A stretch of DNA of 64,000 nucleotides from Halomarinibacterium sedimenti (GTDB lineage: Bacteria > Bacteroidota > Bacteroidia > Flavobacteriales > Flavobacteriaceae), in NCBI RefSeq assembly GCF_019312585.1, contig NZ_JAHWDP010000004.1, positions 62,001 to 126,000 of the forward strand, written 5' to 3'. The notes beneath the pieces were generated by a model. That model did no database searches. It saw nothing but the letters and a program-made list of their open reading frames with translations, and was not told where the DNA came from. Within the stretch, counting starts at the first letter, position 1; the number at the start of each line of letters is the position of its first letter. Shown here in pieces: positions 1-64,000 of the stretch. The position numbers were made by a program, and so were the translations under genes.

Positions 1-587
1 CCGGAAAAAGCATCTTCAACAAAACTCTTAATTGCAGTGAGCATTCCAGAAACCATATCTTTATCCAAAGTTTCGGTAGTGCTAAAATTACCCAATAATA
101 AACCAGAACCTTTTTGGATTACTAAAACCTCATTTACTAATGCTTCATTGGCTTCACTAAGAATTAAATCACTTTCTTTTACACCACTAAATTTTGCTCG
201 AAATTTACGTTTTAAGCCTGCAAGGGAAAATGCACTATTTACTTTTTTATTAATTTTTTCGGAAAGGACTTTAATTTCATTTTGTATGTAACGCTTTATC
301 ATTTTACCCATAATGGGGTATAAAGCTTCTACTACTTCATCTTTTGAATTGGCTATTTGCTCTTTTAAAGTTTTTGTAATGGTTGGGCCTAATCTATCAG
401 GTATTTTTATAACAAACTCATTGAGCTTTTCGTCAATAATAGGATCTACTTTTTCAGAAAGCTTTTGTTTTTCTTCAAGGGTCTTGCTAATAGTTTCAAG
501 GCGTTCATTAATAGCATGGGCAATTTCCCTGTCTTCAATCAACAGGATTTCTCTAAGAAGTTGTAATTTATCTTCTTGCTTTACCAC
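1..587 (-). CDS. OmpA-family cell-envelope protein, N-terminal 195 residues (cut by window edge)
   Basis: The gene reads leftwards off the window, so only the N-terminus is seen. The visible part is charged and helical, with the segment KIPDRLGPTIT followed by ALYPIMGKMIKRY and later GMLTAIKSFVEDAF. I recall these as typical of a Bacteroidota family annotated 'cell envelope biogenesis protein OmpA', whose OmpA-like domain would lie beyond the edge. No signal peptide is visible. The start is set at GTG 587, because an in-frame TAA lies 9 nt upstream and no ATG is available. It follows the coiled-coil gene by 18 nt, so the two are probably cotranscribed. The family name rests on memory of related sequences. 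Confidence 0.6.
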   Translation of the reverse strand, partial: MVKQEDKLQLLREILLIEDREIAHAINERLETISKTLEEKQKLSEKVDPIIDEKLNEFVIKIPDRLGPTITKTLKEQIANSKDEVVEALYPIMGKMIKRYIQNEIKVLSEKINKKVNSAFSLAGLKRKFRAKFSGVKESDLILSEANEALVNEVLVIQKGSGLLLGNFSTTETLDKDMVSGMLTAIKSFVEDAFS

Positions 588-605
588 GCTTATTATTTAA
601 ATGAA

Positions 606-956
606 TTATGAGCTAACCTTTTCTCCTAGAGAGATTAGGAGTTTTCCAAGTTCTTTGCGGTCTACTTTTTCCTCGGTAAGGGCTTCTGTCTTTGCTTGTA
701 GACTGTCTTCTAGGTCTGTAATTCTTATATTCACATCGGTGCTTAAAGAATCGATAGATTGCATTAATTCGTTACGGACTTCATCAATGTAATTTTCAAG
801 AAGAGCTTTCTTTTTATCAATTTCGCTTTTTAGTGTTTCAAACTCACTATCGTATTGTTGAATATTCTCTCCAAAAATTAAATTCTTGATGGCTTCGATT
901 TTTGAAGAAGAATCCATAGTGGGTTTCTCTTTCTCTGGTGAAGTTTTTTTTGCCAT
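606..956 (-). CDS. hypothetical coiled-coil protein (116 aa)
   Basis: This is a small, very charged protein with no signal peptide or membrane segment. Residues about 35-105 have the E/K/L/D heptad pattern of a coiled coil (for example LKSEIDKKKALLENYIDEV). It sits between fructose-bisphosphatase upstream and the OmpA-family gene downstream, on the same strand with a short gap to the latter. It may bind or space its neighbour in a complex, but no sequence motif shows this. I do not recognise a named family. Coding is supported by uniform codon use and tight packing. Confidence 0.7.
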   Translation of the reverse strand: MAKKTSPEKEKPTMDSSSKIEAIKNLIFGENIQQYDSEFETLKSEIDKKKALLENYIDEVRNELMQSIDSLSTDVNIRITDLEDSLQAKTEALTEEKVDRKELGKLLISLGEKVSS

Positions 957-1011
957 AGTATATAGGTTTTACTTCACCAAATTAACGAAAAAAAGATATA
1001 ATAAGAGGGTT

Positions 1012-2019
1012 TTATGTAAGTTGCATGAAATTTTCGACCTTTTCGACCATATTTTTGCTCCCACAAAAGAAAGGAGTTCTTTGGTGCAGTTCGGTAGGCT
1101 GAATGTCCATAATACGTTCAAATCCATTACTTGCTTTTCCACCTGCTTGTTCTGCTATAAAAGCCATTGGGTTACATTCATAAAGCAACCGAAGCTTTCC
1201 GTTAGGGTCTTTTGCCGTGTTGGGATAAATATATATTCCGCCTTTAATCATATTTCTGTGAAAATCAGAAACCAGCGAACCAATGTACCGCGAGGTATAA
1301 GGTCGGTCATCCTCTTCTTTTTGACAATATTTGATGTAGTCTTTTACCCCTTGCGGGAAGTGCACATAGTTTCCTTCATTAACCGAATAAATGTTTCCAT
1401 CTACTGGAAATTGCATATTTGGATGTGAAAGGTAGTAGGTTCCAATAGCTGGGTTAAGTGTAAAACCATTAACGCCGTGTCCTGTAGTATATACAATCAT
1501 GGTTGAAGTTCCGTAGATGATATATCCCGCAGCAACTTGCTTATTTCCAGGTTGAAGAAAATCTTCTAAAGTTACGGGGGTTCCTTCATGGGTTATGCGT
1601 CTATAAATTGAAAAAATGGTACCTACCGAAACATTCACATCAATATTAGAAGACCCATCCAGTGGATCAATTAACACCACATATTTATTATCATTGTTAC
1701 CACTTCTTCCTTTAATCGTAATAAAATCGTCTTCTTCTTCACTTGCAATACCGCACACAATCTCACGATTTGTTAAGGTTTTAATAAATGCATTGTTGGC
1801 GAAAACATCCAATTTTTGTTGGTCTTCTCCTTGTACATTAGTATCGCCAGCTGTTCCTAAGATGTCCACCAGCCCGGCTTTATTTACCTCGTGATTTACA
1901 ACTTTGGCGGCTAAACGAATGGAATTAATTAACCTGGAAAGCTCTCCAGAAGAATATCGAAATTCACTCTGATTCTCAATAATAAATTCGCCTAGCGTTT
2001 TATTTTTTTGTGGTGTCAT
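1012..2019 (-). CDS. fbp: fructose-1,6-bisphosphatase class I
   Basis: This enzyme hydrolyses fructose 1,6-bisphosphate to fructose 6-phosphate and Pi, the committed step of gluconeogenesis, in the cytoplasm. It is recognised by the metal-binding inositol-phosphatase signature [20 protein letters not shown], the upstream SEEEDDF acidic cluster, and near the end the [20 protein letters not shown] block, all in the usual order. The length of 335 aa is normal for class I. An upstream in-frame ATG at 2088 would add 23 non-conserved residues and run through the divergent promoter, so ATG 2019 (MTPQKNK) is preferred. It is transcribed divergently from the GNAT gene. Confidence 0.95.
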
Positions 2020-2041
2020 GCTGGAAGGTTGTAACTTTGGT

Positions 2042-2081
2042 GCAAATATCGGTATTTTTAAGAAATAGAAGCGATATTTGC
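2042..2081. promoter_or_regulatory. perfect 10-bp inverted repeat in the fbp/GNAT divergent promoter
   Basis: GCAAATATCG (2042-2051) and CGATATTTGC (2072-2081) are exact reverse complements separated by 20 nt. Each arm contains GATATTTG, a 7/8 match to the Bacteroidota -7 box TAnnTTTG in the direction of its flanking gene. The pair can be read as two back-to-back promoters or as an operator covering both starts. Confidence 0.5.
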
Positions 2082-2095
2082 GAGTCAAAACCTAT

Positions 2096-2572
2096 ATGAA
2101 AATGATTGTTCGTCCATCTAGGAAAGAAGATATGCCTCAAGTATTGGAGCTTATCAAAGAATTGGCTGTTTTTGAAAAGGAGCCCGATGCTGTTCAGGTA
2201 TCGGTTGCGGAGCTGGAAGCAGCAGGTTTTAGTGATAATCCTCAGTTTACTTGCTTTGTTGCCGAAAAGAATCTAGAAATTATCGGAATGGCATTGGTGT
2301 ATTTTCGATTCTCTACTTGGGTTGGTAAAACCGTTCATTTAGAAGACCTAATTGTAAAGGAAAAAATGCGCGGTAAAGGTGTGGGAATGGCACTGTACAA
2401 GAGAGTAATGGAATATGCCAAAGAGGAAAGTGTAAAACGGGTAAACTGGATGGTATTGGGATGGAATAAGGACGCTATAGATTTTTATGAGGGAACAGGT
2501 GCCACAGTAATGGAGGAATGGTGGCAAGTAGAAATGGACCAAAAAGCATTACAAAATTTTTTAAATATATGA
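2096..2572 (+). CDS. GNAT family N-acetyltransferase (diamine acetyltransferase-like)
   Basis: This is a 158-residue single-domain GNAT protein. It has the acetyl-CoA-binding motif A, LEDLIVKEKMRGKGVGMALYKRV (R/Q-x-x-G-x-G/A pattern), and a C-terminal NxxAIDFYEGTGA motif B, as in the SSAT/diamine acetyltransferase branch. The substrate cannot be read from sequence; a polyamine or thialysine is a guess from the subfamily. The start at ATG 2096 precedes the conserved MIVRPSRKED. The ATG of the downstream aspartokinase overlaps this stop (ATGA), so the two are translationally coupled. Confidence 0.85.
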   Translation: MKMIVRPSRKEDMPQVLELIKELAVFEKEPDAVQVSVAELEAAGFSDNPQFTCFVAEKNLEIIGMALVYFRFSTWVGKTVHLEDLIVKEKMRGKGVGMALYKRVMEYAKEESVKRVNWMVLGWNKDAIDFYEGTGATVMEEWWQVEMDQKALQNFLNI

Positions 2573-3828
2573 AGATATTTAAGTTTGGTGGCGCTTCGGT
2601 GAAAGATGCCGAAGGCGTTAAAAATGTAAAGAATGTGTTGGAGTTTACTGCCGAAAAAGATTTGGTAGTCGTGGTTTCTGCCATGGGGAAAATGACCAAT
2701 GCTTTGGAAGAAATAGTGAAGCATTATTTTGCCAATAATACGTCAGAAACTGAGGCAAGTATTAGTGAAGTGTATAATTATCACCTTCAAATTTTAAAGG
2801 AATTATTTCCCAATGCATCTCACGGTATTTACCGGAAGGTTTCTAAGTGGTTTGAAGGAATGAGATCGTTTATTGAAAATAACAAATCAAAAAACCACGC
2901 TTTTGTCTATGACCAAATTGTGAGTTACGGAGAGTTAATTTCCACAACCATAGTTTCGGAATATTTAAATGAAAACGGACTTAAAAATGAATGGCTAGAT
3001 GTTCGCCAATGCATTAAAACCGATAATTATTATCGCGACGCCCGAGTAGATTGGAACCAGACACAGGAATTAATTCTGGAGAATACTTCAAAAAAAGGAG
3101 TTACCATAACACAAGGATTTTTAGGAGCCGAAGACACACATAATTTTACTACTACCCTTGGCCGAGAGGGGAGTGACTATACTGCAGCCATTTTTGGCTA
3201 TTGTTTAAATGCCGAAAGTGTCACCATCTGGAAAGATGTACCTGGAGTTTTAAATGCCGACCCGCGTCATTTTTCAAGCACACAATTATTGCATCATATT
3301 TCGTATCGAGAGGCGATAGAATTGGCTTTTTATGGAGCTTCAGTAATCCATCCAAAAACGTTGCAACCGTTGCAGCGAAAGGAGATTCCGCTGTTTGTAA
3401 AATCTTTTGTAAAGCCTGAAGCACCTGGCACATGTGTTGGGAAAGGGGTGTTGTTAGATCCTATGGTTTCTTGTTTTATTCTGAAGAAAAATCAGGTGTT
3501 GATTTCATTGTCCTCCCTGGATTTCAGTTTTATGATGGAAGACAATATAAGTGAAGTATTTAACTTACTTCACAGTTATAAAATGAAGGTGGAATTAATT
3601 CAAAATTCTGCTATTAGCTTTTCAGTATGTATTGATAATAAATATAATTCTCTAGAAAGTTTGCTTCCAAAATTGATGGAAAAATTTAAAGTCACTTGCC
3701 ACAAAGATGTGACCCTTTATACGGTTCGCCACAGTAAACCCCAAGAAATAGTTTCATTAACACAAGGAAAAAAAGTACTTTTAAAGCAAGAAGCTGGGGA
3801 AACGGTTCAATTGGTTACAATGGAGTAG
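2569..3828 (+). CDS. aspartate kinase (monofunctional)
   Basis: This enzyme phosphorylates L-aspartate, the first step towards lysine, threonine, methionine and diaminopimelate. The amino-acid-kinase fold is marked by KFGGASV at residues 4-10, the GREGSDYTAAIF nucleotide/substrate motif near residue 205, and a C-terminal region with ACT-like character (LISLSSLDFSFM). At 419 aa it lacks the homoserine dehydrogenase half found in ThrA fusions. The start at ATG 2569 overlaps the GNAT stop by 4 nt. I cannot tell from sequence which amino acid feeds back on it. Confidence 0.9.
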   Translation: MKIFKFGGASVKDAEGVKNVKNVLEFTAEKDLVVVVSAMGKMTNALEEIVKHYFANNTSETEASISEVYNYHLQILKELFPNASHGIYRKVSKWFEGMRSFIENNKSKNHAFVYDQIVSYGELISTTIVSEYLNENGLKNEWLDVRQCIKTDNYYRDARVDWNQTQELILENTSKKGVTITQGFLGAEDTHNFTTTLGREGSDYTAAIFGYCLNAESVTIWKDVPGVLNADPRHFSSTQLLHHISYREAIELAFYGASVIHPKTLQPLQRKEIPLFVKSFVKPEAPGTCVGKGVLLDPMVSCFILKKNQVLISLSSLDFSFMMEDNISEVFNLLHSYKMKVELIQNSAISFSVCIDNKYNSLESLLPKLMEKFKVTCHKDVTLYTVRHSKPQEIVSLTQGKKVLLKQEAGETVQLVTME

Positions 3829-3850
3829 CGAGTAAGTTAGGGCGTTTCGC

Positions 3851-3858
3851 TATATTTG
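3851..3858 (+). promoter_or_regulatory. candidate -7 box (TATATTTG) for the olsF-like gene
   Basis: This is an exact match to TAnnTTTG, 31 nt upstream of ATG 3890, in the 61-nt gap after the aspartokinase. No convincing -33 TTG is seen. Confidence 0.5.
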
Positions 3859-3889
3859 TTTAGGCGTATTAACACAACACAAAGGTTTC

Positions 3890-5704
3890 ATGGGATTAGT
3901 AAATGCTAAAGAAGTTGCCACTGCCATAAAGGTCGATAAATTCGGTTTTATTGGCACGTCGCTTGGGTGGTTGCTCATGAAGGTTTTAAAGATTTCGACC
4001 ATGAACAAGATTTATGATCGCAATAAACACCTTAACGACCTCGAATTTATTAATGCCCTTTTAGATGAATTTGAGATTCGTTTCGAAATTCCTGAAGAAG
4101 ACCTAAAGCGAATCCCTAAAACGGGCCCTTTTATTACTATTTCCAACCATCCTTTAGGAGGAATTGACGGAATTTTATTGTTGAAATTATTAGTTGAAAA
4201 TCGTCCTGATTTTAAAATAATCGCCAACTTTTTATTACATAGAATAGAGCCTTTAAAGCCCTATGTCATGCCTGTAAACCCTTTTGAAAGTCATAAAGAT
4301 GTAAAAAGTAGTTTTTCGGGTTTTAAAAATGCATTGCAACATCTTAAAGAGGGGAATTCGTTAGGTATTTTTCCTGCTGGGGAAGTTTCTACGTATCGTG
4401 ATGGCAAATTATTAGTAGATAAACCCTGGGAAGTTGCTGCAATGAAATTGGTGAAAAAGGCAGAAGTTCCCGTAGTACCTATCTATTTTCACGCTAAAAA
4501 CAGCAAGCTTTTTTATCGATTAGCAAAACTGAATGACACCTTGCGAACCGCAAAACTTCCTTCAGAACTGTTAACACAAAAGGAGCGTGTTATTAAAGTA
4601 AGAATTGGAAACCCTATATCCATTGCAGACCAAAAGGAACACGAATCATTGGAGGCTTTTACAGAGTTTCTTCGTAAAAAAACTTATGTGCTGGCGAATC
4701 CTTTCCAGAAAAAAACACTTCTTGAAAATATCCCAAAAACACTAAAGATACCTAAGCCTCCCAAAAAAATAGCAGGACCTATTCCTATGGAGGCAATGAA
4801 AGAGGAAGTGGACACCCTGCGATTGGCTGATAAGCGCCTATTGGTTAGTAAAAATTATGAGGTCTTTTTAGCGCAGGCACAGTTAATTCCTAATATCCTT
4901 CAGGAAATTGGAAGACTACGGGAGATTACTTTTCGTGAGGTAGGAGAAGGGACCAATCAAGCTACAGATTTAGACAAATTTGACTCGTATTACCACCATA
5001 TGTTTTTATGGGATAATGAGACTAATCAAATTGCAGGAGCCTATAGAATGGGGTTAGGGTCAAAGATATTTGCACAATATGGAATAGACGGGTTTTACCT
5101 TCAGGATTTGTTTCGTTTTGAACCTGAATTATATGATATGATGAGCAAATCCATTGAGATGGGTCGCGCTTTCATTATAAAAGAATACCAACAACGTCCC
5201 ATGCCTTTGTTTTTACTTTGGAAAGGAATTGTGCATACCACCTTACGTTATCCTGAGCATAAATTTTTAATTGGAGGGGTAAGTATAAGCAATAAGTTTT
5301 CTGAATTTAGTAAGAGTTTGATGATTGAATTTATGAAATCGAATTATTACGACCCTTATATAGCACAATACATCAATCCTAAAAAGGAATTTAAAGTAAA
5401 ACTGAAGGATGCGGATAAAGACTTTATTTTCGACGAAACCGAAGCCGATTTAAACAAGTTCGACAAACTTATTGATGAGGTAGAACCAGGGAGTCTTCGC
5501 CTTCCCGTACTTATTAAAAAGTATATTAAGCAAAATGCAAAAGTGGTAGCGTTTAATGTGGATCCGCTTTTCAATAATGCCGTGGACGGCTTAATGTACA
5601 TTCGTATAGCAGACTTGCCAGAAAGCACTGTTAAGCCTGTTATGGAAGAATTTCAGGCAGAATTGGAGCGAAAATATCTTTCTAAAAATGAAGAAGAGGA
5701 ATAA
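3890..5704 (+). CDS. olsF: bifunctional PlsC/OlsB acyltransferase, OlsF-like (ornithine or glycine aminolipid synthesis)
   Basis: Two acyltransferases are fused. The N-terminal half is a PlsC/LPLAT domain with NHPLGGIDG at residues 86-94 (an HX5D spacing rather than HX4D) and an FPAGEVST substrate motif. The C-terminal half (from about residue 310) is the GNAT-fold 'hemolysin'/OlsB domain, with RLREITFREVGEG, a DxxxxYYHHMFLWD segment, and IAGAYRMG. Fused OlsF proteins of Serratia and Flavobacterium make ornithine lipid: OlsB N-acylates the amino acid with a 3-hydroxy acid and OlsA adds the second chain. Whether the head group is ornithine or glycine is not readable. No paired olsA/olsB is nearby. 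It has no TM helix and is probably peripheral at the inner membrane. Confidence 0.8.
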   Translation: MGLVNAKEVATAIKVDKFGFIGTSLGWLLMKVLKISTMNKIYDRNKHLNDLEFINALLDEFEIRFEIPEEDLKRIPKTGPFITISNHPLGGIDGILLLKLLVENRPDFKIIANFLLHRIEPLKPYVMPVNPFESHKDVKSSFSGFKNALQHLKEGNSLGIFPAGEVSTYRDGKLLVDKPWEVAAMKLVKKAEVPVVPIYFHAKNSKLFYRLAKLNDTLRTAKLPSELLTQKERVIKVRIGNPISIADQKEHESLEAFTEFLRKKTYVLANPFQKKTLLENIPKTLKIPKPPKKIAGPIPMEAMKEEVDTLRLADKRLLVSKNYEVFLAQAQLIPNILQEIGRLREITFREVGEGTNQATDLDKFDSYYHHMFLWDNETNQIAGAYRMGLGSKIFAQYGIDGFYLQDLFRFEPELYDMMSKSIEMGRAFIIKEYQQRPMPLFLLWKGIVHTTLRYPEHKFLIGGVSISNKFSEFSKSLMIEFMKSNYYDPYIAQYINPKKEFKVKLKDADKDFIFDETEADLNKFDKLIDEVEPGSLRLPVLIKKYIKQNAKVVAFNVDPLFNNAVDGLMYIRIADLPESTVKPVMEEFQAELERKYLSKNEEEE

Positions 5705-5860
5705 TTAAAAACCTCTATGTTACAAACCTCCTGTTATTTCTACTAATAAAAAGGTCTCATTGCTTCCAATAAGACATCTAAACCAAACCGTTTTATTTTT
5801 TTTGCACCTAAAATTATGCATAGGCATAGATTAGTATTATTTAAATAAAACAAATTAGCT

Positions 5861-7558
5861 ATGAAGTTTATTAATTACATTAATTTATTGAGTGTTTTCT
5901 TAGTTTCTGGATTGGGGATCGCTCAAAGTTTTGAATGGGGTGGTCGTTTTGGTGGTATTGGGGAAGATGTGGTACGCGCCATGCATGTAGATCATGAAGG
6001 AAATTCTTACACCACAGGATATTTCAGTGATATTGCAGACTTTGACATCGACCCAGAAGTTGAATATTTATTAACATCCAATGGATTTTTTGATGTCTTT
6101 GTTCAAAAAAATGACACACAAGGAAATTTATTATGGGCGTTAAATATTGGCGGAGAATTTTTCGAATATGCAGTTGGAATTACAACCGATCATCTAGGAA
6201 ATATTTATGTAACTGGGGTGTATGAGGGAATCGTTGATTTTGACCCAGGAATTGGCGAATTCTTTTTAACATCTACAGGAGGATTAGATATTTTTATTTT
6301 AAAATTAAATGAATCTGGGGGGTTTGAATGGGCAAAAAGTATTGGCGGGGTAGGATATGAAGAATCTACATCCATTGCAATTGACTCGACAGGGAAAATA
6401 GTTGTTTTAGGATATTTTTATGACCCTGCAGATTTTGACCCAGGAGTGGGGGACTATACCTTAATTTCAAATGGTTCTGCCGATGTGTTTATCCTTCAGT
6501 TGGATGAAAATGGGGAATTTATAAGTGCAAATCAATTTGGAGGATCTGATTTAGATTTAGGATTAGATATGAAAATGGGAGTCCAAGACGATCTTTTTAT
6601 TACGGGTTCTTTTGCAGGAACAGCAGATTTAGACCCTCGTGATTTGGAGGAGTATTGGGTTACTTCTTCTGGTCAGTTTTCGGGGTTCTTAATTCATCTT
6701 TCAAATGCTGGAGAGTTATTACAAGTTTTTTATACCGATGGGGGGGAAACTATTAGTAATTCTATAACCGCTGATGTCCTTGGCAACTCTTATTTGAGCG
6801 GTTATTTTAGTGGAATAGTAGACTTTAATCCAACTTCAGGTAATTCAGATTTTGTGTTTACGGCAGATGTATCCTATAATGGATACATCATGAAAATCGA
6901 TCCATCGGGAAATGTATTATGGGTTCGTCAAATGGGAGGAGAAAGCCCGTTTTTTTCTTTTGACCTAGCTTTAGATTCGAACGGAAATTTATTATCAACA
7001 GGTTACTTTGATGGAACTGTTGATTTCGACCCATCCCCAACCGTTGAATATTTTTTAACCAAAGAATCTGCCAATGCAATGGACGCGTTTCTGTTAAAAC
7101 TGTCCAATGATGGAAATTTTGAATCTGCATTTCAATTTGGTGGTGCAGACTTTATAGATACTCATAGAATAGGTGTTGATGGAGCAGACAATATTTACCT
7201 TTCAGCTCATTTTCAATTGGAGATAGATATAAATCCAGAGCCAGGAAATTCTGAACTAGTTGTTGCAGAAGATTTAAGAGACAATTATTTAATTAAGGTT
7301 TCATCGGGAATTTTAGGTACCCCAATATTTAATAAAAGGGATCTAGCATTTTACCCAAACCCTGCAAAAAGTGTTGTTTTTATCCTATCCAATGAGAATA
7401 TTGTAGGTCTGGACTTTTCAATTTTTAATGTCCTTGGGCAGCAACTTAAAACAGGATTTCTTTCAAATGATAAGAGTATTGATATTGAAGACCTTAAAAG
7501 TGGAATTTACTTTATAAAAATAGGAACAAATAATTCAATAAAGTTGATAAAAGAATAG
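5861..7558 (+). CDS. T9SS-secreted beta-propeller-like repeat protein (SBBP-type)
   Basis: The protein has 565 residues with a signal peptide ending near GLGIAQ (about residue 22). At least six imperfect repeats of roughly 60 residues follow, each with a DFDP-x-x-G/E-x-x-x-L-T-S core and a D-x-F-I-x-K-L strand (FDPGIGEFFLTSTGG, FDPGVGDYTLISNG), as in SBBP/beta-propeller proteins. The last 75 residues form a type A sorting domain (FYPNPAKSVVFI... IFNVLGQ... LKSGIYFIKI), which directs export by the type IX system and surface attachment or release. Asp-rich loops may bind calcium. The biological role is unknown. It is monocistronic, with a 156-nt upstream gap. Confidence 0.85.
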   Translation: MKFINYINLLSVFLVSGLGIAQSFEWGGRFGGIGEDVVRAMHVDHEGNSYTTGYFSDIADFDIDPEVEYLLTSNGFFDVFVQKNDTQGNLLWALNIGGEFFEYAVGITTDHLGNIYVTGVYEGIVDFDPGIGEFFLTSTGGLDIFILKLNESGGFEWAKSIGGVGYEESTSIAIDSTGKIVVLGYFYDPADFDPGVGDYTLISNGSADVFILQLDENGEFISANQFGGSDLDLGLDMKMGVQDDLFITGSFAGTADLDPRDLEEYWVTSSGQFSGFLIHLSNAGELLQVFYTDGGETISNSITADVLGNSYLSGYFSGIVDFNPTSGNSDFVFTADVSYNGYIMKIDPSGNVLWVRQMGGESPFFSFDLALDSNGNLLSTGYFDGTVDFDPSPTVEYFLTKESANAMDAFLLKLSNDGNFESAFQFGGADFIDTHRIGVDGADNIYLSAHFQLEIDINPEPGNSELVVAEDLRDNYLIKVSSGILGTPIFNKRDLAFYPNPAKSVVFILSNENIVGLDFSIFNVLGQQLKTGFLSNDKSIDIEDLKSGIYFIKIGTNNSIKLIKE

Positions 7559-7615
7559 GGGGATCATTCGGTAATTCCTTATTGTAAATCTACAAATAAT
7601 GTTCTATTTTTCAGT

Positions 7616-8803
7616 ATGGAAAAGTGGAGCATGTTTGTAGATTTTGTTTTAATAGGCGGGATGGTAATCCTAAGCCTTTTTATTGTGTTTATTTTGAAAA
7701 GTAAACCCCAGTTTTCCAAAAAACTTCTGGTTGTTTTTTTTGTTAGCGCTATATTTTTTTTGCTGTATTACTATGGCTATTTGCATAGATTACGAATTGT
7801 AGGGGCACTTGCAATCTTGTTTGGCAATGGAGCTGGATTTTTATTGGGACCTATCCTTTTTTTCTATATAAGATCTTTGGTGCAACAAAAGCAAAAGATT
7901 TTGAATTCGCTTTTTTTACACTTGATTCCCTTTTATGTTTTTTGGGCTTTTGTATCCTTGCCAGTGGCGCTAAGTCTGGGAGCAAGCGCCTTTAGGTCTT
8001 ATCACGAGAAATACCTTCTGGTGGCCGACTATATAAACATTGTGGAAAACATTTATTTTATGATATATGCTTATTTCTCGTTTCGATTAGTAAAGCGAAT
8101 CAATAAAGTGTATAAGGAAAGTTATTCCTATAGAACCAAAGATAACCTTGAGTGGGCCGAATATTTGATTCTAGGGTTAATGGCTATAATAATACTCGAT
8201 ACCTTATTTTCAATCTACGAATTAATTTTTCCCATAATTACCTGGAATATAGGAACCGTAATTGCCTTTTTATTTGTTGGATTTTATTCTTTTTTGGGCT
8301 ATAAGGGAATGTTTCAGGCCAATATTTTACTACCAGAGTTTTTATTTTCTGAAATTCACCCCAATCCTCCTAGCCATGATTCAGAAAGGGCAGAGCACTT
8401 AAAATTGCAAAAGTCAATTCGACAATTGGACACACTTTCAGACACCGAAATAAGTCAATTAAAAGAAAAGTTATATACCTTATTGGAACGGGATAAGATT
8501 TATCTCAATGATTCGCTAAGCTTATTAGACCTTGCCAAAGAATTGGAGATATCGGAAAAGAAATTGTCTGAACTTTTAAATCAGCATTTACATGTAAATT
8601 TTTACAATTTTATTAATGAATATCGAGTAGCCGAAGTAAAAAAGCGACTGGAAGGAGGTGATAACGAAAAGTATACCCTTCTTGGAATTGCATTTGATAG
8701 CGGCTTTCAATCCAAAGCCAGTTTTAATAGAGTATTTAAACAAAAAACGGGTATGTCACCTTCTAGGTATCGAAGGTCCATTGAGGCTGCAAAGGTACCT
8801 TAA
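7616..8803 (+). CDS. membrane-embedded AraC-family transcriptional regulator
   Basis: The first 230 residues contain about seven hydrophobic helices. A soluble linker and a C-terminal AraC/XylS double HTH (residues about 290-390) follow, with LDLAKELEISEKKLSELLNQ, FYNFINEYRVAEVKKRL and the signature ALDSGFQSKASFNRVFKQKTGMSPSRYR (here GIAFDSGFQSKASFNRVF). This layout, a 7TM sensor plus AraC output, is common in Bacteroidota. The ligand and target are unknown; the upstream secreted protein is a candidate only by position. ATG 7616 is chosen because it precedes the first TM segment directly. Confidence 0.88.
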   Translation: MEKWSMFVDFVLIGGMVILSLFIVFILKSKPQFSKKLLVVFFVSAIFFLLYYYGYLHRLRIVGALAILFGNGAGFLLGPILFFYIRSLVQQKQKILNSLFLHLIPFYVFWAFVSLPVALSLGASAFRSYHEKYLLVADYINIVENIYFMIYAYFSFRLVKRINKVYKESYSYRTKDNLEWAEYLILGLMAIIILDTLFSIYELIFPIITWNIGTVIAFLFVGFYSFLGYKGMFQANILLPEFLFSEIHPNPPSHDSERAEHLKLQKSIRQLDTLSDTEISQLKEKLYTLLERDKIYLNDSLSLLDLAKELEISEKKLSELLNQHLHVNFYNFINEYRVAEVKKRLEGGDNEKYTLLGIAFDSGFQSKASFNRVFKQKTGMSPSRYRRSIEAAKVP

Positions 8804-8831
8804 CTGGTCAAGCCAACCAGGTACCCGAATC

Positions 8832-9044
8832 TTATTTTTTGATTCTACAGGTATTCCACCCAAAAATAGGATATAACGGACAAAAACCACTAATACCCGT
8901 AAAGGTAGTGGCGATGGCAAAAAGGAGTAGCAATATTCCCCAAAAACCCTCTACAGTTCCTGTAAAATAGAGTGTAACGGCAATTATTGCAAGGATAAAT
9001 CTTATCGCTCTATCAAATTTACCCATGTTTTTTGGAAGTTTCAT
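8832..9044 (-). CDS. DUF2892 family small membrane protein
   Basis: This 70-residue protein has two TM helices (about 15-31 and 35-51). It has the DUF2892 features NMGKFDRAIRFILAI and, between and after the helices, GISGFCPLYPIFGWNTC, with a conserved Cys pair. Related domains occur at the C-terminus of rhodanese YgaP, but no sulfurtransferase is nearby. The start codon overlaps the DinB stop (ATGA), so the pair is translationally coupled. Confidence 0.85.
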   Translation of the reverse strand: MKLPKNMGKFDRAIRFILAIIAVTLYFTGTVEGFWGILLLLFAIATTFTGISGFCPLYPIFGWNTCRIKK

Positions 9045-9577
9045 TCTTTTGGTGTCTGTTTAACAATGGTTAAATATTGTGTCCAAGGGCCAATCTCATT
9101 TTTATACTGTTTTGCCATGACACGGCTTACTTGGGCGATATGCCCTAAATCGTGCACGACCCAAGCTGCTAACATATTTTTTAACGTAATGATTCCAAGG
9201 GAAGGATGAATTGCTGTTCGGGTTAAATCTTTTTCTGAAAGATTTTTGGAGCGCAGTGTGTTGAGATTTTCGTTCCGAAGGGTTTCAAATTCTCTTAATA
9301 ATTCTTCCAAAGATTTTCCTTTACTCATTTCAAATTGTGCAAAGCGATCGTAAGGGGTAAAGGTATTATTTTCGGAATCACTCAACACAATTTCTAAGCG
9401 TGGCATCCAATCGGTTTTTTCGCCGTGTACTAGGTGACCTATTACATCGTAGGGACTCCAGGTATCTTGACCCTCGTTACTTTGTGTCCAATCTTTTGAA
9501 AGACCCAAAAGAAGCTCTTTCATCACGTAAGGTGTGCGTTCCAAAATTTCTATTGCCTTTTCGAGTTGGAATTCCAT
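9041..9577 (-). CDS. DinB family protein (putative metal-dependent hydrolase)
   Basis: The protein has 178 residues in the DinB/YfiT four-helix fold. The expected metal ligands are visible: a histidine in the N-terminal helix (DVIGHLVHGEKTDW, H48/H51) and a C-terminal HDLGHIAQVSR pair. The family includes thiol-S-transferases (bacillithiol, mycothiol) and many uncharacterised members. The substrate here is unknown. It is upstream of and overlapping the DUF2892 gene. Confidence 0.85.
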   Translation of the reverse strand: MEFQLEKAIEILERTPYVMKELLLGLSKDWTQSNEGQDTWSPYDVIGHLVHGEKTDWMPRLEIVLSDSENNTFTPYDRFAQFEMSKGKSLEELLREFETLRNENLNTLRSKNLSEKDLTRTAIHPSLGIITLKNMLAAWVVHDLGHIAQVSRVMAKQYKNEIGPWTQYLTIVKQTPKE

Positions 9578-9670
9578 TATTTCGGTTCAATAATTAAAAA
9601 TGGCCTTGCTGCTTCCTGCATTTTGTAGATCTATAATCAATTTTTTGGCTTTGTAAAAATACAAATAAAA

Positions 9671-9691
9671 AACCCAGGACTTGCCTGGGTT
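9671..9691 (-). terminator. rho-independent terminator after the 10.2 kb lipoprotein gene
   Basis: An 8-bp perfect stem (AACCCAGG / CCTGGGTT) with a 5-nt loop is followed on the minus strand by a T-rich run (TTTTTATTT). It lies 28 nt past the stop of the coiled-coil lipoprotein gene. Confidence 0.85.
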
Positions 9692-9718
9692 ACTTTTTAA
9701 TAAAGCTTACTGCTTTAA

Positions 9719-10225
9719 TTATTTTTTTTCAGGAGTTTCTACTACAGTAGTATCGTTCAATTTTGCCATTAATTCCTCGTGCATCATCATCATTTTTTCG
9801 TAGCCACTTTTAAGGTTTTCATTTTCTTGAATTATTTTGGCATTGTTCTCAATTATGGTATTGATTTGCGCTTCTTTCTCCTCCGCTGTTAGGGTAGCAA
9901 ATTTAGATGCAACCTCACTATAACCAGCCATCATTTTCTTTTGTTCTTCTAATACCGCAGTTTGACTAGCGAAAACTACTTCGTGTTCTGCCATAGTTGC
10001 CATTAGGGTAGAGTCTATAGGGCTCATGGTATTCATCTTTTCTTTCATGGAATTGTGCATTGTCACGATTTTGTCATGAGTAGCTTGAAACTCAGATGAA
10101 ACAGTTTGTAAGCTGTCGGTTTGGCTCATTAATTTTGTGAATTTTTCATCCAATTCTTTAGACTTGTTGTCACATGAGATAGCTAAAACAGCTACAGAGG
10201 TAAGGGCTAAAATTATTTTTTTCAT
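9719..10225 (-). CDS. coiled-coil lipoprotein, function unknown
   Basis: An SPII signal peptide (VAVLAISC, lipid Cys at residue 18) precedes about 130 residues of almost pure helix. These are rich in M, E, K and Q with heptad spacing (LDEKFTKLMSQTDSLQTV; MMAGYSEVASKFATL). A short tail of TTVVETPEKK ends it. The protein resembles periplasmic or outer-membrane-tethered coiled-coil proteins of flavobacteria, whose role is undescribed. It is a single-gene unit with its own promoter and terminator. Confidence 0.82.
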   Translation of the reverse strand: MKKIILALTSVAVLAISCDNKSKELDEKFTKLMSQTDSLQTVSSEFQATHDKIVTMHNSMKEKMNTMSPIDSTLMATMAEHEVVFASQTAVLEEQKKMMAGYSEVASKFATLTAEEKEAQINTIIENNAKIIQENENLKSGYEKMMMMHEELMAKLNDTTVVETPEKK

Positions 10226-10286
10226 TTTTAAAATTGTTTTTTGTTATTTGGTTTGAACAGAGGGGTCTTGCTCTGTTTCAAGCGCG

Positions 10287-10294
10287 CAAATGTA
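10287..10294 (-). promoter_or_regulatory. -7 box (TACATTTG) for the coiled-coil lipoprotein gene
   Basis: This is an exact TAnnTTTG on the minus strand, 62 nt upstream of ATG 10225. Between it and the start, AACAGAG (10254-10260) and CTCTGTT (10271-10277) can pair, putting a hairpin close to the mRNA 5' end. Confidence 0.6.
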
Positions 10295-10387
10295 ATAAAA
10301 AAGTGATTCAATATTTAAAAGTGAGAAAATTTTTTTAATAACTGAAAATGAAATCATTAGAGGCAAAAAGAGAAATATTTTAAGTTT

Positions 10388-10759
10388 CTATTTAGGCTCC
10401 ACGATTAAAAATACAGCTGTGCTATCACCAACATTTTGCACTTCGTGGATTGAGGGTTCTGCTTTGTAAAAATCGTATCCAGTAGGAACCTTTACTTCAC
10501 GCGTCCCGGTATCGTCGGTAATTTTAAAGGTACTTCCTTTAAGGGTATATCCAAAATGAGGCGCGTGTTCGTGACGTTCGTGACCTACCCCTGGTGCGAA
10601 GGTGCATTTTAGGACACGTATGGTATGGTCTTCTTGTAATACTTCGCAAACCGCTTGTCCTTTCCAACCTGCCTCAAGTGGGTCTGGCAATTCAGTAGAG
10701 TTATTACAACTGTATATCGTTAAGACAATGCCTAGGGCAAAAGTTGAATTTAGTTTCAT
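10388..10759 (-). CDS. cupin-domain lipoprotein
   Basis: The protein has 123 residues. A short signal peptide with lipobox IYSC (Cys 18) is followed by a single cupin barrel. The metal-binding cupin motif 1 is partly kept: G-(x)-H-E-R-H-E-H-A-P-H-F-G-Y (residues about 72-85). The second motif is around EPSIHEVQN. The lipid anchor places it in the envelope, which is unusual because most small cupins are cytosolic. The ligand or reaction is unknown. It stands alone between two divergently regulated genes. Confidence 0.8.
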   Translation of the reverse strand: MKLNSTFALGIVLTIYSCNNSTELPDPLEAGWKGQAVCEVLQEDHTIRVLKCTFAPGVGHERHEHAPHFGYTLKGSTFKITDDTGTREVKVPTGYDFYKAEPSIHEVQNVGDSTAVFLIVEPK

Positions 10760-10854
10760 AATTTAAAAGTAGGTTTTTTTATGTTACTGAGATTATTTAG
10801 CAAAGGGTTTCAACCAAATAGGTTATTTTAGTTTTACAATCTAGTTTTTGTTCC

Positions 10855-11952
10855 ATGCTTCGATTCTTTTCCACTATATCACTTTTGTTTTTTATTTATT
10901 CTGTGACCGCACAAATAGAAACGAAAGATGAAATCACCAACCCCTCTGTTTTGGAAATGCATATTGATTATGGTTTTTTAATAAATCATTCCTCTTCATT
11001 ACGTGAACTAGGAAATTCAAACCCTTATGCTTTGGGGGTAGACTGGGGTAAGATGTTGCTTTCTCCAAAGGCTTGGGAATTTTGTAGTTGTTTCCCAAAA
11101 TTAGGAGTGAGTCTTACCTATTGGAATTGGGACAATCCGGATGCGTTGGGCCACGGATTATTGGCGATTGCTTATGCCGAACCCCATTTCGGAACCCAAA
11201 ATCGATTAAATTATTTTTTCAGAATGGGGCTGGGTGCTGCTTACATGACCCACCCTTACGACGTTGAAGAAAACCCCCTAAACCTATCATATAGTACACG
11301 TCTAAATTTTCCTTTGCTAGTGGGTGCCGGTGTTAACTATAGGTTAAGCAATAGTTGGAATTTGCGGTTACTTGCTAAGTACAACCATCTTTCAAACGGA
11401 GGCATAAGTAGCCCAAATAAAGGACTTAACTTTCCTACTCTTAGTTTAGGGGTTAGTAAAAGTCTAGCTCCCATCAATTTTCCTGATTTTAATCAAAATG
11501 GCAAACGGGAAGCACCAGAGGATAAAGCCAGGCTGTCTTTCACCCATTTCTCTGGTTGGAGTAATGCTACGGTGGGTGGCAAAGACAAATTTTATGTATT
11601 GGGTTTTGCTTTTAACTACAGTCGCTGGATGGTTGGAAGAAGTGCACTAACCGGTGGAACTGAATGGGTTTATGACTATTCCCGAAGAGAACAAATAGCT
11701 CTTGAAGGTCGTGACGATAGTTTTCTGAAAGCTGCCGTATTACTGGGTCATGAATTTTGGTTAGGGAGGGTGACTTTTGGCCAACAATTGGGAGTTTATT
11801 ATTTTAATAAGTATCGAATTAACGATGATGTTTATCAACGCTATGTCCTCACCTACGATTTTTCTAAAAGGATATTTGGTGGAATTAGCTTGAAGGCGCA
11901 TCGTCATGTGGCCGACTTTTTTGATTTTAGAGTGGGTTATCGGTTTTATTAA
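10855..11952 (+). CDS. acyloxyacyl hydrolase / lipid A 3-O-deacylase, PagL-like
   Basis: The protein has 365 residues with a signal peptide ending at SVTAQ (about residue 19). The rest has the alternating pattern of an outer-membrane beta-barrel. The PagL catalytic block is visible as KYNHLSNGGISSPNKGLN (residues about 175-192), containing the His-Ser pair, and the annotated acyloxyacyl hydrolase family shares this segment. PagL removes the 3-O-linked acyl chain of lipid A. A C-terminal extension of about 150 residues, with a second barrel-like region (AFNYSRWMVGRSAL), makes it longer than pseudomonad PagL (about 170 aa), as usual in flavobacteria. Confidence 0.75.
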   Translation: MLRFFSTISLLFFIYSVTAQIETKDEITNPSVLEMHIDYGFLINHSSSLRELGNSNPYALGVDWGKMLLSPKAWEFCSCFPKLGVSLTYWNWDNPDALGHGLLAIAYAEPHFGTQNRLNYFFRMGLGAAYMTHPYDVEENPLNLSYSTRLNFPLLVGAGVNYRLSNSWNLRLLAKYNHLSNGGISSPNKGLNFPTLSLGVSKSLAPINFPDFNQNGKREAPEDKARLSFTHFSGWSNATVGGKDKFYVLGFAFNYSRWMVGRSALTGGTEWVYDYSRREQIALEGRDDSFLKAAVLLGHEFWLGRVTFGQQLGVYYFNKYRINDDVYQRYVLTYDFSKRIFGGISLKAHRHVADFFDFRVGYRFY

Positions 11953-11991
11953 TTGATTTTATAGTTTATTAGGAAGCGTTCGAACTTTTCT

Positions 11992-12750
11992 TTATTCAAT
12001 TTGGGTATCAATGATTTGTATAATTTCTTCAATTTGTTTTTTAAGGACTTTATACCTTCCTTCTAAATAGCCAGACGTATAGATAAAGCCCGTTAAGAGA
12101 TTGTCAAATCTTTTATCATTTAAAAGATGAAGATTACTATCCAAAAATCGGCCCTGGTCTACCCCAAACTGTGTTCCATAAGCATCATAAATCATTCTTC
12201 GTACACTCACATAGTCGTGACCCATAAACATTAATTCGTAACGCATTAAGGATAATTCATCCTTTTCTTGGAATCTAATTTTAAGTAGTAAACCGTCCAA
12301 TGTGGCGAGTGCGTTTTTTAATTCTTTGTTTTGAAAAATATTGAGTTTTCCAGAGTTTATAATTTCATTGGTGACCCCAGAGCCTGGCCGATATTGAACT
12401 TCAGCGTTCACAGTGCCAAAGTACAATTTTGCAAACTTTTCCTCAGTAATATTTGGAGTGTCTGGACCCGTGTAGGTTGATAATTCCAGCGCATTTTTAA
12501 GCAGCGAAGCGTTTAGTTTGATGACCCGATCTACTTCTATAAGGTTGTTTTCAAATTCCCTTTTTAGAGCACTGAGGTAATCCTGTTCCTGATTGTGTTG
12601 CTTGCGTTGTTCGTTTAAATTATTAATCTGTAGTGCAATTAAAATACCTATGACCACAAGGATGATTTCACCAATAGCGTACTTTACATACTTGCCAGTT
12701 TTTCCTTGTGAAAGAAGATTTTTACGGATGTTTCGGAAGAACTTAATCAT
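11992..12750 (-). CDS. DUF6090 family protein, copy A (last of the array)
   Basis: The protein has 252 residues in three blocks shared by all ten copies. They are a basic cytoplasmic N-terminus, one TM helix (about 22-42) with an embedded Gly-Glu and a trailing INNLNE, and an exported helical domain with the core motif TNEIINSGKLNIFQNKELK, ending in a helix EIIQIIDTQIE. Its anchor is of the 'SQGKT' subtype. It lies 9 nt after copy B and ends the minus-strand run, converging on the PagL-like gene. The function of DUF6090 is unknown. By the positive-inside rule the C-terminal domain is periplasmic. Confidence 0.88.
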   Translation of the reverse strand: MIKFFRNIRKNLLSQGKTGKYVKYAIGEIILVVIGILIALQINNLNEQRKQHNQEQDYLSALKREFENNLIEVDRVIKLNASLLKNALELSTYTGPDTPNITEEKFAKLYFGTVNAEVQYRPGSGVTNEIINSGKLNIFQNKELKNALATLDGLLLKIRFQEKDELSLMRYELMFMGHDYVSVRRMIYDAYGTQFGVDQGRFLDSNLHLLNDKRFDNLLTGFIYTSGYLEGRYKVLKKQIEEIIQIIDTQIE

Positions 12751-12759
12751 AATTGTATT

Positions 12760-13473
12760 CTAATTTTTTCGTGCGATTTCATCATCTAGCAATTTGTTAA
12801 TGCTATTAATTCTAAAAACAATATTCTCGTAGGCTTCATTTTTTCCCGTCATTAAATCGGCTACGAGCGCAAAAAGATTTTGAAATTCGAAAGAATATAA
12901 TTTTTCAATGTTTTCAGCTCTCATATTGAGCACTTTTATGGAGCTTATGATATTTGGAACCACAAATTTAATTACGGCTTGAGAATGTGTGTCTTCCAAT
13001 TTATTAATATAGATGTACTTCTCTTCTAATTGCTGAAGTGCTTCAATAATTTGTTGATTTTTTAGGAGCTTAATTTCGCCACTATTCACCATCGTTTCAT
13101 AAATATTACTTTGGCGATGGAAGTCTGAAAATTCTAATAAATTTACACTAATTCTAACTAAGCTATCTACTAGGGTTGTGTCATTTTCCTCAATTATGTT
13201 TATGGCTTGCTGGTATTCCTTTAAATAATGGGTGTTATAGTCAATATTGACATTAATTGCATTTTTATCTTCTATTAATTGTCTCTTTATGTTCTTATAA
13301 TATTTTAACTCATTCGACTCTTCGATGCTCTTTTCATTCCAATTATTAATGGAGAGCGCAATCAAAATACCTATGACTACGAGGATGATTTCTCCAATGG
13401 CATATTTGGCATACTTAGTAGTTTTTCCTTCATTAAGTACGTTTTTGCGGATATTTCGGAAGAATTTAATCAT
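12760..13473 (-). CDS. DUF6090 family protein, copy B
   Basis: The protein has 237 residues. The start is set at ATG 13473, one nt after the stop of copy C, rather than at an in-frame ATG at 13503, because all paralogues begin MIKFFR. The anchor is of the 'NEGKT' subtype with IALSINNWNE after the TM helix. The exported domain is more helical and charged than in the other copies, with core YETMVNSGEIKLLKNQQI and C-terminal helix INKLLDDEIARK. It is probably translationally coupled to copy C. Confidence 0.88.
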   Translation of the reverse strand: MIKFFRNIRKNVLNEGKTTKYAKYAIGEIILVVIGILIALSINNWNEKSIEESNELKYYKNIKRQLIEDKNAINVNIDYNTHYLKEYQQAINIIEENDTTLVDSLVRISVNLLEFSDFHRQSNIYETMVNSGEIKLLKNQQIIEALQQLEEKYIYINKLEDTHSQAVIKFVVPNIISSIKVLNMRAENIEKLYSFEFQNLFALVADLMTGKNEAYENIVFRINSINKLLDDEIARKN

Positions 13474-13474
13474 A

Positions 13475-14245
13475 CTATTTTTCAAGTTTTTTAATTTCCT
13501 CATCGAGGAGCATTATAAGTCTTTCCGATTTTTCTTTGGCTTGTGAAAGAGGGTTGCGGACATACCAAAACAACTGATTTTTTAAACTCTTTATAAAATA
13601 TAGATACTCATCATCTTTTTTTAGTTTTTCATAATCAATAGGCGTCATCGTTTTCTCACTCAGGTTTTCTTTATAATCTGGATCATCCCAAGAATTGCCC
13701 CAAAATTCGTTAAATCTACCTATGAAGATATTTTTGCTAGCATCTTCCATAATTGTTGCATATCGATTCATTCTTACATCAAAAGTCCTTTTTGCAAATG
13801 AATAATAGCTTATAAGTTCTTTTTTTAAGCTGTCATTTGAGATAATATTTAAATCGGTGGAAGTCATGGTTTCAAAAACCTCTTGGTCAATTTTTGGAGA
13901 CCATAAGCTGGTTTTATTTCTAAAATGCCCCCGAAGTGAATCGTGATACGGTAAGCCCTCTTTCATATGAGTAAGAATTATATGTATAGAATTATCAGCT
14001 CTGTCGAAGGCTCTTCCATACCACCTTACTTCCTCTAAATCGCCGGCAATGGTAGTTCGAAAATTACGAAGCATTTTTAATTCTTCCGTTTTTAGTTTCC
14101 TTTCTTCATTCCAATTATTAATCTGAAGCGCTATCAATATCCCAATTACAACCAATACGATCTCACCAATGGCGTAAAGCAAATATTTGCTGAATTTATT
14201 TTCAGACAGGAGTTTTTGACGGATACGGCGAAAGAATTTTATCAT
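13475..14245 (-). CDS. DUF6090 family protein, copy C
   Basis: The protein has 256 residues. The anchor is of the 'SENK' subtype (KFSKYLLYAIGEIVLVVIG). The exported domain has the core ETMTSTDLNIISNDSLKKEL, where the usual Ser-Gly is replaced by Thr-Asp. A distinctive aromatic insert follows (FNEFWGNSWDDPDY), then the terminal helix RLIMLLDEEIKKL. With copy D it forms a subgroup that has a conserved 'HF-x-N' stretch before the core. The gaps on either side are 1 and 5 nt. Confidence 0.88.
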   Translation of the reverse strand: MIKFFRRIRQKLLSENKFSKYLLYAIGEIVLVVIGILIALQINNWNEERKLKTEELKMLRNFRTTIAGDLEEVRWYGRAFDRADNSIHIILTHMKEGLPYHDSLRGHFRNKTSLWSPKIDQEVFETMTSTDLNIISNDSLKKELISYYSFAKRTFDVRMNRYATIMEDASKNIFIGRFNEFWGNSWDDPDYKENLSEKTMTPIDYEKLKKDDEYLYFIKSLKNQLFWYVRNPLSQAKEKSERLIMLLDEEIKKLEK

Positions 14246-14250
14246 AATTC

Positions 14251-14979
14251 TTAGTTTCGATGTTGGAGCTCTTCTTCAATTAGTTTTATGAGTGATCTTG
14301 CATTTTTAATTCCAAATGCTTTGTAATATCTAATAGAGGTTTTATTAAAGCCTATTCTGTTATTTAAGTAGTTTCTATAATAGGAATTATTCGACAGTTC
14401 TTCATAATTTTCTGGAATGACCTCTCCCACATAATTATATTCCTTAAAGTATTTTCGAAATACATCTTGCTGGTCATTAAATAACATATCCCATTCAGAA
14501 TCATTCCAGCTCAATAAATAGGCATAATTACGTTGATAATGACTAACAATGGCATTTTTCAATGAATCATTTTTAATGAGTCTCATGCCTTCCATATTTA
14601 TACTATTATATGCCGTCATGGTCACCAAAAACTTAGGTGCCAATGTGATATTTCCAAAATGTTTATACAAGGTATCATTTTCTGGGATTTTATTTTTGAA
14701 AGCAGAAAGAATGATATTTGCTGACTCATTAGACCTTTCGTGGAAACCAATATTATCTTCCATATCTAAAATATCCGCTTTCAAATTTTCTTGCATTTCT
14801 TGAAGCAGTGCCAACTCTAAATTCTGTTCCTTTCGTGTTTCGTTCCAATTATTTATTTGTAAGGCAATTAAAATTCCTATAACTACTAAAAAAATCTCAC
14901 CAATTGCATACTTTACATATTTGGTGGTTTTACCTTCATTGAGAATGTTTTGACGAGTTTTTCGGAAGAATTTAATCAT
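14251..14979 (-). CDS. DUF6090 family protein, copy D
   Basis: The protein has 242 residues. The anchor is of the 'NEGKT' subtype (TTKYVKYAIGEIFLVV). The core motif is YNSINMEGMRLIKNDSLKNAI and the terminal helix is SLIKLIEEEL. The spacing from the anchor to the core and the later 'YYRNYLNNRIGFNKTSIRYY' region parallel copy C, its closest relative here in the exported part, although the two carry different anchor subtypes. The start overlaps the stop of copy E by 4 nt. Confidence 0.88.
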   Translation of the reverse strand: MIKFFRKTRQNILNEGKTTKYVKYAIGEIFLVVIGILIALQINNWNETRKEQNLELALLQEMQENLKADILDMEDNIGFHERSNESANIILSAFKNKIPENDTLYKHFGNITLAPKFLVTMTAYNSINMEGMRLIKNDSLKNAIVSHYQRNYAYLLSWNDSEWDMLFNDQQDVFRKYFKEYNYVGEVIPENYEELSNNSYYRNYLNNRIGFNKTSIRYYKAFGIKNARSLIKLIEEELQHRN

Positions 14980-15776
14980 TTTGTCATATTTTCCAATTGG
15001 CCTTTTACAGAATTAAGTTGTAATAGGACGTAATTAACATATGCTAGTTTGGAGTCTAAATTTCCAATCAAAAATACTAAGTCTTTTTTCAATTGGGGAT
15101 CATTCAATAAGTTGTTAAATACTGATTGTGCATTTTTTGGGGCAAGGCCTATAGTACAATTTTCTGGTAAAGTAACCGAAATGCTTCTTCTTGTACCAAT
15201 GTAAATGTCCCCGCAATTTGTCCTTATCATGTCCTGTATTACATGTGGCATTGTACTTCTTAAGTTTTCCCTATATCTGTTGGGGAGATTAATAATAACA
15301 GATTCATTCCACTTAAGTTCATAATAGGAGATTATGGATTGTTTAAGACTGTCACTTCGCAGCAAGTTTATTTGTCCGGAGGCAATTAATTCCAAATAGG
15401 TTGAGTTTGGCGCCCTTGCATCGTTAATTTGACTCGCTTGATAGAGGTCTATTAAACCTTCCTCGGGGTTGTGGGAGGTATTATCATAACTTTCAAAATA
15501 TTGTATAGCCTTTTTGGCACTATTGCTTACTTGCGTGTTATAATTAATATAAGATTGTAAATAATTTTCTTCTTCAGTTAAATCATCCAAAAGACGAGAA
15601 ATATAATTGGCCTCCATTTCATTGTTCTTTCTCATTTCGTTCCAATTGTTAATCTGCAGCGCAATTAAAATACCAATCACCACGAGGATGATTTCTCCAA
15701 TAGCATACAACAAATACTTACTGAATTTATTTTCAGACACTAGTTTCTGGCGGATTTTTCGGAAGAATTTAATCAT
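14976..15776 (-). CDS. DUF6090 family protein, copy E
   Basis: The protein has 266 residues, the longest copy. The anchor is of the 'SENK' subtype and the exported core is TYLELIASGQINLLRSDSLK. It has two cysteines in the exported domain (NCGDIYIG and ENCTIGLA), absent in most other copies, that could form a disulfide. It overlaps copy F by 8 nt upstream and copy D by 4 nt downstream, which indicates coupled translation. It lacks the LIxLIDEEI ending of its neighbours and finishes with QLNSVKGQLENMTK. Confidence 0.87.
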   Translation of the reverse strand: MIKFFRKIRQKLVSENKFSKYLLYAIGEIILVVIGILIALQINNWNEMRKNNEMEANYISRLLDDLTEEENYLQSYINYNTQVSNSAKKAIQYFESYDNTSHNPEEGLIDLYQASQINDARAPNSTYLELIASGQINLLRSDSLKQSIISYYELKWNESVIINLPNRYRENLRSTMPHVIQDMIRTNCGDIYIGTRRSISVTLPENCTIGLAPKNAQSVFNNLLNDPQLKKDLVFLIGNLDSKLAYVNYVLLQLNSVKGQLENMTK

Positions 15777-16548
15777 TTGTTAAAATTGAACGGTCCTCGG
15801 TTAATTCAGATTCTATCAAGTGTATTATAGAATCAATCTCATTGTGTAAATTTTTTCTATATCCCAAAGCTTCATTGGTAAGTACAGACTTTATACCCAT
15901 TAAATTTCGTACTTTGGGTTTGTCCATAATTTCTATATAATCGTTCTTGGGTCCCAGAGTAATATTGTAATTGGGCAGTTTAAATTTGAGTAATTGAAGA
16001 AAATTAACGTCTATGACACAAATCTCATCAATTCTCATTTGGTGTACATTCATTCTATCCAAAATAAGTCTATCTAGATTAATAATGTTTGCGTCTAGAA
16101 CACTAAGTCTATCACGAATTTCATTGTTTTTGATGATGGCTATTTTTCCAGCATTTTTTAAATCTGAATAGGTGTTTATTACAGGCACCTGAATTTCAAA
16201 ATCCCAAAAGGCCTTGTTAAAATATTCGGTGGTTTTTACATCGTCTTCTAGAACCACCCTGATTGAATCTTTATGCAGAACAGTTTCAATAATGTCTAAG
16301 TAATATTGCTCACTCGCTATATATTCTTCAGAAAAAAATTTGGCTGATTTCAAATCTTCAAGTAATATAGATAGGATGGCCGTTTCGACCTTTTTTTCTT
16401 TTCTTGTCTCATTCCAATTGTTAATTTGTAATGCGATAAGAATACCAATTACAACGAGTGCTATCTCGCCAATGGCATATTTTAGGTACTTGGCCGTTTT
16501 CCCTTGAGAAATCAAGTTTTGACGAATTTTTCTGAAGAATTTAATCAT
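15769..16548 (-). CDS. DUF6090 family protein, copy F
   Basis: The protein has 259 residues with an 'SQGKT' subtype anchor (AKYLKYAIGEIALVV). The core motif is TYSDLKNAGKIAIIKNNEI and the terminal helix is SIIHLIESELTED. It is the first copy after the RidA-like lipoprotein gene (42-nt gap). Four of the five remaining copies of the run follow it with gaps or overlaps of 8 nt or less. Confidence 0.88.
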   Translation of the reverse strand: MIKFFRKIRQNLISQGKTAKYLKYAIGEIALVVIGILIALQINNWNETRKEKKVETAILSILLEDLKSAKFFSEEYIASEQYYLDIIETVLHKDSIRVVLEDDVKTTEYFNKAFWDFEIQVPVINTYSDLKNAGKIAIIKNNEIRDRLSVLDANIINLDRLILDRMNVHQMRIDEICVIDVNFLQLLKFKLPNYNITLGPKNDYIEIMDKPKVRNLMGIKSVLTNEALGYRKNLHNEIDSIIHLIESELTEDRSILTND

Positions 16549-16590
16549 TAGATTATTCTGTTATGAAAGAGAGCTAGAATTGTTTTGTGA

Positions 16591-17097
16591 TTATTTGGAT
16601 TTATGAACTTCTAATTCTATTTCAATCATAAACTCAGGGATTGCCAATTCTTTAACCCCAAGCCAAGAGCCCGTTGGAAAATGGTTCTTGTAAATCTCAC
16701 CGCGGTATGCAGCATTTTCAAGGAACAAAGGCATATTGGTGGTGAAAATGTTTTCTACTACCACATCGTCAAAAGTGCACCCAAAATGTTTTAATACTTT
16801 ATCCAAATCTGAATAACAATTCTTCATTTGCTGTGCTAAATCACCTACGGCGGTTGGATTACCTTCATCGTCCATACTTACAGCGCCAGAAACTTTAATA
16901 CTGTTCCCTATTTTAACAGCGTGGGAATATCCGTAGGCTTTTTCAACTTCCGGGCGGAGTAAAAAGTATTCTGGTTTTTCGGGTTCAATTGTGACTTCTT
17001 TTTCAATTTCTTTGGTTAATTCTTTTTCCTTTTGTTCACAGCTTGAAAGGGAAAAAATGAAAGCAAGAATAAGAGAAGTAATAGTTAGTTTTTTCAT
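16591..17097 (-). CDS. RidA/YjgF-family lipoprotein lacking the catalytic Arg
   Basis: The protein has 168 residues: a lipoprotein signal peptide (IFSLSSC, Cys 20), an E/K-rich linker of about 20 residues, and a complete YjgF/Rid domain (about 45-165). That domain has VKIGNSIKVSGAVSMDDEG, QMKNCYSDLDKVLKHFGCTFDDVV and IEIELEV. Cytosolic RidA deaminates reactive enamine/imine intermediates using an Arg in the segment ARSCVEV. Here the aligned segment reads TGSWLGV, so this Arg is missing and RidA activity is unlikely. Its envelope location and its place inside the DUF6090 array are both unusual for the family. Confidence 0.82.
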   Translation of the reverse strand: MKKLTITSLILAFIFSLSSCEQKEKELTKEIEKEVTIEPEKPEYFLLRPEVEKAYGYSHAVKIGNSIKVSGAVSMDDEGNPTAVGDLAQQMKNCYSDLDKVLKHFGCTFDDVVVENIFTTNMPLFLENAAYRGEIYKNHFPTGSWLGVKELAIPEFMIEIELEVHKSK

Positions 17098-17132
17098 AAT
17101 GGGGTGGTTTTATTAAAGTTAGTTATTGTATT

Positions 17133-17924
17133 CTATTCTTTTGAAATTTCTTCATCAATTAAAGCAATTAAATTTTCGATGTATTGAACTAAATCTTTGT
17201 GGATTCCTGCTAAGTAACCATTATTCATAAAGGAAAGTCTAAGGCCATTTTTAAATTTCTCGTTATGATGTTGCCATTTGGCATCTTCAATGAGTCTCTT
17301 ATATAAAGCTGGGTCAATATCTTTGGCAGTGAGTCTTTTTGGAAACCCAAAAGCGGGTTCCTTTATATCAAAAAACCCAAGTGCAACCATATTTTCAACA
17401 TGAGGGTCGTATAAATATGTTTCGTATTCTCTTCTCATATGGTTTTCGCCCAACGCAATGGCTACATAGGTTTTGTCTAATTCTAATAATCTATTTTTAA
17501 TGGAATCGTTTTTAATAAAACTAAGGTTTCCCGAACTTAATAATTCCTTATAGGTATTGTTATTAGGAACAAAAGTGTTCCAAATAAAAACACGTTCGTA
17601 AGTATCAGTATATCGTTCAACATCTTCAATAGTTTGAGGCTCAGCTCCATTTATTAAATCGGAACTGGCTTTAGCTTTCTGAAAACGATAGTTTGCAAAG
17701 AGGGTATTGTTTTCAACTTCACTTACCAAATCGGCACGAAGGTTTTTTAGGAAATTAACTTCCACCGCACGTTCTTTCCTTCGTTCATTCCAGTTGTTAA
17801 TTTGCAAGGCAATCAAAATACCTATAACCACAAGGATGATTTCACCAATAGCATATAGAAAATACTTGCTGAATTTATTTTCAGACAGTAGTTTTTGACG
17901 AATTTTTCGAAAGAATTTTATCAT
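17133..17924 (-). CDS. DUF6090 family protein, copy G
   Basis: The protein has 263 residues with a 'SENK' anchor. The core NTYKELLSSGNLSFIKNDSIKNRL closely matches copy J (NTFQELTNSGNLALISNDSIKNNL), and both continue into a Tyr-rich stretch (EYETYLYDP) and end in LIALIDEEI-type helices. These two may be the nearest relatives in the array although six genes separate them. It ends 35 nt before the RidA-like gene and begins 3 nt after copy H. Confidence 0.88.
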   Translation of the reverse strand: MIKFFRKIRQKLLSENKFSKYFLYAIGEIILVVIGILIALQINNWNERRKERAVEVNFLKNLRADLVSEVENNTLFANYRFQKAKASSDLINGAEPQTIEDVERYTDTYERVFIWNTFVPNNNTYKELLSSGNLSFIKNDSIKNRLLELDKTYVAIALGENHMRREYETYLYDPHVENMVALGFFDIKEPAFGFPKRLTAKDIDPALYKRLIEDAKWQHHNEKFKNGLRLSFMNNGYLAGIHKDLVQYIENLIALIDEEISKE

Positions 17925-17927
17925 TGG

Positions 17928-18671
17928 TTATAGCATTTTTAAAATATTGCTTGAAGACACTAACAAATCGGAATAAAACTTTTTGAGTGCAACGCTTTGA
18001 AAATAACGTGAGGTGATTAACGATTCTAGTGTTTTATCTGCCAAGAAATCTTTTTCGTTTATAGTGCTTATTGGTCTTGGATCATCTTTATAGTAATTTT
18101 TTAAAAATTCCCATTCGTTATATTTTTGAAAAATTACAGGATAGTTTTCATTGATATAAACCTCATATTTACTCTGAATTTGTGTGTTTGATATATACTC
18201 GCGCTCTTGAGCACTTTTAATTAATGCATAGTAATCTAAAATAGCTGTCTGTAATTCGGTTTTTAAGAATGGAATTTCATTAGACTGCGTCATGGTTTCT
18301 ATAGCATTTGTGTTTGGTCTAAACTGATATTCTAACAATAGTTTTACTAAATATTTTGAGGTGTATTTATCAATTGGAATTAGCGTTTTCATTTGCATCA
18401 TTAATGAATCTGAATAATTAAAATTATCAATCATATTTTGATGCAATTGTGTTAATTGAACGTGATCTTCATTTAAATTTTGCTTTAAAATAGTTAAGTG
18501 ATCCGAAATGGACTTGTTTATCTTTTTTTCTTCATTCCAATTATTAATCTGCAACGCAATCAATATTCCAATTACAACTAGAAAAATTTCACCAATTGCA
18601 TACAGAAAATACTTGTTGAATTTGTTTTCAGATAGTAATTTTTGTCGGATTTTTCGAAAGAATTTTATCAT
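17928..18671 (-). CDS. DUF6090 family protein, copy H
   Basis: The protein has 247 residues with a 'SENK' anchor (KFNKYFLYAIGEIFLVV). The core is degenerate: AIETMTQSNEIPFLKTELQTAI, where Asn-Glu replaces Ser-Gly. The terminal helix lacks the LIxLIDEE signature and ends SDLLVSSSNILKML. The first 45 residues nearly match copy G, but the codons differ at many third positions, which points to selection on the protein rather than a very recent duplication. Confidence 0.87.
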   Translation of the reverse strand: MIKFFRKIRQKLLSENKFNKYFLYAIGEIFLVVIGILIALQINNWNEEKKINKSISDHLTILKQNLNEDHVQLTQLHQNMIDNFNYSDSLMMQMKTLIPIDKYTSKYLVKLLLEYQFRPNTNAIETMTQSNEIPFLKTELQTAILDYYALIKSAQEREYISNTQIQSKYEVYINENYPVIFQKYNEWEFLKNYYKDDPRPISTINEKDFLADKTLESLITSRYFQSVALKKFYSDLLVSSSNILKML

Positions 18672-18699
18672 TGATCGGCGTTTATACTTTGTTTATTTT

Positions 18700-19425
18700 C
18701 TATCTGGATTCAATATACAACTGTAAACTTTGTATCAAATTTTCAATTTCATTTCCACAAGTTCTTACGTTACCCCTTAGGCGTTTTGCTCCTACAACAA
18801 ATAATTTGCTGTTCAAAATATATTGCTCCTTCACCAGCTCCACGTTTTTTAGAATAGTATCAATAGGTCTATCTAAGTCTAACAAATCGTTAGGTGTTAG
18901 GAAATTCAATCGAGTAAATGTTCCATACTCATTTGATTTGTCGAATGCAATGTCTATTCTTTTAAGTCTAATGCGATATACATCATCGATTCTTTTGTTT
19001 AAACTATCTGGTATCTGTTTCCAAAAATTACTCGATGAAAGTCCTGAATAAATTGGGGAGTTTTGATTTAGAAAATAATTATCCTGCCCCAGAATATTTA
19101 GATTGTCTCTTAAGTTTATAGTGTCGATTCTCTTTGTATTTTCCCACATTTCAATTGATTCCTCAAATCTTTTGATAAAGTGATTGGCGTTTGTGAGGTC
19201 AGATAAATTCTCTTTTCTTTTTTCCTCTAGGTCAGAAATCAACAAATTGATAAGTTCTTTTTCTAAGGCCTTTTCTTTTCTCGCTTCATTATTATTGTTT
19301 ATCTGAAGCGCAATTAAAATACCAATGACCACAAGAACAATTTCCCCAATGGCATACATGAAATATTTGCTGAACTTATTTTCAGACAGTAGTTTTTGAC
19401 GAATTTTTCGAAAGAATTTGATCAT
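18700..19425 (-). CDS. DUF6090 family protein, copy I (most divergent)
   Basis: The protein has 241 residues. The 'SENK' anchor is intact (KFSKYFMYAIGEIVLVVIG) but is followed by INNNNE instead of INNWNE. The exported domain is the most divergent: the core reads YSGLSSSNFWKQIPDSLNKRI, and the C-terminus RTCGNEIENLIQSLQLYIESR has a different ending. It heads the second transcription block, just after the terminator that closes the SnoaL-like gene, with a 28-nt gap to copy H. Confidence 0.85.
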   Translation of the reverse strand: MIKFFRKIRQKLLSENKFSKYFMYAIGEIVLVVIGILIALQINNNNEARKEKALEKELINLLISDLEEKRKENLSDLTNANHFIKRFEESIEMWENTKRIDTINLRDNLNILGQDNYFLNQNSPIYSGLSSSNFWKQIPDSLNKRIDDVYRIRLKRIDIAFDKSNEYGTFTRLNFLTPNDLLDLDRPIDTILKNVELVKEQYILNSKLFVVGAKRLRGNVRTCGNEIENLIQSLQLYIESR

Positions 19426-19455
19426 CCTTTAGGGTTTGATTTCAAAAAAAAGAAC

Positions 19456-19488
19456 CTCAGCTAAATGTAATATTGAAATTTAGCTGAG
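19456..19488 (-). terminator. rho-independent terminator splitting the DUF6090 array
   Basis: A perfect 11-bp stem (CTCAGCTAAAT / ATTTAGCTGAG) with an 11-nt loop is followed on the minus strand by GTTCTTTTTTTTG. It lies 18 nt past the stop of the SnoaL-like gene. It separates copy J plus the SnoaL-like gene from the rest of the array. Confidence 0.85.
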
Positions 19489-19506
19489 ATACTTAGTATA
19501 ATATTT

Positions 19507-20394
19507 TTATTTTTTGCTTACATCATGGAGTTGTTTGGTATCAACATACTGTTGGAAAGAAATTATTTTCCCGTCTTTTAAAGTCCATAAATGTGCTGCT
19601 TGGGAATTAAGTTCTTTTCCAGTACTTTTATTCGTTCCTTTATAACGCAGTGTAGCCAAAACTTGATTGTTTTCCATATTGTGAAGCACAATATCGTTTA
19701 AAGTGAAATTAGGAAATCCTTCCAGTACTCGAGTAAAAACACCGTTTAAAACTGCATCTGGACCAATATAAGGGTTTCTGTCCGCTAGCGCATTGCCTTC
19801 GGCTTCATTCCATACCACTTTTTCATCTAATGCTGCTAAAACAGCAGGGACATCTCCTTTGCCGAAATTGGTATATAAGCTTGAAACAACAGAGATATTA
19901 TCAGTATTCAGTAAAGGGTCAATTCCTAATTGTGCCATAAACGCCAAATTGTCCATAAAATCTTGTTCTTGAGCAATCTTGCCATCTTTCATTACGGCGA
20001 TAGTGGATCCTTCAACTTCTATTTGTTTTCCTGTGGCTGGAATTCCAAAAAATTCACCACTATGGGTTCCTTTAAATTTCCAGTGTTTCACCAACTTATC
20101 TCCCTGTCCAAATATATCGACAATGGAGAATTCGGGATTTGAAAATCCTGTGGTAAAATTGGAATAATAGGCTTTAAACGCATCGATGCCTACTACATTT
20201 TCTGGGCTGGTGATGAGGGTGATTTGAGAATCGAAATTTGAATCGTTGATAAGATCTAGCTTACCCTCATTAATAATTTCGTCCCAGACCGAAGTATACT
20301 TGGAAATATTGTCTTCTACTTGTTTGTTAGGGTTAGAACAGGCAGTCACAATGAATAGTGCTGCAACAAAAAATAATTTAATAGTTGTTTTCAT
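19507..20394 (-). CDS. lipoprotein with two SnoaL-like (NTF2-fold) domains
   Basis: The protein has 295 residues. The signal peptide ends at lipobox VTAC (Cys 19). Domain 1 (about 30-155) has the SnoaL/ester-cyclase pattern (HWKFKGTHSGEFFGIPATGKQIEVEG, then MKDGKIAQEQDFMD). Domain 2 (about 165-290) is an NTF2-like repeat (LATLRYKGTNKSTGKE, WTLKDGKIISFQQYVDT). SnoaL domains bind small hydrophobic or polyketide ligands and may be enzymes or binding proteins. The duplication and lipid anchor suggest ligand binding in the envelope. It follows DUF6090 copy J by 12 nt in the same transcript. Confidence 0.82.
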   Translation of the reverse strand: MKTTIKLFFVAALFIVTACSNPNKQVEDNISKYTSVWDEIINEGKLDLINDSNFDSQITLITSPENVVGIDAFKAYYSNFTTGFSNPEFSIVDIFGQGDKLVKHWKFKGTHSGEFFGIPATGKQIEVEGSTIAVMKDGKIAQEQDFMDNLAFMAQLGIDPLLNTDNISVVSSLYTNFGKGDVPAVLAALDEKVVWNEAEGNALADRNPYIGPDAVLNGVFTRVLEGFPNFTLNDIVLHNMENNQVLATLRYKGTNKSTGKELNSQAAHLWTLKDGKIISFQQYVDTKQLHDVSKK

Positions 20395-20406
20395 ATTGTT
20401 TTTGGT

Positions 20407-21177
20407 TTAGTTTATTGTTAATTCTTTATCAATTAATCGAATAAGTTCATGAGACATTTCTTTCATCCTCTCCAACTGCCCATTCATAACAGTAAGCTCA
20501 TATACCGCCATGACAAAACCGTTTTTGTGGCTTAAATCTGTTAGAATAGTCTCAAAACCCTCGTGAGGAAGGGCTACATTTTCGCCTGCTTGGCCCTTGC
20601 TTACATCATAGGCAAACTTTTTTAAAACAGGATTTAGATCTACCGTCTTGTATAGAGGTTTATATAATAATTCTTGACCATCAAAATTATAATGCTCTTC
20701 TTCCCCTTTTAATTCTTTGTAAAGCGCATCTAAATTGAGAAGATTATTTTTTATGGAATCATTCGATATTAAAGCCAGATTACCCGAGTTGGTTAATTCT
20801 TGAAAGGTGTTATTAATTTGGTAAAATTTATGAAAGACATAGACATTTAAAGAATTGTGGTTAAAATGATCTAAGTCTTCTAGGGGTTTGCCTTCAAAAT
20901 ATTCTAAGATTGTGTTTGCAGATTCAATTTTTGTAGCACGAGTTTCTATTACGGTTTCTATGTTTTTATTATTAAGTAGTAAATCGGTTTTAATGTTCTT
21001 TAAATAGTGAACCTCCTTGGCTCTTTCCTTACTTACTTCGTTGGCATTATTAATCTGTAACGCAATGAGTATCCCAATCACTACAAGTATAATCTCTCCT
21101 ATAGCATATAGTATGTATTTTGAAACCTTATTTTCAGATACAAGGCGTTGCCTTATCCTGCGGAAGAATTTAATCAT
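20407..21177 (-). CDS. DUF6090 family protein, copy J (first of the array)
   Basis: The protein has 256 residues with a 'SENK' anchor (KVSKYILYAIGEIILVVIG, then INNANE). The core NTFQELTNSGNLALISNDSIKNNL and terminal helix ELIRLIDKELTIN follow the family pattern and resemble copy G. It leads a two-gene unit with the SnoaL-like lipoprotein, closed by a terminator at 19456-19488. The 92 nt upstream have no exact TAnnTTTG, so the promoter is not located. Confidence 0.88.
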   Translation of the reverse strand: MIKFFRRIRQRLVSENKVSKYILYAIGEIILVVIGILIALQINNANEVSKERAKEVHYLKNIKTDLLLNNKNIETVIETRATKIESANTILEYFEGKPLEDLDHFNHNSLNVYVFHKFYQINNTFQELTNSGNLALISNDSIKNNLLNLDALYKELKGEEEHYNFDGQELLYKPLYKTVDLNPVLKKFAYDVSKGQAGENVALPHEGFETILTDLSHKNGFVMAVYELTVMNGQLERMKEMSHELIRLIDKELTIN

Positions 21178-21269
21178 GGAGGTTAGTTTAGTTCCTCTAA
21201 ATATATGAAATTTAGAAGTGTAATCTAATGAGTATCAATAACTAAATTTTTGTTACGAATAGTTATTTT

Positions 21270-21632
21270 TTACGAAAGCAATAAAAATCCTACGGCAACC
21301 ATTGCTGGAAACGCTTGAATGAAGAAAATTCTCCTTGAAACCGTGTAGGATCCCACGATACCTGCTATTATAATACAATTTAAAAAGAAAAGTGCCACAT
21401 TATTTTGCCAAGTTTCATTTTCAATAAAGAAGGTCCAAATTAATCCCGCTGCTAAAAATCCATTGTACAAGCCTTGATTTGCCATCATAGCTTTCGTCTT
21501 TGGGAAGAGGTCTTTTGGAAATTGCTTGAAGATTTTGGGACCTTTTGTAGTCCAAGCAAAAGTTTCGAAATAGAAAAAGTACAGGTGTAAAAATGCAATA
21601 AAACCTATGAGTATTTTAGTAAGAATTTCCAA
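21270..21632 (-). CDS. DUF1304 family integral membrane protein
   Basis: The protein has 120 residues with four TM helices (about 4-22, 48-66, 74-94 and 98-118). The DUF1304 features ETFAWTTKGPKIF and MANQGLYNGFLAAGLIW are clear. The family is widespread and uncharacterised. It is a single gene between the DUF6090 array and the MBOAT gene, on the same strand. Confidence 0.88.
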   Translation of the reverse strand: MEILTKILIGFIAFLHLYFFYFETFAWTTKGPKIFKQFPKDLFPKTKAMMANQGLYNGFLAAGLIWTFFIENETWQNNVALFFLNCIIIAGIVGSYTVSRRIFFIQAFPAMVAVGFLLLS

Positions 21633-21685
21633 AATGGTAAAATTAGTTTCTATAAAGTTAAAGTTTTTATCCCTTAATTATTTTT

Positions 21686-23101
21686 TTAAAATTGAAAGTA
21701 GATAAATTGCTCTCCACTTCCTTGTGAAATAGCAATGAGGAATAGCATAATTCCCCAAACCACTCCTAATATCCAAGCAGGGGGTTTAAGAGATACATCT
21801 TTCATTGAAGTATTGCGCATTATCCAATGACAAATAAATAATAAGGTAATTAGTACAAAAACTTTTATGATATCGAAGGAAGGAACAATTTTCTCGCCTC
21901 CATCATTGATAAATAACATAGATGCAATCATATTTTTTGCTGTTGAAAATTCTCTAGCTCTAAAAAACACCCATGTAAAATTGACAAGTGTGTAGGTAAG
22001 GAAAGCTAGAAGAATACCATTAAAAGCATTTATTTTAATATGAATTTTACTTCTTAGTAAGCGTTCTACAACTAAATAAATCCCGTGTAAAGCTCCCCAA
22101 ACAACAAATGTCCAAGCAGCACCATGCCATAAGCCTCCCAGTAGCATGGTTACCATTAATGCAACATACATTCTTATTATCCCATGCTTATTTCCTCCTA
22201 ATGGAATATATAAATAGTCACGTAACCAAGTTGATAATGAAATGTGCCAACGACGCCATAAATCTGAAAATCCAATGGAAGCATAGGGATACCTAAAGTT
22301 ATCGGGTAATATTATCCCAAGCATTAATGCAATTCCAATAGCACAAGTAGAATATCCAGCAAAATCAAAAAAGATTTGGCCTGAAAAGGCTAAGGTACCC
22401 GTCCAAGCGTCTAAACTATGGAGGACTTTTCCTGCTCCGTAAACATCGTCTGCAGTATTGGAAAGTAATGTATCTGCCAATACTACTTTTTGAAAGAGCC
22501 CTATGGTTAATAAAAATACCCCCCAAAGAAATTGATTTATGGTTGCTTTCTTTTCTTCATAAAATTGTGAAATTAAATCTTGTGCTCTTACAATAGGACC
22601 TGCTACTAACTGTGGAAAAAAGGTAACATATAGCGCAAAATCTAAAAACGTCCTAGCTCGTTCGGTACGTTTTTGGTACATATCGATTGTATAAGACATG
22701 GTTTGGAATGTATAAAACGAGATACCCATAGGAAGAATAATGTCCATAGGCCTAGCCTGGAATTCAACACCTATAGTATTTAATAAAGCTGTGAAATTTT
22801 CAAGCAAGAAGTTTCCATATTTAAAAAATCCTAGAAACCCAAGATTTACAATCATACTTAGTAATAACCATAATTTCCTTTTTTGTTTATTTTCTTCAAT
22901 GGCCAACTTTTTTCCTGCCACCCAATCTACAATGGTCGATATCCAAAGTAAGATAACCAATGGGGGATTCCATAATCCATAGAATATGTAACTCGATAAC
23001 AGGAGCATCCTTTTTTTGGAAACCCAAGTAAGGATAGGGGCATAATACAGCGCTAAAACGATAAGCAAAAAAACTATGAAACTTAAGGAATTGAATAACA
23101 T
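21686..23101 (-). CDS. MBOAT family O-acyltransferase (AlgI/DltB-type)
   Basis: The protein has 471 residues and about 11 TM helices. Hallmarks are MPMGISFYTFQTMSYTIDMYQ-like sequence (here LPMGISFYTFQTMSYTID), FFPQLVAGPIVRAQ, LWRRWHISLSTWLRDYLYIPLGG, and the catalytic His in GGLWHGAAWTF. Such proteins pass acyl groups across the inner membrane to a periplasmic SGNH partner that acylates a polysaccharide or teichoic-type acceptor. The SGNH gene ends 2 nt upstream, so the two form a pair. No glycan synthesis genes adjoin, so the acceptor is unknown. Confidence 0.92.
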   Translation of the reverse strand: MLFNSLSFIVFLLIVLALYYAPILTWVSKKRMLLLSSYIFYGLWNPPLVILLWISTIVDWVAGKKLAIEENKQKRKLWLLLSMIVNLGFLGFFKYGNFLLENFTALLNTIGVEFQARPMDIILPMGISFYTFQTMSYTIDMYQKRTERARTFLDFALYVTFFPQLVAGPIVRAQDLISQFYEEKKATINQFLWGVFLLTIGLFQKVVLADTLLSNTADDVYGAGKVLHSLDAWTGTLAFSGQIFFDFAGYSTCAIGIALMLGIILPDNFRYPYASIGFSDLWRRWHISLSTWLRDYLYIPLGGNKHGIIRMYVALMVTMLLGGLWHGAAWTFVVWGALHGIYLVVERLLRSKIHIKINAFNGILLAFLTYTLVNFTWVFFRAREFSTAKNMIASMLFINDGGEKIVPSFDIIKVFVLITLLFICHWIMRNTSMKDVSLKPPAWILGVVWGIMLFLIAISQGSGEQFIYFQF

Positions 23102-23103
23102 AA

Positions 23104-24135
23104 TTAGTTCGAATTAGAGGTGAGTAATACCTGGTCTTTTATTAAAATATCAAGAAACTCATTGGTAAAAATATCGGCATCATTGGCGGTAAGGTGGGAC
23201 CATTCAGGAATAGTTAAATTTTGTAATTGTGAATAGTCTTCAAAATGATAGGCAGGGACATTTGCTTTTTGGACCAATTCATCCCAAAAAGTAGCTCTAG
23301 GGGTTACCGTATTTTCAAAATCCCTTAAATAGCCGTCTGATGGGCAGCGTAATAAAATAACTTTTCCACCTCTGGCTTTAAACTTTTCCAAGTCTGTAAG
23401 AAAGAAATTCATAGTAGCCACCTTATCTGGAGGAGGACCCTCTCCAGACATAAAAAACTTCCAAACCTTTTTCACCGTATTGGCAAAGGCGGTATCTGTT
23501 TCCATCCGCTTTAGCATCCGTACATTTCTATCCAATCGAATTTCTTCAAAGGTGTGAAATGGAGGCATAGGATCTATCACACGGTTATTAACGTGAATTT
23601 TCTTTAGGAGTTCTTTTAAATTGATACCATCAACTCCTTCAACCTCACTTATAAATGCAAAGCTGTTTTGCAAGGGAAGTGAAAAAAGGTGATTTAATTG
23701 TTGCGCATAGGTTCTATTATGAAAATAATCAACTCTAGCCTGAGGCCAAGCCCATGGCTGTGCTTTTGGAAAGGTGGTGGAAAAAAATAATCCAGGAGTA
23801 ACCCCAACCAGAATAGTTCCGTTAAAATTTGAGTTGTTTACAATATCATGAAAAACAGGTAAAGGGGAACAGCCACCAGCAGCCAATTGAATGGGCTTAT
23901 TACCCATTTTCTTTTCCCATTGATCCAGTTGAATATCGAAATGAATACGTGATGATCCCACCAAAACAACATCTTCTTTCGATAACTTCTCAACTTTTGC
24001 TCTTTGAACCGCCCAAAGAGCTTCATTATCATCTAATGTGGCGGTAAAACCTTGATTTCGCCAATAAATTTCCCAAGCTATAAGGGCCGTTACAGTTATC
24101 AAAAGCCCAATAAGTACAGATTGCTTTAGATTCAT
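23104..24135 (-). CDS. SGNH-type partner of the MBOAT acyltransferase (DltD/AlgX-like role)
   Basis: The protein has 343 residues: one N-terminal TM anchor (about 6-23), then a periplasmic domain. VVLVGSSRIHFDIQ carries an SGNH block I in which GSS stands for the usual GDS. A C-terminal SHLTANDADIF block supplies a candidate catalytic His with a nearby Asp. Together with the MBOAT gene 2 nt downstream it should complete an O-acyl transfer pathway at the outer face of the inner membrane. The assignment rests on the block I motif and context rather than overall similarity. Confidence 0.7.
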   Translation of the reverse strand: MNLKQSVLIGLLITVTALIAWEIYWRNQGFTATLDDNEALWAVQRAKVEKLSKEDVVLVGSSRIHFDIQLDQWEKKMGNKPIQLAAGGCSPLPVFHDIVNNSNFNGTILVGVTPGLFFSTTFPKAQPWAWPQARVDYFHNRTYAQQLNHLFSLPLQNSFAFISEVEGVDGINLKELLKKIHVNNRVIDPMPPFHTFEEIRLDRNVRMLKRMETDTAFANTVKKVWKFFMSGEGPPPDKVATMNFFLTDLEKFKARGGKVILLRCPSDGYLRDFENTVTPRATFWDELVQKANVPAYHFEDYSQLQNLTIPEWSHLTANDADIFTNEFLDILIKDQVLLTSNSN

Positions 24136-24136
24136 T

Positions 24137-24181
24137 TTGATAAGGATTAGATATTTTTAAACACGAAATATCCTTATCAAC
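24137..24181. repeat. imperfect inverted repeat just upstream of the SGNH gene
   Basis: The left arm TTGATAAGGAT..ATTT and right arm AAATATCCTTATCAA pair over 15 bp, with a 5-nt bulge on one side and a short loop. On the minus strand it would place a hairpin within about 2 nt of ATG 24135, where it could mask the translation start or act as an operator. No U-tract follows, so it does not look like a terminator. Confidence 0.5.
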
Positions 24182-24357
24182 CAAAATATTGAATCAATTT
24201 GTCCTACTATCGTTCAAGCGAGTAGGTAAAAAATAGGTTACTCACTTTTGATTCTATTTTTAGAAAATAGATCAGTCATGAAATAAATAATTTGGTTGAT
24301 TAGTTGTAATAAATGTATGAAAATAAATGACTTAAATAACCTATTAGGAGGTTTTAT

Positions 24358-24570
24358 TTACAAAGAGCTGTAATTGGAAATATCAATACCCACTTTAGTC
24401 ATAATGGATACGGCTCCAGTATTGAGTAAGTTGGTTTCAATTCCTGAACTAAAAACCTGAATCATATCTTTTCCAAATTCTTTTGAATTCCTATGTGCCA
24501 TTTTGCTTTGGCAACTTTTACCAGTGCAATGACTTAATCGTTTTTTGCGTAATTTACCTTTTTACTTCGT
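24358..24570 (-). pseudogene. arsC: decayed arsenate reductase (ArsC, low-MW phosphatase type), about 65 codons left
   Basis: The minus strand reads CTGKSCQSKMAHR (24526 leftwards), then QVFSSGIETNLLNTGAVSIM and KVGIDISNYSSL, ending at TAA 24358-24360. This matches the N-terminal half of thioredoxin-type arsenate reductase (family pattern CTGNSCRSQMA.., SAGIETHGVNP.A, GIDIS). The N-terminal strand is broken and overlaps the end of the GNAT gene, and the second half (over 70 residues, with the resolving Cys) is missing. It sits exactly where arsC follows arsR-DUF6428-GNAT in flavobacterial ars operons. No ACR3 pump gene remains. The other 222 nt up to the SGNH gene show no coding potential. 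Confidence 0.75.
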
Positions 24571-25034
24571 CGCTCCAACTCTACATTGTCGTGCCAAACG
24601 CCTAATCGTTGTCCAATTTTTTCCTTTATGCCCACAACTCTAAACCCCGCATTTTTATGTAGTTCTATACTTGCAATGTTTTGCGGAAAAATACGTGCTT
24701 GTAAGGTCCAAAATCCTGCTTTTTCACTTTCAAAAACCAAGTGTTGTAATAGTTTTTTGCCAATACCTTTTCCACGAGCGTCTTTGGCTATGTAGATGGT
24801 GGTTTCGGCAACACCTTTATACACTTCTCTTTTTGAAATTGCACTTAAGGTACACCACCCCACAATTCGGTCATTTTTTTTAGCAATAAATCGGCAAACG
24901 GGTAAAAACTTTTCATTAAAAATTTCCCAAGAAGGAACTACTGTTTCAAACGTTGCAATGCCCGTTTCTATCCCTTCATTGTAAATTTTTGATACTGCAT
25001 GGTAGTGTTCTTTATGTAATGGAAGGAATTCCAT
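24534..25034 (-). CDS. GNAT N-acetyltransferase, ArsN/phosphinothricin acetyltransferase-like
   Basis: The protein has 166 residues with the features of the bar/PAT/ArsN1 branch: EGIETGIATFETVVPSWEIF at the N-terminus, the VAETTIYIAKDARGKGIGKKLLQHLV acetyl-CoA loop, and HKNAGFRVVGIKEKIGQRLGVWHDNVELERR at the end. ArsN enzymes acetylate arsinothricin or related amino-acid herbicides, and this gene type is common in ars operons. ATG 25034 lies 2 nt after the DUF6428 stop. The last ten codons overlap the arsC relic, so the C-terminus (SKKVNYAKND) may be altered. Confidence 0.85.
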   Translation of the reverse strand: MEFLPLHKEHYHAVSKIYNEGIETGIATFETVVPSWEIFNEKFLPVCRFIAKKNDRIVGWCTLSAISKREVYKGVAETTIYIAKDARGKGIGKKLLQHLVFESEKAGFWTLQARIFPQNIASIELHKNAGFRVVGIKEKIGQRLGVWHDNVELERRSKKVNYAKND

Positions 25035-25036
25035 TT

Positions 25037-25525
25037 TTAACAACAGCCACTACCTGGTGTGCAGCATCCTTCGGCTTCTGCCATAGCGGGTTCAGGGACA
25101 CCGCAAGTTTCTTTGGCTTTGCAATCGGTTTGTTGAACCCCCAATTTTAAAATGAGTTGATTATTTGAAATAGTATAATCATTCAAGAATAGCTGCGCTG
25201 TATGAAATGCCTCATTGCTGTATTCAAATTTTATTTCTGCATCCATATCGTAAGGCTTCATTTGCCCTACTTTTTTCAGAATCCCCAAAGCTTTAAAAGT
25301 AGACATATAATCTCTTTTGCCTTTTTCAGAAGGGCTTTCCCAAAGCTGAACAATAGTTTCATTCCAAGCATCTGTCCCACTTCCACAGTCAACCGAATCT
25401 ATCTTAACGTGCTTTACTTCGGTGATGTGGTAATTAGCTTCTACAAATTTCCCTGGAGCATATTCAAATAACAATGCTTTGTCTTTATGGCTTTCTAAAA
25501 CGGATAAAAATTCTTGTGTTTTCAT
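25037..25525 (-). CDS. DUF6428 family protein (ars operon)
   Basis: The protein has 162 residues and no signal peptide. The N-terminal part has YHITEVKHVKIDSVDCGSG followed by TIVQLWES. The C-terminus is cysteine-rich: TDCKAKETCG, then GCCTPGSGCC at the very end. These are the marks of DUF6428, found almost only beside ArsR and ArsC in Bacteroidota. The Cys pairs suggest arsenite or other thiophilic metal binding (inference). It lies 12 nt downstream of arsR. Confidence 0.88.
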   Translation of the reverse strand: MKTQEFLSVLESHKDKALLFEYAPGKFVEANYHITEVKHVKIDSVDCGSGTDAWNETIVQLWESPSEKGKRDYMSTFKALGILKKVGQMKPYDMDAEIKFEYSNEAFHTAQLFLNDYTISNNQLILKLGVQQTDCKAKETCGVPEPAMAEAEGCCTPGSGCC

Positions 25526-25537
25526 AATGTGAATGAG

Positions 25538-25861
25538 TTAGCAGCATTTTCGTTCGGTGCTTTCAAAAAAGTCTTGAAAGAGTAGTTTTAATGCTGTGAG
25601 TTTGTCTTTGTTTATAGTGTAGTATTGACTTTTACCACTGAATTTACTTTTTAGTAATCCAGATTTTTTTATAACCTGAAGGTGTTGTGAGGTGGTGGGT
25701 TGTGATAGCTTAATTTTTTCTGAAATGTCTTTACACAAACAACCTTCACAATCTCCAATATAATTTAAGATGGAAATTCTAGCAGGATGAGAAAGTACTT
25801 TTGCAAGATCTGCCAGCTGATTCACTTGCATAGAATGTAAATATCTTTTTGAAACGCCCAT
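25538..25861 (-). CDS. arsR: ArsR/SmtB family metalloregulator
   Basis: The 107-residue winged-helix repressor has LADLAKVLSHPARISILNYI, the Cys cluster DCEGCLCKDI at the start of the recognition region (residues about 37-46), the recognition helix LSQPTTSQHLQVIKKSGLL, and a C-terminal RKCC. Cys triads in these positions bind As(III)/Sb(III) in ArsR-type sensors. It heads the DUF6428-GNAT-arsC unit. With arsC broken and no pump in the window, the regulon it controls here is incomplete. Confidence 0.88.
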   Translation of the reverse strand: MGVSKRYLHSMQVNQLADLAKVLSHPARISILNYIGDCEGCLCKDISEKIKLSQPTTSQHLQVIKKSGLLKSKFSGKSQYYTINKDKLTALKLLFQDFFESTERKCC

Positions 25862-25884
25862 GGTTTATAATTATAATAATGCAA

Positions 25885-25897
25885 TATTACGATAATA
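25885..25897. promoter_or_regulatory. candidate ArsR operator
   Basis: The inverted repeat TATTA-cga-TAATA lies 24 nt upstream of the arsR start, beside a second palindrome TATAATTATA at 25866-25875. AT-rich short palindromes next to the regulator's own start are typical of ArsR autoregulation. The call is tentative because the region is AT-rich. Confidence 0.35.
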
Positions 25898-25907
25898 AAA
25901 ATAAATA

Positions 25908-25940
25908 AAAAAGCTTTCAGGGTTTTTTTGAAAGCTTTTT
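25908..25940 (-). terminator. rho-independent terminator after the TM2 gene
   Basis: A 12-bp stem (AAAAAGCTTTCA / TGAAAGCTTTTT) with a 9-nt loop starts 7 nt past the TM2-domain stop. Its A/T ends give a U-run on the minus strand. Confidence 0.8.
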
Positions 25941-25946
25941 ACAATT

Positions 25947-26336
25947 TTAGAACCAAGGCTTTTTGTTGGCTTGGTACGTTTGGTAAAATTCTTCGTCGCT
26001 TTTTGTGAGATAAATAATCCCTTCAATTAGTCCTATTACTCCTGTAGCCATATAGATGAAAATTCCTATAACAATACAAGAAGTTGCAATACCTAAAAGG
26101 GTTCCTCCTAATAGGATAAATCCTTCTTTTTGATACCCTAAAATAAATTTATGTACTCCAAAAGCACCTAAAAATATTCCTAAAAGTCCAGCAACCAGCT
26201 TTTTGTTTTCACCACTTTTTGTGGCTTCATTCCATCCTTCTTTAAACTCACTGGCAGTACTTTTTGCTTCGTCCTTTATTTCTTTGGCAGTATCTTTTAT
26301 TTCGTCGCCTAGGTTTTCGTTGTTTTCTTCAGACAT
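25947..26336 (-). CDS. TM2 domain protein
   Basis: The protein has 129 residues. The N-terminal 45 are charged and helical (DEIKDTAKEIKDEAKSTASEFKEGW). A TM2 domain follows, with two TM helices (KKLVAGLLGIFLGAFGVHKFILGY and GTLLGIATSCIVIGIFIYMATGVIGLIEGIIYL). It carries the family signature GxFGxHxFYxG (here GAFGVHKFILGY). The function of TM2 proteins in bacteria is not established. It is a single gene with its own terminator. Confidence 0.88.
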   Translation of the reverse strand: MSEENNENLGDEIKDTAKEIKDEAKSTASEFKEGWNEATKSGENKKLVAGLLGIFLGAFGVHKFILGYQKEGFILLGGTLLGIATSCIVIGIFIYMATGVIGLIEGIIYLTKSDEEFYQTYQANKKPWF

Positions 26337-26427
26337 GATTTGTTTGGTTAAAGTTGAATAATAAAAGTACTAAATTTTTTAAAACCTTGAATACCAGAAT
26401 TCCATTAGTTTTTAATAAGGGTTATTT

Positions 26428-26814
26428 TTATTGAAATGCGGCATCTTTTGGCTCCCAAAGCTCAATTTTATTACCGTCATTATCCATAATCCAACCAAAT
26501 TTCCCATAATCGTATTCTTCCATTTCGCCCACAATAGTAACACCTTCCTCTTTCAGAACTTTAAGTAATTCCACCAAATTTTCGACACGGTAGTTAAACA
26601 TAAACTCCTTTTTTGATGGAGTATAATACTTAGTGTCTTCAGGAAAGGGACTCCATTGTGTCGAGCAATCTTTGCCTTCTTTGTCTTTCCACCAAAAGGT
26701 ACAACCCCAATCATCTGTTGGAAAACCTAAATGTTTTTTGTACCATTCTTTGGTGGCATTGGGATCTTTAGTTTTAAAAAATAATCCGCCAATACCAGTA
26801 ACTCTCTTTTTCAT
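26428..26814 (-). CDS. VOC family (glyoxalase-like) protein
   Basis: The 128-residue protein is one VOC unit with paired beta-alpha-beta-beta-beta modules. It begins GIGGLFFKTKDPNATKEWYKKHLGF and ends with the typical FGWIMDNDGNKIELWEPK, whose Glu is a usual metal ligand. The substrate is unknown. It starts 4 nt after the DUF1801 gene and probably shares its transcript. Confidence 0.88.
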   Translation of the reverse strand: MKKRVTGIGGLFFKTKDPNATKEWYKKHLGFPTDDWGCTFWWKDKEGKDCSTQWSPFPEDTKYYTPSKKEFMFNYRVENLVELLKVLKEEGVTIVGEMEEYDYGKFGWIMDNDGNKIELWEPKDAAFQ

Positions 26815-26818
26815 ATTA

Positions 26819-27274
26819 TTATTTTTTTATTGCAGATTCATAAATGGAAATCCACTCTTTTACACTCATTTTTGAAGCTAATTCACCAATTAATTCATAA
26901 GGAATCTCTTCTATCTTTTTAAATCGAATACAGCTTTTCCCCATATCAAGTTTTCGTTTACAATGTTTTGGATACTCTTCCACAAACCAATCCATAAGTT
27001 CTTTTTTTGCATACAAACCAGAACTATAAACTGCAATAAAGTTTTTTTGTGAAGCAATACTCATAAATGGTAAAGGGGTGTCTGGAGTACAATGATATCC
27101 ATCTGGATATATGGAATGTGGAACTACATAGCCTATCATTCCGTATTGTATTTGTTCTTCAAACCCTTTGGGTAAATTCTCTTTAATTATTTGTTGAAGC
27201 TTTTTTATGGGTTCTTTTCGTTCTTCGGGAATTTGAGCGATATATTCTTCGGGAGTATTGGCTTTGTATTGCAT
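26819..27274 (-). CDS. DUF1801 family protein (YdhG-like)
   Basis: The protein has 151 residues. It is recognised by the EEYIAQIPEERKEPIKKLQQII opening and the IQYGMIGYVVP and DMGKSCIRFKKIEEIPYELIGELA segments of the YdhG/DUF1801 fold, which is related to the frataxin-like IscX/YdhG group. The function is unknown. It is the third gene of a likely four-gene unit (cupin, hydroxyacid dehydrogenase, DUF1801, VOC). Confidence 0.85.
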   Translation of the reverse strand: MQYKANTPEEYIAQIPEERKEPIKKLQQIIKENLPKGFEEQIQYGMIGYVVPHSIYPDGYHCTPDTPLPFMSIASQKNFIAVYSSGLYAKKELMDWFVEEYPKHCKRKLDMGKSCIRFKKIEEIPYELIGELASKMSVKEWISIYESAIKK

Positions 27275-27297
27275 GACCTATTTTTCTCTCACTAAAT

Positions 27298-28233
27298 TTA
27301 TGAAAATTCTCCTAGTATCTTTTCGACAATGGTTTGCGCCAATTTTTTTTTGCTTTCCACTGTCCATCCTGCAATGTGTGGACTTAAAATAACATTGTCC
27401 ATAAGAATCAATTCATTTAAAGCTTCAGGCATTTCTGAAGTAAATAACGACTCAAATGAAAGTTTTTCGTATTCCAAAACATCCAATCCTGCGCCTAAAA
27501 TTTTCCCGCTTTTTAATGCCGAAACAAGGTCTTCTGTAACCACACTTTTTCCACGTGCGGTGTTTAAAAACCAAAATGGATTTTGAAATTTTGAAATAAA
27601 ATGGGTGTTAATCATTTTGTCGGTTAAGGGTGTCCATGGCGTGTGAAGGCTCAGCACATCTACCATATCAAATAAAGTTGGTAGGCCCACTTGTGTAGCG
27701 TTCATATCGCCCACATCCTCTAAAATATCATAACAAAGTACCGTGCAATCAAATCCCTTCAGTTTTTTGGCGAACGCTTTACCCATATTTCCGTAGCCAA
27801 TAATCCCAACCGTTTTACCGTCCAATTCAACTCCTCGATTTCCTTCACGATTCCAAACACCCTTCTTGACTTCTCGGTCTGCTTTATTCAAATTATTGAA
27901 TAGTGAAAGTAACATTCCCAAAGTGTGTTCCCCTACGGCATTTCGGTTGCCTTCGGGAGCGGCTATGAGCGTTACTTTCATTTTTTGAGCGTATTCTTCA
28001 TCAATACTTTCTAATCCCGCACCCACACGAGCAATAAATTTTAAATTTTTAGCGGCATCCAAAAATGTGTTATCAATTTTAAAACGACTACGGATTACAA
28101 TACCATCATATTTGTGAATACTCGTTTCAATTTCCTCTTTTGAAGAAGTGTAATCTTCAACATTGTTAAACCCAGCCTTTTGGAGTTCTTCAATAAGTAA
28201 AGGGTGATTTTTATCGAGGTGAAGAATGTTCAT
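27298..28233 (-). CDS. D-2-hydroxyacid dehydrogenase (SerA-like)
   Basis: This 311-residue NAD-dependent dehydrogenase has the Rossmann motif GKTVGIIGYGNMGKAFA. The catalytic set is an Arg in LNTARGKSVV, a Glu near LDVLEYE and a His in LSPHIAGWT. It lacks the ACT domain of regulated phosphoglycerate dehydrogenase. Likely substrates are 3-phosphoglycerate or glycerate/glyoxylate-type acids; sequence alone does not decide. It follows the cupin gene by 2 nt. Confidence 0.88.
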   Translation of the reverse strand: MNILHLDKNHPLLIEELQKAGFNNVEDYTSSKEEIETSIHKYDGIVIRSRFKIDNTFLDAAKNLKFIARVGAGLESIDEEYAQKMKVTLIAAPEGNRNAVGEHTLGMLLSLFNNLNKADREVKKGVWNREGNRGVELDGKTVGIIGYGNMGKAFAKKLKGFDCTVLCYDILEDVGDMNATQVGLPTLFDMVDVLSLHTPWTPLTDKMINTHFISKFQNPFWFLNTARGKSVVTEDLVSALKSGKILGAGLDVLEYEKLSFESLFTSEMPEALNELILMDNVILSPHIAGWTVESKKKLAQTIVEKILGEFS

Positions 28234-28235
28234 TT

Positions 28236-28601
28236 TTAGATTTTGGGATAGGAAGTTTTTGTTTTTTCAGTTATCATATTTCCTGTATGTTTTGTAGAAA
28301 GCTTTTCGAATAAAAGCACGTGGACTTCTTCTCCGTTTTGTGTTTTGGGGCAGTGTTCTACGCCTTTCGGAACTACAATAATCTCACCTTCTTTAAGTAT
28401 TTCAACTTTGTTTCTAAAGTGCATTTCCAATGTTCCTTTCTGAATTAAAAACAACTCGTCTTCTTCCTCATGTTTATGCCATACAAAGTCGCCTTTTATT
28501 TTCGCGAGAAGTACCTGCATGTCGCCTACTACCGCAATTTGATGTGGGGACCAATGGTCTGAAAATTTGCTGAATTTTTGTGAAACGTTAATTGTTTTCA
28601 T
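28236..28601 (-). CDS. cupin domain protein
   Basis: The 121-residue cytosolic protein is a single cupin barrel. Motif 1 is WHKHEEEDELFLIQKG (two His and Glu ligands) and motif 2 is PKGVEHCPKT. It resembles small phosphomannose-isomerase-type cupins of unknown activity. It is first in a unit with the hydroxyacid dehydrogenase, whose ATG begins 2 nt after its stop, so a metabolic link is possible. Confidence 0.87.
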   Translation of the reverse strand: MKTINVSQKFSKFSDHWSPHQIAVVGDMQVLLAKIKGDFVWHKHEEEDELFLIQKGTLEMHFRNKVEILKEGEIIVVPKGVEHCPKTQNGEEVHVLLFEKLSTKHTGNMITEKTKTSYPKI

Positions 28602-28664
28602 GCAAGTAAATTACTGAAACAAAGTACAAATTTTCATGCTAATTTATATAATGAAGCAGCGTGT

Positions 28665-30014
28665 TTAAAAACCTAAAATTATTTTAGACAAATAGAAGAA
28701 AAGAAAAATTCCAAAAATATCATTACTTGTCGTAATAAAAGGTCCTGTGGCAATAGCGGGATCTATGCCTTTTTTATTTAGTATAATAGGCACAAAGGTG
28801 CCTACTAGTGCAGCAACGATAATAACTGATAACATGGAAATAGCGATAGTGAAAGCAACTCGTTGATCTAGTCCAGCAATATAGCCAAATACAATAACCA
28901 AGACAGCCAATGCAATTCCATTTATTAATGCGAGCCCAACTTCTTTTAACAATCTTTTAAAAAGGCTTCCTTTTACATTGTCATTTGCCAAACCTTGAAC
29001 GATAATCGCACTTGATTGTACCCCCACATTTCCTGCCATCGCTGCAATTAAAGGGGTAAAAAAGAAAAGTTCTACATAATTACTAATGGCTTCATCAAAA
29101 CCTTTCATGATATATACACTCCCTAATCCCCCGAAAAGTCCTAATACCAGCCAAGGTAGTCTTGCTCGTGTTAGCAACCAAATACTATCATCAGCCTCTA
29201 CATCACTAGAGATACCAGCAGCCATTTGGTAATCTTTTTCGGCTTCGTCTTTTATAAAATCTACAATATCGTCAATGGTAATTCTTCCTACTAGGACACC
29301 ATGATCATCTACCACAGGAATAGCTTCCAAATCGTATCGTTGCATAATACGAGCCACTTCTTCTCCTTCGGTGTGCACGGTTACATAATCTACTTTAGGA
29401 ATATATACATCGCTAATTCTAGCTTTTTCAGGAGCTGTTAATAGGTCTTTTAGGGAAAGCCTTCCCTTTAATTTATCTTCTTTGTCAACCACATAAATAG
29501 AATGTACACGAGTAACATTTTTAGCTTGCCTACGCATTTCTCTCACACATCCTGCAATGGTCCAGGTTTCTTTTACACGAACAAGCTCTTTTGCCATAAG
29601 ACCTCCAGCAGTATCTTCGTCGTACTTAAGGAGTTCAACAATATCTGCAGCATGCTCTTCATCCTTAATTTTTGAGATTACCTTTTTCTGAATGTCCTCA
29701 TCGAGTTCTCCAATAACATCTGCCGCATCATCGGTATCCATTTCGGCAAGCTCTTGGGCAATTTCCTTTGGAGAAAGACGATCAAGAATTTTTTCACGAA
29801 CATCTTCATCCACTTCCATTAATGCTTCGGAAGTTATTTCGCTTTCCAGTAATTTTATAAGATACGTTGCATCATCACTATCAAGTTCTTCAAGTACTTC
29901 TGCAAAATCAGCAAAGTGAAAGTCTAGGAATAGTTCTTTTAAGGCATTTCCATCCTTTTGAGCAATGAGTTGCTCGATGTGCTCAACAAATTCAGATGTT
30001 AGTAGAAATGCCAT
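28665..30014 (-). CDS. mgtE: magnesium transporter MgtE
   Basis: The protein has 449 residues in the usual MgtE order. An N-terminal superhelical Mg-sensing domain ([28 protein letters not shown]) comes first, then two CBS domains (about 135-255) and five TM helices with the pore motif around [14 protein letters not shown]. It is a Mg2+-gated channel of the inner membrane. The start overlaps ksgA by 23 nt, so the two genes are cotranscribed. Confidence 0.94.
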
Positions 30015-30783
30015 GACTCTCGAGTTTTTGAGTGAGCGCTATAAATTCTTGAACCGAAAGTTGTTCGGGTCTTTGCGCAAAGATAGCATCTTCTTTTAGT
30101 TTTTCGGGGAGCGAGAAGGATTTTAAGCTATTTCTTAAGGTTTTACGTCGTTGCTGAAAGGCCGTTTTAACTGTTTTGAAAAATAATCCTTCATCACAAG
30201 GCAGTTGATAGTTCTCTTTTCGGGTTAGCCTTAGTACACCACTATCTACTTTTGGTGGCGGATTAAAAACGCCTGGTTTTACAGTAAATAAATATTCGGT
30301 ATCGTAAAAAGCTTGTACTAAAACCGAAAGTATTCCGTATGTTTTACTTCCTTTTTTTTCACAAATTCGTTGCGCTACTTCTTTTTGAAACATTCCTGTA
30401 AATTCTGGAATTAAATGACGCCATGCTAAGGTTTTAAAAACAATTTGAGAGGAAATATTGTAAGGAAAATTTCCTGTGATAGCAAATTGGGCATCTCCAA
30501 AGAGTGATGAAATATCGAATTTTAGAAAATCGGCTTCAAGAATGGTCAAATTTTTATGGGGGTAGTTTTCTTTTAAATATTGAATGGATTCTGTGTCCAA
30601 ATCCATCGCAATTAACTCGATTGGCTTAGAAACTAAGTACTTGGTTAAAACACCCATTCCGGGGCCAATTTCGAGCACCTTATCGTAATTTTTAAAGGTA
30701 AGCGTGTTGCCTATTTTTTCGGCGATATGCTCATCGTGAAGAAAATGCTGCCCTAAATGTTTTTTGGCTCTAATAGGTTTCAT
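29992..30783 (-). CDS. rsmA: 16S rRNA (adenine1518-N6/adenine1519-N6)-dimethyltransferase
   Basis: KsgA/RsmA dimethylates two adjacent adenines in helix 45 of 16S rRNA during 30S maturation. Visible marks are [18 protein letters not shown] at the N-terminus, the SAM motif [15 protein letters not shown], the catalytic [13 protein letters not shown] (N-L/F-P-Y) and the [14 protein letters not shown] block. The length of 263 aa is typical. It overlaps the DUF4286 stop by 1 nt (TAATG) and mgtE by 23 nt. Confidence 0.95.
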
Positions 30784-31091
30784 TACTGTTCACTAATTAC
30801 TTCCAATTCAGATCTAAAAGCGATAAATTTTCCTTCAAAGGGTTTGCTTTGTGCCTGAAGGATTTCGGCATCTTCTTGATAATATTTTTGAAGTGTTTCT
30901 TTGCTGTCGGTGCGATATTGAACAGAGTAGGTAATGCCTCCCATTTCTTCCTCTACTTGTACCCGAGTCATTAGGGCCTTTTGAAATTTTCCCGTAGCTA
31001 ACATAGCAGGAATATGTTCTTCTTTCATCCAGTGCAGCCACTGGTCGTGAACAGTTTCTTCAATATTTATGGTGACGTTGTAGATGTACAT
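30783..31091 (-). CDS. DUF4286 family protein
   Basis: The protein has 102 residues. The opening [22 protein letters not shown] and the [11 protein letters not shown] motif define DUF4286, a small ferredoxin-like-fold family restricted mainly to Bacteroidota and often next to ksgA. No function is known. It sits 2 nt after the TPR gene and is fused translationally to ksgA by a TAATG overlap. Confidence 0.88.
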
Positions 31092-31093
31092 AG

Positions 31094-32875
31094 TTAGTTA
31101 ATTTCATCGCCGCGAAGCATTCGGTATCTTTTTCGGGCTTCCACAAAGTAAATACTGTCTTGAAAGTTAAAAATAATTTGCTCGTATAGCTCTTTGGCCT
31201 TTTCAGGTTGCCCTAGGTAAGTTTCGTAAAGTTTTGCGAGTTTAAAATGTGCATCATCCGCAAGAATGTCTTCCTTATATAGTTCGATTAACTTTAAATA
31301 TTGAGCTTCGGCATTTTCAAATTGGTTTAACTTTTCATAAATCATACCCATTTTAAGCAATGCTTCGTCTTCAATTTCCTCGCCTTTATGGTTCGTTAAA
31401 ATATCTTTCAAAAGGGTAATGGCTTCCACATTCTTATTCTGAAGGGCTCTCAAATCTGCAGTAGCAAATTTCTTTAAAGCCGTTTGTGTAGAGTCTTCTA
31501 AAGAATTATCTTGAATCATCAAACTAAGTTGCATAGCATCGTTTGCGATGAGTTGTGATGCCGATTTTTTTAATACGTCTAGTTGCACCTGTGCCCATTC
31601 AAAATCTCCCTTAAAATAACTGGTTCGTGCCACTTTAAACCGAGCTTCCTGTGCCAATACATCATTTTGTACTTTGTTTTGAACTTGGGAATAATAGATT
31701 AAGGCTTCGTTAAACTTTTCGTCAAAAACTAAGATGTCTGCCAATTTCAATTTTACTCGGGCTTCTTGATAAATAGTAAGTCCCTTTTTAGACAATGCTT
31801 TTAAATTTTGAATTGCCTCTTCTTTTTTTCCGTACCGAAACGCTAAAAAGTCGTTGTAATCTATTTGAAGTAAATACGTATCTCGATCATCTCCAAATTC
31901 TGAAAACAACTGTTTGTATTGTGCATCAATTTTCGGGTAGTCCTTTTCTTGAGCTAATTCTAACTCAACATACATTAACTGTTGGTATCCTTCTAATTTT
32001 AAACGCGGATTGTAGGCTTTTTCAATTATAAAATTGATAATTTCCTTGGCGTCCTCGTAGCTTTTTTCATCGATGGTAATTTTACCTAAATCCAATAAGC
32101 CAGATAGATTTTCCTCTCTTCGTGCATAGATTGCTTTTTCCTGGATAAATGCCTTTTTAAAATCTTTTTGCTGAATAAACAACCAGCTCAATAGTTCATT
32201 ATATAGGACATCGGGGTCTTGCTGCAGTTTTTTTAGAAGTGTTTTTCTTAGTAAAATATTGGCTTCATTTGTGGGGTCTTCAGTAATGTAAAGGCTGAAA
32301 TTGCGTTTGATGGTTCCATTGTATGTTGGATTTATTTTAATGAGTTCTACATAGGTCTCAAACATCTTTTCAAGTTCGCCTTGTTCGCCATAAATACGGG
32401 CTAATTGTGCGTAATAATTTCTGCTATCATCCTGCATCATGGCTGTTTCATAGACTGTCACAGCTTCATTAAGTAAATTGTAATCTGAAAAAACCTGCCC
32501 AACGATATATGCGTAAGGAGGACTTTCTTTTACAAAATCAATCGCTTTTTGGTAATTAATTTGAGAAATACTGTCTTTGTTTTGAAGTGCATAATTATAG
32601 CCTAACTCTATCAAAAATTGGGGGATGATGCGTTTCCCTTCAGTATACTCTTTTAGTAATTCTTCGGCTTCGCTATATTGTTCTAATTGTTGATGTGTTT
32701 TCACCAAATCTACCAAATAACGGGTGTTACCTTTATTTTGCTGAACTAGTCTTTTATAAAGCACCAAGGCTTTTTCGTAATCGCCTTGCTCAAAGTAATT
32801 TTTTGCCAAGAGGTCGTTTTGGGCAAATAGCCCACAACTAAAAAATAAAAGAAAGCCAATTAAAAGATAGCGCAT
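31094..32875 (-). CDS. periplasmic tetratricopeptide-repeat protein
   Basis: The protein has 593 residues with a signal peptide (FLLFFSCGLFAQ, cleavage near residue 19). Helical repeats of 34-36 residues fill the rest, for example NYFEQGDYEKALVLYKRLVQ near the N-terminus and LAKLYETYLGQPEKAKELYEQII near the C-terminus. TPR scaffolds of this kind support envelope complexes. No enzymatic domain is present. It heads an operon with DUF4286, ksgA and mgtE (gaps of 2 nt or overlaps). Confidence 0.88.
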   Translation of the reverse strand: MRYLLIGFLLFFSCGLFAQNDLLAKNYFEQGDYEKALVLYKRLVQQNKGNTRYLVDLVKTHQQLEQYSEAEELLKEYTEGKRIIPQFLIELGYNYALQNKDSISQINYQKAIDFVKESPPYAYIVGQVFSDYNLLNEAVTVYETAMMQDDSRNYYAQLARIYGEQGELEKMFETYVELIKINPTYNGTIKRNFSLYITEDPTNEANILLRKTLLKKLQQDPDVLYNELLSWLFIQQKDFKKAFIQEKAIYARREENLSGLLDLGKITIDEKSYEDAKEIINFIIEKAYNPRLKLEGYQQLMYVELELAQEKDYPKIDAQYKQLFSEFGDDRDTYLLQIDYNDFLAFRYGKKEEAIQNLKALSKKGLTIYQEARVKLKLADILVFDEKFNEALIYYSQVQNKVQNDVLAQEARFKVARTSYFKGDFEWAQVQLDVLKKSASQLIANDAMQLSLMIQDNSLEDSTQTALKKFATADLRALQNKNVEAITLLKDILTNHKGEEIEDEALLKMGMIYEKLNQFENAEAQYLKLIELYKEDILADDAHFKLAKLYETYLGQPEKAKELYEQIIFNFQDSIYFVEARKRYRMLRGDEIN

Positions 32876-32961
32876 GGCGTAAAGATAACGATTTGGTTAC
32901 TTACTAAAACAGCAAAGTTTGTGCCTTGATTGTTAAAATGCCAAAACTTCTTTTTTGAAGT

Positions 32962-34233
32962 TTAATCAATTATATCAAACCCACAGTAAGGAATCAACAC
33001 TTCTGGAATTTTAATTCCGTTGGGCGTTTGATAATTTTCTAAAATTCCTGCTAAGACACGCGGTAATGCTAAAGCACTTCCGTTAAGGGTGTGCGCTAGT
33101 TTGTTTTTACCATCCACATCCTTAAAACGAAGTTTTAATCGGTTGGCTTGAAAGGTTTCAAAATTAGATACTGAAGATATCTCTAACCATCTATCTTGTG
33201 CCGTTGAAAATACTTCAAAATCGTAGGTGAGCGCTGAGGTAAACCCTAAATCACCACCACACAAACGAAGGATGCGATATGGTAGTTTTAAATCACGAAG
33301 GATATCTTTTACATGCTCTACCATCCCGTCAAGGGCAGCATAACTATTGTCGGGATGCTCAATACGAACAATTTCTACTTTATCAAATTGGTGCAAACGG
33401 TTTAACCCTCGTACGTGTGCTCCATAACTTCCGGCTTCACGTCTAAAACACGGGGTGTAGCCTGTGCATGTAATGGGCAACTGATTGTGAGCCAATAACT
33501 CATCACGGAATAAATTCGTAACAGGGACTTCGGCTGTTGGAATTAAATATAAATCGTCAATTCCCACATGATACATTTGTCCTTCTTTGTCGGGTAATTG
33601 TCCCGTTCCAAAACCTGACGCTTCATTTACCAAATGAGGCACTTGATATTCGGTATAACCAGCTGCTGTATTTTTATCGAGAAAATAGGTAATTAAAGCA
33701 CGTTGTAAGCGAGCCCCTTTTCCTTTATAAACTGGGAATCCAGCACCAGTGATTTTTACACCTAATTCAAAATCGATTAAATCGTATTTTTTTGCTAATT
33801 CCCAATGCGGAAGAGCCTCACTATCTAAGGTTGGAATATCACCTTCTTTAAAAACCTCTTCGTTATAGTTTTCATCTTGGCCTGCAGGCACTAATTCATT
33901 GGGAATATTTGGAATGGTAAATAACAATTGTTGAAGTTTTTCGGAAGCTTCATTTAGTTGATCTTGTAATGTTTTAGACTGTTCTTTTAATTGGGTGGTC
34001 TGCTCTTTTAATTCGTTAGCTTTTTGTGCTTCTCCTTTTTGAAACAACATTCCAATTTCTTTAGAAAGTGTATTAGATTGTGAAAGCACCTCATCTAACT
34101 GTGCTTGTGTATTACGACGCGTTTCGTCTACTTGCAATACCTCTTCAAGAATGGTGTTTGCATCAACCCCTCTTTTAGAAAGGGCTTTTACGTATGCATC
34201 TTTGTTTTCACGAATGTTGTTTACTTGTAACAT
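32962..34233 (-). CDS. serS: seryl-tRNA synthetase
   Basis: This class II synthetase charges tRNA-Ser. The N-terminal coiled-coil arm (residues about 30-105, alternating L/E/K/Q) is followed by the catalytic core. Motif 2 is PCFRREAGSYGAHVRGLNRLHQFDKVE (FRREAG..GRDTRGLxRxHQF-like) and motif 3 is LNGSALALPRVLAGILENYQ. The length of 423 aa is normal. It is a single gene with a recognisable -7 box upstream. Confidence 0.96.
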   Translation of the reverse strand: MLQVNNIRENKDAYVKALSKRGVDANTILEEVLQVDETRRNTQAQLDEVLSQSNTLSKEIGMLFQKGEAQKANELKEQTTQLKEQSKTLQDQLNEASEKLQQLLFTIPNIPNELVPAGQDENYNEEVFKEGDIPTLDSEALPHWELAKKYDLIDFELGVKITGAGFPVYKGKGARLQRALITYFLDKNTAAGYTEYQVPHLVNEASGFGTGQLPDKEGQMYHVGIDDLYLIPTAEVPVTNLFRDELLAHNQLPITCTGYTPCFRREAGSYGAHVRGLNRLHQFDKVEIVRIEHPDNSYAALDGMVEHVKDILRDLKLPYRILRLCGGDLGFTSALTYDFEVFSTAQDRWLEISSVSNFETFQANRLKLRFKDVDGKNKLAHTLNGSALALPRVLAGILENYQTPNGIKIPEVLIPYCGFDIID

Positions 34234-34255
34234 ATTCCTAAGAAATTTAAGAGGG

Positions 34256-34263
34256 CAAAGTTA
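34256..34263 (-). promoter_or_regulatory. -7 box (TAACTTTG) for serS
   Basis: This is an exact TAnnTTTG on the minus strand, 23 nt upstream of ATG 34233. It is the only such match in the 74-nt gap. Confidence 0.6.
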
Positions 34264-34307
34264 GGGAAAAATGAGGCTTTAAAGAATGGTATTTTTGCTA
34301 TTCTCTA

Positions 34308-35633
34308 TTATTTTTTGGCATAATCCTCAGGAGAAGGTAAAATCCAATCGTGATGTTTAAAATGATTCCATTTTTGAGAGGATATATCTACTTCTGGGTC
34401 AATAAAGGTATGGTAGGTCCCTTGATTAATTTTTACTTTACATGTTACATACACGGCTACATCGTTCCCTTTTTCGGCTTCCATATTTTTAATTCGCTGC
34501 GCCATTTGCCAAATAAAATCGGGTTTCGTCTTTACACTTTTAATTTGGTCGCTGCTTAATAAGGGGAGGTAGGGGTAGTTATTTCGTTCCCCGGTTTCTT
34601 TGTTTTCTACCCAATAAATAAGCTGTCCGCTTCGACTTCTTAGCATCATTCGCCAACTTAATCGGTGGCCTTCTTCAGTCCAAAGGACATCATCTTTAAT
34701 GAACCAATGACGCAATGGTAGCCCAATTTGAAACAAAAAATAAATACTGAAAATGGTTATTCCAAGGGTTTTATATTTCGGAATTATGACCTCGTCACTT
34801 TTAAAAACAGGACGTTTTAATCTAAAGCGTTTAATAAGTGTTTCTGGTGTAAAAAAGAAGAGTGCAAAAGCAATACTCATATACGGAAAAATTCCCACTT
34901 GAAATACAAAGGAATTAAACAAATGAAAAAACAACGAAAGGCAAAAAGCCAATACTCTTGTTCGTTTCCAAAGAAACAGTGGGATAATAATTAAATCGAA
35001 CAAAATCCCTACATAAGCAATACCATAATGTACCCATCCTTGCTGAAGCAATTCGCCTATTAACCAATAGCTTTTTTTGCCTTTCATAAATAATGCAGGT
35101 ACAGAGGCGTCTAACCATTGGGGATACATTTTTGCAATAGATGCGTAGGTAAAAACAATCCAAATTTGCGCAATAAAAACCATCGAAACCCAACGCGGCA
35201 TACTGTATTTTTTAAAGTTGGGAATCCATTTGGCATCTAATGATAAGTATCGATTGGCTGGAAAAAAGACCATCATCCAGCATAACAACATCATTAAATA
35301 GTAATGATTATTATAGGAGCTTTTTTGCATTAAATACACGCAAGTCCACATAAGTGCATAAGCTGCCATGCTCCAACGGTATTTGTAACCCAACATTACC
35401 ATAATTCCAAAACATCCCATGAGAACGAAATAGAAATACATTCCGTTTCCAGGAAGAGGTTGTAAAAAATCGAAACCAATAAAGTTGAAAGTAAATTGAG
35501 GCTCGACCAGTGTTTGTTTTACCCAACCCGTGGCAATAGCGCCAAAGGCTTCAATAGAAATTAATAAGCCAAAGACAATCCGCCAAAGCGATAGTCCCGT
35601 ATTATCAATTCTTTTGAATAAAAAATCATTCAT
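34308..35633 (-). CDS. HTTM domain (vitamin K-dependent gamma-carboxylase-like) membrane protein
   Basis: The 441-residue protein begins with about eight TM helices. The HTTM features are SLWRIVFGLLISIEAF at the start, the KSSYNNHYYLMMLLCWMMVFFPA stretch, and FFHLFNSFVFQVGIFPYMSIAFALFFF. A soluble C-terminal region of about 150 residues follows (GHRLSWRMMLRSRSGQ). The family contains eukaryotic and bacterial Glu carboxylase homologues. Bacterial members are mostly unassigned and carboxylase activity is not shown by sequence. Its start overlaps ribF by 8 nt. Confidence 0.85.
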   Translation of the reverse strand: MNDFLFKRIDNTGLSLWRIVFGLLISIEAFGAIATGWVKQTLVEPQFTFNFIGFDFLQPLPGNGMYFYFVLMGCFGIMVMLGYKYRWSMAAYALMWTCVYLMQKSSYNNHYYLMMLLCWMMVFFPANRYLSLDAKWIPNFKKYSMPRWVSMVFIAQIWIVFTYASIAKMYPQWLDASVPALFMKGKKSYWLIGELLQQGWVHYGIAYVGILFDLIIIPLFLWKRTRVLAFCLSLFFHLFNSFVFQVGIFPYMSIAFALFFFTPETLIKRFRLKRPVFKSDEVIIPKYKTLGITIFSIYFLFQIGLPLRHWFIKDDVLWTEEGHRLSWRMMLRSRSGQLIYWVENKETGERNNYPYLPLLSSDQIKSVKTKPDFIWQMAQRIKNMEAEKGNDVAVYVTCKVKINQGTYHTFIDPEVDISSQKWNHFKHHDWILPSPEDYAKK

Positions 35634-36558
35634 GTTCCTTCAGAAAAATTCTAGCAAAAGTTTCGTCTTTTTGGATGGCTTCTTTAAGTTGGGTTAAGGA
35701 CTCAAAGGTATCTTCATCTCTAATGTGAGTAATGAATTCCAAAGTCAATTGACTTCCGTACAAATCTGCATCAAAATCAAGAAAAAAGGTCTCAATAGTA
35801 GTGTTTTTTCCTCCTACTGTGGGGTTGGTGCCAATACTGGTAAGTCCATAATAGGGTTTTCCATCAATTTTAGCGTGTGTTAGATACACTCCATTTTTTG
35901 GAATTAATTTATAAGATTCCTCCACTTTAAGGTTGGCAGTGGGATAGCCCATAGTTTTCCCAATTTGCTTGCCACTTTCCACATGTCCCTTTAGTGTATA
36001 ACGATATCCCAAAAAGCTGTTTGCAGTTTCAATGTCACCCATCTCGAGTGCTTTTCTAATTTTGGTAGAACTTATGGCAACTTCGTCAAGTTCTTGAGCC
36101 GAAATTTCTTCGACGGCAAAGGAATAGGTTTTTCCAAATTCTCGTAGATCTTCGATAGTGGCGGTACGATTTCTTCCGAAACGATGGTCGTAGCCAATAA
36201 TCACTTTTTTAACCTTTAATTGATTCACCAAAATATCACGAACATATTCTACTGCCGTGAGGCGAGAAAATTCTTGTGTAAAGGGATGAATGACCAAATG
36301 GTCCAAACCTAGTTGCGTTAAATGTTCTTTTTTTTCTGAAAGTGTATTGAGCAATTTTATGTCGATTTCCTTTTGAAGCACCATCCTTGGATGTGGGAAA
36401 AAAGTTAGTAAAACCGACTCTAAATCATTTTTTCGAGCTGCTTCAACCACACGTTTAATAATGGCTTGATGCCCAATGTGGACGCCATCAAAGGTACCAA
36501 TAGTGACAACGGTCCCTTTTTCATTTTTAAAAGCAGAAGATGGACTGTGTTCTTTCAA
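35626..36558 (-). CDS. ribF: bifunctional riboflavin kinase / FAD synthetase
   Basis: The enzyme phosphorylates riboflavin to FMN and adenylates FMN to FAD. The N-terminal nucleotidyltransferase domain shows TIGTFDGVHIGHQAII and GYDHRFGRNRTATIEDLREF. The C-terminal kinase domain shows GKTMGYPTANL and GVYLTHAKIDGKPYYGLTSIGTNPT. The length of 310 aa is typical. It lies 1 nt after pth and overlaps the HTTM gene by 8 nt, making a three-gene operon. Confidence 0.95.
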   Translation of the reverse strand: MKEHSPSSAFKNEKGTVVTIGTFDGVHIGHQAIIKRVVEAARKNDLESVLLTFFPHPRMVLQKEIDIKLLNTLSEKKEHLTQLGLDHLVIHPFTQEFSRLTAVEYVRDILVNQLKVKKVIIGYDHRFGRNRTATIEDLREFGKTYSFAVEEISAQELDEVAISSTKIRKALEMGDIETANSFLGYRYTLKGHVESGKQIGKTMGYPTANLKVEESYKLIPKNGVYLTHAKIDGKPYYGLTSIGTNPTVGGKNTTIETFFLDFDADLYGSQLTLEFITHIRDEDTFESLTQLKEAIQKDETFARIFLKEHE

Positions 36559-36559
36559 T

Positions 36560-37192
36560 TTATTTTCCGTTAAAGGTATTCATGGTTTCTTTTATTCCAG
36601 CTAGGCCAAAGGATTCAATAATTTGACTTGCCATTTCAAGTCTTTCGGGAAGTTTTTTTGTTTCCTCTTCATCCCATTCTCCCAAAACATAATCTACTTG
36701 TCTCCCTTTTGAAAACGCATCGCTAATTCCAAATCTAAATCGGTTGTACTGAGTAGTTTGTAACACATCTTGAATATCTTTTAATCCATTGTGTCCGCCG
36801 TCACTTCCTTTAGTTTTTACACGAAGCGTCCCGAATTGTAAATTAAGGTCATCGGTAACTACCAACAAATTTTCCAAAGGAATATTTTCTTTATCAAGCC
36901 AATATTTTACAGCTTTTCCGCTAAGATTCATGTAGGTGCTTGGCTTAAGTAGCAAAAAGCTTCTTCCTTTCTTTTTATGAACTGTAACATCTCCTAGCTT
37001 AGCTGTTTCCCAAGTGAGTTCATTTTCTCGGGCCAAAAAATCTACAATTTTAAAGCCAATGTTATGACGTGTATTTTCATATTTGGGGCCAATATTTCCC
37101 AATCCGGCTATCAAGAATTTTTTCATGGAATCTCCTTCAGTATAATGGGCGTCTTTTTTTAAGCCAAGTAGTTTTCTGAAAAACTCAATCAT
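36560..37192 (-). CDS. pth: peptidyl-tRNA hydrolase
   Basis: The enzyme recycles peptidyl-tRNA released from stalled ribosomes. The core motifs are [18 protein letters not shown] (catalytic His in TRHNIG), [12 protein letters not shown], and [27 protein letters not shown]. The 210 residues include a basic N-terminal extension of 22 residues ([14 protein letters not shown]) before MKKFLIAG. If that is not translated, the start is ATG 37126. I keep the longer form because similar extensions occur in flavobacterial Pth. It leads the pth-ribF-HTTM unit. Confidence 0.93.
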
Positions 37193-37219
37193 TTTTCAAT
37201 TCGTTTCAGTAAAAATAAA

Positions 37220-37248
37220 AAAAGCATCCCATTTAATAGGATGCTTTT
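37220..37248 (-). terminator. rho-independent terminator after rplY
   Basis: A 10-bp perfect stem (AAAAGCATCC / GGATGCTTTT) with a 9-nt loop is followed by TTTATTTTTA on the minus strand. It lies between the rplY stop and the pth start, so rplY is a separate unit. Confidence 0.88.
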
Positions 37249-37271
37249 GTGTATTCTTATAAATAGAAGAT

Positions 37272-37925
37272 TTATTCTTCGGCTGGAGCTTCTGCTGGAG
37301 CAGCTTCTGATGTAGCTTCTTCTCCTTCTGCACCATCTTCTCCCTCTTCTCCTTCTTCCTCTTCTTCATCAGCAATAATTGTTCTTGAAGTTCTAATTTG
37401 ACAAATTACAGTGTTTTCACCGTGCATGATTTTAAACTTATCTTGCTCGATTTCAGTAATGTACATTTTGTTACCAATACGCATTTCAGTAATGTCTGCT
37501 TCAATAAAATCTGGAAGATTTTTAGGTAATGCTTTTACACGAAGTTTACGGTTTACAATACGTAAAACCCCACCATTTCTAACACCTTTCGAGTTTCCAA
37601 CAATACGTACGGGAATTTCCATGGTTACTTCTTTGTCATCAAATATTTGATAGAAGTCTATGTGAATAATTTTGTCGTTTACTGGGTGAAATTGAATATC
37701 CTGAAGGATACATTCTACCTTAGTTCCGTCTTCTAGTGCAATTACAACTGTGTGTACATCTGGAGTGTACACCAAGTCTTTAAATGCAATTTCGTCTGCC
37801 GAAAAGTGTATAGGTGTATCTCCTCCGTAAACAACGCAGGGAACCTTTCCAGCATTACGTAAGGCTTTGGTAGCTACCTTGCCCACGCTTTCTCTTTTGA
37901 GTCCGTTAATTGTAATTGATTTCAT
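37272..37925 (-). CDS. rplY: 50S ribosomal protein L25 / general stress protein Ctc
   Basis: The 217-residue, two-domain CTC-type L25 binds 5S rRNA. Features are the N-terminal [27 protein letters not shown], then the [26 protein letters not shown] hinge, and the C-terminal beta domain. The last 25 residues form a Glu/Ala tail ([17 protein letters not shown]), common in Bacteroidota L25. It has its own promoter and terminator and lies upstream of pth, a frequent pairing. Confidence 0.95.
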
Positions 37926-37975
37926 TTTTGTTTTTTAAATGATTAAATAATGCTTAGCCATTGCTAAAGCGGGTG

Positions 37976-37983
37976 CAAAGGTA
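37976..37983 (-). promoter_or_regulatory. -7 box (TACCTTTG) for rplY
   Basis: This is an exact TAnnTTTG on the minus strand, 51 nt upstream of ATG 37925. The rest of the 200-nt gap up to prs holds only a 7-bp hairpin (ACCACTA / TAGTGGT, 38094-38112) past the prs stop, without a U-tract. Confidence 0.6.
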
Positions 37984-38125
37984 GTTTTTTTTCTGAAAAA
38001 AGCTACTGAAAAGAAAGTTTTTTACTCGTAAAGCGAGGGTTGGATCATCGCTGGATTATGAATGTATTATAATCTTCGTCGAGGTTTGCCTAGACCACTA
38101 GTCATTAGTGGTGTTTCAAAAAGAG

Positions 38126-39067
38126 TTACATCAAAAATTTGGAGCTAATGGATTTATTTTCATTTACCCGAAGCATCACATCGGCAAATAAATTGGCACA
38201 AGTTAATACTCTTATTTTATCACTTTTTTGACGTAGCGGAATGGAGTCTGTTACAATGAGCTCTTCAAGCTTCGATTTTTCTAATTTTTCATAAGCATTT
38301 CCAGAAAGAATAGGATGCGTACAAATAGCTCGTACACTTAAAGCACCTCGTTCCATCATTAAGTCGGCAGCTTTTGTTAAGGTTCCCGCTGTATCCACCA
38401 TATCATCAACGAGGACTACATTTTTACCCGTGACATCACCAATTAATTCCATGTGAGAGATAATGTTTGCTTTTTCTCGTTGCTTATAACATATTACCAC
38501 ATCGCTTTCCAATGCTTTTGAATAGGCATACGCTCTTTTTGAACCTCCCATGTCTGGCGAAGCAATAGTTAAGTTTTCTAGGTTAAGACTTTTTAAATAG
38601 GGTAAAAAGATAGTTGAGGCAAAAAGGTGGTCCACTGGTTTTTCAAAAAACCCTTGAATTTGGTCTGCGTGTAAATCCATGGTAATGATTCGAGTGGCAC
38701 CAGCGGTTTCCAACATTTTTGCGACTAATTTAGCAGCAATGGGCACACGAGGTTTGTCTTTACGGTCTTGACGCGCCCATCCAAAATAGGGAAGTACAGC
38801 AGTAATATGACGAGCAGAAGCTCTTTTGGCAGCATCCAACATTAACAACATTTCCATTAAGTGGTCACTGTTTGGAAATGTAGATCCAATAATAAATACA
38901 CGACTTCCACGAACCGATTCTTCAAAAGAAGGCTGAAACTCACCATCGCTATAGGTTGAAGTGATAACATTGCCTAAGTCACTGCCAAAGGCTTTAGCGA
39001 TATCTTTAGCAAGGTCCTGACTTTGTTTACAAGCAAAAATTTTAGGTTCTGGAATAGGTGCAGACAT
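38126..39067 (-). CDS. prs: ribose-phosphate pyrophosphokinase
   Basis: The enzyme makes PRPP from ribose 5-phosphate and ATP for purine, pyrimidine, His, Trp and NAD synthesis. Its marks are IFIIGSTFPNSDHLMEMLLMLDAAKRASA, the flexible loop VLPYFGWARQDRKDKPR, MDLHADQIQGFF and the PRPP loop VVLVDDMVDTAGTL. The length of 313 aa is normal. It has a separate promoter (39090-39097) and faces the tRNA-Leu/GIY-YIG locus divergently. Confidence 0.96.
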   Translation of the reverse strand: MSAPIPEPKIFACKQSQDLAKDIAKAFGSDLGNVITSTYSDGEFQPSFEESVRGSRVFIIGSTFPNSDHLMEMLLMLDAAKRASARHITAVLPYFGWARQDRKDKPRVPIAAKLVAKMLETAGATRIITMDLHADQIQGFFEKPVDHLFASTIFLPYLKSLNLENLTIASPDMGGSKRAYAYSKALESDVVICYKQREKANIISHMELIGDVTGKNVVLVDDMVDTAGTLTKAADLMMERGALSVRAICTHPILSGNAYEKLEKSKLEELIVTDSIPLRQKSDKIRVLTCANLFADVMLRVNENKSISSKFLM

Positions 39068-39089
39068 ATTGGTGGTATTTATTTGAATA

Positions 39090-39097
39090 CAAAAGTA
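39090..39097 (-). promoter_or_regulatory. -7 box (TACTTTTG) for prs
   Basis: This is an exact TAnnTTTG on the minus strand, 23 nt upstream of ATG 39067. Confidence 0.6.
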
Positions 39098-39162
39098 ACC
39101 TTATGAGGTATTTTTTCGTAAAAATGCAAGAAGGATTTACTAACAATTTATAATTAATTGTT

Positions 39163-39170
39163 TATTTTTG
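39163..39170 (+). promoter_or_regulatory. -7 box (TATTTTTG), apparently the ancestral tRNA-Leu promoter
   Basis: This is an exact TAnnTTTG. It ends 12 nt before a 15-nt relic of the tRNA-Leu 5' end rather than before the intact tRNA, which is 350 nt further on. It now precedes the GIY-YIG gene, so gene and tRNA may share a transcript. Confidence 0.55.
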
Positions 39171-39180
39171 CCCTCCCGTG

Positions 39181-39221
39181 AAGCCTTGGTCCTGCCTGCC
39201 GGCAGGCAGGGGCGGTACAGA
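39181..39221 (+). repeat. tRNA-Leu relic split by a 20-bp perfect palindrome
   Basis: AAGCCTTGGT (39181-39190) and GGCGG (39211-39215) together equal the first 15 nt of the intact tRNA locus at 39520-39534. They are separated by the perfect palindrome CCTGCCTGCC/GGCAGGCAGG (39191-39210). The following GGTACAGA (39214-39221) repeats the 3' junction of the intact tRNA (39598-39605). The block therefore looks like a tRNA copy with its middle lost and a palindrome inserted. Confidence 0.7.
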
Positions 39222-39271
39222 TACGTTCTTTTTTATTAATTTTGATGTTCAGTTAAGCAAAATTTTTGACG

Positions 39272-39517
39272 ATGTATTGGGTATATGCGTTATCGAGTTT
39301 AAATCGAAACTATATTTATGTTGGAATGACTCAAGACATTGAACAAAGGATTTCTAGACATAATAATGGATTAGAAAGAACAACAAAACCCTATGCACCT
39401 TTTGTGCTCTTATATAAAGAAGTTCATCCCAATCGAATTGAAGCTCGAAAGCGGGAAAAATTTTGGAAATCTGGAGTTGGTAAAGAACAGCTTCGAGAAA
39501 TTAAAAATACACTGTAA
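39272..39517 (+). CDS. small GIY-YIG nuclease domain protein
   Basis: The 81-residue protein is a bare GIY-YIG (UvrC/URI-type) nuclease module. It has YWVYALSSLNRNYIYVGMTQDIEQRISRHNNG, where YVY/YVG take the places of GIY and YIG, then the catalytic Arg (QRISRHN) and the ARKREKFWKSGVGKEQLRE helix with the Glu/Lys pattern of the family. ATG 39272 is used; an upstream TTG at 39266 is less likely. It ends 4 nt before the tRNA-Leu gene. Such solitary genes are frequent beside tRNAs in Bacteroidota as I recall them. The role is unknown and mobility is possible. Confidence 0.85.
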   Translation: MYWVYALSSLNRNYIYVGMTQDIEQRISRHNNGLERTTKPYAPFVLLYKEVHPNRIEARKREKFWKSGVGKEQLREIKNTL

Positions 39518-39521
39518 TTAA

Positions 39522-39601
39522 GCCTTGGTGGCGGAATTGGTAGACGCGCACGACTCAAACTCGTGTTCTTCGGAGTGTGGGTTCGATTCCCACCCAAGGT
39601 A
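39522..39601 (+). tRNA. tRNA-Leu (anticodon CAA)
   Basis: The acceptor stem GCCTTGG pairs with CCAAGGT (G1:U72), followed by discriminator A. The D-arm contains TGGCGGAATTGGTAGACGCG. The anticodon arm CACGA-CTCAAAC-TCGTG gives CAA, reading UUG. A short class II variable arm (TTCTTCGGA) and T-arm GTGGG-TTCGATT-CCCAC complete it. CCA is not encoded. No -7 box stands directly before it. Confidence 0.95.
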
Positions 39602-39605
39602 CAGA

Positions 39606-39638
39606 AAAGCTCTTTAGAAATGAAGAGCTTTATTTTTT
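39606..39638 (+). terminator. terminator after tRNA-Leu
   Basis: A 9-bp stem (AAAGCTCTT / AAGAGCTTT) with an 8-nt loop is followed by ATTTTTTC on the plus strand. It overlaps the stop codon of the convergent T9SS gene. Confidence 0.82.
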
Positions 39639-40310
39639 CACAAACTTTTTAATGGCAGTCCCTTCTTCAGAAGTAATCTTCAAAAAATAGATTCCATTTT
39701 GCAAAGAAGAAACGTCAATTTCAGTAGCAACTTCTTTAAGTTCCATCACTTTTTGCCCTGATAGATTGAATACTGAAAGCTGTTCCATTTGTAGGTTTTC
39801 AGAAGTAATAAAAAGGGTTTTTGAGGCTGGGTTAGGGGAAATAAGAATATTTTGTTGGTTAAAAGCTTCAATTGAAAGATTTGGGGTATTATAGTAAATG
39901 AGGTCTCTAAATGTTCCTCCATGAATTTGCAATCGTTGAATATTATCTCCTTGATCTTCTATTTGGATACCAAAAGGGGTCCCGATAGAGAAAAATCCAA
40001 AATAAAGCTGCTCAAAATTGTCTTGTTCTTCACCACAAACAGCTGTTGTGTAAGTGCTCGTTTCAACCTCAAAACCTTCAAATTCGTAGATAAATGTCCC
40101 TTGAAAAGTATTGCAGGCTCCCTCGCCGTTAAATTCTAGATTAGGATTGATTGTTAAAGTTGGTGAAATAGGAGGGTCAAAATCACCTACATGAATTGAA
40201 GGGCTGTTTTCAAATAACATATGATATAAATACCACGTTTGAAAAAAATCGGGATCTTGCGCGAGACCTTTTATTGAAACAAAAAGAAAAAAGAGTATTA
40301 TTTTTTTCAT
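39630..40310 (-). CDS. T9SS type A sorting-domain protein, small secreted
   Basis: The protein has 226 residues with a signal peptide (FFLFVSIKGLAQ, about residue 18). A domain of about 130 residues with one Cys pair (GEGACNTFQGTF, TTAVCGEEQ) resembles a META/HslJ-like lipocalin pattern. The last 75 residues form the type A C-terminal sorting signal (ISPNPASKTLFI, LSVFNLSGQKV, LQNGIYFLKI). It should be exported across the outer membrane by the T9SS. The function is unknown. Confidence 0.82.
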   Translation of the reverse strand: MKKIILFFLFVSIKGLAQDPDFFQTWYLYHMLFENSPSIHVGDFDPPISPTLTINPNLEFNGEGACNTFQGTFIYEFEGFEVETSTYTTAVCGEEQDNFEQLYFGFFSIGTPFGIQIEDQGDNIQRLQIHGGTFRDLIYYNTPNLSIEAFNQQNILISPNPASKTLFITSENLQMEQLSVFNLSGQKVMELKEVATEIDVSSLQNGIYFLKITSEEGTAIKKFVKK

Positions 40311-40375
40311 AACTCCCCAGTCATTAGATTAATACTACTAAAGATTGGAATTATTTGTTAAAGAAGGCTAAGCTG

Positions 40376-40936
40376 TTACCAACCCTCGTCGGCCTCTTCT
40401 TCTTTTGTTTTTGCAAGTCCTTTTTTAAATTCTTCGTTTAGGGTATTAAACAAGTCCGAAATATTTTGCGGTGTCTCTGTGTATTCTTTTTTTAAATCGC
40501 CCCCTCGGGTATAAAAAGCATCTGGGGCTTTGTCCAATTCAAAAGGAAACCACCCTTTTTTACCTGTATCGTTTATAGGGCCGTATTGCTCCAAACTCAC
40601 CACATCAAATTTGTATTTTCCTTCCTTAAAGACTACTTCTACTTGGTATCGCAAAGCGTTACACGACTTTTTACCCATCAATGTAAAGCACATGGCATTT
40701 TCTTTTTCTCCTTGAAAAACAACTTTTTTTCCGTCTTCCGATGAAATAACCGTTCTATTTCCAGTTTTGGACCAGGCAAGTGCTTTTTTGTAGAGCGAAC
40801 TTTGACTCATGCCTTCCATTTCTAATACTATATAGTTGGGATGTAGGCCTTCCATATCGTAGGTGAAAGCTTCAGACTGTGCAAATACAGCAGTGCTAAT
40901 AAATAAAAACGCGAAAAGAATTTTGGGGATACTCAT
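40376..40936 (-). CDS. secreted DUF4468-like protein
   Basis: The protein has 186 residues with a signal peptide (FLFISTAVFAQ, about residue 20). The segment SQSSLYKKALAWSKTGNRTVISSEDGKKVVFQGE, the following strand and the VVFKEGKYKFDVVSLEQYG motif match DUF4468 (a TBP-like fold found in Bacteroidota). Two Cys (AMCFTLM, KSCNAL) may pair. No sorting domain or lipobox is present, so it is probably periplasmic. The function is unknown. Confidence 0.72.
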   Translation of the reverse strand: MSIPKILFAFLFISTAVFAQSEAFTYDMEGLHPNYIVLEMEGMSQSSLYKKALAWSKTGNRTVISSEDGKKVVFQGEKENAMCFTLMGKKSCNALRYQVEVVFKEGKYKFDVVSLEQYGPINDTGKKGWFPFELDKAPDAFYTRGGDLKKEYTETPQNISDLFNTLNEEFKKGLAKTKEEEADEGW

Positions 40937-41005
40937 AATAATCTATCAATTTTAATAGGGGTAAGATATAAATTTTCTTTATTTTCATTGAAAATTTGAA
41001 TATTA

Positions 41006-41584
41006 ATGTCCCAATTTTGGTTATACTTTACATTAGGATTAGAACATGTGCTGGATTGGCAGGCCTATGATCACGTATTGTTTATTATAGTACTTTGTGC
41101 TGCATATACTTTAGCATCTTGGAAACGATTGTTAGCACTTGTTTCACTGTTTACTTTAGGGCATACGTTATCACTTTTTCTAACCCATTATGAAGTAGTG
41201 ACAGTTACCGCCAAATGGATCGAGTTTTTAATTCCTATCACCATTATTTTTACAGGAATTTATAATATTTTCAATTTAAAAAGAGGGTTAAAAGAAAAGA
41301 AAGCTATTGTTCTTTTTATTGTCACTTTGTTTTTTGGTCTTATCCACGGATTTGGTTTTGGGCGTTACTTTAATCAGATAAATGATGACAAAGAAGTGAT
41401 GCCATTGATTGAATTTGCTCTTGGCATTGAACTTTCACAACTTATTATTGTAGTATTTGTGATGGTTTTAGGCTATTTTATGCACACCTTTTTTAGATTT
41501 AAGCAACGCGATTGGATTATGGTTGTTTCTTCTATTGTAATAGGAATGGCAATCCCTATGCTTATTGAAAATTGGCCATTTTAA
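41006..41584 (+). CDS. HupE/UreJ family membrane protein
   Basis: The protein has 192 residues and about six TM helices. The family marks are GLEHVLDWQAYDHVLFIIVL near the start, the FTLGHTLSLFLT helix and FGLIHGFGFG with its conserved His. HupE/UreJ proteins are linked to nickel or cobalt uptake in some bacteria, but flavobacterial members lack nearby hydrogenase or urease genes, as here. The transported substrate is unassigned. Confidence 0.88.
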   Translation: MSQFWLYFTLGLEHVLDWQAYDHVLFIIVLCAAYTLASWKRLLALVSLFTLGHTLSLFLTHYEVVTVTAKWIEFLIPITIIFTGIYNIFNLKRGLKEKKAIVLFIVTLFFGLIHGFGFGRYFNQINDDKEVMPLIEFALGIELSQLIIVVFVMVLGYFMHTFFRFKQRDWIMVVSSIVIGMAIPMLIENWPF

Positions 41585-41671
41585 GATATCTTTATTTTTT
41601 TCGGAAACATTTAACACCCACTTTTTTTGTAGCGACGTAACTTCCAAGTAAATTCGCTGTCTATTAGTAGT

Positions 41672-42100
41672 ATGAAGAAAGAAAAACAATTAAAATACGA
41701 CATTGCGTATTTACGTATGGCGCGCGAATGGAGTAAACTTTCCTATTGTAAGCGAAGACAGGTTGGGGCACTCATTGTAAAGGATAAAATGATCATTAGT
41801 GACGGGTATAATGGTACTCCCACAGGATTCGAAAATATTTGCGAAGACGACGATGGTTACACAAAATGGTATGTATTACATGCCGAAGCCAATGCCATAT
41901 CGAAAGTGGCATCATCGACACAATCCTGTAAAGGGGGGACACTATATATCACCATGTCACCTTGCCAGCAATGTAGTAAGTTAATTCATCAAACAGGGAT
42001 ATCTCGATTGGTGTATAACGAAGCATATAAAGATGACTCCGGGATAAAATTTTTACAGAAAGCTGGCGTTGAAATAACACATATTCAAGAGCTGGATTAA
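41672..42100 (+). CDS. dCMP deaminase family protein (ComEB-type)
   Basis: The 142-residue zinc deaminase has LHAEANAISK (Zn ligand His and catalytic Glu) and SPCQQCSKLI (two Cys ligands), preceded by RRQVGALIVKDKMIISDGYNGTP. dCMP deaminase feeds dUMP to thymidylate synthase. The Cys ligands and HAE are complete. It ends 1 nt before the S41 protease gene, with which it is likely cotranscribed. Confidence 0.93.
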   Translation: MKKEKQLKYDIAYLRMAREWSKLSYCKRRQVGALIVKDKMIISDGYNGTPTGFENICEDDDGYTKWYVLHAEANAISKVASSTQSCKGGTLYITMSPCQQCSKLIHQTGISRLVYNEAYKDDSGIKFLQKAGVEITHIQELD

Positions 42101-42101
42101 G

Positions 42102-43697
42102 ATGGGACATTCAAAAAAATACATACCTCTTTATATAGGAATTGCCGTGGCGGTAGGGGTATTTATTGGTTCAAAGTTGAACTTCCAGGACAACAACGAA
42201 AAGATTTTCGCAACCAATTCAAAAAAAGACAAGCTCAATAGGCTTATCGATTATATAGATTACGAATATGTCGACAACGTAAATACCGATAGCATTGTAG
42301 ATGTTACGGTTAATGGTATTCTGGAGAATCTCGATCCACATTCGGTGTATATCCCAGTGTCTGCATACGAAGACAATGCCGATGATATGCGCGGTAATTT
42401 TGTGGGAATAGGAGTTAGCTTTTATGTGTACAAGGATTCTATTGCCGTTATTCGTGCCATTGAAGGAGGAAGTGCCGAAAAAGTTGGTATTAAAGGTGGG
42501 GATAGAATTTTATATGCCAATAATAGAAAACTGTTTGGAGAAAGTATCGATAGGGACAGTATTTCAAAATTTTTGAAAGGAGAAATTAATTCGAAAGTAG
42601 ATTTAAAGGTTTATCGAAAGGGTGAGAAAAAGCTACTCGATTTTAAATTGAAACGAAGAAGAATTCCCATTATTAGTGTGGATGCTTCGTATATGCTAAA
42701 TGAAAAAACAGGCTATATTAAAATCAATCGTTTCTCCGAGAGTACCTATGCCGAATTTAAAAATGCCCTTGACGATTTGCAGGATGAAGGAATGAAGACC
42801 TTGGTGTTGGATTTACGCGATAATCCAGGGGGGTATATTTCTTCAGCCGAAAGAGTTTTGGATGAATTTTTGGAAGATGATAAGCTCATGTTAATTACCA
42901 AAAATAAAGTCGGTGATGAAGATAAAAGCTATGCAACCCGTAAAGGAGATTTTGAAAAAGGAAAGCTGTATGTTTTAATTAATGAAAACTCTGCTTCGGC
43001 AAGCGAAATTGTAGCAGGAGCACTTCAAGATAATGACAAAGGAATTATTATTGGGCGTCGGTCTTTTGGAAAAGGACTGGTTCAACGTGAAATGGCATTG
43101 GGCGATGGAAGCGCTGTGCGATTGACCATTGCTCGCTATTATACCCCAACAGGAAGATCCATACAAAGACCCTATGGCGAAGGAAATGGCAATTATTACA
43201 GCGATTACGAAAACCGCTATAGAAATGGGGAGCTCATTCACGCAGATAGTATGAAAGTTGCAGACTCTTTAAAGTATGTGACCCCAAAAGGGAAAGTGGT
43301 TTATGGTGGCGGCGGAATTATCCCAGATGTTTTTATCCCAAAGGATACCAGCATTGAAAATGAAACACTCAATTATGTAAGCCGTAATGGGTTTATGAGT
43401 TACTTTATTTTTGAATATTTAGAAAACAACCGGTTTCAGTTTAACAAATTATCTTACGAAGACTTCAAAAAGAATTATAAAGTGTCTGATAAATTGGCCG
43501 AAGATTTTGTAGTGTATTCTAGGCTTCAGGAAGCTCAAATAGATTTAAGTAACTACCAAGAAGAATTAAAAATGGCTTTAAAAGCCAATATTGCGCAGCA
43601 ATTATACGGACCAAACGCGTATGAATTTATTCTAAATGCAGACGATGCTATGCTAAAAAAAGTCTTAGAGCTAGAAAAGAAGGCCTCAGAGAAGTAA
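42102..43697 (+). CDS. S41 family C-terminal processing peptidase (Ctp/Prc)
   Basis: The protein has 531 residues. An N-terminal hydrophobic anchor (PLYIGIAVAVGVFIG) precedes a PDZ domain (about 90-180, SAEKVGIKGGDRILYANN) and the tail-specific protease domain. The catalytic Ser lies in NSASASEIVAGALQD and the Lys in RSFGKGLVQREM, with the LVLDLRDNPGG strand. A C-terminal helical extension of about 130 residues follows. It cleaves the C-termini of periplasmic proteins. It is second in a unit with the deaminase. Confidence 0.93.
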   Translation: MGHSKKYIPLYIGIAVAVGVFIGSKLNFQDNNEKIFATNSKKDKLNRLIDYIDYEYVDNVNTDSIVDVTVNGILENLDPHSVYIPVSAYEDNADDMRGNFVGIGVSFYVYKDSIAVIRAIEGGSAEKVGIKGGDRILYANNRKLFGESIDRDSISKFLKGEINSKVDLKVYRKGEKKLLDFKLKRRRIPIISVDASYMLNEKTGYIKINRFSESTYAEFKNALDDLQDEGMKTLVLDLRDNPGGYISSAERVLDEFLEDDKLMLITKNKVGDEDKSYATRKGDFEKGKLYVLINENSASASEIVAGALQDNDKGIIIGRRSFGKGLVQREMALGDGSAVRLTIARYYTPTGRSIQRPYGEGNGNYYSDYENRYRNGELIHADSMKVADSLKYVTPKGKVVYGGGGIIPDVFIPKDTSIENETLNYVSRNGFMSYFIFEYLENNRFQFNKLSYEDFKKNYKVSDKLAEDFVVYSRLQEAQIDLSNYQEELKMALKANIAQQLYGPNAYEFILNADDAMLKKVLELEKKASEK

Positions 43698-43698
43698 T

Positions 43699-43896
43699 TT
43701 ACACCTTTCTATTTCCTTTTATTCTATACGAAATGTTTAGAATCACCATGAGTAAAATGGCACAAGCAGAGGCTAATATGCAAATAATAGCAACTTTGCT
43801 GTCTCCTACAAAAAGACTTTCGAAATTAAGCTTGGTAGCATTGTAAATAAGTAAGGCTAATGCTACTACAATAATAATATACCTAAAGATTTTCAT
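43699..43896 (-). CDS. hypothetical protein with two TM helices (65 aa)
   Basis: The protein has two hydrophobic helices (about 4-20 and 36-55) with a short loop containing FVGDSK. The C-terminus is basic (SYRIKGNRKV). No family is recognised. It lies 6 nt after marC on the same strand and 1 nt from the convergent S41 stop, so it is probably the tail of the marC transcript. Confidence 0.7.
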   Translation of the reverse strand: MKIFRYIIIVVALALLIYNATKLNFESLFVGDSKVAIICILASACAILLMVILNISYRIKGNRKV

Positions 43897-43902
43897 TTTA
43901 AA

Positions 43903-44484
43903 TTAATTAAATAATTCTTGAATGTTTGAAGTAAATAATTTAACGGCAATTGCTAAAAGTATCACCCCAAATATCTTTTGAATAATAGAAATTCCATTTT
44001 TCCCTAAAACTCGTTGTAGCTTCTTTGAGGTTTTTAAAACAATGTAAATTATAATCACATTTACAACTACAGCAACAATCACATTTTCCACAGCATATTC
44101 AGCTCTTAAAGAAAGTAATGTTGTAAGAGTTCCCGGTCCCGCAAGCATAGGAAATGCTAAAGGAAAAACCGAAGCCATGTCCGGGCTACTTCCATCGTCT
44201 TTAAAAAGCGTAATGCCGAGAATCATTTCCAATGCAATAAAAAAGAGTATAAACGCCCCAGCCACAGCAAACTCATTTACATTAATACCAATAAGCTTTA
44301 AAATACTCTCTCCTATAAAAAGGAAAACGATCATCAATACTGCAGCAATTATAGAGGCTTTTTCACTATGAATATGCCCTGCACGTTCTCGAAGAGAGAT
44401 AACAATAGGAATGTTTCCTATAATATCTATTACAGCAAACAAAACCATACTAGCCGTAGCAATTTGTTTAAAATTAAATTCCAT
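43903..44484 (-). CDS. MarC family integral membrane protein
   Basis: The protein has 193 residues and six TM helices. The MarC/UPF0056 marks are AVIDIIGNIPIVISL, the FAVAGAFILFFIALEMILG helix and PLAFPMLAGPGTLTTLL. The family was once linked to multiple antibiotic resistance, but that link was withdrawn and the function remains open. It is divergent from the DUF3109 gene, sharing a 99-nt promoter region. Confidence 0.92.
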   Translation of the reverse strand: MEFNFKQIATASMVLFAVIDIIGNIPIVISLRERAGHIHSEKASIIAAVLMIVFLFIGESILKLIGINVNEFAVAGAFILFFIALEMILGITLFKDDGSSPDMASVFPLAFPMLAGPGTLTTLLSLRAEYAVENVIVAVVVNVIIIYIVLKTSKKLQRVLGKNGISIIQKIFGVILLAIAVKLFTSNIQELFN

Positions 44485-44503
44485 TAATGGGGTGTTTAAA
44501 GTG

Positions 44504-44511
44504 CAAAATTA
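44504..44511 (-). promoter_or_regulatory. -7 box (TAATTTTG) for marC
   Basis: This is an exact TAnnTTTG on the minus strand, 20 nt upstream of ATG 44484. Confidence 0.6.
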
Positions 44512-44571
44512 GTGGTTTTAAATGGATAATCTATTTAGTATTACAATCTTCTCCATTCTGTTGTAAAGTAA

Positions 44572-44579
44572 TATCTTTG
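44572..44579 (+). promoter_or_regulatory. -7 box (TATCTTTG) for the DUF3109 gene
   Basis: This is an exact TAnnTTTG whose last base is only 4 nt from ATG 44584, so the transcript would be leaderless or nearly so. Confidence 0.55.
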
Positions 44580-44583
44580 CGAC

Positions 44584-45147
44584 ATGTTTCAACTAGGGAA
44601 AACCATAGTATCCGAAGATTTAATCGAAAAAGAATTCGTCTGTAATTTGCATGCGTGCAAAGGCGCATGTTGTATCGAAGGCGAGGCGGGAGCACCCGTT
44701 ACTAAAGAGGAAGTTGAAATTTTAAAGGAAATTTATCTCAAAGTGAAACCATTCCTTCGCGCTGAAGGAATTTCTGCCATTGAAAACCAAGGAACGCACA
44801 TTGTAAACGAATTGGATGAGTTGGAAACCCCCTTGGTAGATGGTAAAGAATGTGCCTATGTAACATTTACCGATAAAGGAATTGCTAGTTGTGGTATTGA
44901 AGATGCCTATAATGCGGGCGCAGTTGATTTTAGAAAACCGATTTCGTGTCATTTATACCCCGTGAGAGTACAGCAATACAGTGAGTTTGCGGCCGTAAAC
45001 TATCATAAATGGCCTATTTGTGATGATGCATGTACGCTTGGTAAAGAACTAAAAGTGCCGGTCTACAAATTTGTAAAAGATGCTTTAATAAGAAAGTTTG
45101 GGGAAGACTGGTATACAGAGTTAGAGAAAGTTGCTTCAGATTATTAG
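44584..45147 (+). CDS. DUF3109 family cysteine-rich protein
   Basis: The protein has 187 residues with eight conserved-looking Cys in clusters: FVCNLHACKGACCIEG near the start, GKECAYV, ASCGIEDAY, PISCHLYPVRV and PICDDACTLG. The pattern is that of DUF3109, related to the YkgJ/zinc-or-iron-chelating domain family. A role in metal binding is likely, and the client is unknown. It is monocistronic. Confidence 0.9.
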   Translation: MFQLGKTIVSEDLIEKEFVCNLHACKGACCIEGEAGAPVTKEEVEILKEIYLKVKPFLRAEGISAIENQGTHIVNELDELETPLVDGKECAYVTFTDKGIASCGIEDAYNAGAVDFRKPISCHLYPVRVQQYSEFAAVNYHKWPICDDACTLGKELKVPVYKFVKDALIRKFGEDWYTELEKVASDY

Positions 45148-45203
45148 TTGCTATTCACTTCATTTTCATTATTTTAGTAGTCTAACTACTAACTATTCCA
45201 ATT

Positions 45204-45806
45204 ATGAAAAATTCACTCTTTTTAATTGTAGCCTTATTGTTTTTTGTTGGCTGTAAAGATAATCCAGTTTCAAAAAAAATTAAAGAGGCTAAACAAAATG
45301 TCAGTAATACTAATAGTGCTATTGAGGAGCTCAACGATATGCAAGAGGATATCGAAGAATTAAAAGAGATATCACCCCTTACTAATGACGAACTGAAAGC
45401 TTGGTTGCCAGATGAAATTAACGGCATGAAGCGTACTTCTTTCAAAGCTGGGCAAACTAGCTTTATGAAAATTGCATCTATTGAAGCAAGTTATTCTAAC
45501 GAAGACAAATCAAAAACATTTAAAATACAAATAATTGATGGTGCAGGCGAAATGGGAGCTGCAGCAACCGCAGGAATGCGTATGCTCTTTTCACAGGATT
45601 TTGAGGAAGAAACGGAAACACAAGTAAAAAGATCTATAAAAAAGAAGGGTGTAAAAGCGATTGAAGAATATCGTAAAGACGGAAGCAATTGTACTATCCA
45701 ATTTATGCAAGATGATCGTTTTTATATAAATGCTAGTGGTCGTAACATGGATTTAGATGAAACATGGAAAGCGATAGATGATTTAGATGTTCAAAATTTG
45801 GGATAA
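45204..45806 (+). CDS. hypothetical lipoprotein (200 aa)
   Basis: An SPII signal peptide with lipobox FFVGC (Cys 17) is followed by a charged coiled-coil stretch (NVSNTNSAIEELNDMQEDIEELKEI). A folded domain (about 60-200) begins LKAWLPDEINGMKRTSFKAGQ and has a central GAGEMGAAATAGMRML. Proteins with this layout occur widely in flavobacteria without a named function. It has its own terminator. Nothing in the neighbourhood suggests a role. Confidence 0.82.
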   Translation: MKNSLFLIVALLFFVGCKDNPVSKKIKEAKQNVSNTNSAIEELNDMQEDIEELKEISPLTNDELKAWLPDEINGMKRTSFKAGQTSFMKIASIEASYSNEDKSKTFKIQIIDGAGEMGAAATAGMRMLFSQDFEEETETQVKRSIKKKGVKAIEEYRKDGSNCTIQFMQDDRFYINASGRNMDLDETWKAIDDLDVQNLG

Positions 45807-45830
45807 TTTTATTCATTTTTAGTGCTAATT

Positions 45831-45855
45831 AAAACCAGAGTGAGTCTCTGGTTTT
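45831..45855 (+). terminator. rho-independent terminator after the 45.2 kb lipoprotein gene
   Basis: A 10-bp stem (AAAACCAGAG / CTCTGGTTTT) with a 5-nt loop is followed by CTTTTTTTCT. Confidence 0.9.
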
Positions 45856-45896
45856 CTTTTTTTCTAAAAAAAATAAAAAATATGGTCAATCAAATT

Positions 45897-46108
45897 TGTT
45901 AAAAAATAAGCATGTTAAAACCGTATAAAATTGTTTCTCACGCTTAGTAGAATGGGCAACTTTTAGGGTTTTCAACGAACAATTTTCAGAATGTTTATAA
46001 CTAAAGCAAAACAATTATAAATAGTTGAAAATCAATTATATAAATATGTTTTTTAACAAAACAATAATAACAATGCATTTACGTACGTGTTGAAAACTTT
46101 GTTAAAAA
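45897..46108. promoter_or_regulatory. cluster of seven GTTRAAAA motifs upstream of nrdB
   Basis: The 400-nt gap before nrdB holds no gene but contains the 8-mer GTTRAAAA seven times, on both strands. Cores lie at 45897, 45913, 46024, 46088 and 46100 (plus) and at 45969 and 46051 (minus). Five read TGTTRAAAA. The last two plus-strand cores are spaced exactly 12 nt. The arrangement recalls DnaA-box arrays. A 7/8 -7 box (CATATTTG) follows at 46148-46155. Confidence 0.55.
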
Positions 46109-46209
46109 CCCGAAGCAACTTTCCCCCATTTCCGTTTTAATTTTTTTCATATTTGTTAGTCCCTAGTAACAAGAAAATTTCATTAATTTTTAAAAACGGA
46201 AAGGACAAC

Positions 46210-47187
46210 ATGAGTGCAGTAGAACCCATTTTAGCAGAAAACAAAGACAGATTTGTAATTTTCCCCATTCAACACCACGATATTTGGGAATGGTACAAGA
46301 AAAGTGAGGCCAGTTTTTGGACCGCAGAAGAGATAGATCTTCATCAAGATTTAACCGACTGGACCAATAAATTGAGTGATGATGAACGCTATTTTGTAAA
46401 GCACATTCTTGCTTTTTTTGCTGCTAGTGATGGCATTGTAAATGAGAATTTGGCAGAGAATTTCGTAAATGAAGTTCAGTACAGTGAAGCTAAATTTTTC
46501 TATGGATTTCAAATTATGATGGAGAACATTCATAGTGAAACCTATTCGTTACTCATAGATACTTACGTAAAAGACGATAAGGAAAAGGACAAGCTTTTTA
46601 ATGCTATTGAAAATTTCCCAGCGATAAAGAAAAAGGCAGATTGGGCGCTTAAATGGATCGATAGCCCAAGTTTTGCAGAACGACTTATAGCTTTTGCTGC
46701 TGTGGAAGGCATATTTTTCTCTGGAGCCTTTTGCTCCATCTTTTGGTTGAAAAAAAGAGGGCTCATGCCTGGACTTACTTTTTCTAATGAATTAATTTCT
46801 AGAGACGAAGGGGTACACTGTGATTTTGCAGTACATCTTCACAATCACCACCTAGTAAACAAAGTGCCAAAAGACCGCATTCGTGAAATTATTGTAGATG
46901 CTCTTAATATTGAAAGAGAATTTATCACCGAATCGCTTCCAGTGAGTTTAATAGGGATGAATGCAAAACTAATGACACAATACTTGGAGTTTGTAACCGA
47001 TAGATTATTGGTAGAACTTCAATGTGAAAAAGAATATAACTCCAGCAATCCGTTTGACTTTATGGATATGATATCGCTACAAGGGAAGACCAATTTCTTC
47101 GAAAAGCGAGTTTCAGAATACCAAAAAGCTGGTGTAACAAACATGGATAAAGAGTCGAATAAAATAAGTTTCGACGCAGACTTTTAA
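46210..47187 (+). CDS. nrdB: ribonucleoside-diphosphate reductase, small (beta) subunit
   Basis: The class Ia R2 protein houses the diiron-tyrosyl radical cofactor. Iron ligands lie in the helices around [28 protein letters not shown] and [11 protein letters not shown]. The radical Tyr is expected at about residue 98 in KFFYGFQ, as in eukaryote-type R2. The C-terminal peptide (ISFDADF) docks on the large subunit. ATG 46210 gives 325 aa; an earlier TTG (46153) would add residues with no family match. It precedes nrdA by 112 nt. Confidence 0.94.
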
Positions 47188-47191
47188 ATAA

Positions 47192-47224
47192 TTTCCGTCT
47201 GTTCCCCAAAGGGCGGATTTTTTT
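47192..47224 (+). terminator. possible attenuator between nrdB and nrdA
   Basis: TCCG...CGGA encloses an inner CCC/GGG pairing and is followed by seven T. The stem is interrupted, so it would be a weak or partial terminator that could set the nrdB:nrdA ratio. Confidence 0.4.
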
Positions 47225-47299
47225 AAAGCTTTGATAATGCGCTTTTTAATGATTGCGTAAGAAATAATTTTTTCAAAAAACTAAAAAACCTCTAGCAAA

Positions 47300-49726
47300 A
47301 TGAATGTAGTAAAAAGAGATGGCAGGAAAGAACCCGTAATGTTCGATAAGATTACGGCTCGAGTACGAAAACTGTGTTATGGACTCAATGAATTAGTGGA
47401 TCCCGTAAAGGTAGCCATGCGTGTTATTGAAGGATTATACGATGGTGTCACTACTAGTGAATTGGATAATCTTGCCGCAGAAATTGCCGCTACCATGACA
47501 GTTTCACACCCAGATTATGCAAAGTTAGCTGCAAGAATTTCAGTCTCTAACCTTCATAAAAATACCAAAAAGACTTTTTCTGAAGTCATGACAGATTTAT
47601 ATGAATATGTTAACCCAAGAACAGGAAAAAAAGCCCCTCTTTTAAGTGATGAAGTGTACGAAATCATTAAAAATAATGCAGATGAGCTAGACTCTGCTAT
47701 TATTTACAATAGAGATTTCAACTACGATTATTTTGGTTTTAAAACGCTAGAGCGTTCGTATTTATTAAAATTAAACGGAAACATCGCAGAGCGTCCACAA
47801 CATATGCTCATGCGTGTTTCGGTTGGGATACATTTAAACGATTTAGCTGCGGTTAAGGAAACGTATGAGTTGATGTCGAAGAAATTCTTCACGCACGCCA
47901 CCCCAACCTTATTTAATAGTGGAACGCCAAAACCACAAATGTCTTCTTGTTTCTTACTAACAATGAAAGAAGATAGTATTGACGGCATTTATGATACCTT
48001 AAAACAGACTGCAAAAATTTCACAATCTGCAGGAGGTATAGGACTGTCTATTCATAACATTAGAGCAACAGGATCGTACATTGGAGGAACCAACGGAACC
48101 TCAAACGGAATCGTTCCTATGTTGCGCGTCTATAACGATACAGCTCGATACGTGGACCAAGGAGGAGGAAAGAGAAAAGGAAGTTTTGCCATGTATATTG
48201 AGCCATGGCATGCCGATATTTTCGACTTTTTAGATTTAAAGAAGAACCACGGAAAAGAAGAAATGCGAGCTCGCGACCTATTCTATGCTATGTGGATTCC
48301 AGATTTGTTTATGAAACGAGTGCAGGAAGATGCAGAGTGGACTTTAATGTGTCCTAATGAGTGCCCGGGATTATTTGATGTACACAGTGAAGAATTTGAA
48401 GCATTGTACCTAAAATATGAAGCAGCAGATAAAGGTAGAAAAACTATAAAGGCAAGAGAGCTTTGGGAGAAAATTCTCGAATCCCAAATTGAAACGGGAA
48501 CACCCTATATGCTCTATAAAGATGCAGCAAACAGAAAGAGTAATCAAAAGAACTTAGGAACCATTCGTTCTTCAAATCTTTGTACAGAGATTTTAGAATA
48601 CACCTCTCCAGACGAAGTGGCAGTTTGTAACTTGGCATCTATTGCGTTACCTATGTTTGTAAAAAATGGTGAATTTGACCATAAAGAACTTTTTAGAGTT
48701 ACCAAACGGGTTACAAAGAATTTGAATCGTGTAATTGACAGGAATTACTACCCCGTAATTGAAGCACAGAATTCGAATTTCCGTCATCGTCCAGTAGGCT
48801 TAGGAGTACAAGGATTGGCAGATACATTTATTATGCTACGCATGCCATTTACAAGTGACGAGGCAAAGCAATTAAATCAAGAAATATTTGAAACGCTTTA
48901 TTTTGCAGCAGTAACAGCTTCCATGGAGGAAGCTAAAGTAGACGGTCCATATGAAAGCTATAAAGGTTCTCCTATTTCTGAAGGATTATTTCAACACAAC
49001 CTTTGGAATATTAAAGACGAAGAATTAAGCGGTCGTTGGGATTGGGCAAAATTGAGAAAAGACATTAAAAAGCATGGGGTTCGTAATTCATTGTTAGTAG
49101 CTCCAATGCCTACAGCATCTACTTCTCAAATTTTAGGGAACAACGAAGCTTTTGAGCCTTATACCTCCAATATTTATACCCGTAGAGTACTCTCTGGAGA
49201 ATTTATTGTAGTGAACAAACACCTGTTAGAGGACCTGGTTGGACTAGGCCTATGGAATGATGATTTAAAAGAAGAAATCATGCGTGCCAATGGATCTATC
49301 CAACATATTGAAGGAATTCCTCAAGAGTTAAAAGAACTATATAAGACGGTTTGGGAGCTGAGTATGAAAGATATTATCGATATGTCTCGTCATAGAGGAT
49401 ATTTTATAGATCAGTCACAATCTCTAAACTTATTTATGGAAAATGCGAATATGGCAAAACTAACATCTATGCATTTTTACGCATGGAAGAGTGGCTTAAA
49501 AACAGGAATGTATTATTTAAGAACGAAGAGTGCTGTAGATGCTATTAAGTTCACTTTAAATAATGAAACCAAAAAAGAACCTGTGGAAGCTGTAGCCGAA
49601 GCAAAAGTTGAGGCTGTTTCTGCTGCTTCAGAAAAACCATTAACAGCAAAAGAGCTAAAGGATTTATTGGCGCAGTCTAAAAATGCTGCCGAAAATGATG
49701 AAGATTGTTTAATGTGTGGTTCTTAA
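47300..49726 (+). CDS. nrdA: ribonucleoside-diphosphate reductase, large (alpha) subunit
   Basis: The protein has 808 residues. It reduces NDPs to dNDPs. An N-terminal ATP-cone ([23 protein letters not shown], about 1-90) allows dATP inhibition. The barrel carries the redox Cys in [10 protein letters not shown], the [11 protein letters not shown] motif with the catalytic Cys, [13 protein letters not shown], and [19 protein letters not shown]. The C-terminus ends in the reducible pair CLMCGS, preceded by a flexible Ala/Glu-rich linker. It forms the class Ia enzyme with the upstream nrdB. Confidence 0.96.
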
Positions 49727-49748
49727 TTTTTAAGTGTTTAGTGTATAT

Positions 49749-49778
49749 AAAAAGGAGCGCCAACGGCGCTCCTTTTTT
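49749..49778 (+). terminator. rho-independent terminator after nrdA
   Basis: GGAGCGCC-aac-GGCGCTCC is a perfect 8-bp GC-rich stem extended by A5/T5 and followed by further T. Confidence 0.92.
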
Positions 49779-49893
49779 ATTTTAAAAATGTTCAATTTAA
49801 TCCCTAATTAGATTCACTTTTTTGAAATCTGATTTTTATCAGTTCAAGAAAATTCAATTTTGCTATTTTTAAACCTGGCAAGAACAACGATTT

Positions 49894-51639
49894 ATGAATT
49901 ACGGGTTTACCGACTTTCTACAATTATTTGGGTCTCTGGGTCTCTTCCTCTTCGGAATGAAAGTAATGAGCGACGCCCTTCTTAATTTGGCTGGCGATCG
50001 CATGCGAAAGATATTGGCAACCATGACTTCCAATAAGTACATGGGTATTTTTACGGGGTTCTTAATTACTTCTGTTATACAGTCTTCCTCTGCGACAACC
50101 CTTATGGTTGTTAGTTTTTCTAACGCTTCATTGTTAACACTTACAGAAGCAATAAGTGTTATTATGGGGGCCAATATTGGCACCACAATTACAGCTTGGT
50201 TAATAACAATTTTAGGATTTAAAGTTAGTATGAGTGCTATTGCATTACCCTTAGTGGGTTTTGGTTTTGCTTTTACTTTCTCAAAAAAGCCTTCATTAAA
50301 AAATTGGGGTGCCTTTATAATTGGGTTTTCCATTTTATTTATAGGATTACAATTCTTAAAAGATGCTGTACCAGATATTAAAAGCAATCCTGAGATTTTA
50401 GCTTTTTTAACGAGCTACACAGATTTAGGCTTTTGGTCTATATTAATCTTTTTACTTATAGGAACATTATTAACTGTAATAATTCAGTCATCCAGTGCTA
50501 CTATGGCATTAACGTTAATTATGACGGCGCAAGGATGGATTTCATTCGAATTGGCCGCCGCGATGGTTTTAGGGGAAAATATAGGAACAACCATTACGGC
50601 CAATCTAGCTGCAATAGTAGCAAACTTCCAAGCAAAGCGAACGGCAAGAGCGCACTTTTTATTCAATATTATTGGGGTAATTTGGGTGCTTATTTTATTT
50701 TACCCATTCCTAAAATTAGTTACTTGGGTTTCTTTAAAAACAGGCTCGGATTCTCCTTATCTTACTGCTGCTGCTATTCCTGTTGCAATTTCTTTGTTTC
50801 ACACCATTTTCAATATCTGTAATACATTTTTATTGATGTGGTTCATCAAGCCTATAGCAAAAATTGTGGAACGATTAGTGCCAGAAAAAGAAATTGTTGA
50901 GAAAGAAATGGATGAGCCTAAATTTCTTATGAATAGCGTTCTGGAATTTCCGGAAACATTAATTCATTCATTAAAAAATGAATCGAAATATTTGTTTGAA
51001 AATTCAATTCTTGAAATAGTTTCAAAAGCAATGAATATTATTTCAACAGATTTAAAATCTGAAACTAAAATTAAAAAGGTAGTAAAGAAGAATAAACAAG
51101 ACTTAAAAACAGATGTAGATAATTTGTATTACACCAAAGTAAAAAATATTTATGGGAAGATTATTGAGTATGCAACAAAGGGGCAGAGTAGTTTAAAACT
51201 TACCCAAAACCAAACTAAAGAAATTTCGGAAGTTAAATTAGCCAATAGAGTTATGGTTGAGATAGTTAAAAATTGTGTTGGGCTAAATAAGAATGTTACC
51301 AAGTACTTTAATTCTGAAAATGAATTTGTTAAAAAAGAATACTATAAATACCGTAAAAAAATCGCTAAAGTTATAAGAGTACTTTATCTATTTGCTGAGC
51401 AAGATGAGAAAGATAAATATTATTTAAAATTAAGTAAGCTAAAACAAGAAGCGGAACAGGAATACCATCATTCTAATGAATCTATTAATAGTTTAATACG
51501 TCAAAATCTCATTAGTGTTTCCATGGCTTCTTCTTTAATTAATGATAATGATACTGTTAATGATATTATTAAGAAACTCATCACCGTAGCAGAGTTGTTA
51601 TTTACTACTAAAGATAGTTTATTAGAAAATGGAACATAA
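49894..51639 (+). CDS. Na/Pi cotransporter family protein with PhoU-like tail
   Basis: The protein has 581 residues. The N-terminal membrane half has the two inverted NptA repeats, each with a QSSSAT signature (TSVIQSSSATTLMVV near residue 65 and VIIQSSSATMALTLI near residue 195) and a GANIGTT/GENIGTT motif. From about residue 340 a soluble helical domain resembles PhoU (LKTDVDNLYYTKVKNIYGKIIEYATKGQ). It imports phosphate with Na+. It converges on the Pit gene across a shared terminator. No TGTTA repeat is found upstream. Confidence 0.9.
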   Translation: MNYGFTDFLQLFGSLGLFLFGMKVMSDALLNLAGDRMRKILATMTSNKYMGIFTGFLITSVIQSSSATTLMVVSFSNASLLTLTEAISVIMGANIGTTITAWLITILGFKVSMSAIALPLVGFGFAFTFSKKPSLKNWGAFIIGFSILFIGLQFLKDAVPDIKSNPEILAFLTSYTDLGFWSILIFLLIGTLLTVIIQSSSATMALTLIMTAQGWISFELAAAMVLGENIGTTITANLAAIVANFQAKRTARAHFLFNIIGVIWVLILFYPFLKLVTWVSLKTGSDSPYLTAAAIPVAISLFHTIFNICNTFLLMWFIKPIAKIVERLVPEKEIVEKEMDEPKFLMNSVLEFPETLIHSLKNESKYLFENSILEIVSKAMNIISTDLKSETKIKKVVKKNKQDLKTDVDNLYYTKVKNIYGKIIEYATKGQSSLKLTQNQTKEISEVKLANRVMVEIVKNCVGLNKNVTKYFNSENEFVKKEYYKYRKKIAKVIRVLYLFAEQDEKDKYYLKLSKLKQEAEQEYHHSNESINSLIRQNLISVSMASSLINDNDTVNDIIKKLITVAELLFTTKDSLLENGT

Positions 51640-51668
51640 AAAACCCTCCAATAAAGGAGGGTTTTTTT
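51638..51668. terminator. bidirectional terminator between the two phosphate transporter genes
   Basis: AAAAAACCCTCC-aataaa-GGAGGGTTTTTT is a 12-bp stem with T-runs on both strands. It serves the convergent NptA-type and Pit genes. Confidence 0.9.
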
Positions 51669-51683
51669 AAGAATTTAAACAAA

Positions 51684-53927
51684 TTAATTCTTTTTATAAC
51701 TATTGTAATACTCTTCCATTAAGTGGATAAGAGCTGTCACAAGATCCTTAGTTTCCATTAATAAATTGAAATAAAGTGTGGTATTCTTTGGACTAGACTC
51801 TTCCGTTCTAGTTCTTTGAATTTGCTTCTCAATTTTTGCTGAGATATCTGCATAAGCCTTTTCTTTTCGGTCTAAAATACCTTCAAGTCTTTCAAAATCC
51901 TTGGTGTCAAAAATATTTACAATATCCATTAATAGGTGCTCGAATGAAGCATTTATTTCTTGAAGGTCCTTAATTTGATTGAATTTTAAGGCCTTGTGAT
52001 TATTGTTAACATGCTTGTAACTCTTTTTTGTTATATATTCTAAGGACTGAGCCACATCGGTTAAATATCCAAGTATAATGATATAAAAGTTACTACCTCT
52101 TACACTTGTATCATCAAGATTTTTAATAAAATAGAATATGTTATTTCTTAAATCTTCAATTTCATTATCGAGTTTTTCAACTCCCTTCTTTGTCTTTTTA
52201 AGTTTCTTTTCATCTTGCTTTGCAAGACCTTTAATTACCTCTGTATAAATCTTATTTGTTCTGGAAACAACATTTGAAATATTATTTGCACTTTCAGAAA
52301 TAATTCCTTGTACTGTTTTACTTTCAGACTTTTTCAAACCAGATTTATCTAGTTTTTCTATTCCTTTTCTTTTATGTGACAAATAATTTCTTATTAATAA
52401 TGCTAATGCGACTAATAATAGGATAGCAATTGCAGGTCCTCTTCCTATATAAATGATATAGGTTAAGGTTCCCGCAGCTACAAAAGCACTGAACGCTGTA
52501 AAAAACCAGCCTCCAATGACGTTTAGTACTCCTGCTACTCGATATACCGCACTTTCACGTCCCCAAGCCCTATCTGCCAATGAGGTACCCATAGCTACCA
52601 TGAAAGTTACATAGGTAGTGGAAAGAGGCAACTTCATTGAAGTGGCAATGGCAATAAGAATACCAGCTACCGTTAGGTTTATAGAAGCACGAATCAAATC
52701 AAATGCAGGTATTTCGTGAGCTTTTCCAGCTGGGATTTTTACCTCTGGTTTTTCGAAACTTTTGGCAATTTTATCTTGTGTAGACTGAGGTATGGCACCC
52801 CCTAATAATGAAGCTAATTTTGTACTTCCTTTAACAACAGCACGAGATAAGATGTTAGGATTAAATTTTTCTGCCCCGTCTCCTTGTCTAGAGAGCCCTA
52901 TTTCTGTTTCGGTAACAGTTCTTGCCTTTTTGGAAAACCAAAGCGTTAAAACCATAATGGCACCTGAGATAAATAATAAAAGAGGTTCTGCAGGGACTTT
53001 TTCTTCAAGAACATTCATTGAAAATGCATTAGCCGCTTCTCCAGAGACAGACCAAGCTTCATAACTATGGTATGCAGCCATAGGAACACCAATAAAGTTA
53101 ACTAAATCGTTTCCAGAAAACGCTAATGCTAACCCAAATGTCCCAATTGCTATTACTACCAATAGGATGCTTTTTTTAAATATTTTAGTAAATAATATTG
53201 AAAAGGCAGTCCAAAAAAGAAACCCAATTCCTATTACTATCCAAAAATTTGTAGCTAGAATTTCTTTAAAAGCACTATAATTTGGAGCTCCTTTAAGTCC
53301 TTTAAAAAAGATAAAATAGCTAATTGCGGTTAGGGTTAACCCCCCAAAAATGGCTCCAAAATTCTTCATTTTTTGTTCGTAATGAAACGAAAATACAAGC
53401 CTAGATAACCATTGAACCAGTGCTCCTAGGGTAAAAGCAATTACTACTGAAAGTAAAATACCAGTGATAATTTCTATTGCCTTTTCAGAATTTATATAAT
53501 TTCCTATATCAGCCATCGTTTCCGAAGAGGACGCGCCAATTTTTATAAGTGCCATTACTACAGTAGCACCTAGTAAAGAAAAAACTATGGATACTGTAGT
53601 GGAAGTGGGCATTCCAAGGGTATTGAAGAAATCTAGTAATAAAATATCCGTAATCATTACGGCTAAAAATATTATCATAATTTCATCAAAATAGAATTCT
53701 CCAGGGATAAAAATCCCTTTACGAGCAACTTCCATCATCCCACTGGAATAAACGGCTCCAATAAAAATTCCTAAACTCGCAACAATCATAATGGTACGGT
53801 AAGGAATAGCTTTAGAACCAATTGCAGAATTTAGAAAGTTTACAGCATCATTACTAACACCAACAACTAAATCAACAATAGCTAAAACCGCTAAAGCTAC
53901 AAGCATTAAAATGTAAATATTATCCAT
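51684..53927 (-). CDS. Pit-type inorganic phosphate transporter fused to a PhoU-like domain
   Basis: The protein has 747 residues. The PiT fold is shown by the repeated signatures GVSNDAVNFLNSAIGSKAI near the N-terminus and MKLPLSTTYVTFMVAMGTSLADRAWG in the second half, with about 12 TM helices to residue 520. The C-terminal 220 residues are helical and PhoU-like (ESANNISNVVSRTNKIYTEVIKGL), so regulation may be built into the protein. Its promoter carries a TGTTA-N6-TGTTA box (53977-53992), suggesting phosphate-starvation control. Confidence 0.9.
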   Translation of the reverse strand: MDNIYILMLVALAVLAIVDLVVGVSNDAVNFLNSAIGSKAIPYRTIMIVASLGIFIGAVYSSGMMEVARKGIFIPGEFYFDEIMIIFLAVMITDILLLDFFNTLGMPTSTTVSIVFSLLGATVVMALIKIGASSSETMADIGNYINSEKAIEIITGILLSVVIAFTLGALVQWLSRLVFSFHYEQKMKNFGAIFGGLTLTAISYFIFFKGLKGAPNYSAFKEILATNFWIVIGIGFLFWTAFSILFTKIFKKSILLVVIAIGTFGLALAFSGNDLVNFIGVPMAAYHSYEAWSVSGEAANAFSMNVLEEKVPAEPLLLFISGAIMVLTLWFSKKARTVTETEIGLSRQGDGAEKFNPNILSRAVVKGSTKLASLLGGAIPQSTQDKIAKSFEKPEVKIPAGKAHEIPAFDLIRASINLTVAGILIAIATSMKLPLSTTYVTFMVAMGTSLADRAWGRESAVYRVAGVLNVIGGWFFTAFSAFVAAGTLTYIIYIGRGPAIAILLLVALALLIRNYLSHKRKGIEKLDKSGLKKSESKTVQGIISESANNISNVVSRTNKIYTEVIKGLAKQDEKKLKKTKKGVEKLDNEIEDLRNNIFYFIKNLDDTSVRGSNFYIIILGYLTDVAQSLEYITKKSYKHVNNNHKALKFNQIKDLQEINASFEHLLMDIVNIFDTKDFERLEGILDRKEKAYADISAKIEKQIQRTRTEESSPKNTTLYFNLLMETKDLVTALIHLMEEYYNSYKKN

Positions 53928-53948
53928 TTTTTAAAAATTATTTTCGGG

Positions 53949-53992
53949 CAAAATTCTTAATTAATTTATGATTACCTGTTATCAAATTGTTA
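53949..53992 (-). promoter_or_regulatory. candidate Pho box and -7 box for the Pit gene
   Basis: TGTTA occurs on the plus strand at 53977 and 53988, exactly 11 nt apart. A 7/8 -7 box (GAATTTTG, minus strand 53956-53949) lies 20 nt downstream of the nearest half-site, one helical turn further than in the porin promoter. Confidence 0.6.
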
Positions 53993-53999
53993 CGTTTTA

Positions 54000-55202
54000 T
54001 TAAAAATGCAGGTCAAAACCTATTCTAAATTCAATACTATCTGCATCACCTTTTAAGGTAGTATAACTTACATCAGATTGAACTTTAAGTTTGTGGCCTA
54101 CAATATACTTAGAAACACCTAAAGTATACTGTTCTTCACCTAGTCTACTAGTAATTTTATTATAATCTGTGGTAGTAAACCTTCCTGCAATTTCATAATT
54201 ATTTTTGAATAAATAACCAGCTTGTAAATTTAATGCATTACCTACTAATACAATATCTCCAGTTTCGGTTCCGTCTGCTTCCATGGCTACAGGGTTTTCG
54301 GCATCTCTATTAGCATATTCTCCCATAAATGAAAAACCTTTGTATTTAAACATGGTATCAACAAACAAAGTGGTAATATCGGTTTCGTATAAAGAGCCAT
54401 CTTCCAAAAACATATAGGAACCTAAATTACTTCTAGTTTTTACAGCATCTTGATTTAAATCGTACGTTACTCCTATCATTAATTTTGGCGAAGCCTCTCT
54501 TGCTAAATCTGCTTGAAAATAATCTCCATTGGATTTAAATGATCCAAATGGAAGGAATTCTAATCTACCGGTATATTGTAATCCCCCTTCATTTCCTTCG
54601 GTAATATTTCTACCTTCTCCCTGTGAAACGGCAACTTTTTCACGAATTATAAAATCTCCACCCAAATTTGCGTGGTGACGTAATTGCATTCCTATATCAC
54701 GGTCAATATTAAAGCGGCTGTTTAGTAAGGATCGGTCTATTAATTGCATATTTGCTGAAGAAACAACACGTTCTACGTTTCCTGGCAATTTTGTTTGTCC
54801 TACCCATAATTCGAAATTTTCATAAAAATTCCACATAATTACAGCGTCTAATATGTATCTAGGTGTATTTCGGTTAAATTCATTTGCTCCTGAAATGTCT
54901 CTATTAGAAAGACCTAATTCAATTTTATATTCAAGTTTAGGTGAGTATGCCCATCCATCAAATTTTAAACGAGCACGTCTTATTAAAAAATTATGCTCTG
55001 GGCTATTATAATTATTACCATTATAATCCCAGTTCGTTTCAGAACGAAATTGGATCCTTGGAGCAAATTTGATGCTAAAAGTACTATCTTTTGCAGTGTA
55101 ATTAATGATTCCTTTTCCAAATGAAGTGTCACTTATTTCTTGAGCTTCAATAGTAAGTGTGGAAAATAAAATTGCCAAAAAGGCAAACTTTAAAAGTTTC
55201 AT
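54000..55202 (-). CDS. OprO/OprP-type phosphate-selective porin
   Basis: The protein has 400 residues. A signal peptide (KFAFLAILFSTLTIEAQ, about residue 20) precedes a beta-barrel with the OprP-family opening (KFAPRIQFRSETNWDY, FLIRRARLKFDGWAYSPKLEYKIELGLSNRD) and ending in the typical C-terminal aromatic FRIGFDLHF. It is expected to be a trimeric outer-membrane channel for phosphate or pyrophosphate. ATG 55202 is preferred to 55232 because it starts the signal peptide. It lies directly upstream of the Pit gene, with a Pho-type box of its own. Confidence 0.87.
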   Translation of the reverse strand: MKLLKFAFLAILFSTLTIEAQEISDTSFGKGIINYTAKDSTFSIKFAPRIQFRSETNWDYNGNNYNSPEHNFLIRRARLKFDGWAYSPKLEYKIELGLSNRDISGANEFNRNTPRYILDAVIMWNFYENFELWVGQTKLPGNVERVVSSANMQLIDRSLLNSRFNIDRDIGMQLRHHANLGGDFIIREKVAVSQGEGRNITEGNEGGLQYTGRLEFLPFGSFKSNGDYFQADLAREASPKLMIGVTYDLNQDAVKTRSNLGSYMFLEDGSLYETDITTLFVDTMFKYKGFSFMGEYANRDAENPVAMEADGTETGDIVLVGNALNLQAGYLFKNNYEIAGRFTTTDYNKITSRLGEEQYTLGVSKYIVGHKLKVQSDVSYTTLKGDADSIEFRIGFDLHF

Positions 55203-55229
55203 GTAAATCGTTTTAAGTTTTTGTCGGTG

Positions 55230-55262
55230 CAAAGAACTTAAACCAATGTTAACTGAATGTTA
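55230..55262 (-). promoter_or_regulatory. candidate Pho box and -7 region for the porin gene
   Basis: TGTTA lies at 55247 and 55258 (plus strand), 11 nt apart. GTTCTTTG on the minus strand (55237-55230, keeping TTTG) lies 10 nt from the nearest half-site, the spacing expected for a PhoB-type activator. Confidence 0.6.
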
Positions 55263-55286
55263 CCTATAAGTTATTTTTAAAAATAT

Positions 55287-55394
55287 TATACAAAAAGGGT
55301 CGCCCATTGGGCGACCCCACACATTGATAAAATCTAGTCGACAAAAACTTAACGATTTATATGTGTATGTGTATTAAACACAAAAACAAATAAA
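55287..55394 (-). ncRNA. candidate small RNA ending in a strong terminator
   Basis: GGGTCGCCC-att-GGGCGACCC (55296-55316) is a perfect 9-bp stem followed on the minus strand by TTTTT. No annotated gene ends there, since the nearest minus-strand gene only starts at 55202. A 7/8 -7 box (TTTATTTG, 55394-55387) could start a transcript of about 90-100 nt. The rest of the 385-nt gap between the porin and the MORN-type gene holds the two flanking Pho-type boxes and nothing else I can identify. Confidence 0.35.
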
Positions 55395-55504
55395 GGCCAT
55401 CTGTATAGCTTAATCGTGAAGTAAATATTAAATAAATATTAAGTTTTCTCTTTAATGTTAAAAAGGCACTTATAGTGCTGAAAATCAGTTTAAAAATAAT
55501 TCAA

Positions 55505-55559
55505 TGTTAATTTAATGTTATGCAAACCTTTATTAATTGTTACCAATTTTGTAAATTTG
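55505..55559 (+). promoter_or_regulatory. candidate tandem Pho boxes and exact -7 box for the MORN-type gene
   Basis: TGTTA lies at 55505, 55516 and 55538. All are in 11-nt phase, with a degenerate site at 55527. TAAATTTG (55552-55559), an exact -7 box, begins 10 nt after the last half-site. Confidence 0.65.
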
Positions 55560-55587
55560 GGCTATTAACCCTTAAAATATGTTTATC

Positions 55588-55947
55588 ATGAGAAAATTAT
55601 TAGTAGTATTTACTATTTCTCTTTTAGCAGGGTCGGCTTTTTCACAAGAAAAAGTACAAGATGAATTTGTTAAAGAAGGAAAAGTGATTAAAGCTACGCT
55701 TTACCATGAAAATGGAATGGTAGCTCAAACTGGTTTTTACACATTGGATAATAAACTAGAGGGTGAATGGATAAGTTATGATGCAGTAGGAAATAAAACT
55801 GCTGTAGCTCACTACAAAAAGGGCAACAAAGTTGGTACATGGTATTTTTACCAAGGTAATGAGATTAAGGAGGTAAATTACTCCAATTCTAAAGTTGCCA
55901 AAGTGACTTCTTTTAAGATTACAGATGCTGTTGTGATATCCAACTAA
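55588..55947 (+). CDS. secreted MORN-repeat-like protein (YwqK type)
   Basis: The 119-residue protein has a signal peptide (FTISLLAGSAFSQ, about residue 19). It then carries two to three MORN-like strands of about 22 residues (LYHENGMVAQTGFYTLDNKLEGEW, GNKTAVAHYKKGNKVGTWYFYQGNEI), the pattern also annotated as 'YwqK family antitoxin'. No toxin partner is adjacent, so the antitoxin label is misleading. ATG 55588 is preferred to 55579. Its promoter suggests phosphate regulation. Confidence 0.83.
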   Translation: MRKLLVVFTISLLAGSAFSQEKVQDEFVKEGKVIKATLYHENGMVAQTGFYTLDNKLEGEWISYDAVGNKTAVAHYKKGNKVGTWYFYQGNEIKEVNYSNSKVAKVTSFKITDAVVISN

Positions 55948-55970
55948 AGACAAAAACTTACAAAACAAAA

Positions 55971-55992
55971 AATGCCTCAATTTTGAGGCATT
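55971..55992 (+). terminator. rho-independent terminator after the MORN-type gene
   Basis: AATGCCTCA-attt-TGAGGCATT is a 9-bp stem followed by TTTTG. Confidence 0.88.
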
Positions 55993-56070
55993 TTTTGTTT
56001 ATAGGATTTATTTAAAACTTTAACAAAGTAATAAGATTTGAAAATTTATAAAATATATACTTTTGGGGTC

Positions 56071-56343
56071 ATGTTAAAATCGCTTGCACATAGCTTTATT
56101 TCGCTTTTTTTCATCATAGCGTTGTTGGGGCCTTCTGTTTTTCAGTTGTGTGCTAAAGATGTTGCTCCAATTGTTTTAACAATACAAGAGGAAGAAGTAA
56201 AAGAAAAATTATTTTCCATCTCCGATTATGTTTCTCATATTCATCTCTATGTTCCCAAAAAGGAATTAAATACTGCCTACGTTGAAAGGCGTTACATACA
56301 CACTTCAGAAGTTTTCCTACCTCCCCCAGAACATATTAGTTAG
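56071..56343 (+). CDS. small exported or membrane-anchored hypothetical protein (90 aa)
   Basis: An N-terminal hydrophobic segment (ISLFFIIALLGPSVFQLCA) serves as signal peptide or anchor. About 60 residues follow, ending in HTSEVFLPPPEHIS. I recognise the VFLPPPE tail as recurring in short flavobacterial ORFs but know no function. ATG 56071 is used; an upstream TTG (56038) is unlikely. It precedes the SulP gene by 73 nt on the same strand and may be cotranscribed. Confidence 0.65.
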   Translation: MLKSLAHSFISLFFIIALLGPSVFQLCAKDVAPIVLTIQEEEVKEKLFSISDYVSHIHLYVPKKELNTAYVERRYIHTSEVFLPPPEHIS

Positions 56344-56416
56344 TTTTTCGATTTTTTTAAAATTAATTTAAAATCTGTTTGAAAAGTATTTTTTCAAACC
56401 ACTAATCTATTATAAT

Positions 56417-58009
56417 ATGTTTAAATCGTTACGAAATGACATACCAGCGAGTATTGTCGTATTTTTTGTAGCATTGCCGTTATGTTTAGGTATTGCCCTT
56501 GCCAGTGGAGCGCCTTTGTTTTCAGGGTTAATTGCTGGTATTGTAGGGGGGGTTATTGTTGGATCTTTAAGTGGGTCTAAAATTGGAGTTTCTGGTCCTG
56601 CAGCAGGATTAGCAGCCATTGTATTGACAGCCATAGGAACCGTTGGTGGGTTTCAAAATTTTTTGGTAGCTGTTGTATTGGCAGGTGTAATACAGCTTTT
56701 GTTTGGAGTTTTAAAAGCTGGAATTATTGCATATTACTTTCCTGCTTCTGTAATAAAGGGAATGCTAACAGGAATAGGGATTATTATTATTTTAAAACAA
56801 ATCCCCCATTTTTTTGGATATGATCCAAATCCGGAAGGAGATTTTGCTTTTTTTGAAGTTTCAGGAGATAATACTTTTTCAAGTCTTATAAAGACCATCA
56901 ATAATATCATCCCTGGCTCTGCCTTAATTGGTATAGTTGGCTTAGGAATATTAATCCTGTGGGAAAAAGTGTTGTCTAAAAAAGGGAAGATATTTCAATT
57001 AATTCAGGGACCCTTGGTAGCCGTGATAGCGGGGATTGTATTTTATGCATTTACAAAGTCTCATGATTCACTTTCCATTGCTGGAATACATTTGGTAAGT
57101 GTACCTGTCCCAGAGGATGCCGCCTCTTTTTTAGGACAATTTAGTTTTCCAAATTTTTCAGTCATTACCCAACAAGATATTTGGATTGTGGCATTTACTT
57201 TAGCCTTGGTAGCGAGTCTAGAAACCCTACTTTGTGTTGAAGCAACCGACAAACTTGACCCAAATAAAAACGTTACACCTACTAATAGGGAACTTTTCGC
57301 ACAAGGGGCGGGAAATATTATTTCGGGATTAATTGGAGGGTTGCCTATTACACAAGTAATTGTGAGAAGTTCTGCTAACATCCAGTCTGGCGGAAAGAGT
57401 AAAATGTCCACCATAATACATGGGTTTTTCCTATTAATTTCTATCATCTTGATACCAAAATTGCTTAATATGATTCCCCTTTCTGTCCTTGCAGCAATTT
57501 TACTTGTGGTTGGTTATAAATTGGCAAAACCACAATTATTTAAAAAGATGTATGATTTAGGGTGGAAACAATTTGTTCCTTTTACGGTAACAGTTTTGGG
57601 GATTATTTTTATTGATCTTTTATATGGAATAGGATTAGGATTACTAGTAGGGATTGTTGTAATTCTTATTAAAAGTTATCAAAATTCCCACTTCCTGCAT
57701 AAAGAGGATGTAAGTAATGGAGTCCAGAAATTGAAAATGACGTTAGCGGAGGAAGTGACCTTTTTTAACAAAGGAGCAATATTAAAGGAATTGGATAGAA
57801 TTCCTAGGGATTCATATGTTGAGTTAGACGTAAGAAAAACTCGATATTTGGATAATGATATTATTGAAATATTAGATGATTTTGCTTATAAAGCTAAGGA
57901 AAGAAATATTACGATTAAGTTAATTTCTGAAAGAGGGACGGTTGTTAACCCTCCTAGTTATATTGAATTTTTTAAATTAAGACCAGTAACCGAACAATTT
58001 ACAAACTAA
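56417..58009 (+). CDS. SulP family anion transporter with STAS domain (probable bicarbonate importer)
   Basis: The protein has 530 residues. The SulP membrane domain starts DIPASIVVFFVALPLCLGIALASGAPLFSGLIAGIVGG and has the GPAAGLAAIV motif and about 12-14 helices. A short C-terminal STAS domain (about 430-530) includes SYVELDVRKTRYLDNDIIEIL. The adjoining carbonic anhydrase (11-nt gap) makes bicarbonate the likely substrate, as in BicA-type systems. Sulfate cannot be excluded by sequence. Confidence 0.9.
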   Translation: MFKSLRNDIPASIVVFFVALPLCLGIALASGAPLFSGLIAGIVGGVIVGSLSGSKIGVSGPAAGLAAIVLTAIGTVGGFQNFLVAVVLAGVIQLLFGVLKAGIIAYYFPASVIKGMLTGIGIIIILKQIPHFFGYDPNPEGDFAFFEVSGDNTFSSLIKTINNIIPGSALIGIVGLGILILWEKVLSKKGKIFQLIQGPLVAVIAGIVFYAFTKSHDSLSIAGIHLVSVPVPEDAASFLGQFSFPNFSVITQQDIWIVAFTLALVASLETLLCVEATDKLDPNKNVTPTNRELFAQGAGNIISGLIGGLPITQVIVRSSANIQSGGKSKMSTIIHGFFLLISIILIPKLLNMIPLSVLAAILLVVGYKLAKPQLFKKMYDLGWKQFVPFTVTVLGIIFIDLLYGIGLGLLVGIVVILIKSYQNSHFLHKEDVSNGVQKLKMTLAEEVTFFNKGAILKELDRIPRDSYVELDVRKTRYLDNDIIEILDDFAYKAKERNITIKLISERGTVVNPPSYIEFFKLRPVTEQFTN

Positions 58010-58020
58010 AATAAAAGAGT

Positions 58021-58650
58021 ATGAAAGCACACACTAGAGAAACACAGGCTACAATGACGCCTCAAAAGTCATTACAATATTTAAAAGAAGGAAACGAACG
58101 ATTTCAAAATAACTTAAAGGCAAATAGAAACCTCTTAGAGCAAGTAAACGATACTAGCGATGGGCAATTTCCATTTGCAACCATTTTAAGCTGTATAGAT
58201 TCTAGAGTTTCTGCAGAGTTAGTTTTTGACCAAGGATTAGGAGATATATTTAGCGTAAGGATTGCTGGAAATTTTGTGAATGAAGATATCTTAGGAAGCA
58301 TGGAGTTTGCTTGCAAATTGGCTGGAACAAAGCTCATAGTTGTTTTAGGACATACCGCATGTGGCGCTGTAAAAGGGGCTTGCGACCATGCCGAAATGGG
58401 AAACCTTACAAAACTTATTCAGAAAATAACGCCTGCAGTAAATGCTGTTACCGAGCCTAAAGATGAAAGTTTGCGTAATTCGGCCAATGCTGAATTTGTG
58501 GATGCGGTTTCTGAAAAGAATGTTCAACTTACCATTGATAGAATACATGCGGAAAGTCCAATACTTACCGAAATGGAGAAAAATGGAGAGATACTGATTG
58601 TTGGAGCGATGTATGATATTAACAATGGAGCTGTGACGTTTTTTGAATAG
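58021..58650 (+). CDS. beta-class carbonic anhydrase
   Basis: The 209-residue enzyme interconverts CO2 and bicarbonate. The Zn ligands are Cys58 in ATILSCIDSR, His111 and Cys114 in GHTACGAVKGA, with the catalytic Asp60-Arg62 dyad intact. The N-terminus has no clear signal peptide, so a cytoplasmic location is inferred. It follows the SulP gene by 11 nt, giving a bicarbonate uptake and conversion unit. Confidence 0.93.
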   Translation: MKAHTRETQATMTPQKSLQYLKEGNERFQNNLKANRNLLEQVNDTSDGQFPFATILSCIDSRVSAELVFDQGLGDIFSVRIAGNFVNEDILGSMEFACKLAGTKLIVVLGHTACGAVKGACDHAEMGNLTKLIQKITPAVNAVTEPKDESLRNSANAEFVDAVSEKNVQLTIDRIHAESPILTEMEKNGEILIVGAMYDINNGAVTFFE

Positions 58651-58672
58651 AACAACGTCTCAATAGAAAAAG

Positions 58673-58695
58673 AAAGGCTCCTAAGTGGAGCCTTT
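58673..58695 (+). terminator. rho-independent terminator after the carbonic anhydrase gene
   Basis: AAAGGCTCC-taagt-GGAGCCTTT is a 9-bp stem followed by TTTG. It also faces the end of the convergent TonB receptor gene. Confidence 0.88.
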
Positions 58696-58701
58696 TTTGT
58701 T

Positions 58702-61530
58702 TTAGAATTTTAAGGAATATCCAAGGCTAATTTTTTGGCCAGGACTCCATTTTGAATAGGTTATATCCTCTGTGCCGAAAGATTGGTATACACTTTCAAT
58801 ATCGTCATCTAGAAGATTTTCAAAACTTAAAGAAATCTGACTATTTCTAGATTTTCCAAATTGTTTTGAAACATTAAATTTCAAATTATGAAAAGGGAGG
58901 GTATAAACATCGGCAATATCTGCAGCTCCAACTATTTGAAGTGTTTTTCCTTGGGTATTATAATAAAAACCAGATTTCCAGCCATTATCTTTTCCTTCAT
59001 ACGTAATTCCGAAGTTAATAAGGTAAGGAGATTGCCCTTGAAGTTGTCTAGTTTTATCTAACGTTTCCCCTTCTCTAAGATTGTCCAATCTTCCTTGTCG
59101 TTCATCTTCACTATAATTCTGTTTGGATTCAATTATGGAAACATTAAAATTAAAATTAAATTCTTCCCAACCAGTTATAAAACCTAAACTTTTTCTGAGT
59201 TCTAGCTCACCACCAAAAACTTCAGCATCGCCTAAATTAAGAGGCGTATATTGTCCATAAGCTCTTCTAATAAAGGAAAGTTCTATAGGATCTGTAAATG
59301 ATTTATAAAACCCGCTTAAAGCAAAAAAATCACCATTTTCTCCATAATTTTCAAACCTAAGGTCGAAGTTATCTATGTAAGTAGGTTGCAAATCTATATT
59401 ACCAATAAAGGTGTTGCTACTTATGGGGTCAAAAATTTCTGCAATAGAAGCTTCTTTAAATGATGGTCTAGCTGTGGTTTTTGAATAAGAGGCTCTAATT
59501 TTTTGAGATTCGTCTTCTTGAAGGTCAAAAATTAAATTTGCTGAAGGAAAAAAATCGGATTTATCAAGAATCGTGGTGCCATCAAAAAAACTACCATCTT
59601 GCCTTTGTCCCGTATAATTAAGTTCAAACTTTTCAAAACGAACACCTAGAATGGCATTAAACCATGGCAATACTTTTATTTGTTCTGAAAGATATCCAGA
59701 AGCCACTGTTATTTCAGAGTCAAATGAGTCTGATGGGCTGGAATCTTTTCTAAGATAGACCCCGCTATTAGTTTGTTCATTATAAATATTTTCATCTAGT
59801 AGAATTTGATTTGGGTCACCATTAAATTGAGCAGAATTGAAATTTATAAATGGAAAAGAATATCGAATAACTTCAAAATCTCTTTGTTTATAGGCATATC
59901 CACCCCCAAATTTTAACTTAGCCTCATTTCCAAAAAGGGTGTGTTTATTTTCAAATGCCAATTTTCCTACTAAGTTGATCTCTTCCAGATTTCTATAAAA
60001 CCTTGAAGCGTCACCAGACTCACTAGGCTCGATAGTGTAAACTTCTTCACCAGTCTCACTATTAATGCTTACTCTAAAAGGAGTTACCCTAAAATCTTTG
60101 TCATAAATAGTTGCAAAGGAAGGGGATAACCTCCAGTCTATTTTCCATTGATTTTCGGCTCCTAAACTGTGCTCCCCGTTAAGAAGTAGGTTTGAAATGG
60201 CTCTTTCGGTATAAATTAGATTATCTTTTTTAATTTGGTTAGAACTAATGATTCCATTCTGTAACCTAAAAATACTGGCCTGAGATTCTCCATTTTGAAT
60301 ATGCAGTGCTGTTATGCGGTATTTGGATTTTTCAGTTTTTAAAGATATTCCAGCCAAGCTGCTTATTAATACACTGTTAGTTCCTAATTCTCCATTTTGA
60401 CTTCTATCCAATAATAAATTATAATTGGAAGGATTCGCTTCATCTTTTCTAAAAATTTGACCATTAATATATTCATCAAAATATTGAGTCTCATTTCTAT
60501 ATGATATTGAGGCTAGATAGCCTAGTTTGTTATCACCAATATCGAAGCGATCTCCAGCAGTGACAGAAAAATTATAGTCCATAAAACTTTGATTATTTTC
60601 TGGAGCTAATGTTTTTTCAAATCTTCTCGTTAAAATGCTATTTACATTTGCATTTTGTTGGGGTAAAGGGATTTCTTGTGCAGCAGGGATAGGGTTGGAC
60701 CTTAGTCCATTATCAAAACCTAAAATATCAGTTGGGCTACTCTTATCTGCAATATAATTATTATTAAAGTGCATATCTCTATTATATCCAGCTCCCAAAG
60801 ACACACTATATTCAGCTCTATTAGGAATATCTTTAGTAACAATATCTACAACTCCTCCAGTAAAATCTGCTGGTTGATCTGCTGTAGAAGATTTTATCAC
60901 AACAATATTTTCAAGAATTTGTGATGGAAAAATATCCAATTGAAGCGTATTTCGATCGGGATCCAATCCAGGAATATCCATGCCGTTTAGTATAGATTTA
61001 GTGTATCTATCTCCTAAACCTCTTACATATACAAATTTTCCACCTTGAACAGATACACCCGGAATGGTTTTTACAGCACTCGCAATATCACTTGCGCCAA
61101 CTTTTTTAATGGATTCTAATGAAAGCCCGTCCATAAGCGATACAGAATTTTTTTGAAAGCTAAGTACCGCAGACTCACTGTTTTTAGAAACAGTAGTAGA
61201 TATAACCACTTCGTCTAAAGAGGCAAGACTAGGGTTAAGGGTGATATCTATAATTTTAACTTCGCCATTTTTAACAGTAACTTGAGTAATTTCTTTGGTT
61301 TGGTATCCTACAAAAGAATATTCAATAGTATATGTGCCTTCACCAACTTCTAAAGAGTATTTACCATCAAAATCTGATGTAGTTCCAGTTGTAGTCCCTT
61401 TCACAATAATATTAGCAAATGCTAATACGTCGTTAAACTCACCATCAAGTATTTTTCCTGAGATGATTCCTTGCCCAAAAGAGGTATTAATAAAAAAGAG
61501 TATTAATAAAAAAGATAAATGTTTTTTCAT
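58702..61530 (-). CDS. TonB-dependent outer-membrane receptor with carboxypeptidase-like domain
   Basis: The protein has 942 residues. A signal peptide (LLILFFINTSFGQ) precedes a carboxypeptidase-D-like regulatory beta-sandwich (ISGKILDGEFNDVLAFANIIVKGTTTGTTSDFDGKYSL), as in SusC-type receptors. A plug domain (VKTIPGVSVQGGKFVYVRGLGDRYTKSILNGMDIP) and a 22-strand barrel ending SPGQKISLGYSLKF follow. ATG 61530 starts the signal peptide. It is downstream of a lipoprotein gene in one unit whose promoter has Pho-type repeats, so a phosphorylated or phosphate-rich ligand is inferred. Confidence 0.92.
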   Translation of the reverse strand: MKKHLSFLLILFFINTSFGQGIISGKILDGEFNDVLAFANIIVKGTTTGTTSDFDGKYSLEVGEGTYTIEYSFVGYQTKEITQVTVKNGEVKIIDITLNPSLASLDEVVISTTVSKNSESAVLSFQKNSVSLMDGLSLESIKKVGASDIASAVKTIPGVSVQGGKFVYVRGLGDRYTKSILNGMDIPGLDPDRNTLQLDIFPSQILENIVVIKSSTADQPADFTGGVVDIVTKDIPNRAEYSVSLGAGYNRDMHFNNNYIADKSSPTDILGFDNGLRSNPIPAAQEIPLPQQNANVNSILTRRFEKTLAPENNQSFMDYNFSVTAGDRFDIGDNKLGYLASISYRNETQYFDEYINGQIFRKDEANPSNYNLLLDRSQNGELGTNSVLISSLAGISLKTEKSKYRITALHIQNGESQASIFRLQNGIISSNQIKKDNLIYTERAISNLLLNGEHSLGAENQWKIDWRLSPSFATIYDKDFRVTPFRVSINSETGEEVYTIEPSESGDASRFYRNLEEINLVGKLAFENKHTLFGNEAKLKFGGGYAYKQRDFEVIRYSFPFINFNSAQFNGDPNQILLDENIYNEQTNSGVYLRKDSSPSDSFDSEITVASGYLSEQIKVLPWFNAILGVRFEKFELNYTGQRQDGSFFDGTTILDKSDFFPSANLIFDLQEDESQKIRASYSKTTARPSFKEASIAEIFDPISSNTFIGNIDLQPTYIDNFDLRFENYGENGDFFALSGFYKSFTDPIELSFIRRAYGQYTPLNLGDAEVFGGELELRKSLGFITGWEEFNFNFNVSIIESKQNYSEDERQGRLDNLREGETLDKTRQLQGQSPYLINFGITYEGKDNGWKSGFYYNTQGKTLQIVGAADIADVYTLPFHNLKFNVSKQFGKSRNSQISLSFENLLDDDIESVYQSFGTEDITYSKWSPGQKISLGYSLKF

Positions 61531-61548
61531 CTTGAGTTTTTTAATAGC

Positions 61549-61584
61549 AAATTGCCCGTTTAAAAAAACGAGCAATTTTTTTGG
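61549..61584 (-). other. intergenic hairpin between the lipoprotein and TonB receptor genes
   Basis: AAATTGC-c-CGTTT pairs with AAACG-a-GCAATTT across a short A-rich loop, in the 78-nt gap. The minus-strand side has no U-tract, so it looks more like an mRNA-stabilising or attenuating stem than a full terminator. Confidence 0.45.
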
Positions 61585-61608
61585 CTAAAGTATTAGTGGA
61601 TAATTGTA

Positions 61609-62862
61609 TTAATTTAAAGCGCCTTTGGATGCTGCATAGGTCCAAGAGAAATTACTTAAGTTAGCTCCCCCACTTGTTCCAGATGTACTCCATCCAGCAG
61701 CTTGTTCAGTAAAAGAAGGTGTGATAATTGTACTTTCTCCATCACCTGTTTTTTCTACAAAAATTTCATTGACAGTATTTACACCTTCAGGTAGTTCTAC
61801 TACCCAACTTTGAAATGTAATTTTTCCATCAATAAAATTTTGGGCTACACCATTATTGTCTAATTCTACATCTGAATCAGCTTTAAATCCTCGTGCAAAT
61901 ACATTTTTTATGGTACCCATAGCTCTATCTCTTAAATCGGCATATTCACCATTTTCTGTATTGGTATTTCCTATTAATGTTAAACCATCAATGGTAAAAC
62001 TTCCTTCAAGAGAACCGGCAGGGCCATCAATTTCTAAACCGTGGTCTGAAATATCACCTAAAACCACAACGGCGTTAGAAATGGTTCCAGAGTAAGCCTC
62101 ATCAATATCAAGACCGTCGTCACCTTGTGCCCACACTAATGCATTTTCTACATTAACGGTGCCGCCAAACCACTCTATACCATCATCTACATTTCCCACC
62201 ACTTCAATATTGTTTATAGTAGTACCACTTCCTACACCACCTAACGTAAGTCCGTTTATTTCATTCCCGTCTCCAATTAAAGTACCACCGTGTCTAATAG
62301 ACACATAACTTAAAGTTCCACTGTTGTCAGCATCATTGTTTCCACCATACAGACCATTAGTATCACTTGCAGGGATTCCTTCAATTTGATTTTCGGTAGC
62401 ATTTCCTGATAATGAAGCACGTGCATTTCCTAAAATTAAAAGGCCTCCCCAAAGTCCACGGTCATTTTCACTAAGATTGGTTCCTGCTATTTGTCCAACA
62501 TCAATGTTATCTGCAATTGACGTAAAAATGATAGGCTGGGAAGCAGTTCCTACGGCATTAATTTTAGCTCCTCGTGCAATAATTAATGTAGATGCATTCG
62601 CTCCAGATCCAGCAAAAGCCTTTATAATGGTTCCTGGGTCAATGGTTAAAGTAGCACCGTTAGTTACAGTAACTCTACCTTCTAGTTCCCAGATAACATC
62701 ATTTGTTAAAGTAAAGTCTTCTGTAATTTGCCCGGTAAGCGTGGTTTCTATTACAACACCACCATCATCATCGATAGGTATAATATCCCCATTATCATCA
62801 CTTCCACATGCAATTAATACTAGGGAGAGTAAAATTCCTTTAATTTTAATAAGATTCTTCAT
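61609..62862 (-). CDS. surface lipoprotein with right-handed beta-helix-like repeats, partner of the TonB receptor
   Basis: The protein has 417 residues. A signal peptide with lipobox LIAC (Cys 19) is followed by a Gly/Asp-rich SGSDDNGD-type linker (here GSDDNGD), often a surface-export signal in Bacteroidota. A domain rich in short T/V/I/N strands then reads GRVTVTNGATLTIDPGTIIKAFAG, SYVSIRHGGTLIG and NNIEVVGNVDDGIEWFGG, consistent with a parallel beta-helix. It should bind a ligand at the surface for the receptor encoded 78 nt downstream. The ligand is unknown; the promoter suggests phosphate-starvation control. Confidence 0.78.
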   Translation of the reverse strand: MKNLIKIKGILLSLVLIACGSDDNGDIIPIDDDGGVVIETTLTGQITEDFTLTNDVIWELEGRVTVTNGATLTIDPGTIIKAFAGSGANASTLIIARGAKINAVGTASQPIIFTSIADNIDVGQIAGTNLSENDRGLWGGLLILGNARASLSGNATENQIEGIPASDTNGLYGGNNDADNSGTLSYVSIRHGGTLIGDGNEINGLTLGGVGSGTTINNIEVVGNVDDGIEWFGGTVNVENALVWAQGDDGLDIDEAYSGTISNAVVVLGDISDHGLEIDGPAGSLEGSFTIDGLTLIGNTNTENGEYADLRDRAMGTIKNVFARGFKADSDVELDNNGVAQNFIDGKITFQSWVVELPEGVNTVNEIFVEKTGDGESTIITPSFTEQAAGWSTSGTSGGANLSNFSWTYAASKGALN

Positions 62863-62897
62863 ATTGTTTTTGTTTAGTTTGTTCTTAATTGATGGTG

Positions 62898-62974
62898 CAA
62901 ATATGGAACTAGCATGTAAAGTGGGTGTTAATCTAAAATTATGATTAAGTCATTTCAAGGTTATCTAAATGTTA
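62898..62974 (-). promoter_or_regulatory. candidate Pho-type repeat array and -7 box for the lipoprotein/TonB unit
   Basis: TGTTA (62926), AATTA (62937), AGTCA (62948), GGTTA (62959) and TGTTA (62970) follow in strict 11-nt phase on the plus strand. A 7/8 -7 box (CATATTTG, minus 62905-62898) lies 20 nt from the first half-site, the same as in the Pit promoter. The array sits in the 172-nt gap shared with divergent dgt. Confidence 0.6.
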
Positions 62975-63037
62975 AATGGTTAACCTTAAAAAAATGATTG
63001 AATTAAGTATCTTGCATCTTCAATATTTCAAAGTATG

Positions 63038-64000
63038 ATGCAATGGGAAAAGCTCCTTTCTTTAAAAAGACAAGGAGATACAAATAAACGATTACGAATA
63101 GAACAAGACGAAACCCGATTGGGTTTTGAAGTTGATTACGACAGGATTATTTTTTCTTCCGCTTTTAGAAGCCTTCAGGATAAAACACAGGTAATTCCGC
63201 TTTCAAAAACCTCCTTTGTTCATACCCGCTTAACTCATAGTTTGGAAGTTTCGGTGGTTGGGAGGTCTCTAGGAAGAGCAGTAGGGAAAGCTATATTGGA
63301 AAGGCATCCTTATCTTGAAAAAACGCATGGGTATCGTTTTAATGATTTTGGAGCTATCGTGGCTGCTGCTTCTTTGGCTCACGATATTGGAAACCCTCCT
63401 TTTGGACATTCGGGTGAAAAAGCAATTGGCGATTATTTTTTAAATGGAAACGGAAATCGATTTAAAAAAGTTTTAACCGATAAGGAGTTTCAGGATTTGG
63501 TCGATTTTGAAGGTAACGCAAATGGCTTCAAAATTTTGACAGAATCTAAACATGGAGTGGAAGGGGGATTACGACTTTCTTATGGGACCTTGGGTGCTTT
63601 TATGAAATATCCCAAAGAATCACTTCCCAAAAAACCAACGCCTCACATAGCCGATAAAAAATACGGGGTTTTTCAGAGTGAAGTTTCTTTTTTTACTGAA
63701 GTGGCAGAAGAACTAGGATTATTGAAAATGGAAAACAATAGATATAGTCGTCATCCATTAACTTTTCTGGTGGAAGCGGCAGATGATATTTGCTACACAC
63801 TAATTGATTTTGAAGACGGAATAAATTTAGGATTAATTGAGGAGGAACTTGCTTTAGAATATTTGGTAAATCTTGTAAAAGACACCCTTCAAAAAAAGAA
63901 ATATAGTAAGTTAACGCAGGCTTCAGATAGGCTTGCTTATTTGCGATCATTAGCAATAAACACTTTAATTGAAGAAGCTGTGTCAGTATTTATTAAAAAT
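63038..64000 (+). CDS. dgt: deoxyguanosinetriphosphate triphosphohydrolase (3' end cut by window)
   Basis: This HD-domain enzyme hydrolyses dGTP to deoxyguanosine and triphosphate, trimming the dNTP pool. The visible 321 codons include the N-terminal WEKLLSLKRQGDTNKRL, the DYDRIIFSSAFRSLQDKTQV block, the first His in HTRLTHSLEV, and the HD motif LAHDIGNPPFGHSGE. No stop is reached before the window ends. The start is one of two adjacent ATGs (63035 or 63038). It is divergent from the lipoprotein/TonB unit. Confidence 0.93.
   Translation, partial: MQWEKLLSLKRQGDTNKRLRIEQDETRLGFEVDYDRIIFSSAFRSLQDKTQVIPLSKTSFVHTRLTHSLEVSVVGRSLGRAVGKAILERHPYLEKTHGYRFNDFGAIVAAASLAHDIGNPPFGHSGEKAIGDYFLNGNGNRFKKVLTDKEFQDLVDFEGNANGFKILTESKHGVEGGLRLSYGTLGAFMKYPKESLPKKPTPHIADKKYGVFQSEVSFFTEVAEELGLLKMENNRYSRHPLTFLVEAADDICYTLIDFEDGINLGLIEEELALEYLVNLVKDTLQKKKYSKLTQASDRLAYLRSLAINTLIEEAVSVFIKN

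Follow-up and report, generated by a model that had tools for sequence, protein, structure and literature searches.

What is a gene for an 81-residue nuclease doing between the first nucleotides of a tRNA gene and the same tRNA gene in full? The question is raised by the tRNA-Leu(CAA) locus of Halomarinibacterium sedimenti, which lies in a stretch of 64,000 nucleotides analysed here in its entirety and called the window. The original prediction held that a small mobile unit had entered the 5' part of the tRNA gene, left one intact tRNA and placed its nuclease gene behind the tRNA promoter, and its description of the local layout holds in almost every respect. Read 5' to 3' on the forward strand, the locus comprises the -7 box of the native tRNA promoter (TATTTTTG, 39163..39170), a palindrome-split 5' tRNA relic (39183..39215), a leader, the gene for the single-domain GIY-YIG nuclease (39272..39517, with its ATG at 39272 and its stop codon at 39515-39517) and, after a gap of 4 nt, the intact tRNA-Leu(CAA) (39522..39602), which is recognized both by ARAGORN and by Rfam (RF00005). 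The relic in turn consists of tRNA nt 1-8 (39183-39190), the perfect 20-bp palindrome CCTGCCTGCCGGCAGGCAGG at tRNA position 8|9 (39191..39210) and tRNA nt 9-13 (GGCGG, 39211-39215), its tRNA parts being identical to 39522-39534. As such, the 5' end of the tRNA locus occurs twice, as AAGCCTTGGT at 39181-39190 and again at 39520-39529, with a spacing of 339 nt, and it is the upstream copy that is cut by the palindrome. The -7 box stands before the relic and not before the intact tRNA, and the GIY-YIG gene is the only gene between the two. A terminator-like hairpin with a T-run (AAAGCTCTT ... AAGAGCTTT ATTTTTT, 39604..39638, forward strand), read from the sequence, follows the intact tRNA, and on the other side lies the divergent neighbour prs, the gene for ribose-phosphate pyrophosphokinase (38126..39067, reverse strand). 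A genome search found no second copy of tRNA-Leu(CAA), making this a single-copy gene. No group I intron core was detected in the window, and between 38900 and 40400 only the tRNA exceeds the Rfam gathering score.

Taken by its sequence, the relic of the window is too short to stand out, scoring 16 against 16 for shuffled controls, and two further copies of AAGCCTTGGT exist in the window, one within a coding sequence and the other apparently at the end of one. For these two reasons, the case rests on synteny and on homologues. The palindrome occurs once in the window, against 0 expected. The relic most plausibly comprises tRNA nt 1-13 and nothing more; the further claim that the tRNA 3' junction GGTACAGA also bounds it did not hold up, since this 8-mer occurs three times in the window against 0.9 expected and has no counterpart in homologues. 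Its GG is the end of the relic's own GGCGG, and its appearance as a second relic end is probably a coincidence. At the corresponding spot, a 3' tRNA piece is absent from all of about 25 homologous leucine elements.

Synteny with prs, by which the native place of the tRNA can be located in relatives, reveals the history of the site. The prs gene is present in 145 of 150 Flavobacteriaceae genera, and tRNA-Leu(CAA) adjoins it in 29 of the 30 prs loci scanned (L014-L043), among which only L024, besides the window genome, carries a GIY-YIG gene at this site. In the relatives, the identical -7 box directly precedes the intact tRNA, whereas the intact tRNA of the window lies 339 nt downstream of the position kept there. 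The sole other genome of the same genus that was examined (G150) has an empty site (...TTTATTTTTGCCCTCCCGTTAAGCCTTGGTGGCGG...) with an uninterrupted tRNA. The direct passage from promoter to intact tRNA in the relatives and the empty site in G150 thereby indicate that the relic marks the native tRNA position and that the insertion is derived, which supports the predicted entry into the 5' part of the tRNA gene, with one intact tRNA left and the nuclease gene now behind the tRNA promoter. A relic in relatives without the GIY-YIG gene, which the original prediction had named as evidence against itself, was looked for and not seen, the promoter there running straight into the intact tRNA. Filled and empty members of the tRNA-Leu locus also occur side by side in seven further genera, which brings the same-genus pairs to eight in all; such presence and absence at a fixed site in close relatives is a mark of homing endonucleases. 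The nearest homologue of the window protein (73%) is found in G102, whose prs is only 82% identical, and all but one of the 13 genera closest by prs lack a GIY-YIG gene at the tRNA-Leu site, a distribution that, from sequence comparison, suggests horizontal movement of the element. With the native promoter parted by the insertion from the only tRNA-Leu(CAA) gene, the tRNA and the nuclease gene are probably co-transcribed from the promoter ahead of the relic, provided that no promoter lies within the GIY-YIG gene. Co-transcription of this kind would make loss of the element costly.

The available data are best explained by a model in which the locus is a small homing-type selfish element borne by a tRNA gene, to which we assign a probability of roughly two in three (0.68). 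Specifically, the nuclease would cut a tRNA gene that lacks the element, within the anticodon arm or close to it, and repair from an element-bearing allele would copy the GIY-YIG gene, together with the missing part of the tRNA, into the break. The copied tRNA part would keep the host alive, and one native half would remain as a relic. Beyond the empty sites and the patchy G102/prs distribution, this homing-type reading draws on tRNA adjacency, relics, nuclease clades that follow the tRNA, conserved catalytic residues, a low dN/dS, mismatched alleles at three loci and the tandem amplification driven by the phage enzyme SegB, which is to be set beside the frequency of tandem loci in the bacterial family.

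How widespread is this arrangement? A first survey of PF01541 in 150 genera and in extracted regions found GIY-YIG genes that abut tRNA genes of the same strand, frequently as tandem copies. Those proteins were aligned (A2), and the alignment was then run, by protein sequence alone, on 395 Bacteroidota genomes, of which 139 matched, with up to 13 matches per genome. Among 102 distinct loci, 76 lie at most 100 nt and 83 at most 300 nt from a same-strand tRNA gene, and a contig end truncates some of the other 19; an opposite-strand tRNA within 300 nt was found at none of the 102. Adjacency of this kind has a rough chance expectation, estimated rather than simulated, of below 1%, and the predicted recurrence of solitary GIY-YIG genes beside tRNAs in Bacteroidota is thus borne out. 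The adjacent tRNAs are those for Leu, Ser, Arg, Cys, Asn, Met, Pro, Ala, Asp, Val, His and Phe in Bacteroidota and for Gly and Glu in two Patescibacteria contigs, about 14 amino acids overall, and a Neomarinimicrobiota bin holds a GIY-YIG copy with a 3' leucine relic (L162). A scan of genome contigs with one protein as query returned 6 loci, where an alignment query would reach further. The window genome itself has a second small GIY-YIG gene (L001:1260-1820, G000:C9), which has no tRNA nearby and is flanked by repeats around GTGGCTTCGATAC...GGGTCACT.

The relics of these loci were sought by aligning the tRNA with the sequence beyond the GIY-YIG gene, shuffled and reversed sequences serving as controls, at 104 loci with a tRNA within 180 nt, which were picked by score rather than at random and several of which come from single genomes. 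A relic of the adjacent tRNA lies on the other side of the GIY-YIG gene in 89 of the 104, so that nuclease ORF, intact gene and partial native copy stand side by side, the arrangement that characterizes gene-restoring mobile ORFs. Two mirror layouts exist, one with a 5' relic, the GIY-YIG gene and the intact tRNA in this order, as in the window, and one that runs from the intact tRNA through the GIY-YIG gene to a 3' relic and that the original prediction had not foreseen. Where the tRNA lies downstream, the relic exceeds the control in 43 of 46 loci, and 41 of these 43 begin at tRNA nt 1; where it lies upstream, the relic does so in 46 of 58, and 37 of the 46 reach the tRNA 3' end. No relic above control was found in the other 12 of the 58 or in the window itself, which weighs against the homing-type reading. 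Given that the relics are 5' parts in the first layout and mostly 3' parts in the second, what is left as the relic is the portion of the tRNA gene next to native sequence, either the promoter or the downstream flank. Specifically, 5' relics end at a median of nt 35 (IQR 29-40) and 3' relics start at a median of nt 34 (IQR 25-47), so that, with alignments of short relics being approximate at their ends, the median breakpoints of both layouts meet at the anticodon loop. What these loci show is a catalytically conserved GIY-YIG gene inserted in a tRNA gene along with a second, incomplete copy of the tRNA, one intact tRNA being kept.

Homing is not needed for such an arrangement if the GIY-YIG gene is a passenger of local tandem duplication, in which unequal recombination duplicates a segment of tRNA and GIY-YIG gene and the spare half decays and gains hairpins. 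Tandem copies are found at 36 of the 104 tRNA-adjacent loci, with array periods near 300-450 nt. Moreover, the native terminator is duplicated in several loci with the tRNA upstream, following both the intact tRNA and the relic, and the acceptor stems of relic and intact tRNA are of the same type in most leucine loci; both features would also be given by local duplication, which may hold for some of the loci, and to this extent weigh against the homing-type reading. What tandem duplication leaves unaccounted for is how the gene first came to an empty site in eight genera, the clades that follow tRNA identity across families, the hairpin conserved at one position in nearly all 30 leucine units, and relics of a different allele type, and we consider it an unlikely explanation. 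As to these relics of differing type, the variable arm of the relic at L024 differs from that of the intact copy, both being able to pair, and the acceptor stem type differs between relic and intact tRNA at L297 and L306. For the homing-type reading, a foreign origin of the restored tRNA part is only suggested by the mismatch at these three loci, the two copies being of the same type in most others. Partial tRNAs without GIY-YIG genes also form a tandem array (L125:1515-1830, G073), upstream of tRNA-Arg(tct) and beside tandem GIY-YIG units.

The protein of the window belongs to PF01541 (E=6.6e-18; 65 bits against a cut-off of 22.6), and its confident structure model (pLDDT 96) matches the folds of UPF0213 BH0048 (1zg2), Slx1 and the I-TevI catalytic domain in the PDB. 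Single-domain nucleases of the UPF0213 and Slx1 type are thus the nearest solved folds, and they are not known to be linked to tRNA genes. Y5, Y16, R26, H30 and E62, which, going by the residue roles in I-TevI, we take to be the catalytic Tyr, Tyr, Arg, His and Glu, are conserved in 100-101 of 101 homologues, and the median dN/dS among leucine-type genes is about 0.26. All 81 residues fall within the GIY-YIG domain and Pfam shows nothing else, so that there is no distinct DNA-binding domain such as typical homing endonucleases possess, a point against the homing-type reading. A tree of 101 proteins, built on 66 columns and with few forks resolved, clusters by tRNA identity across families, requiring 45 changes against 80 when shuffled, and none of 200 shuffles was as low. 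Its leucine clade (21 of 22 rows) and its methionine clade, each spanning several families, have a support of 95. That the nuclease lineages follow their target rather than the host tree is suggested by this strong clustering, seen in a tree of few resolved forks.

The palindrome had been cast as the partner of the nuclease in a single mobile unit, in the manner of RAYT/REP systems. Inserts of at least 12 nt, a count that takes in insertions of any origin, are present in 72 of the 89 relics and are mostly hairpins, with a longest stem of 6.6 on average against 4.8 in shuffles. Common insert sites are the junction 8|9, the end of the D-loop (21|22) and the T arm (51-56). In the homologous leucine elements, palindromes stand at 8|9, at 21|22 or at both; specifically, CCTGTCTGCCGACAGGCAGG or a close variant occupies 21|22 in nearly all of 30 units, and a second palindrome is often found at 8|9, as in the window. 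By tally only, the pairs in the leucine hairpins vary mostly on one side (T-G or C-G, positions 5/16). Other families have different hairpins, for instance twin small hairpins, or the whole arm replaced.

Would a GIY-YIG protein that moves palindromes, with tRNA loci as one landing site, account for these observations? The exact palindrome is indeed a real dispersed repeat of Flavobacteriaceae, present in 27 of 150 genera with up to 18 copies per genome and 0 for the reversed control, and it is enriched in tRNA relics, which hold 6 of 28 sampled copies (five found automatically and the window copy by hand, its relic being below the automatic limit) against 9 of 560 random places. Copies were noted in G094, G074, G106, G120 and other genera. 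In the window genome, a second exact copy exists (G000:C8:515612); the palindrome is not the exclusive partner of the element, with just these two copies in the genome and most of the copies sampled across the family located elsewhere. The candidate of an element-specific palindrome holds in part only, most sampled copies lying away from GIY-YIG genes and tRNAs, and the homologous GIY-YIG genes of other lineages are accompanied by unrelated hairpins, which speaks against nuclease plus palindrome as the mobile unit. The likeness to RAYT/REP systems, an enzyme gene near dispersed palindromes, is weak, as the gene encodes a GIY-YIG enzyme rather than an HUH/Y1 transposase of RAYT type and most sampled palindrome copies are unlinked to it, and a pair of this kind appears very improbable.

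Alternatively, the relic may be a working RNA, either a pseudo-tRNA with altered arms that regulates or neutralises the nuclease as a decoy or antitoxin-like molecule or a leader that controls its translation, in a unit that serves the host, for instance in defence or tRNA quality control. In three species of one genus, relic and hairpin differ at few places even though the dS of the GIY-YIG genes is 0.38-0.60, the hairpins tend to lie within tRNA arms or to take their place, and 5' hairpins regulate phage homing endonucleases including segB (PMC2988022). A leader or decoy of this sort is difficult to reconcile with the mirror form, in which the relic lies downstream of the gene, and with hairpins whose sequence and place differ between families, and the patchy presence within genera speaks against a core host function, which leaves a host-serving RNA improbable. 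Under the homing-type reading, the hairpins may guard the relic against recutting, tRNA processing or recombination with the intact copy. It is possible, although rather doubtful, that the hairpin-interrupted tRNA half is a working, conserved part (an immunity device, a homology arm or a decoy RNA) of undescribed tRNA-gene elements that span the phylum, and that the hairpins are placed in tRNA arms by the element's own machinery. A different structure, a long nested hairpin of about 110 nt around AAGCGAGCTT...AAGCTCGCTT, lies just 3' of tRNA-Leu(CAA) at L070, L017, L020, L040, L286, L296 and L303; its outer stem (AAACCNNAAAAA ... TTTTTNNGGTTT) varies among genera with pairing kept, and no Rfam family was matched in the three loci searched.

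Essential as they are, tRNA genes are usually invaded by means of recombinases at their 3' end or by self-splicing introns. The elements described here differ in that a bare nuclease domain appears to enter mid-gene, with one working tRNA copy left by duplication, in Bacteroidota, two Patescibacteria contigs and a Neomarinimicrobiota bin. SegB-type proteins are larger than that of the window. In T-even phages, the GIY-YIG homing endonuclease SegB, whose gene neighbours tRNA genes, causes tRNA and segB to be amplified in tandem (PMC13096335), and it resembles the bacterial elements, as do other free-standing T-even GIY-YIG enzymes, in gene position, in reported cutting within tRNA-containing sequence (PMC2988022, PMC13096335), in the tandem amplification of tRNA and nuclease, and in a catalytic core that is the same by fold and motif. 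Unlike them, SegB-type genes reside in phages and not in a chromosome, and the accessible parts of these reports describe neither a tRNA relic nor a hairpin-split half. The mobile ORFs of fungal mitochondria (Allomyces atp6; Glomus atp6/atp9/cox2/nad3) restore the gene that they enter and leave its native end as a relic (PMC3630166); here too an endonuclease ORF enters a gene, brings or duplicates a part of it, and turns the native part into a relic. They differ in that mitochondrial protein genes are the targets and in that the foreign origin of the restored part, only suggested for the bacterial elements, is demonstrated there, and hairpins within the relic do not feature in the accessible part of that paper. 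Group I introns in tRNA anticodon loops (PMC3984707) share the tRNA region and the use of homing endonucleases, and the contig L328 has both kinds of insertion at one tRNA; the window, in contrast, is free of an intron core, and its tRNA is restored by duplication and not by splicing. Traits of SegB and of fungal mobile ORFs are combined in the bacterial elements, which further have hairpin-interrupted relics and no separate DNA-binding domain.

A search of the open-access literature, with most subscription journals outside its scope, returned no description of such elements in bacteria, SegB and the fungal mobile ORFs being nearest, and a family of selfish elements with essential tRNA genes as their targets, one working copy being spared, is apparently undescribed. 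If the homing-type reading is true, it would account for a common class of small GIY-YIG genes, provide a bacterial counterpart to fungal mitochondrial mobile ORFs and phage SegB, offer a source of compact nucleases whose lineages track tRNA identity, and raise a testable question of self-immunity. It also calls for caution with tRNA leaders and trailers, where hairpins and fragments of tRNAs can belong to an element.

Transport by phages or plasmids was considered as well and set aside: no relative of the window protein was found in either collection (in the phage collection, none at E<=1e-5); three virus-labelled contigs matched the alignment query. On the viral-labelled contig IMGVR_UViG_3300035537_000177 (L328:490-1480), one tRNA gene, probably tRNA-His, has a GIY-YIG element with a palindrome-split 5' relic, an anticodon loop occupied by a group I intron that contains an HNH-type gene, and a serine-recombinase-like ORF abutting its 3' end. 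A second viral-labelled contig, IMGVR_UViG_3300028786_000154 (L327:1-386), begins exactly at a GIY-YIG gene (61% identical), which is followed by a hairpin-rich tRNA relic and then by phage-like genes, including a lysozyme-like ORF.
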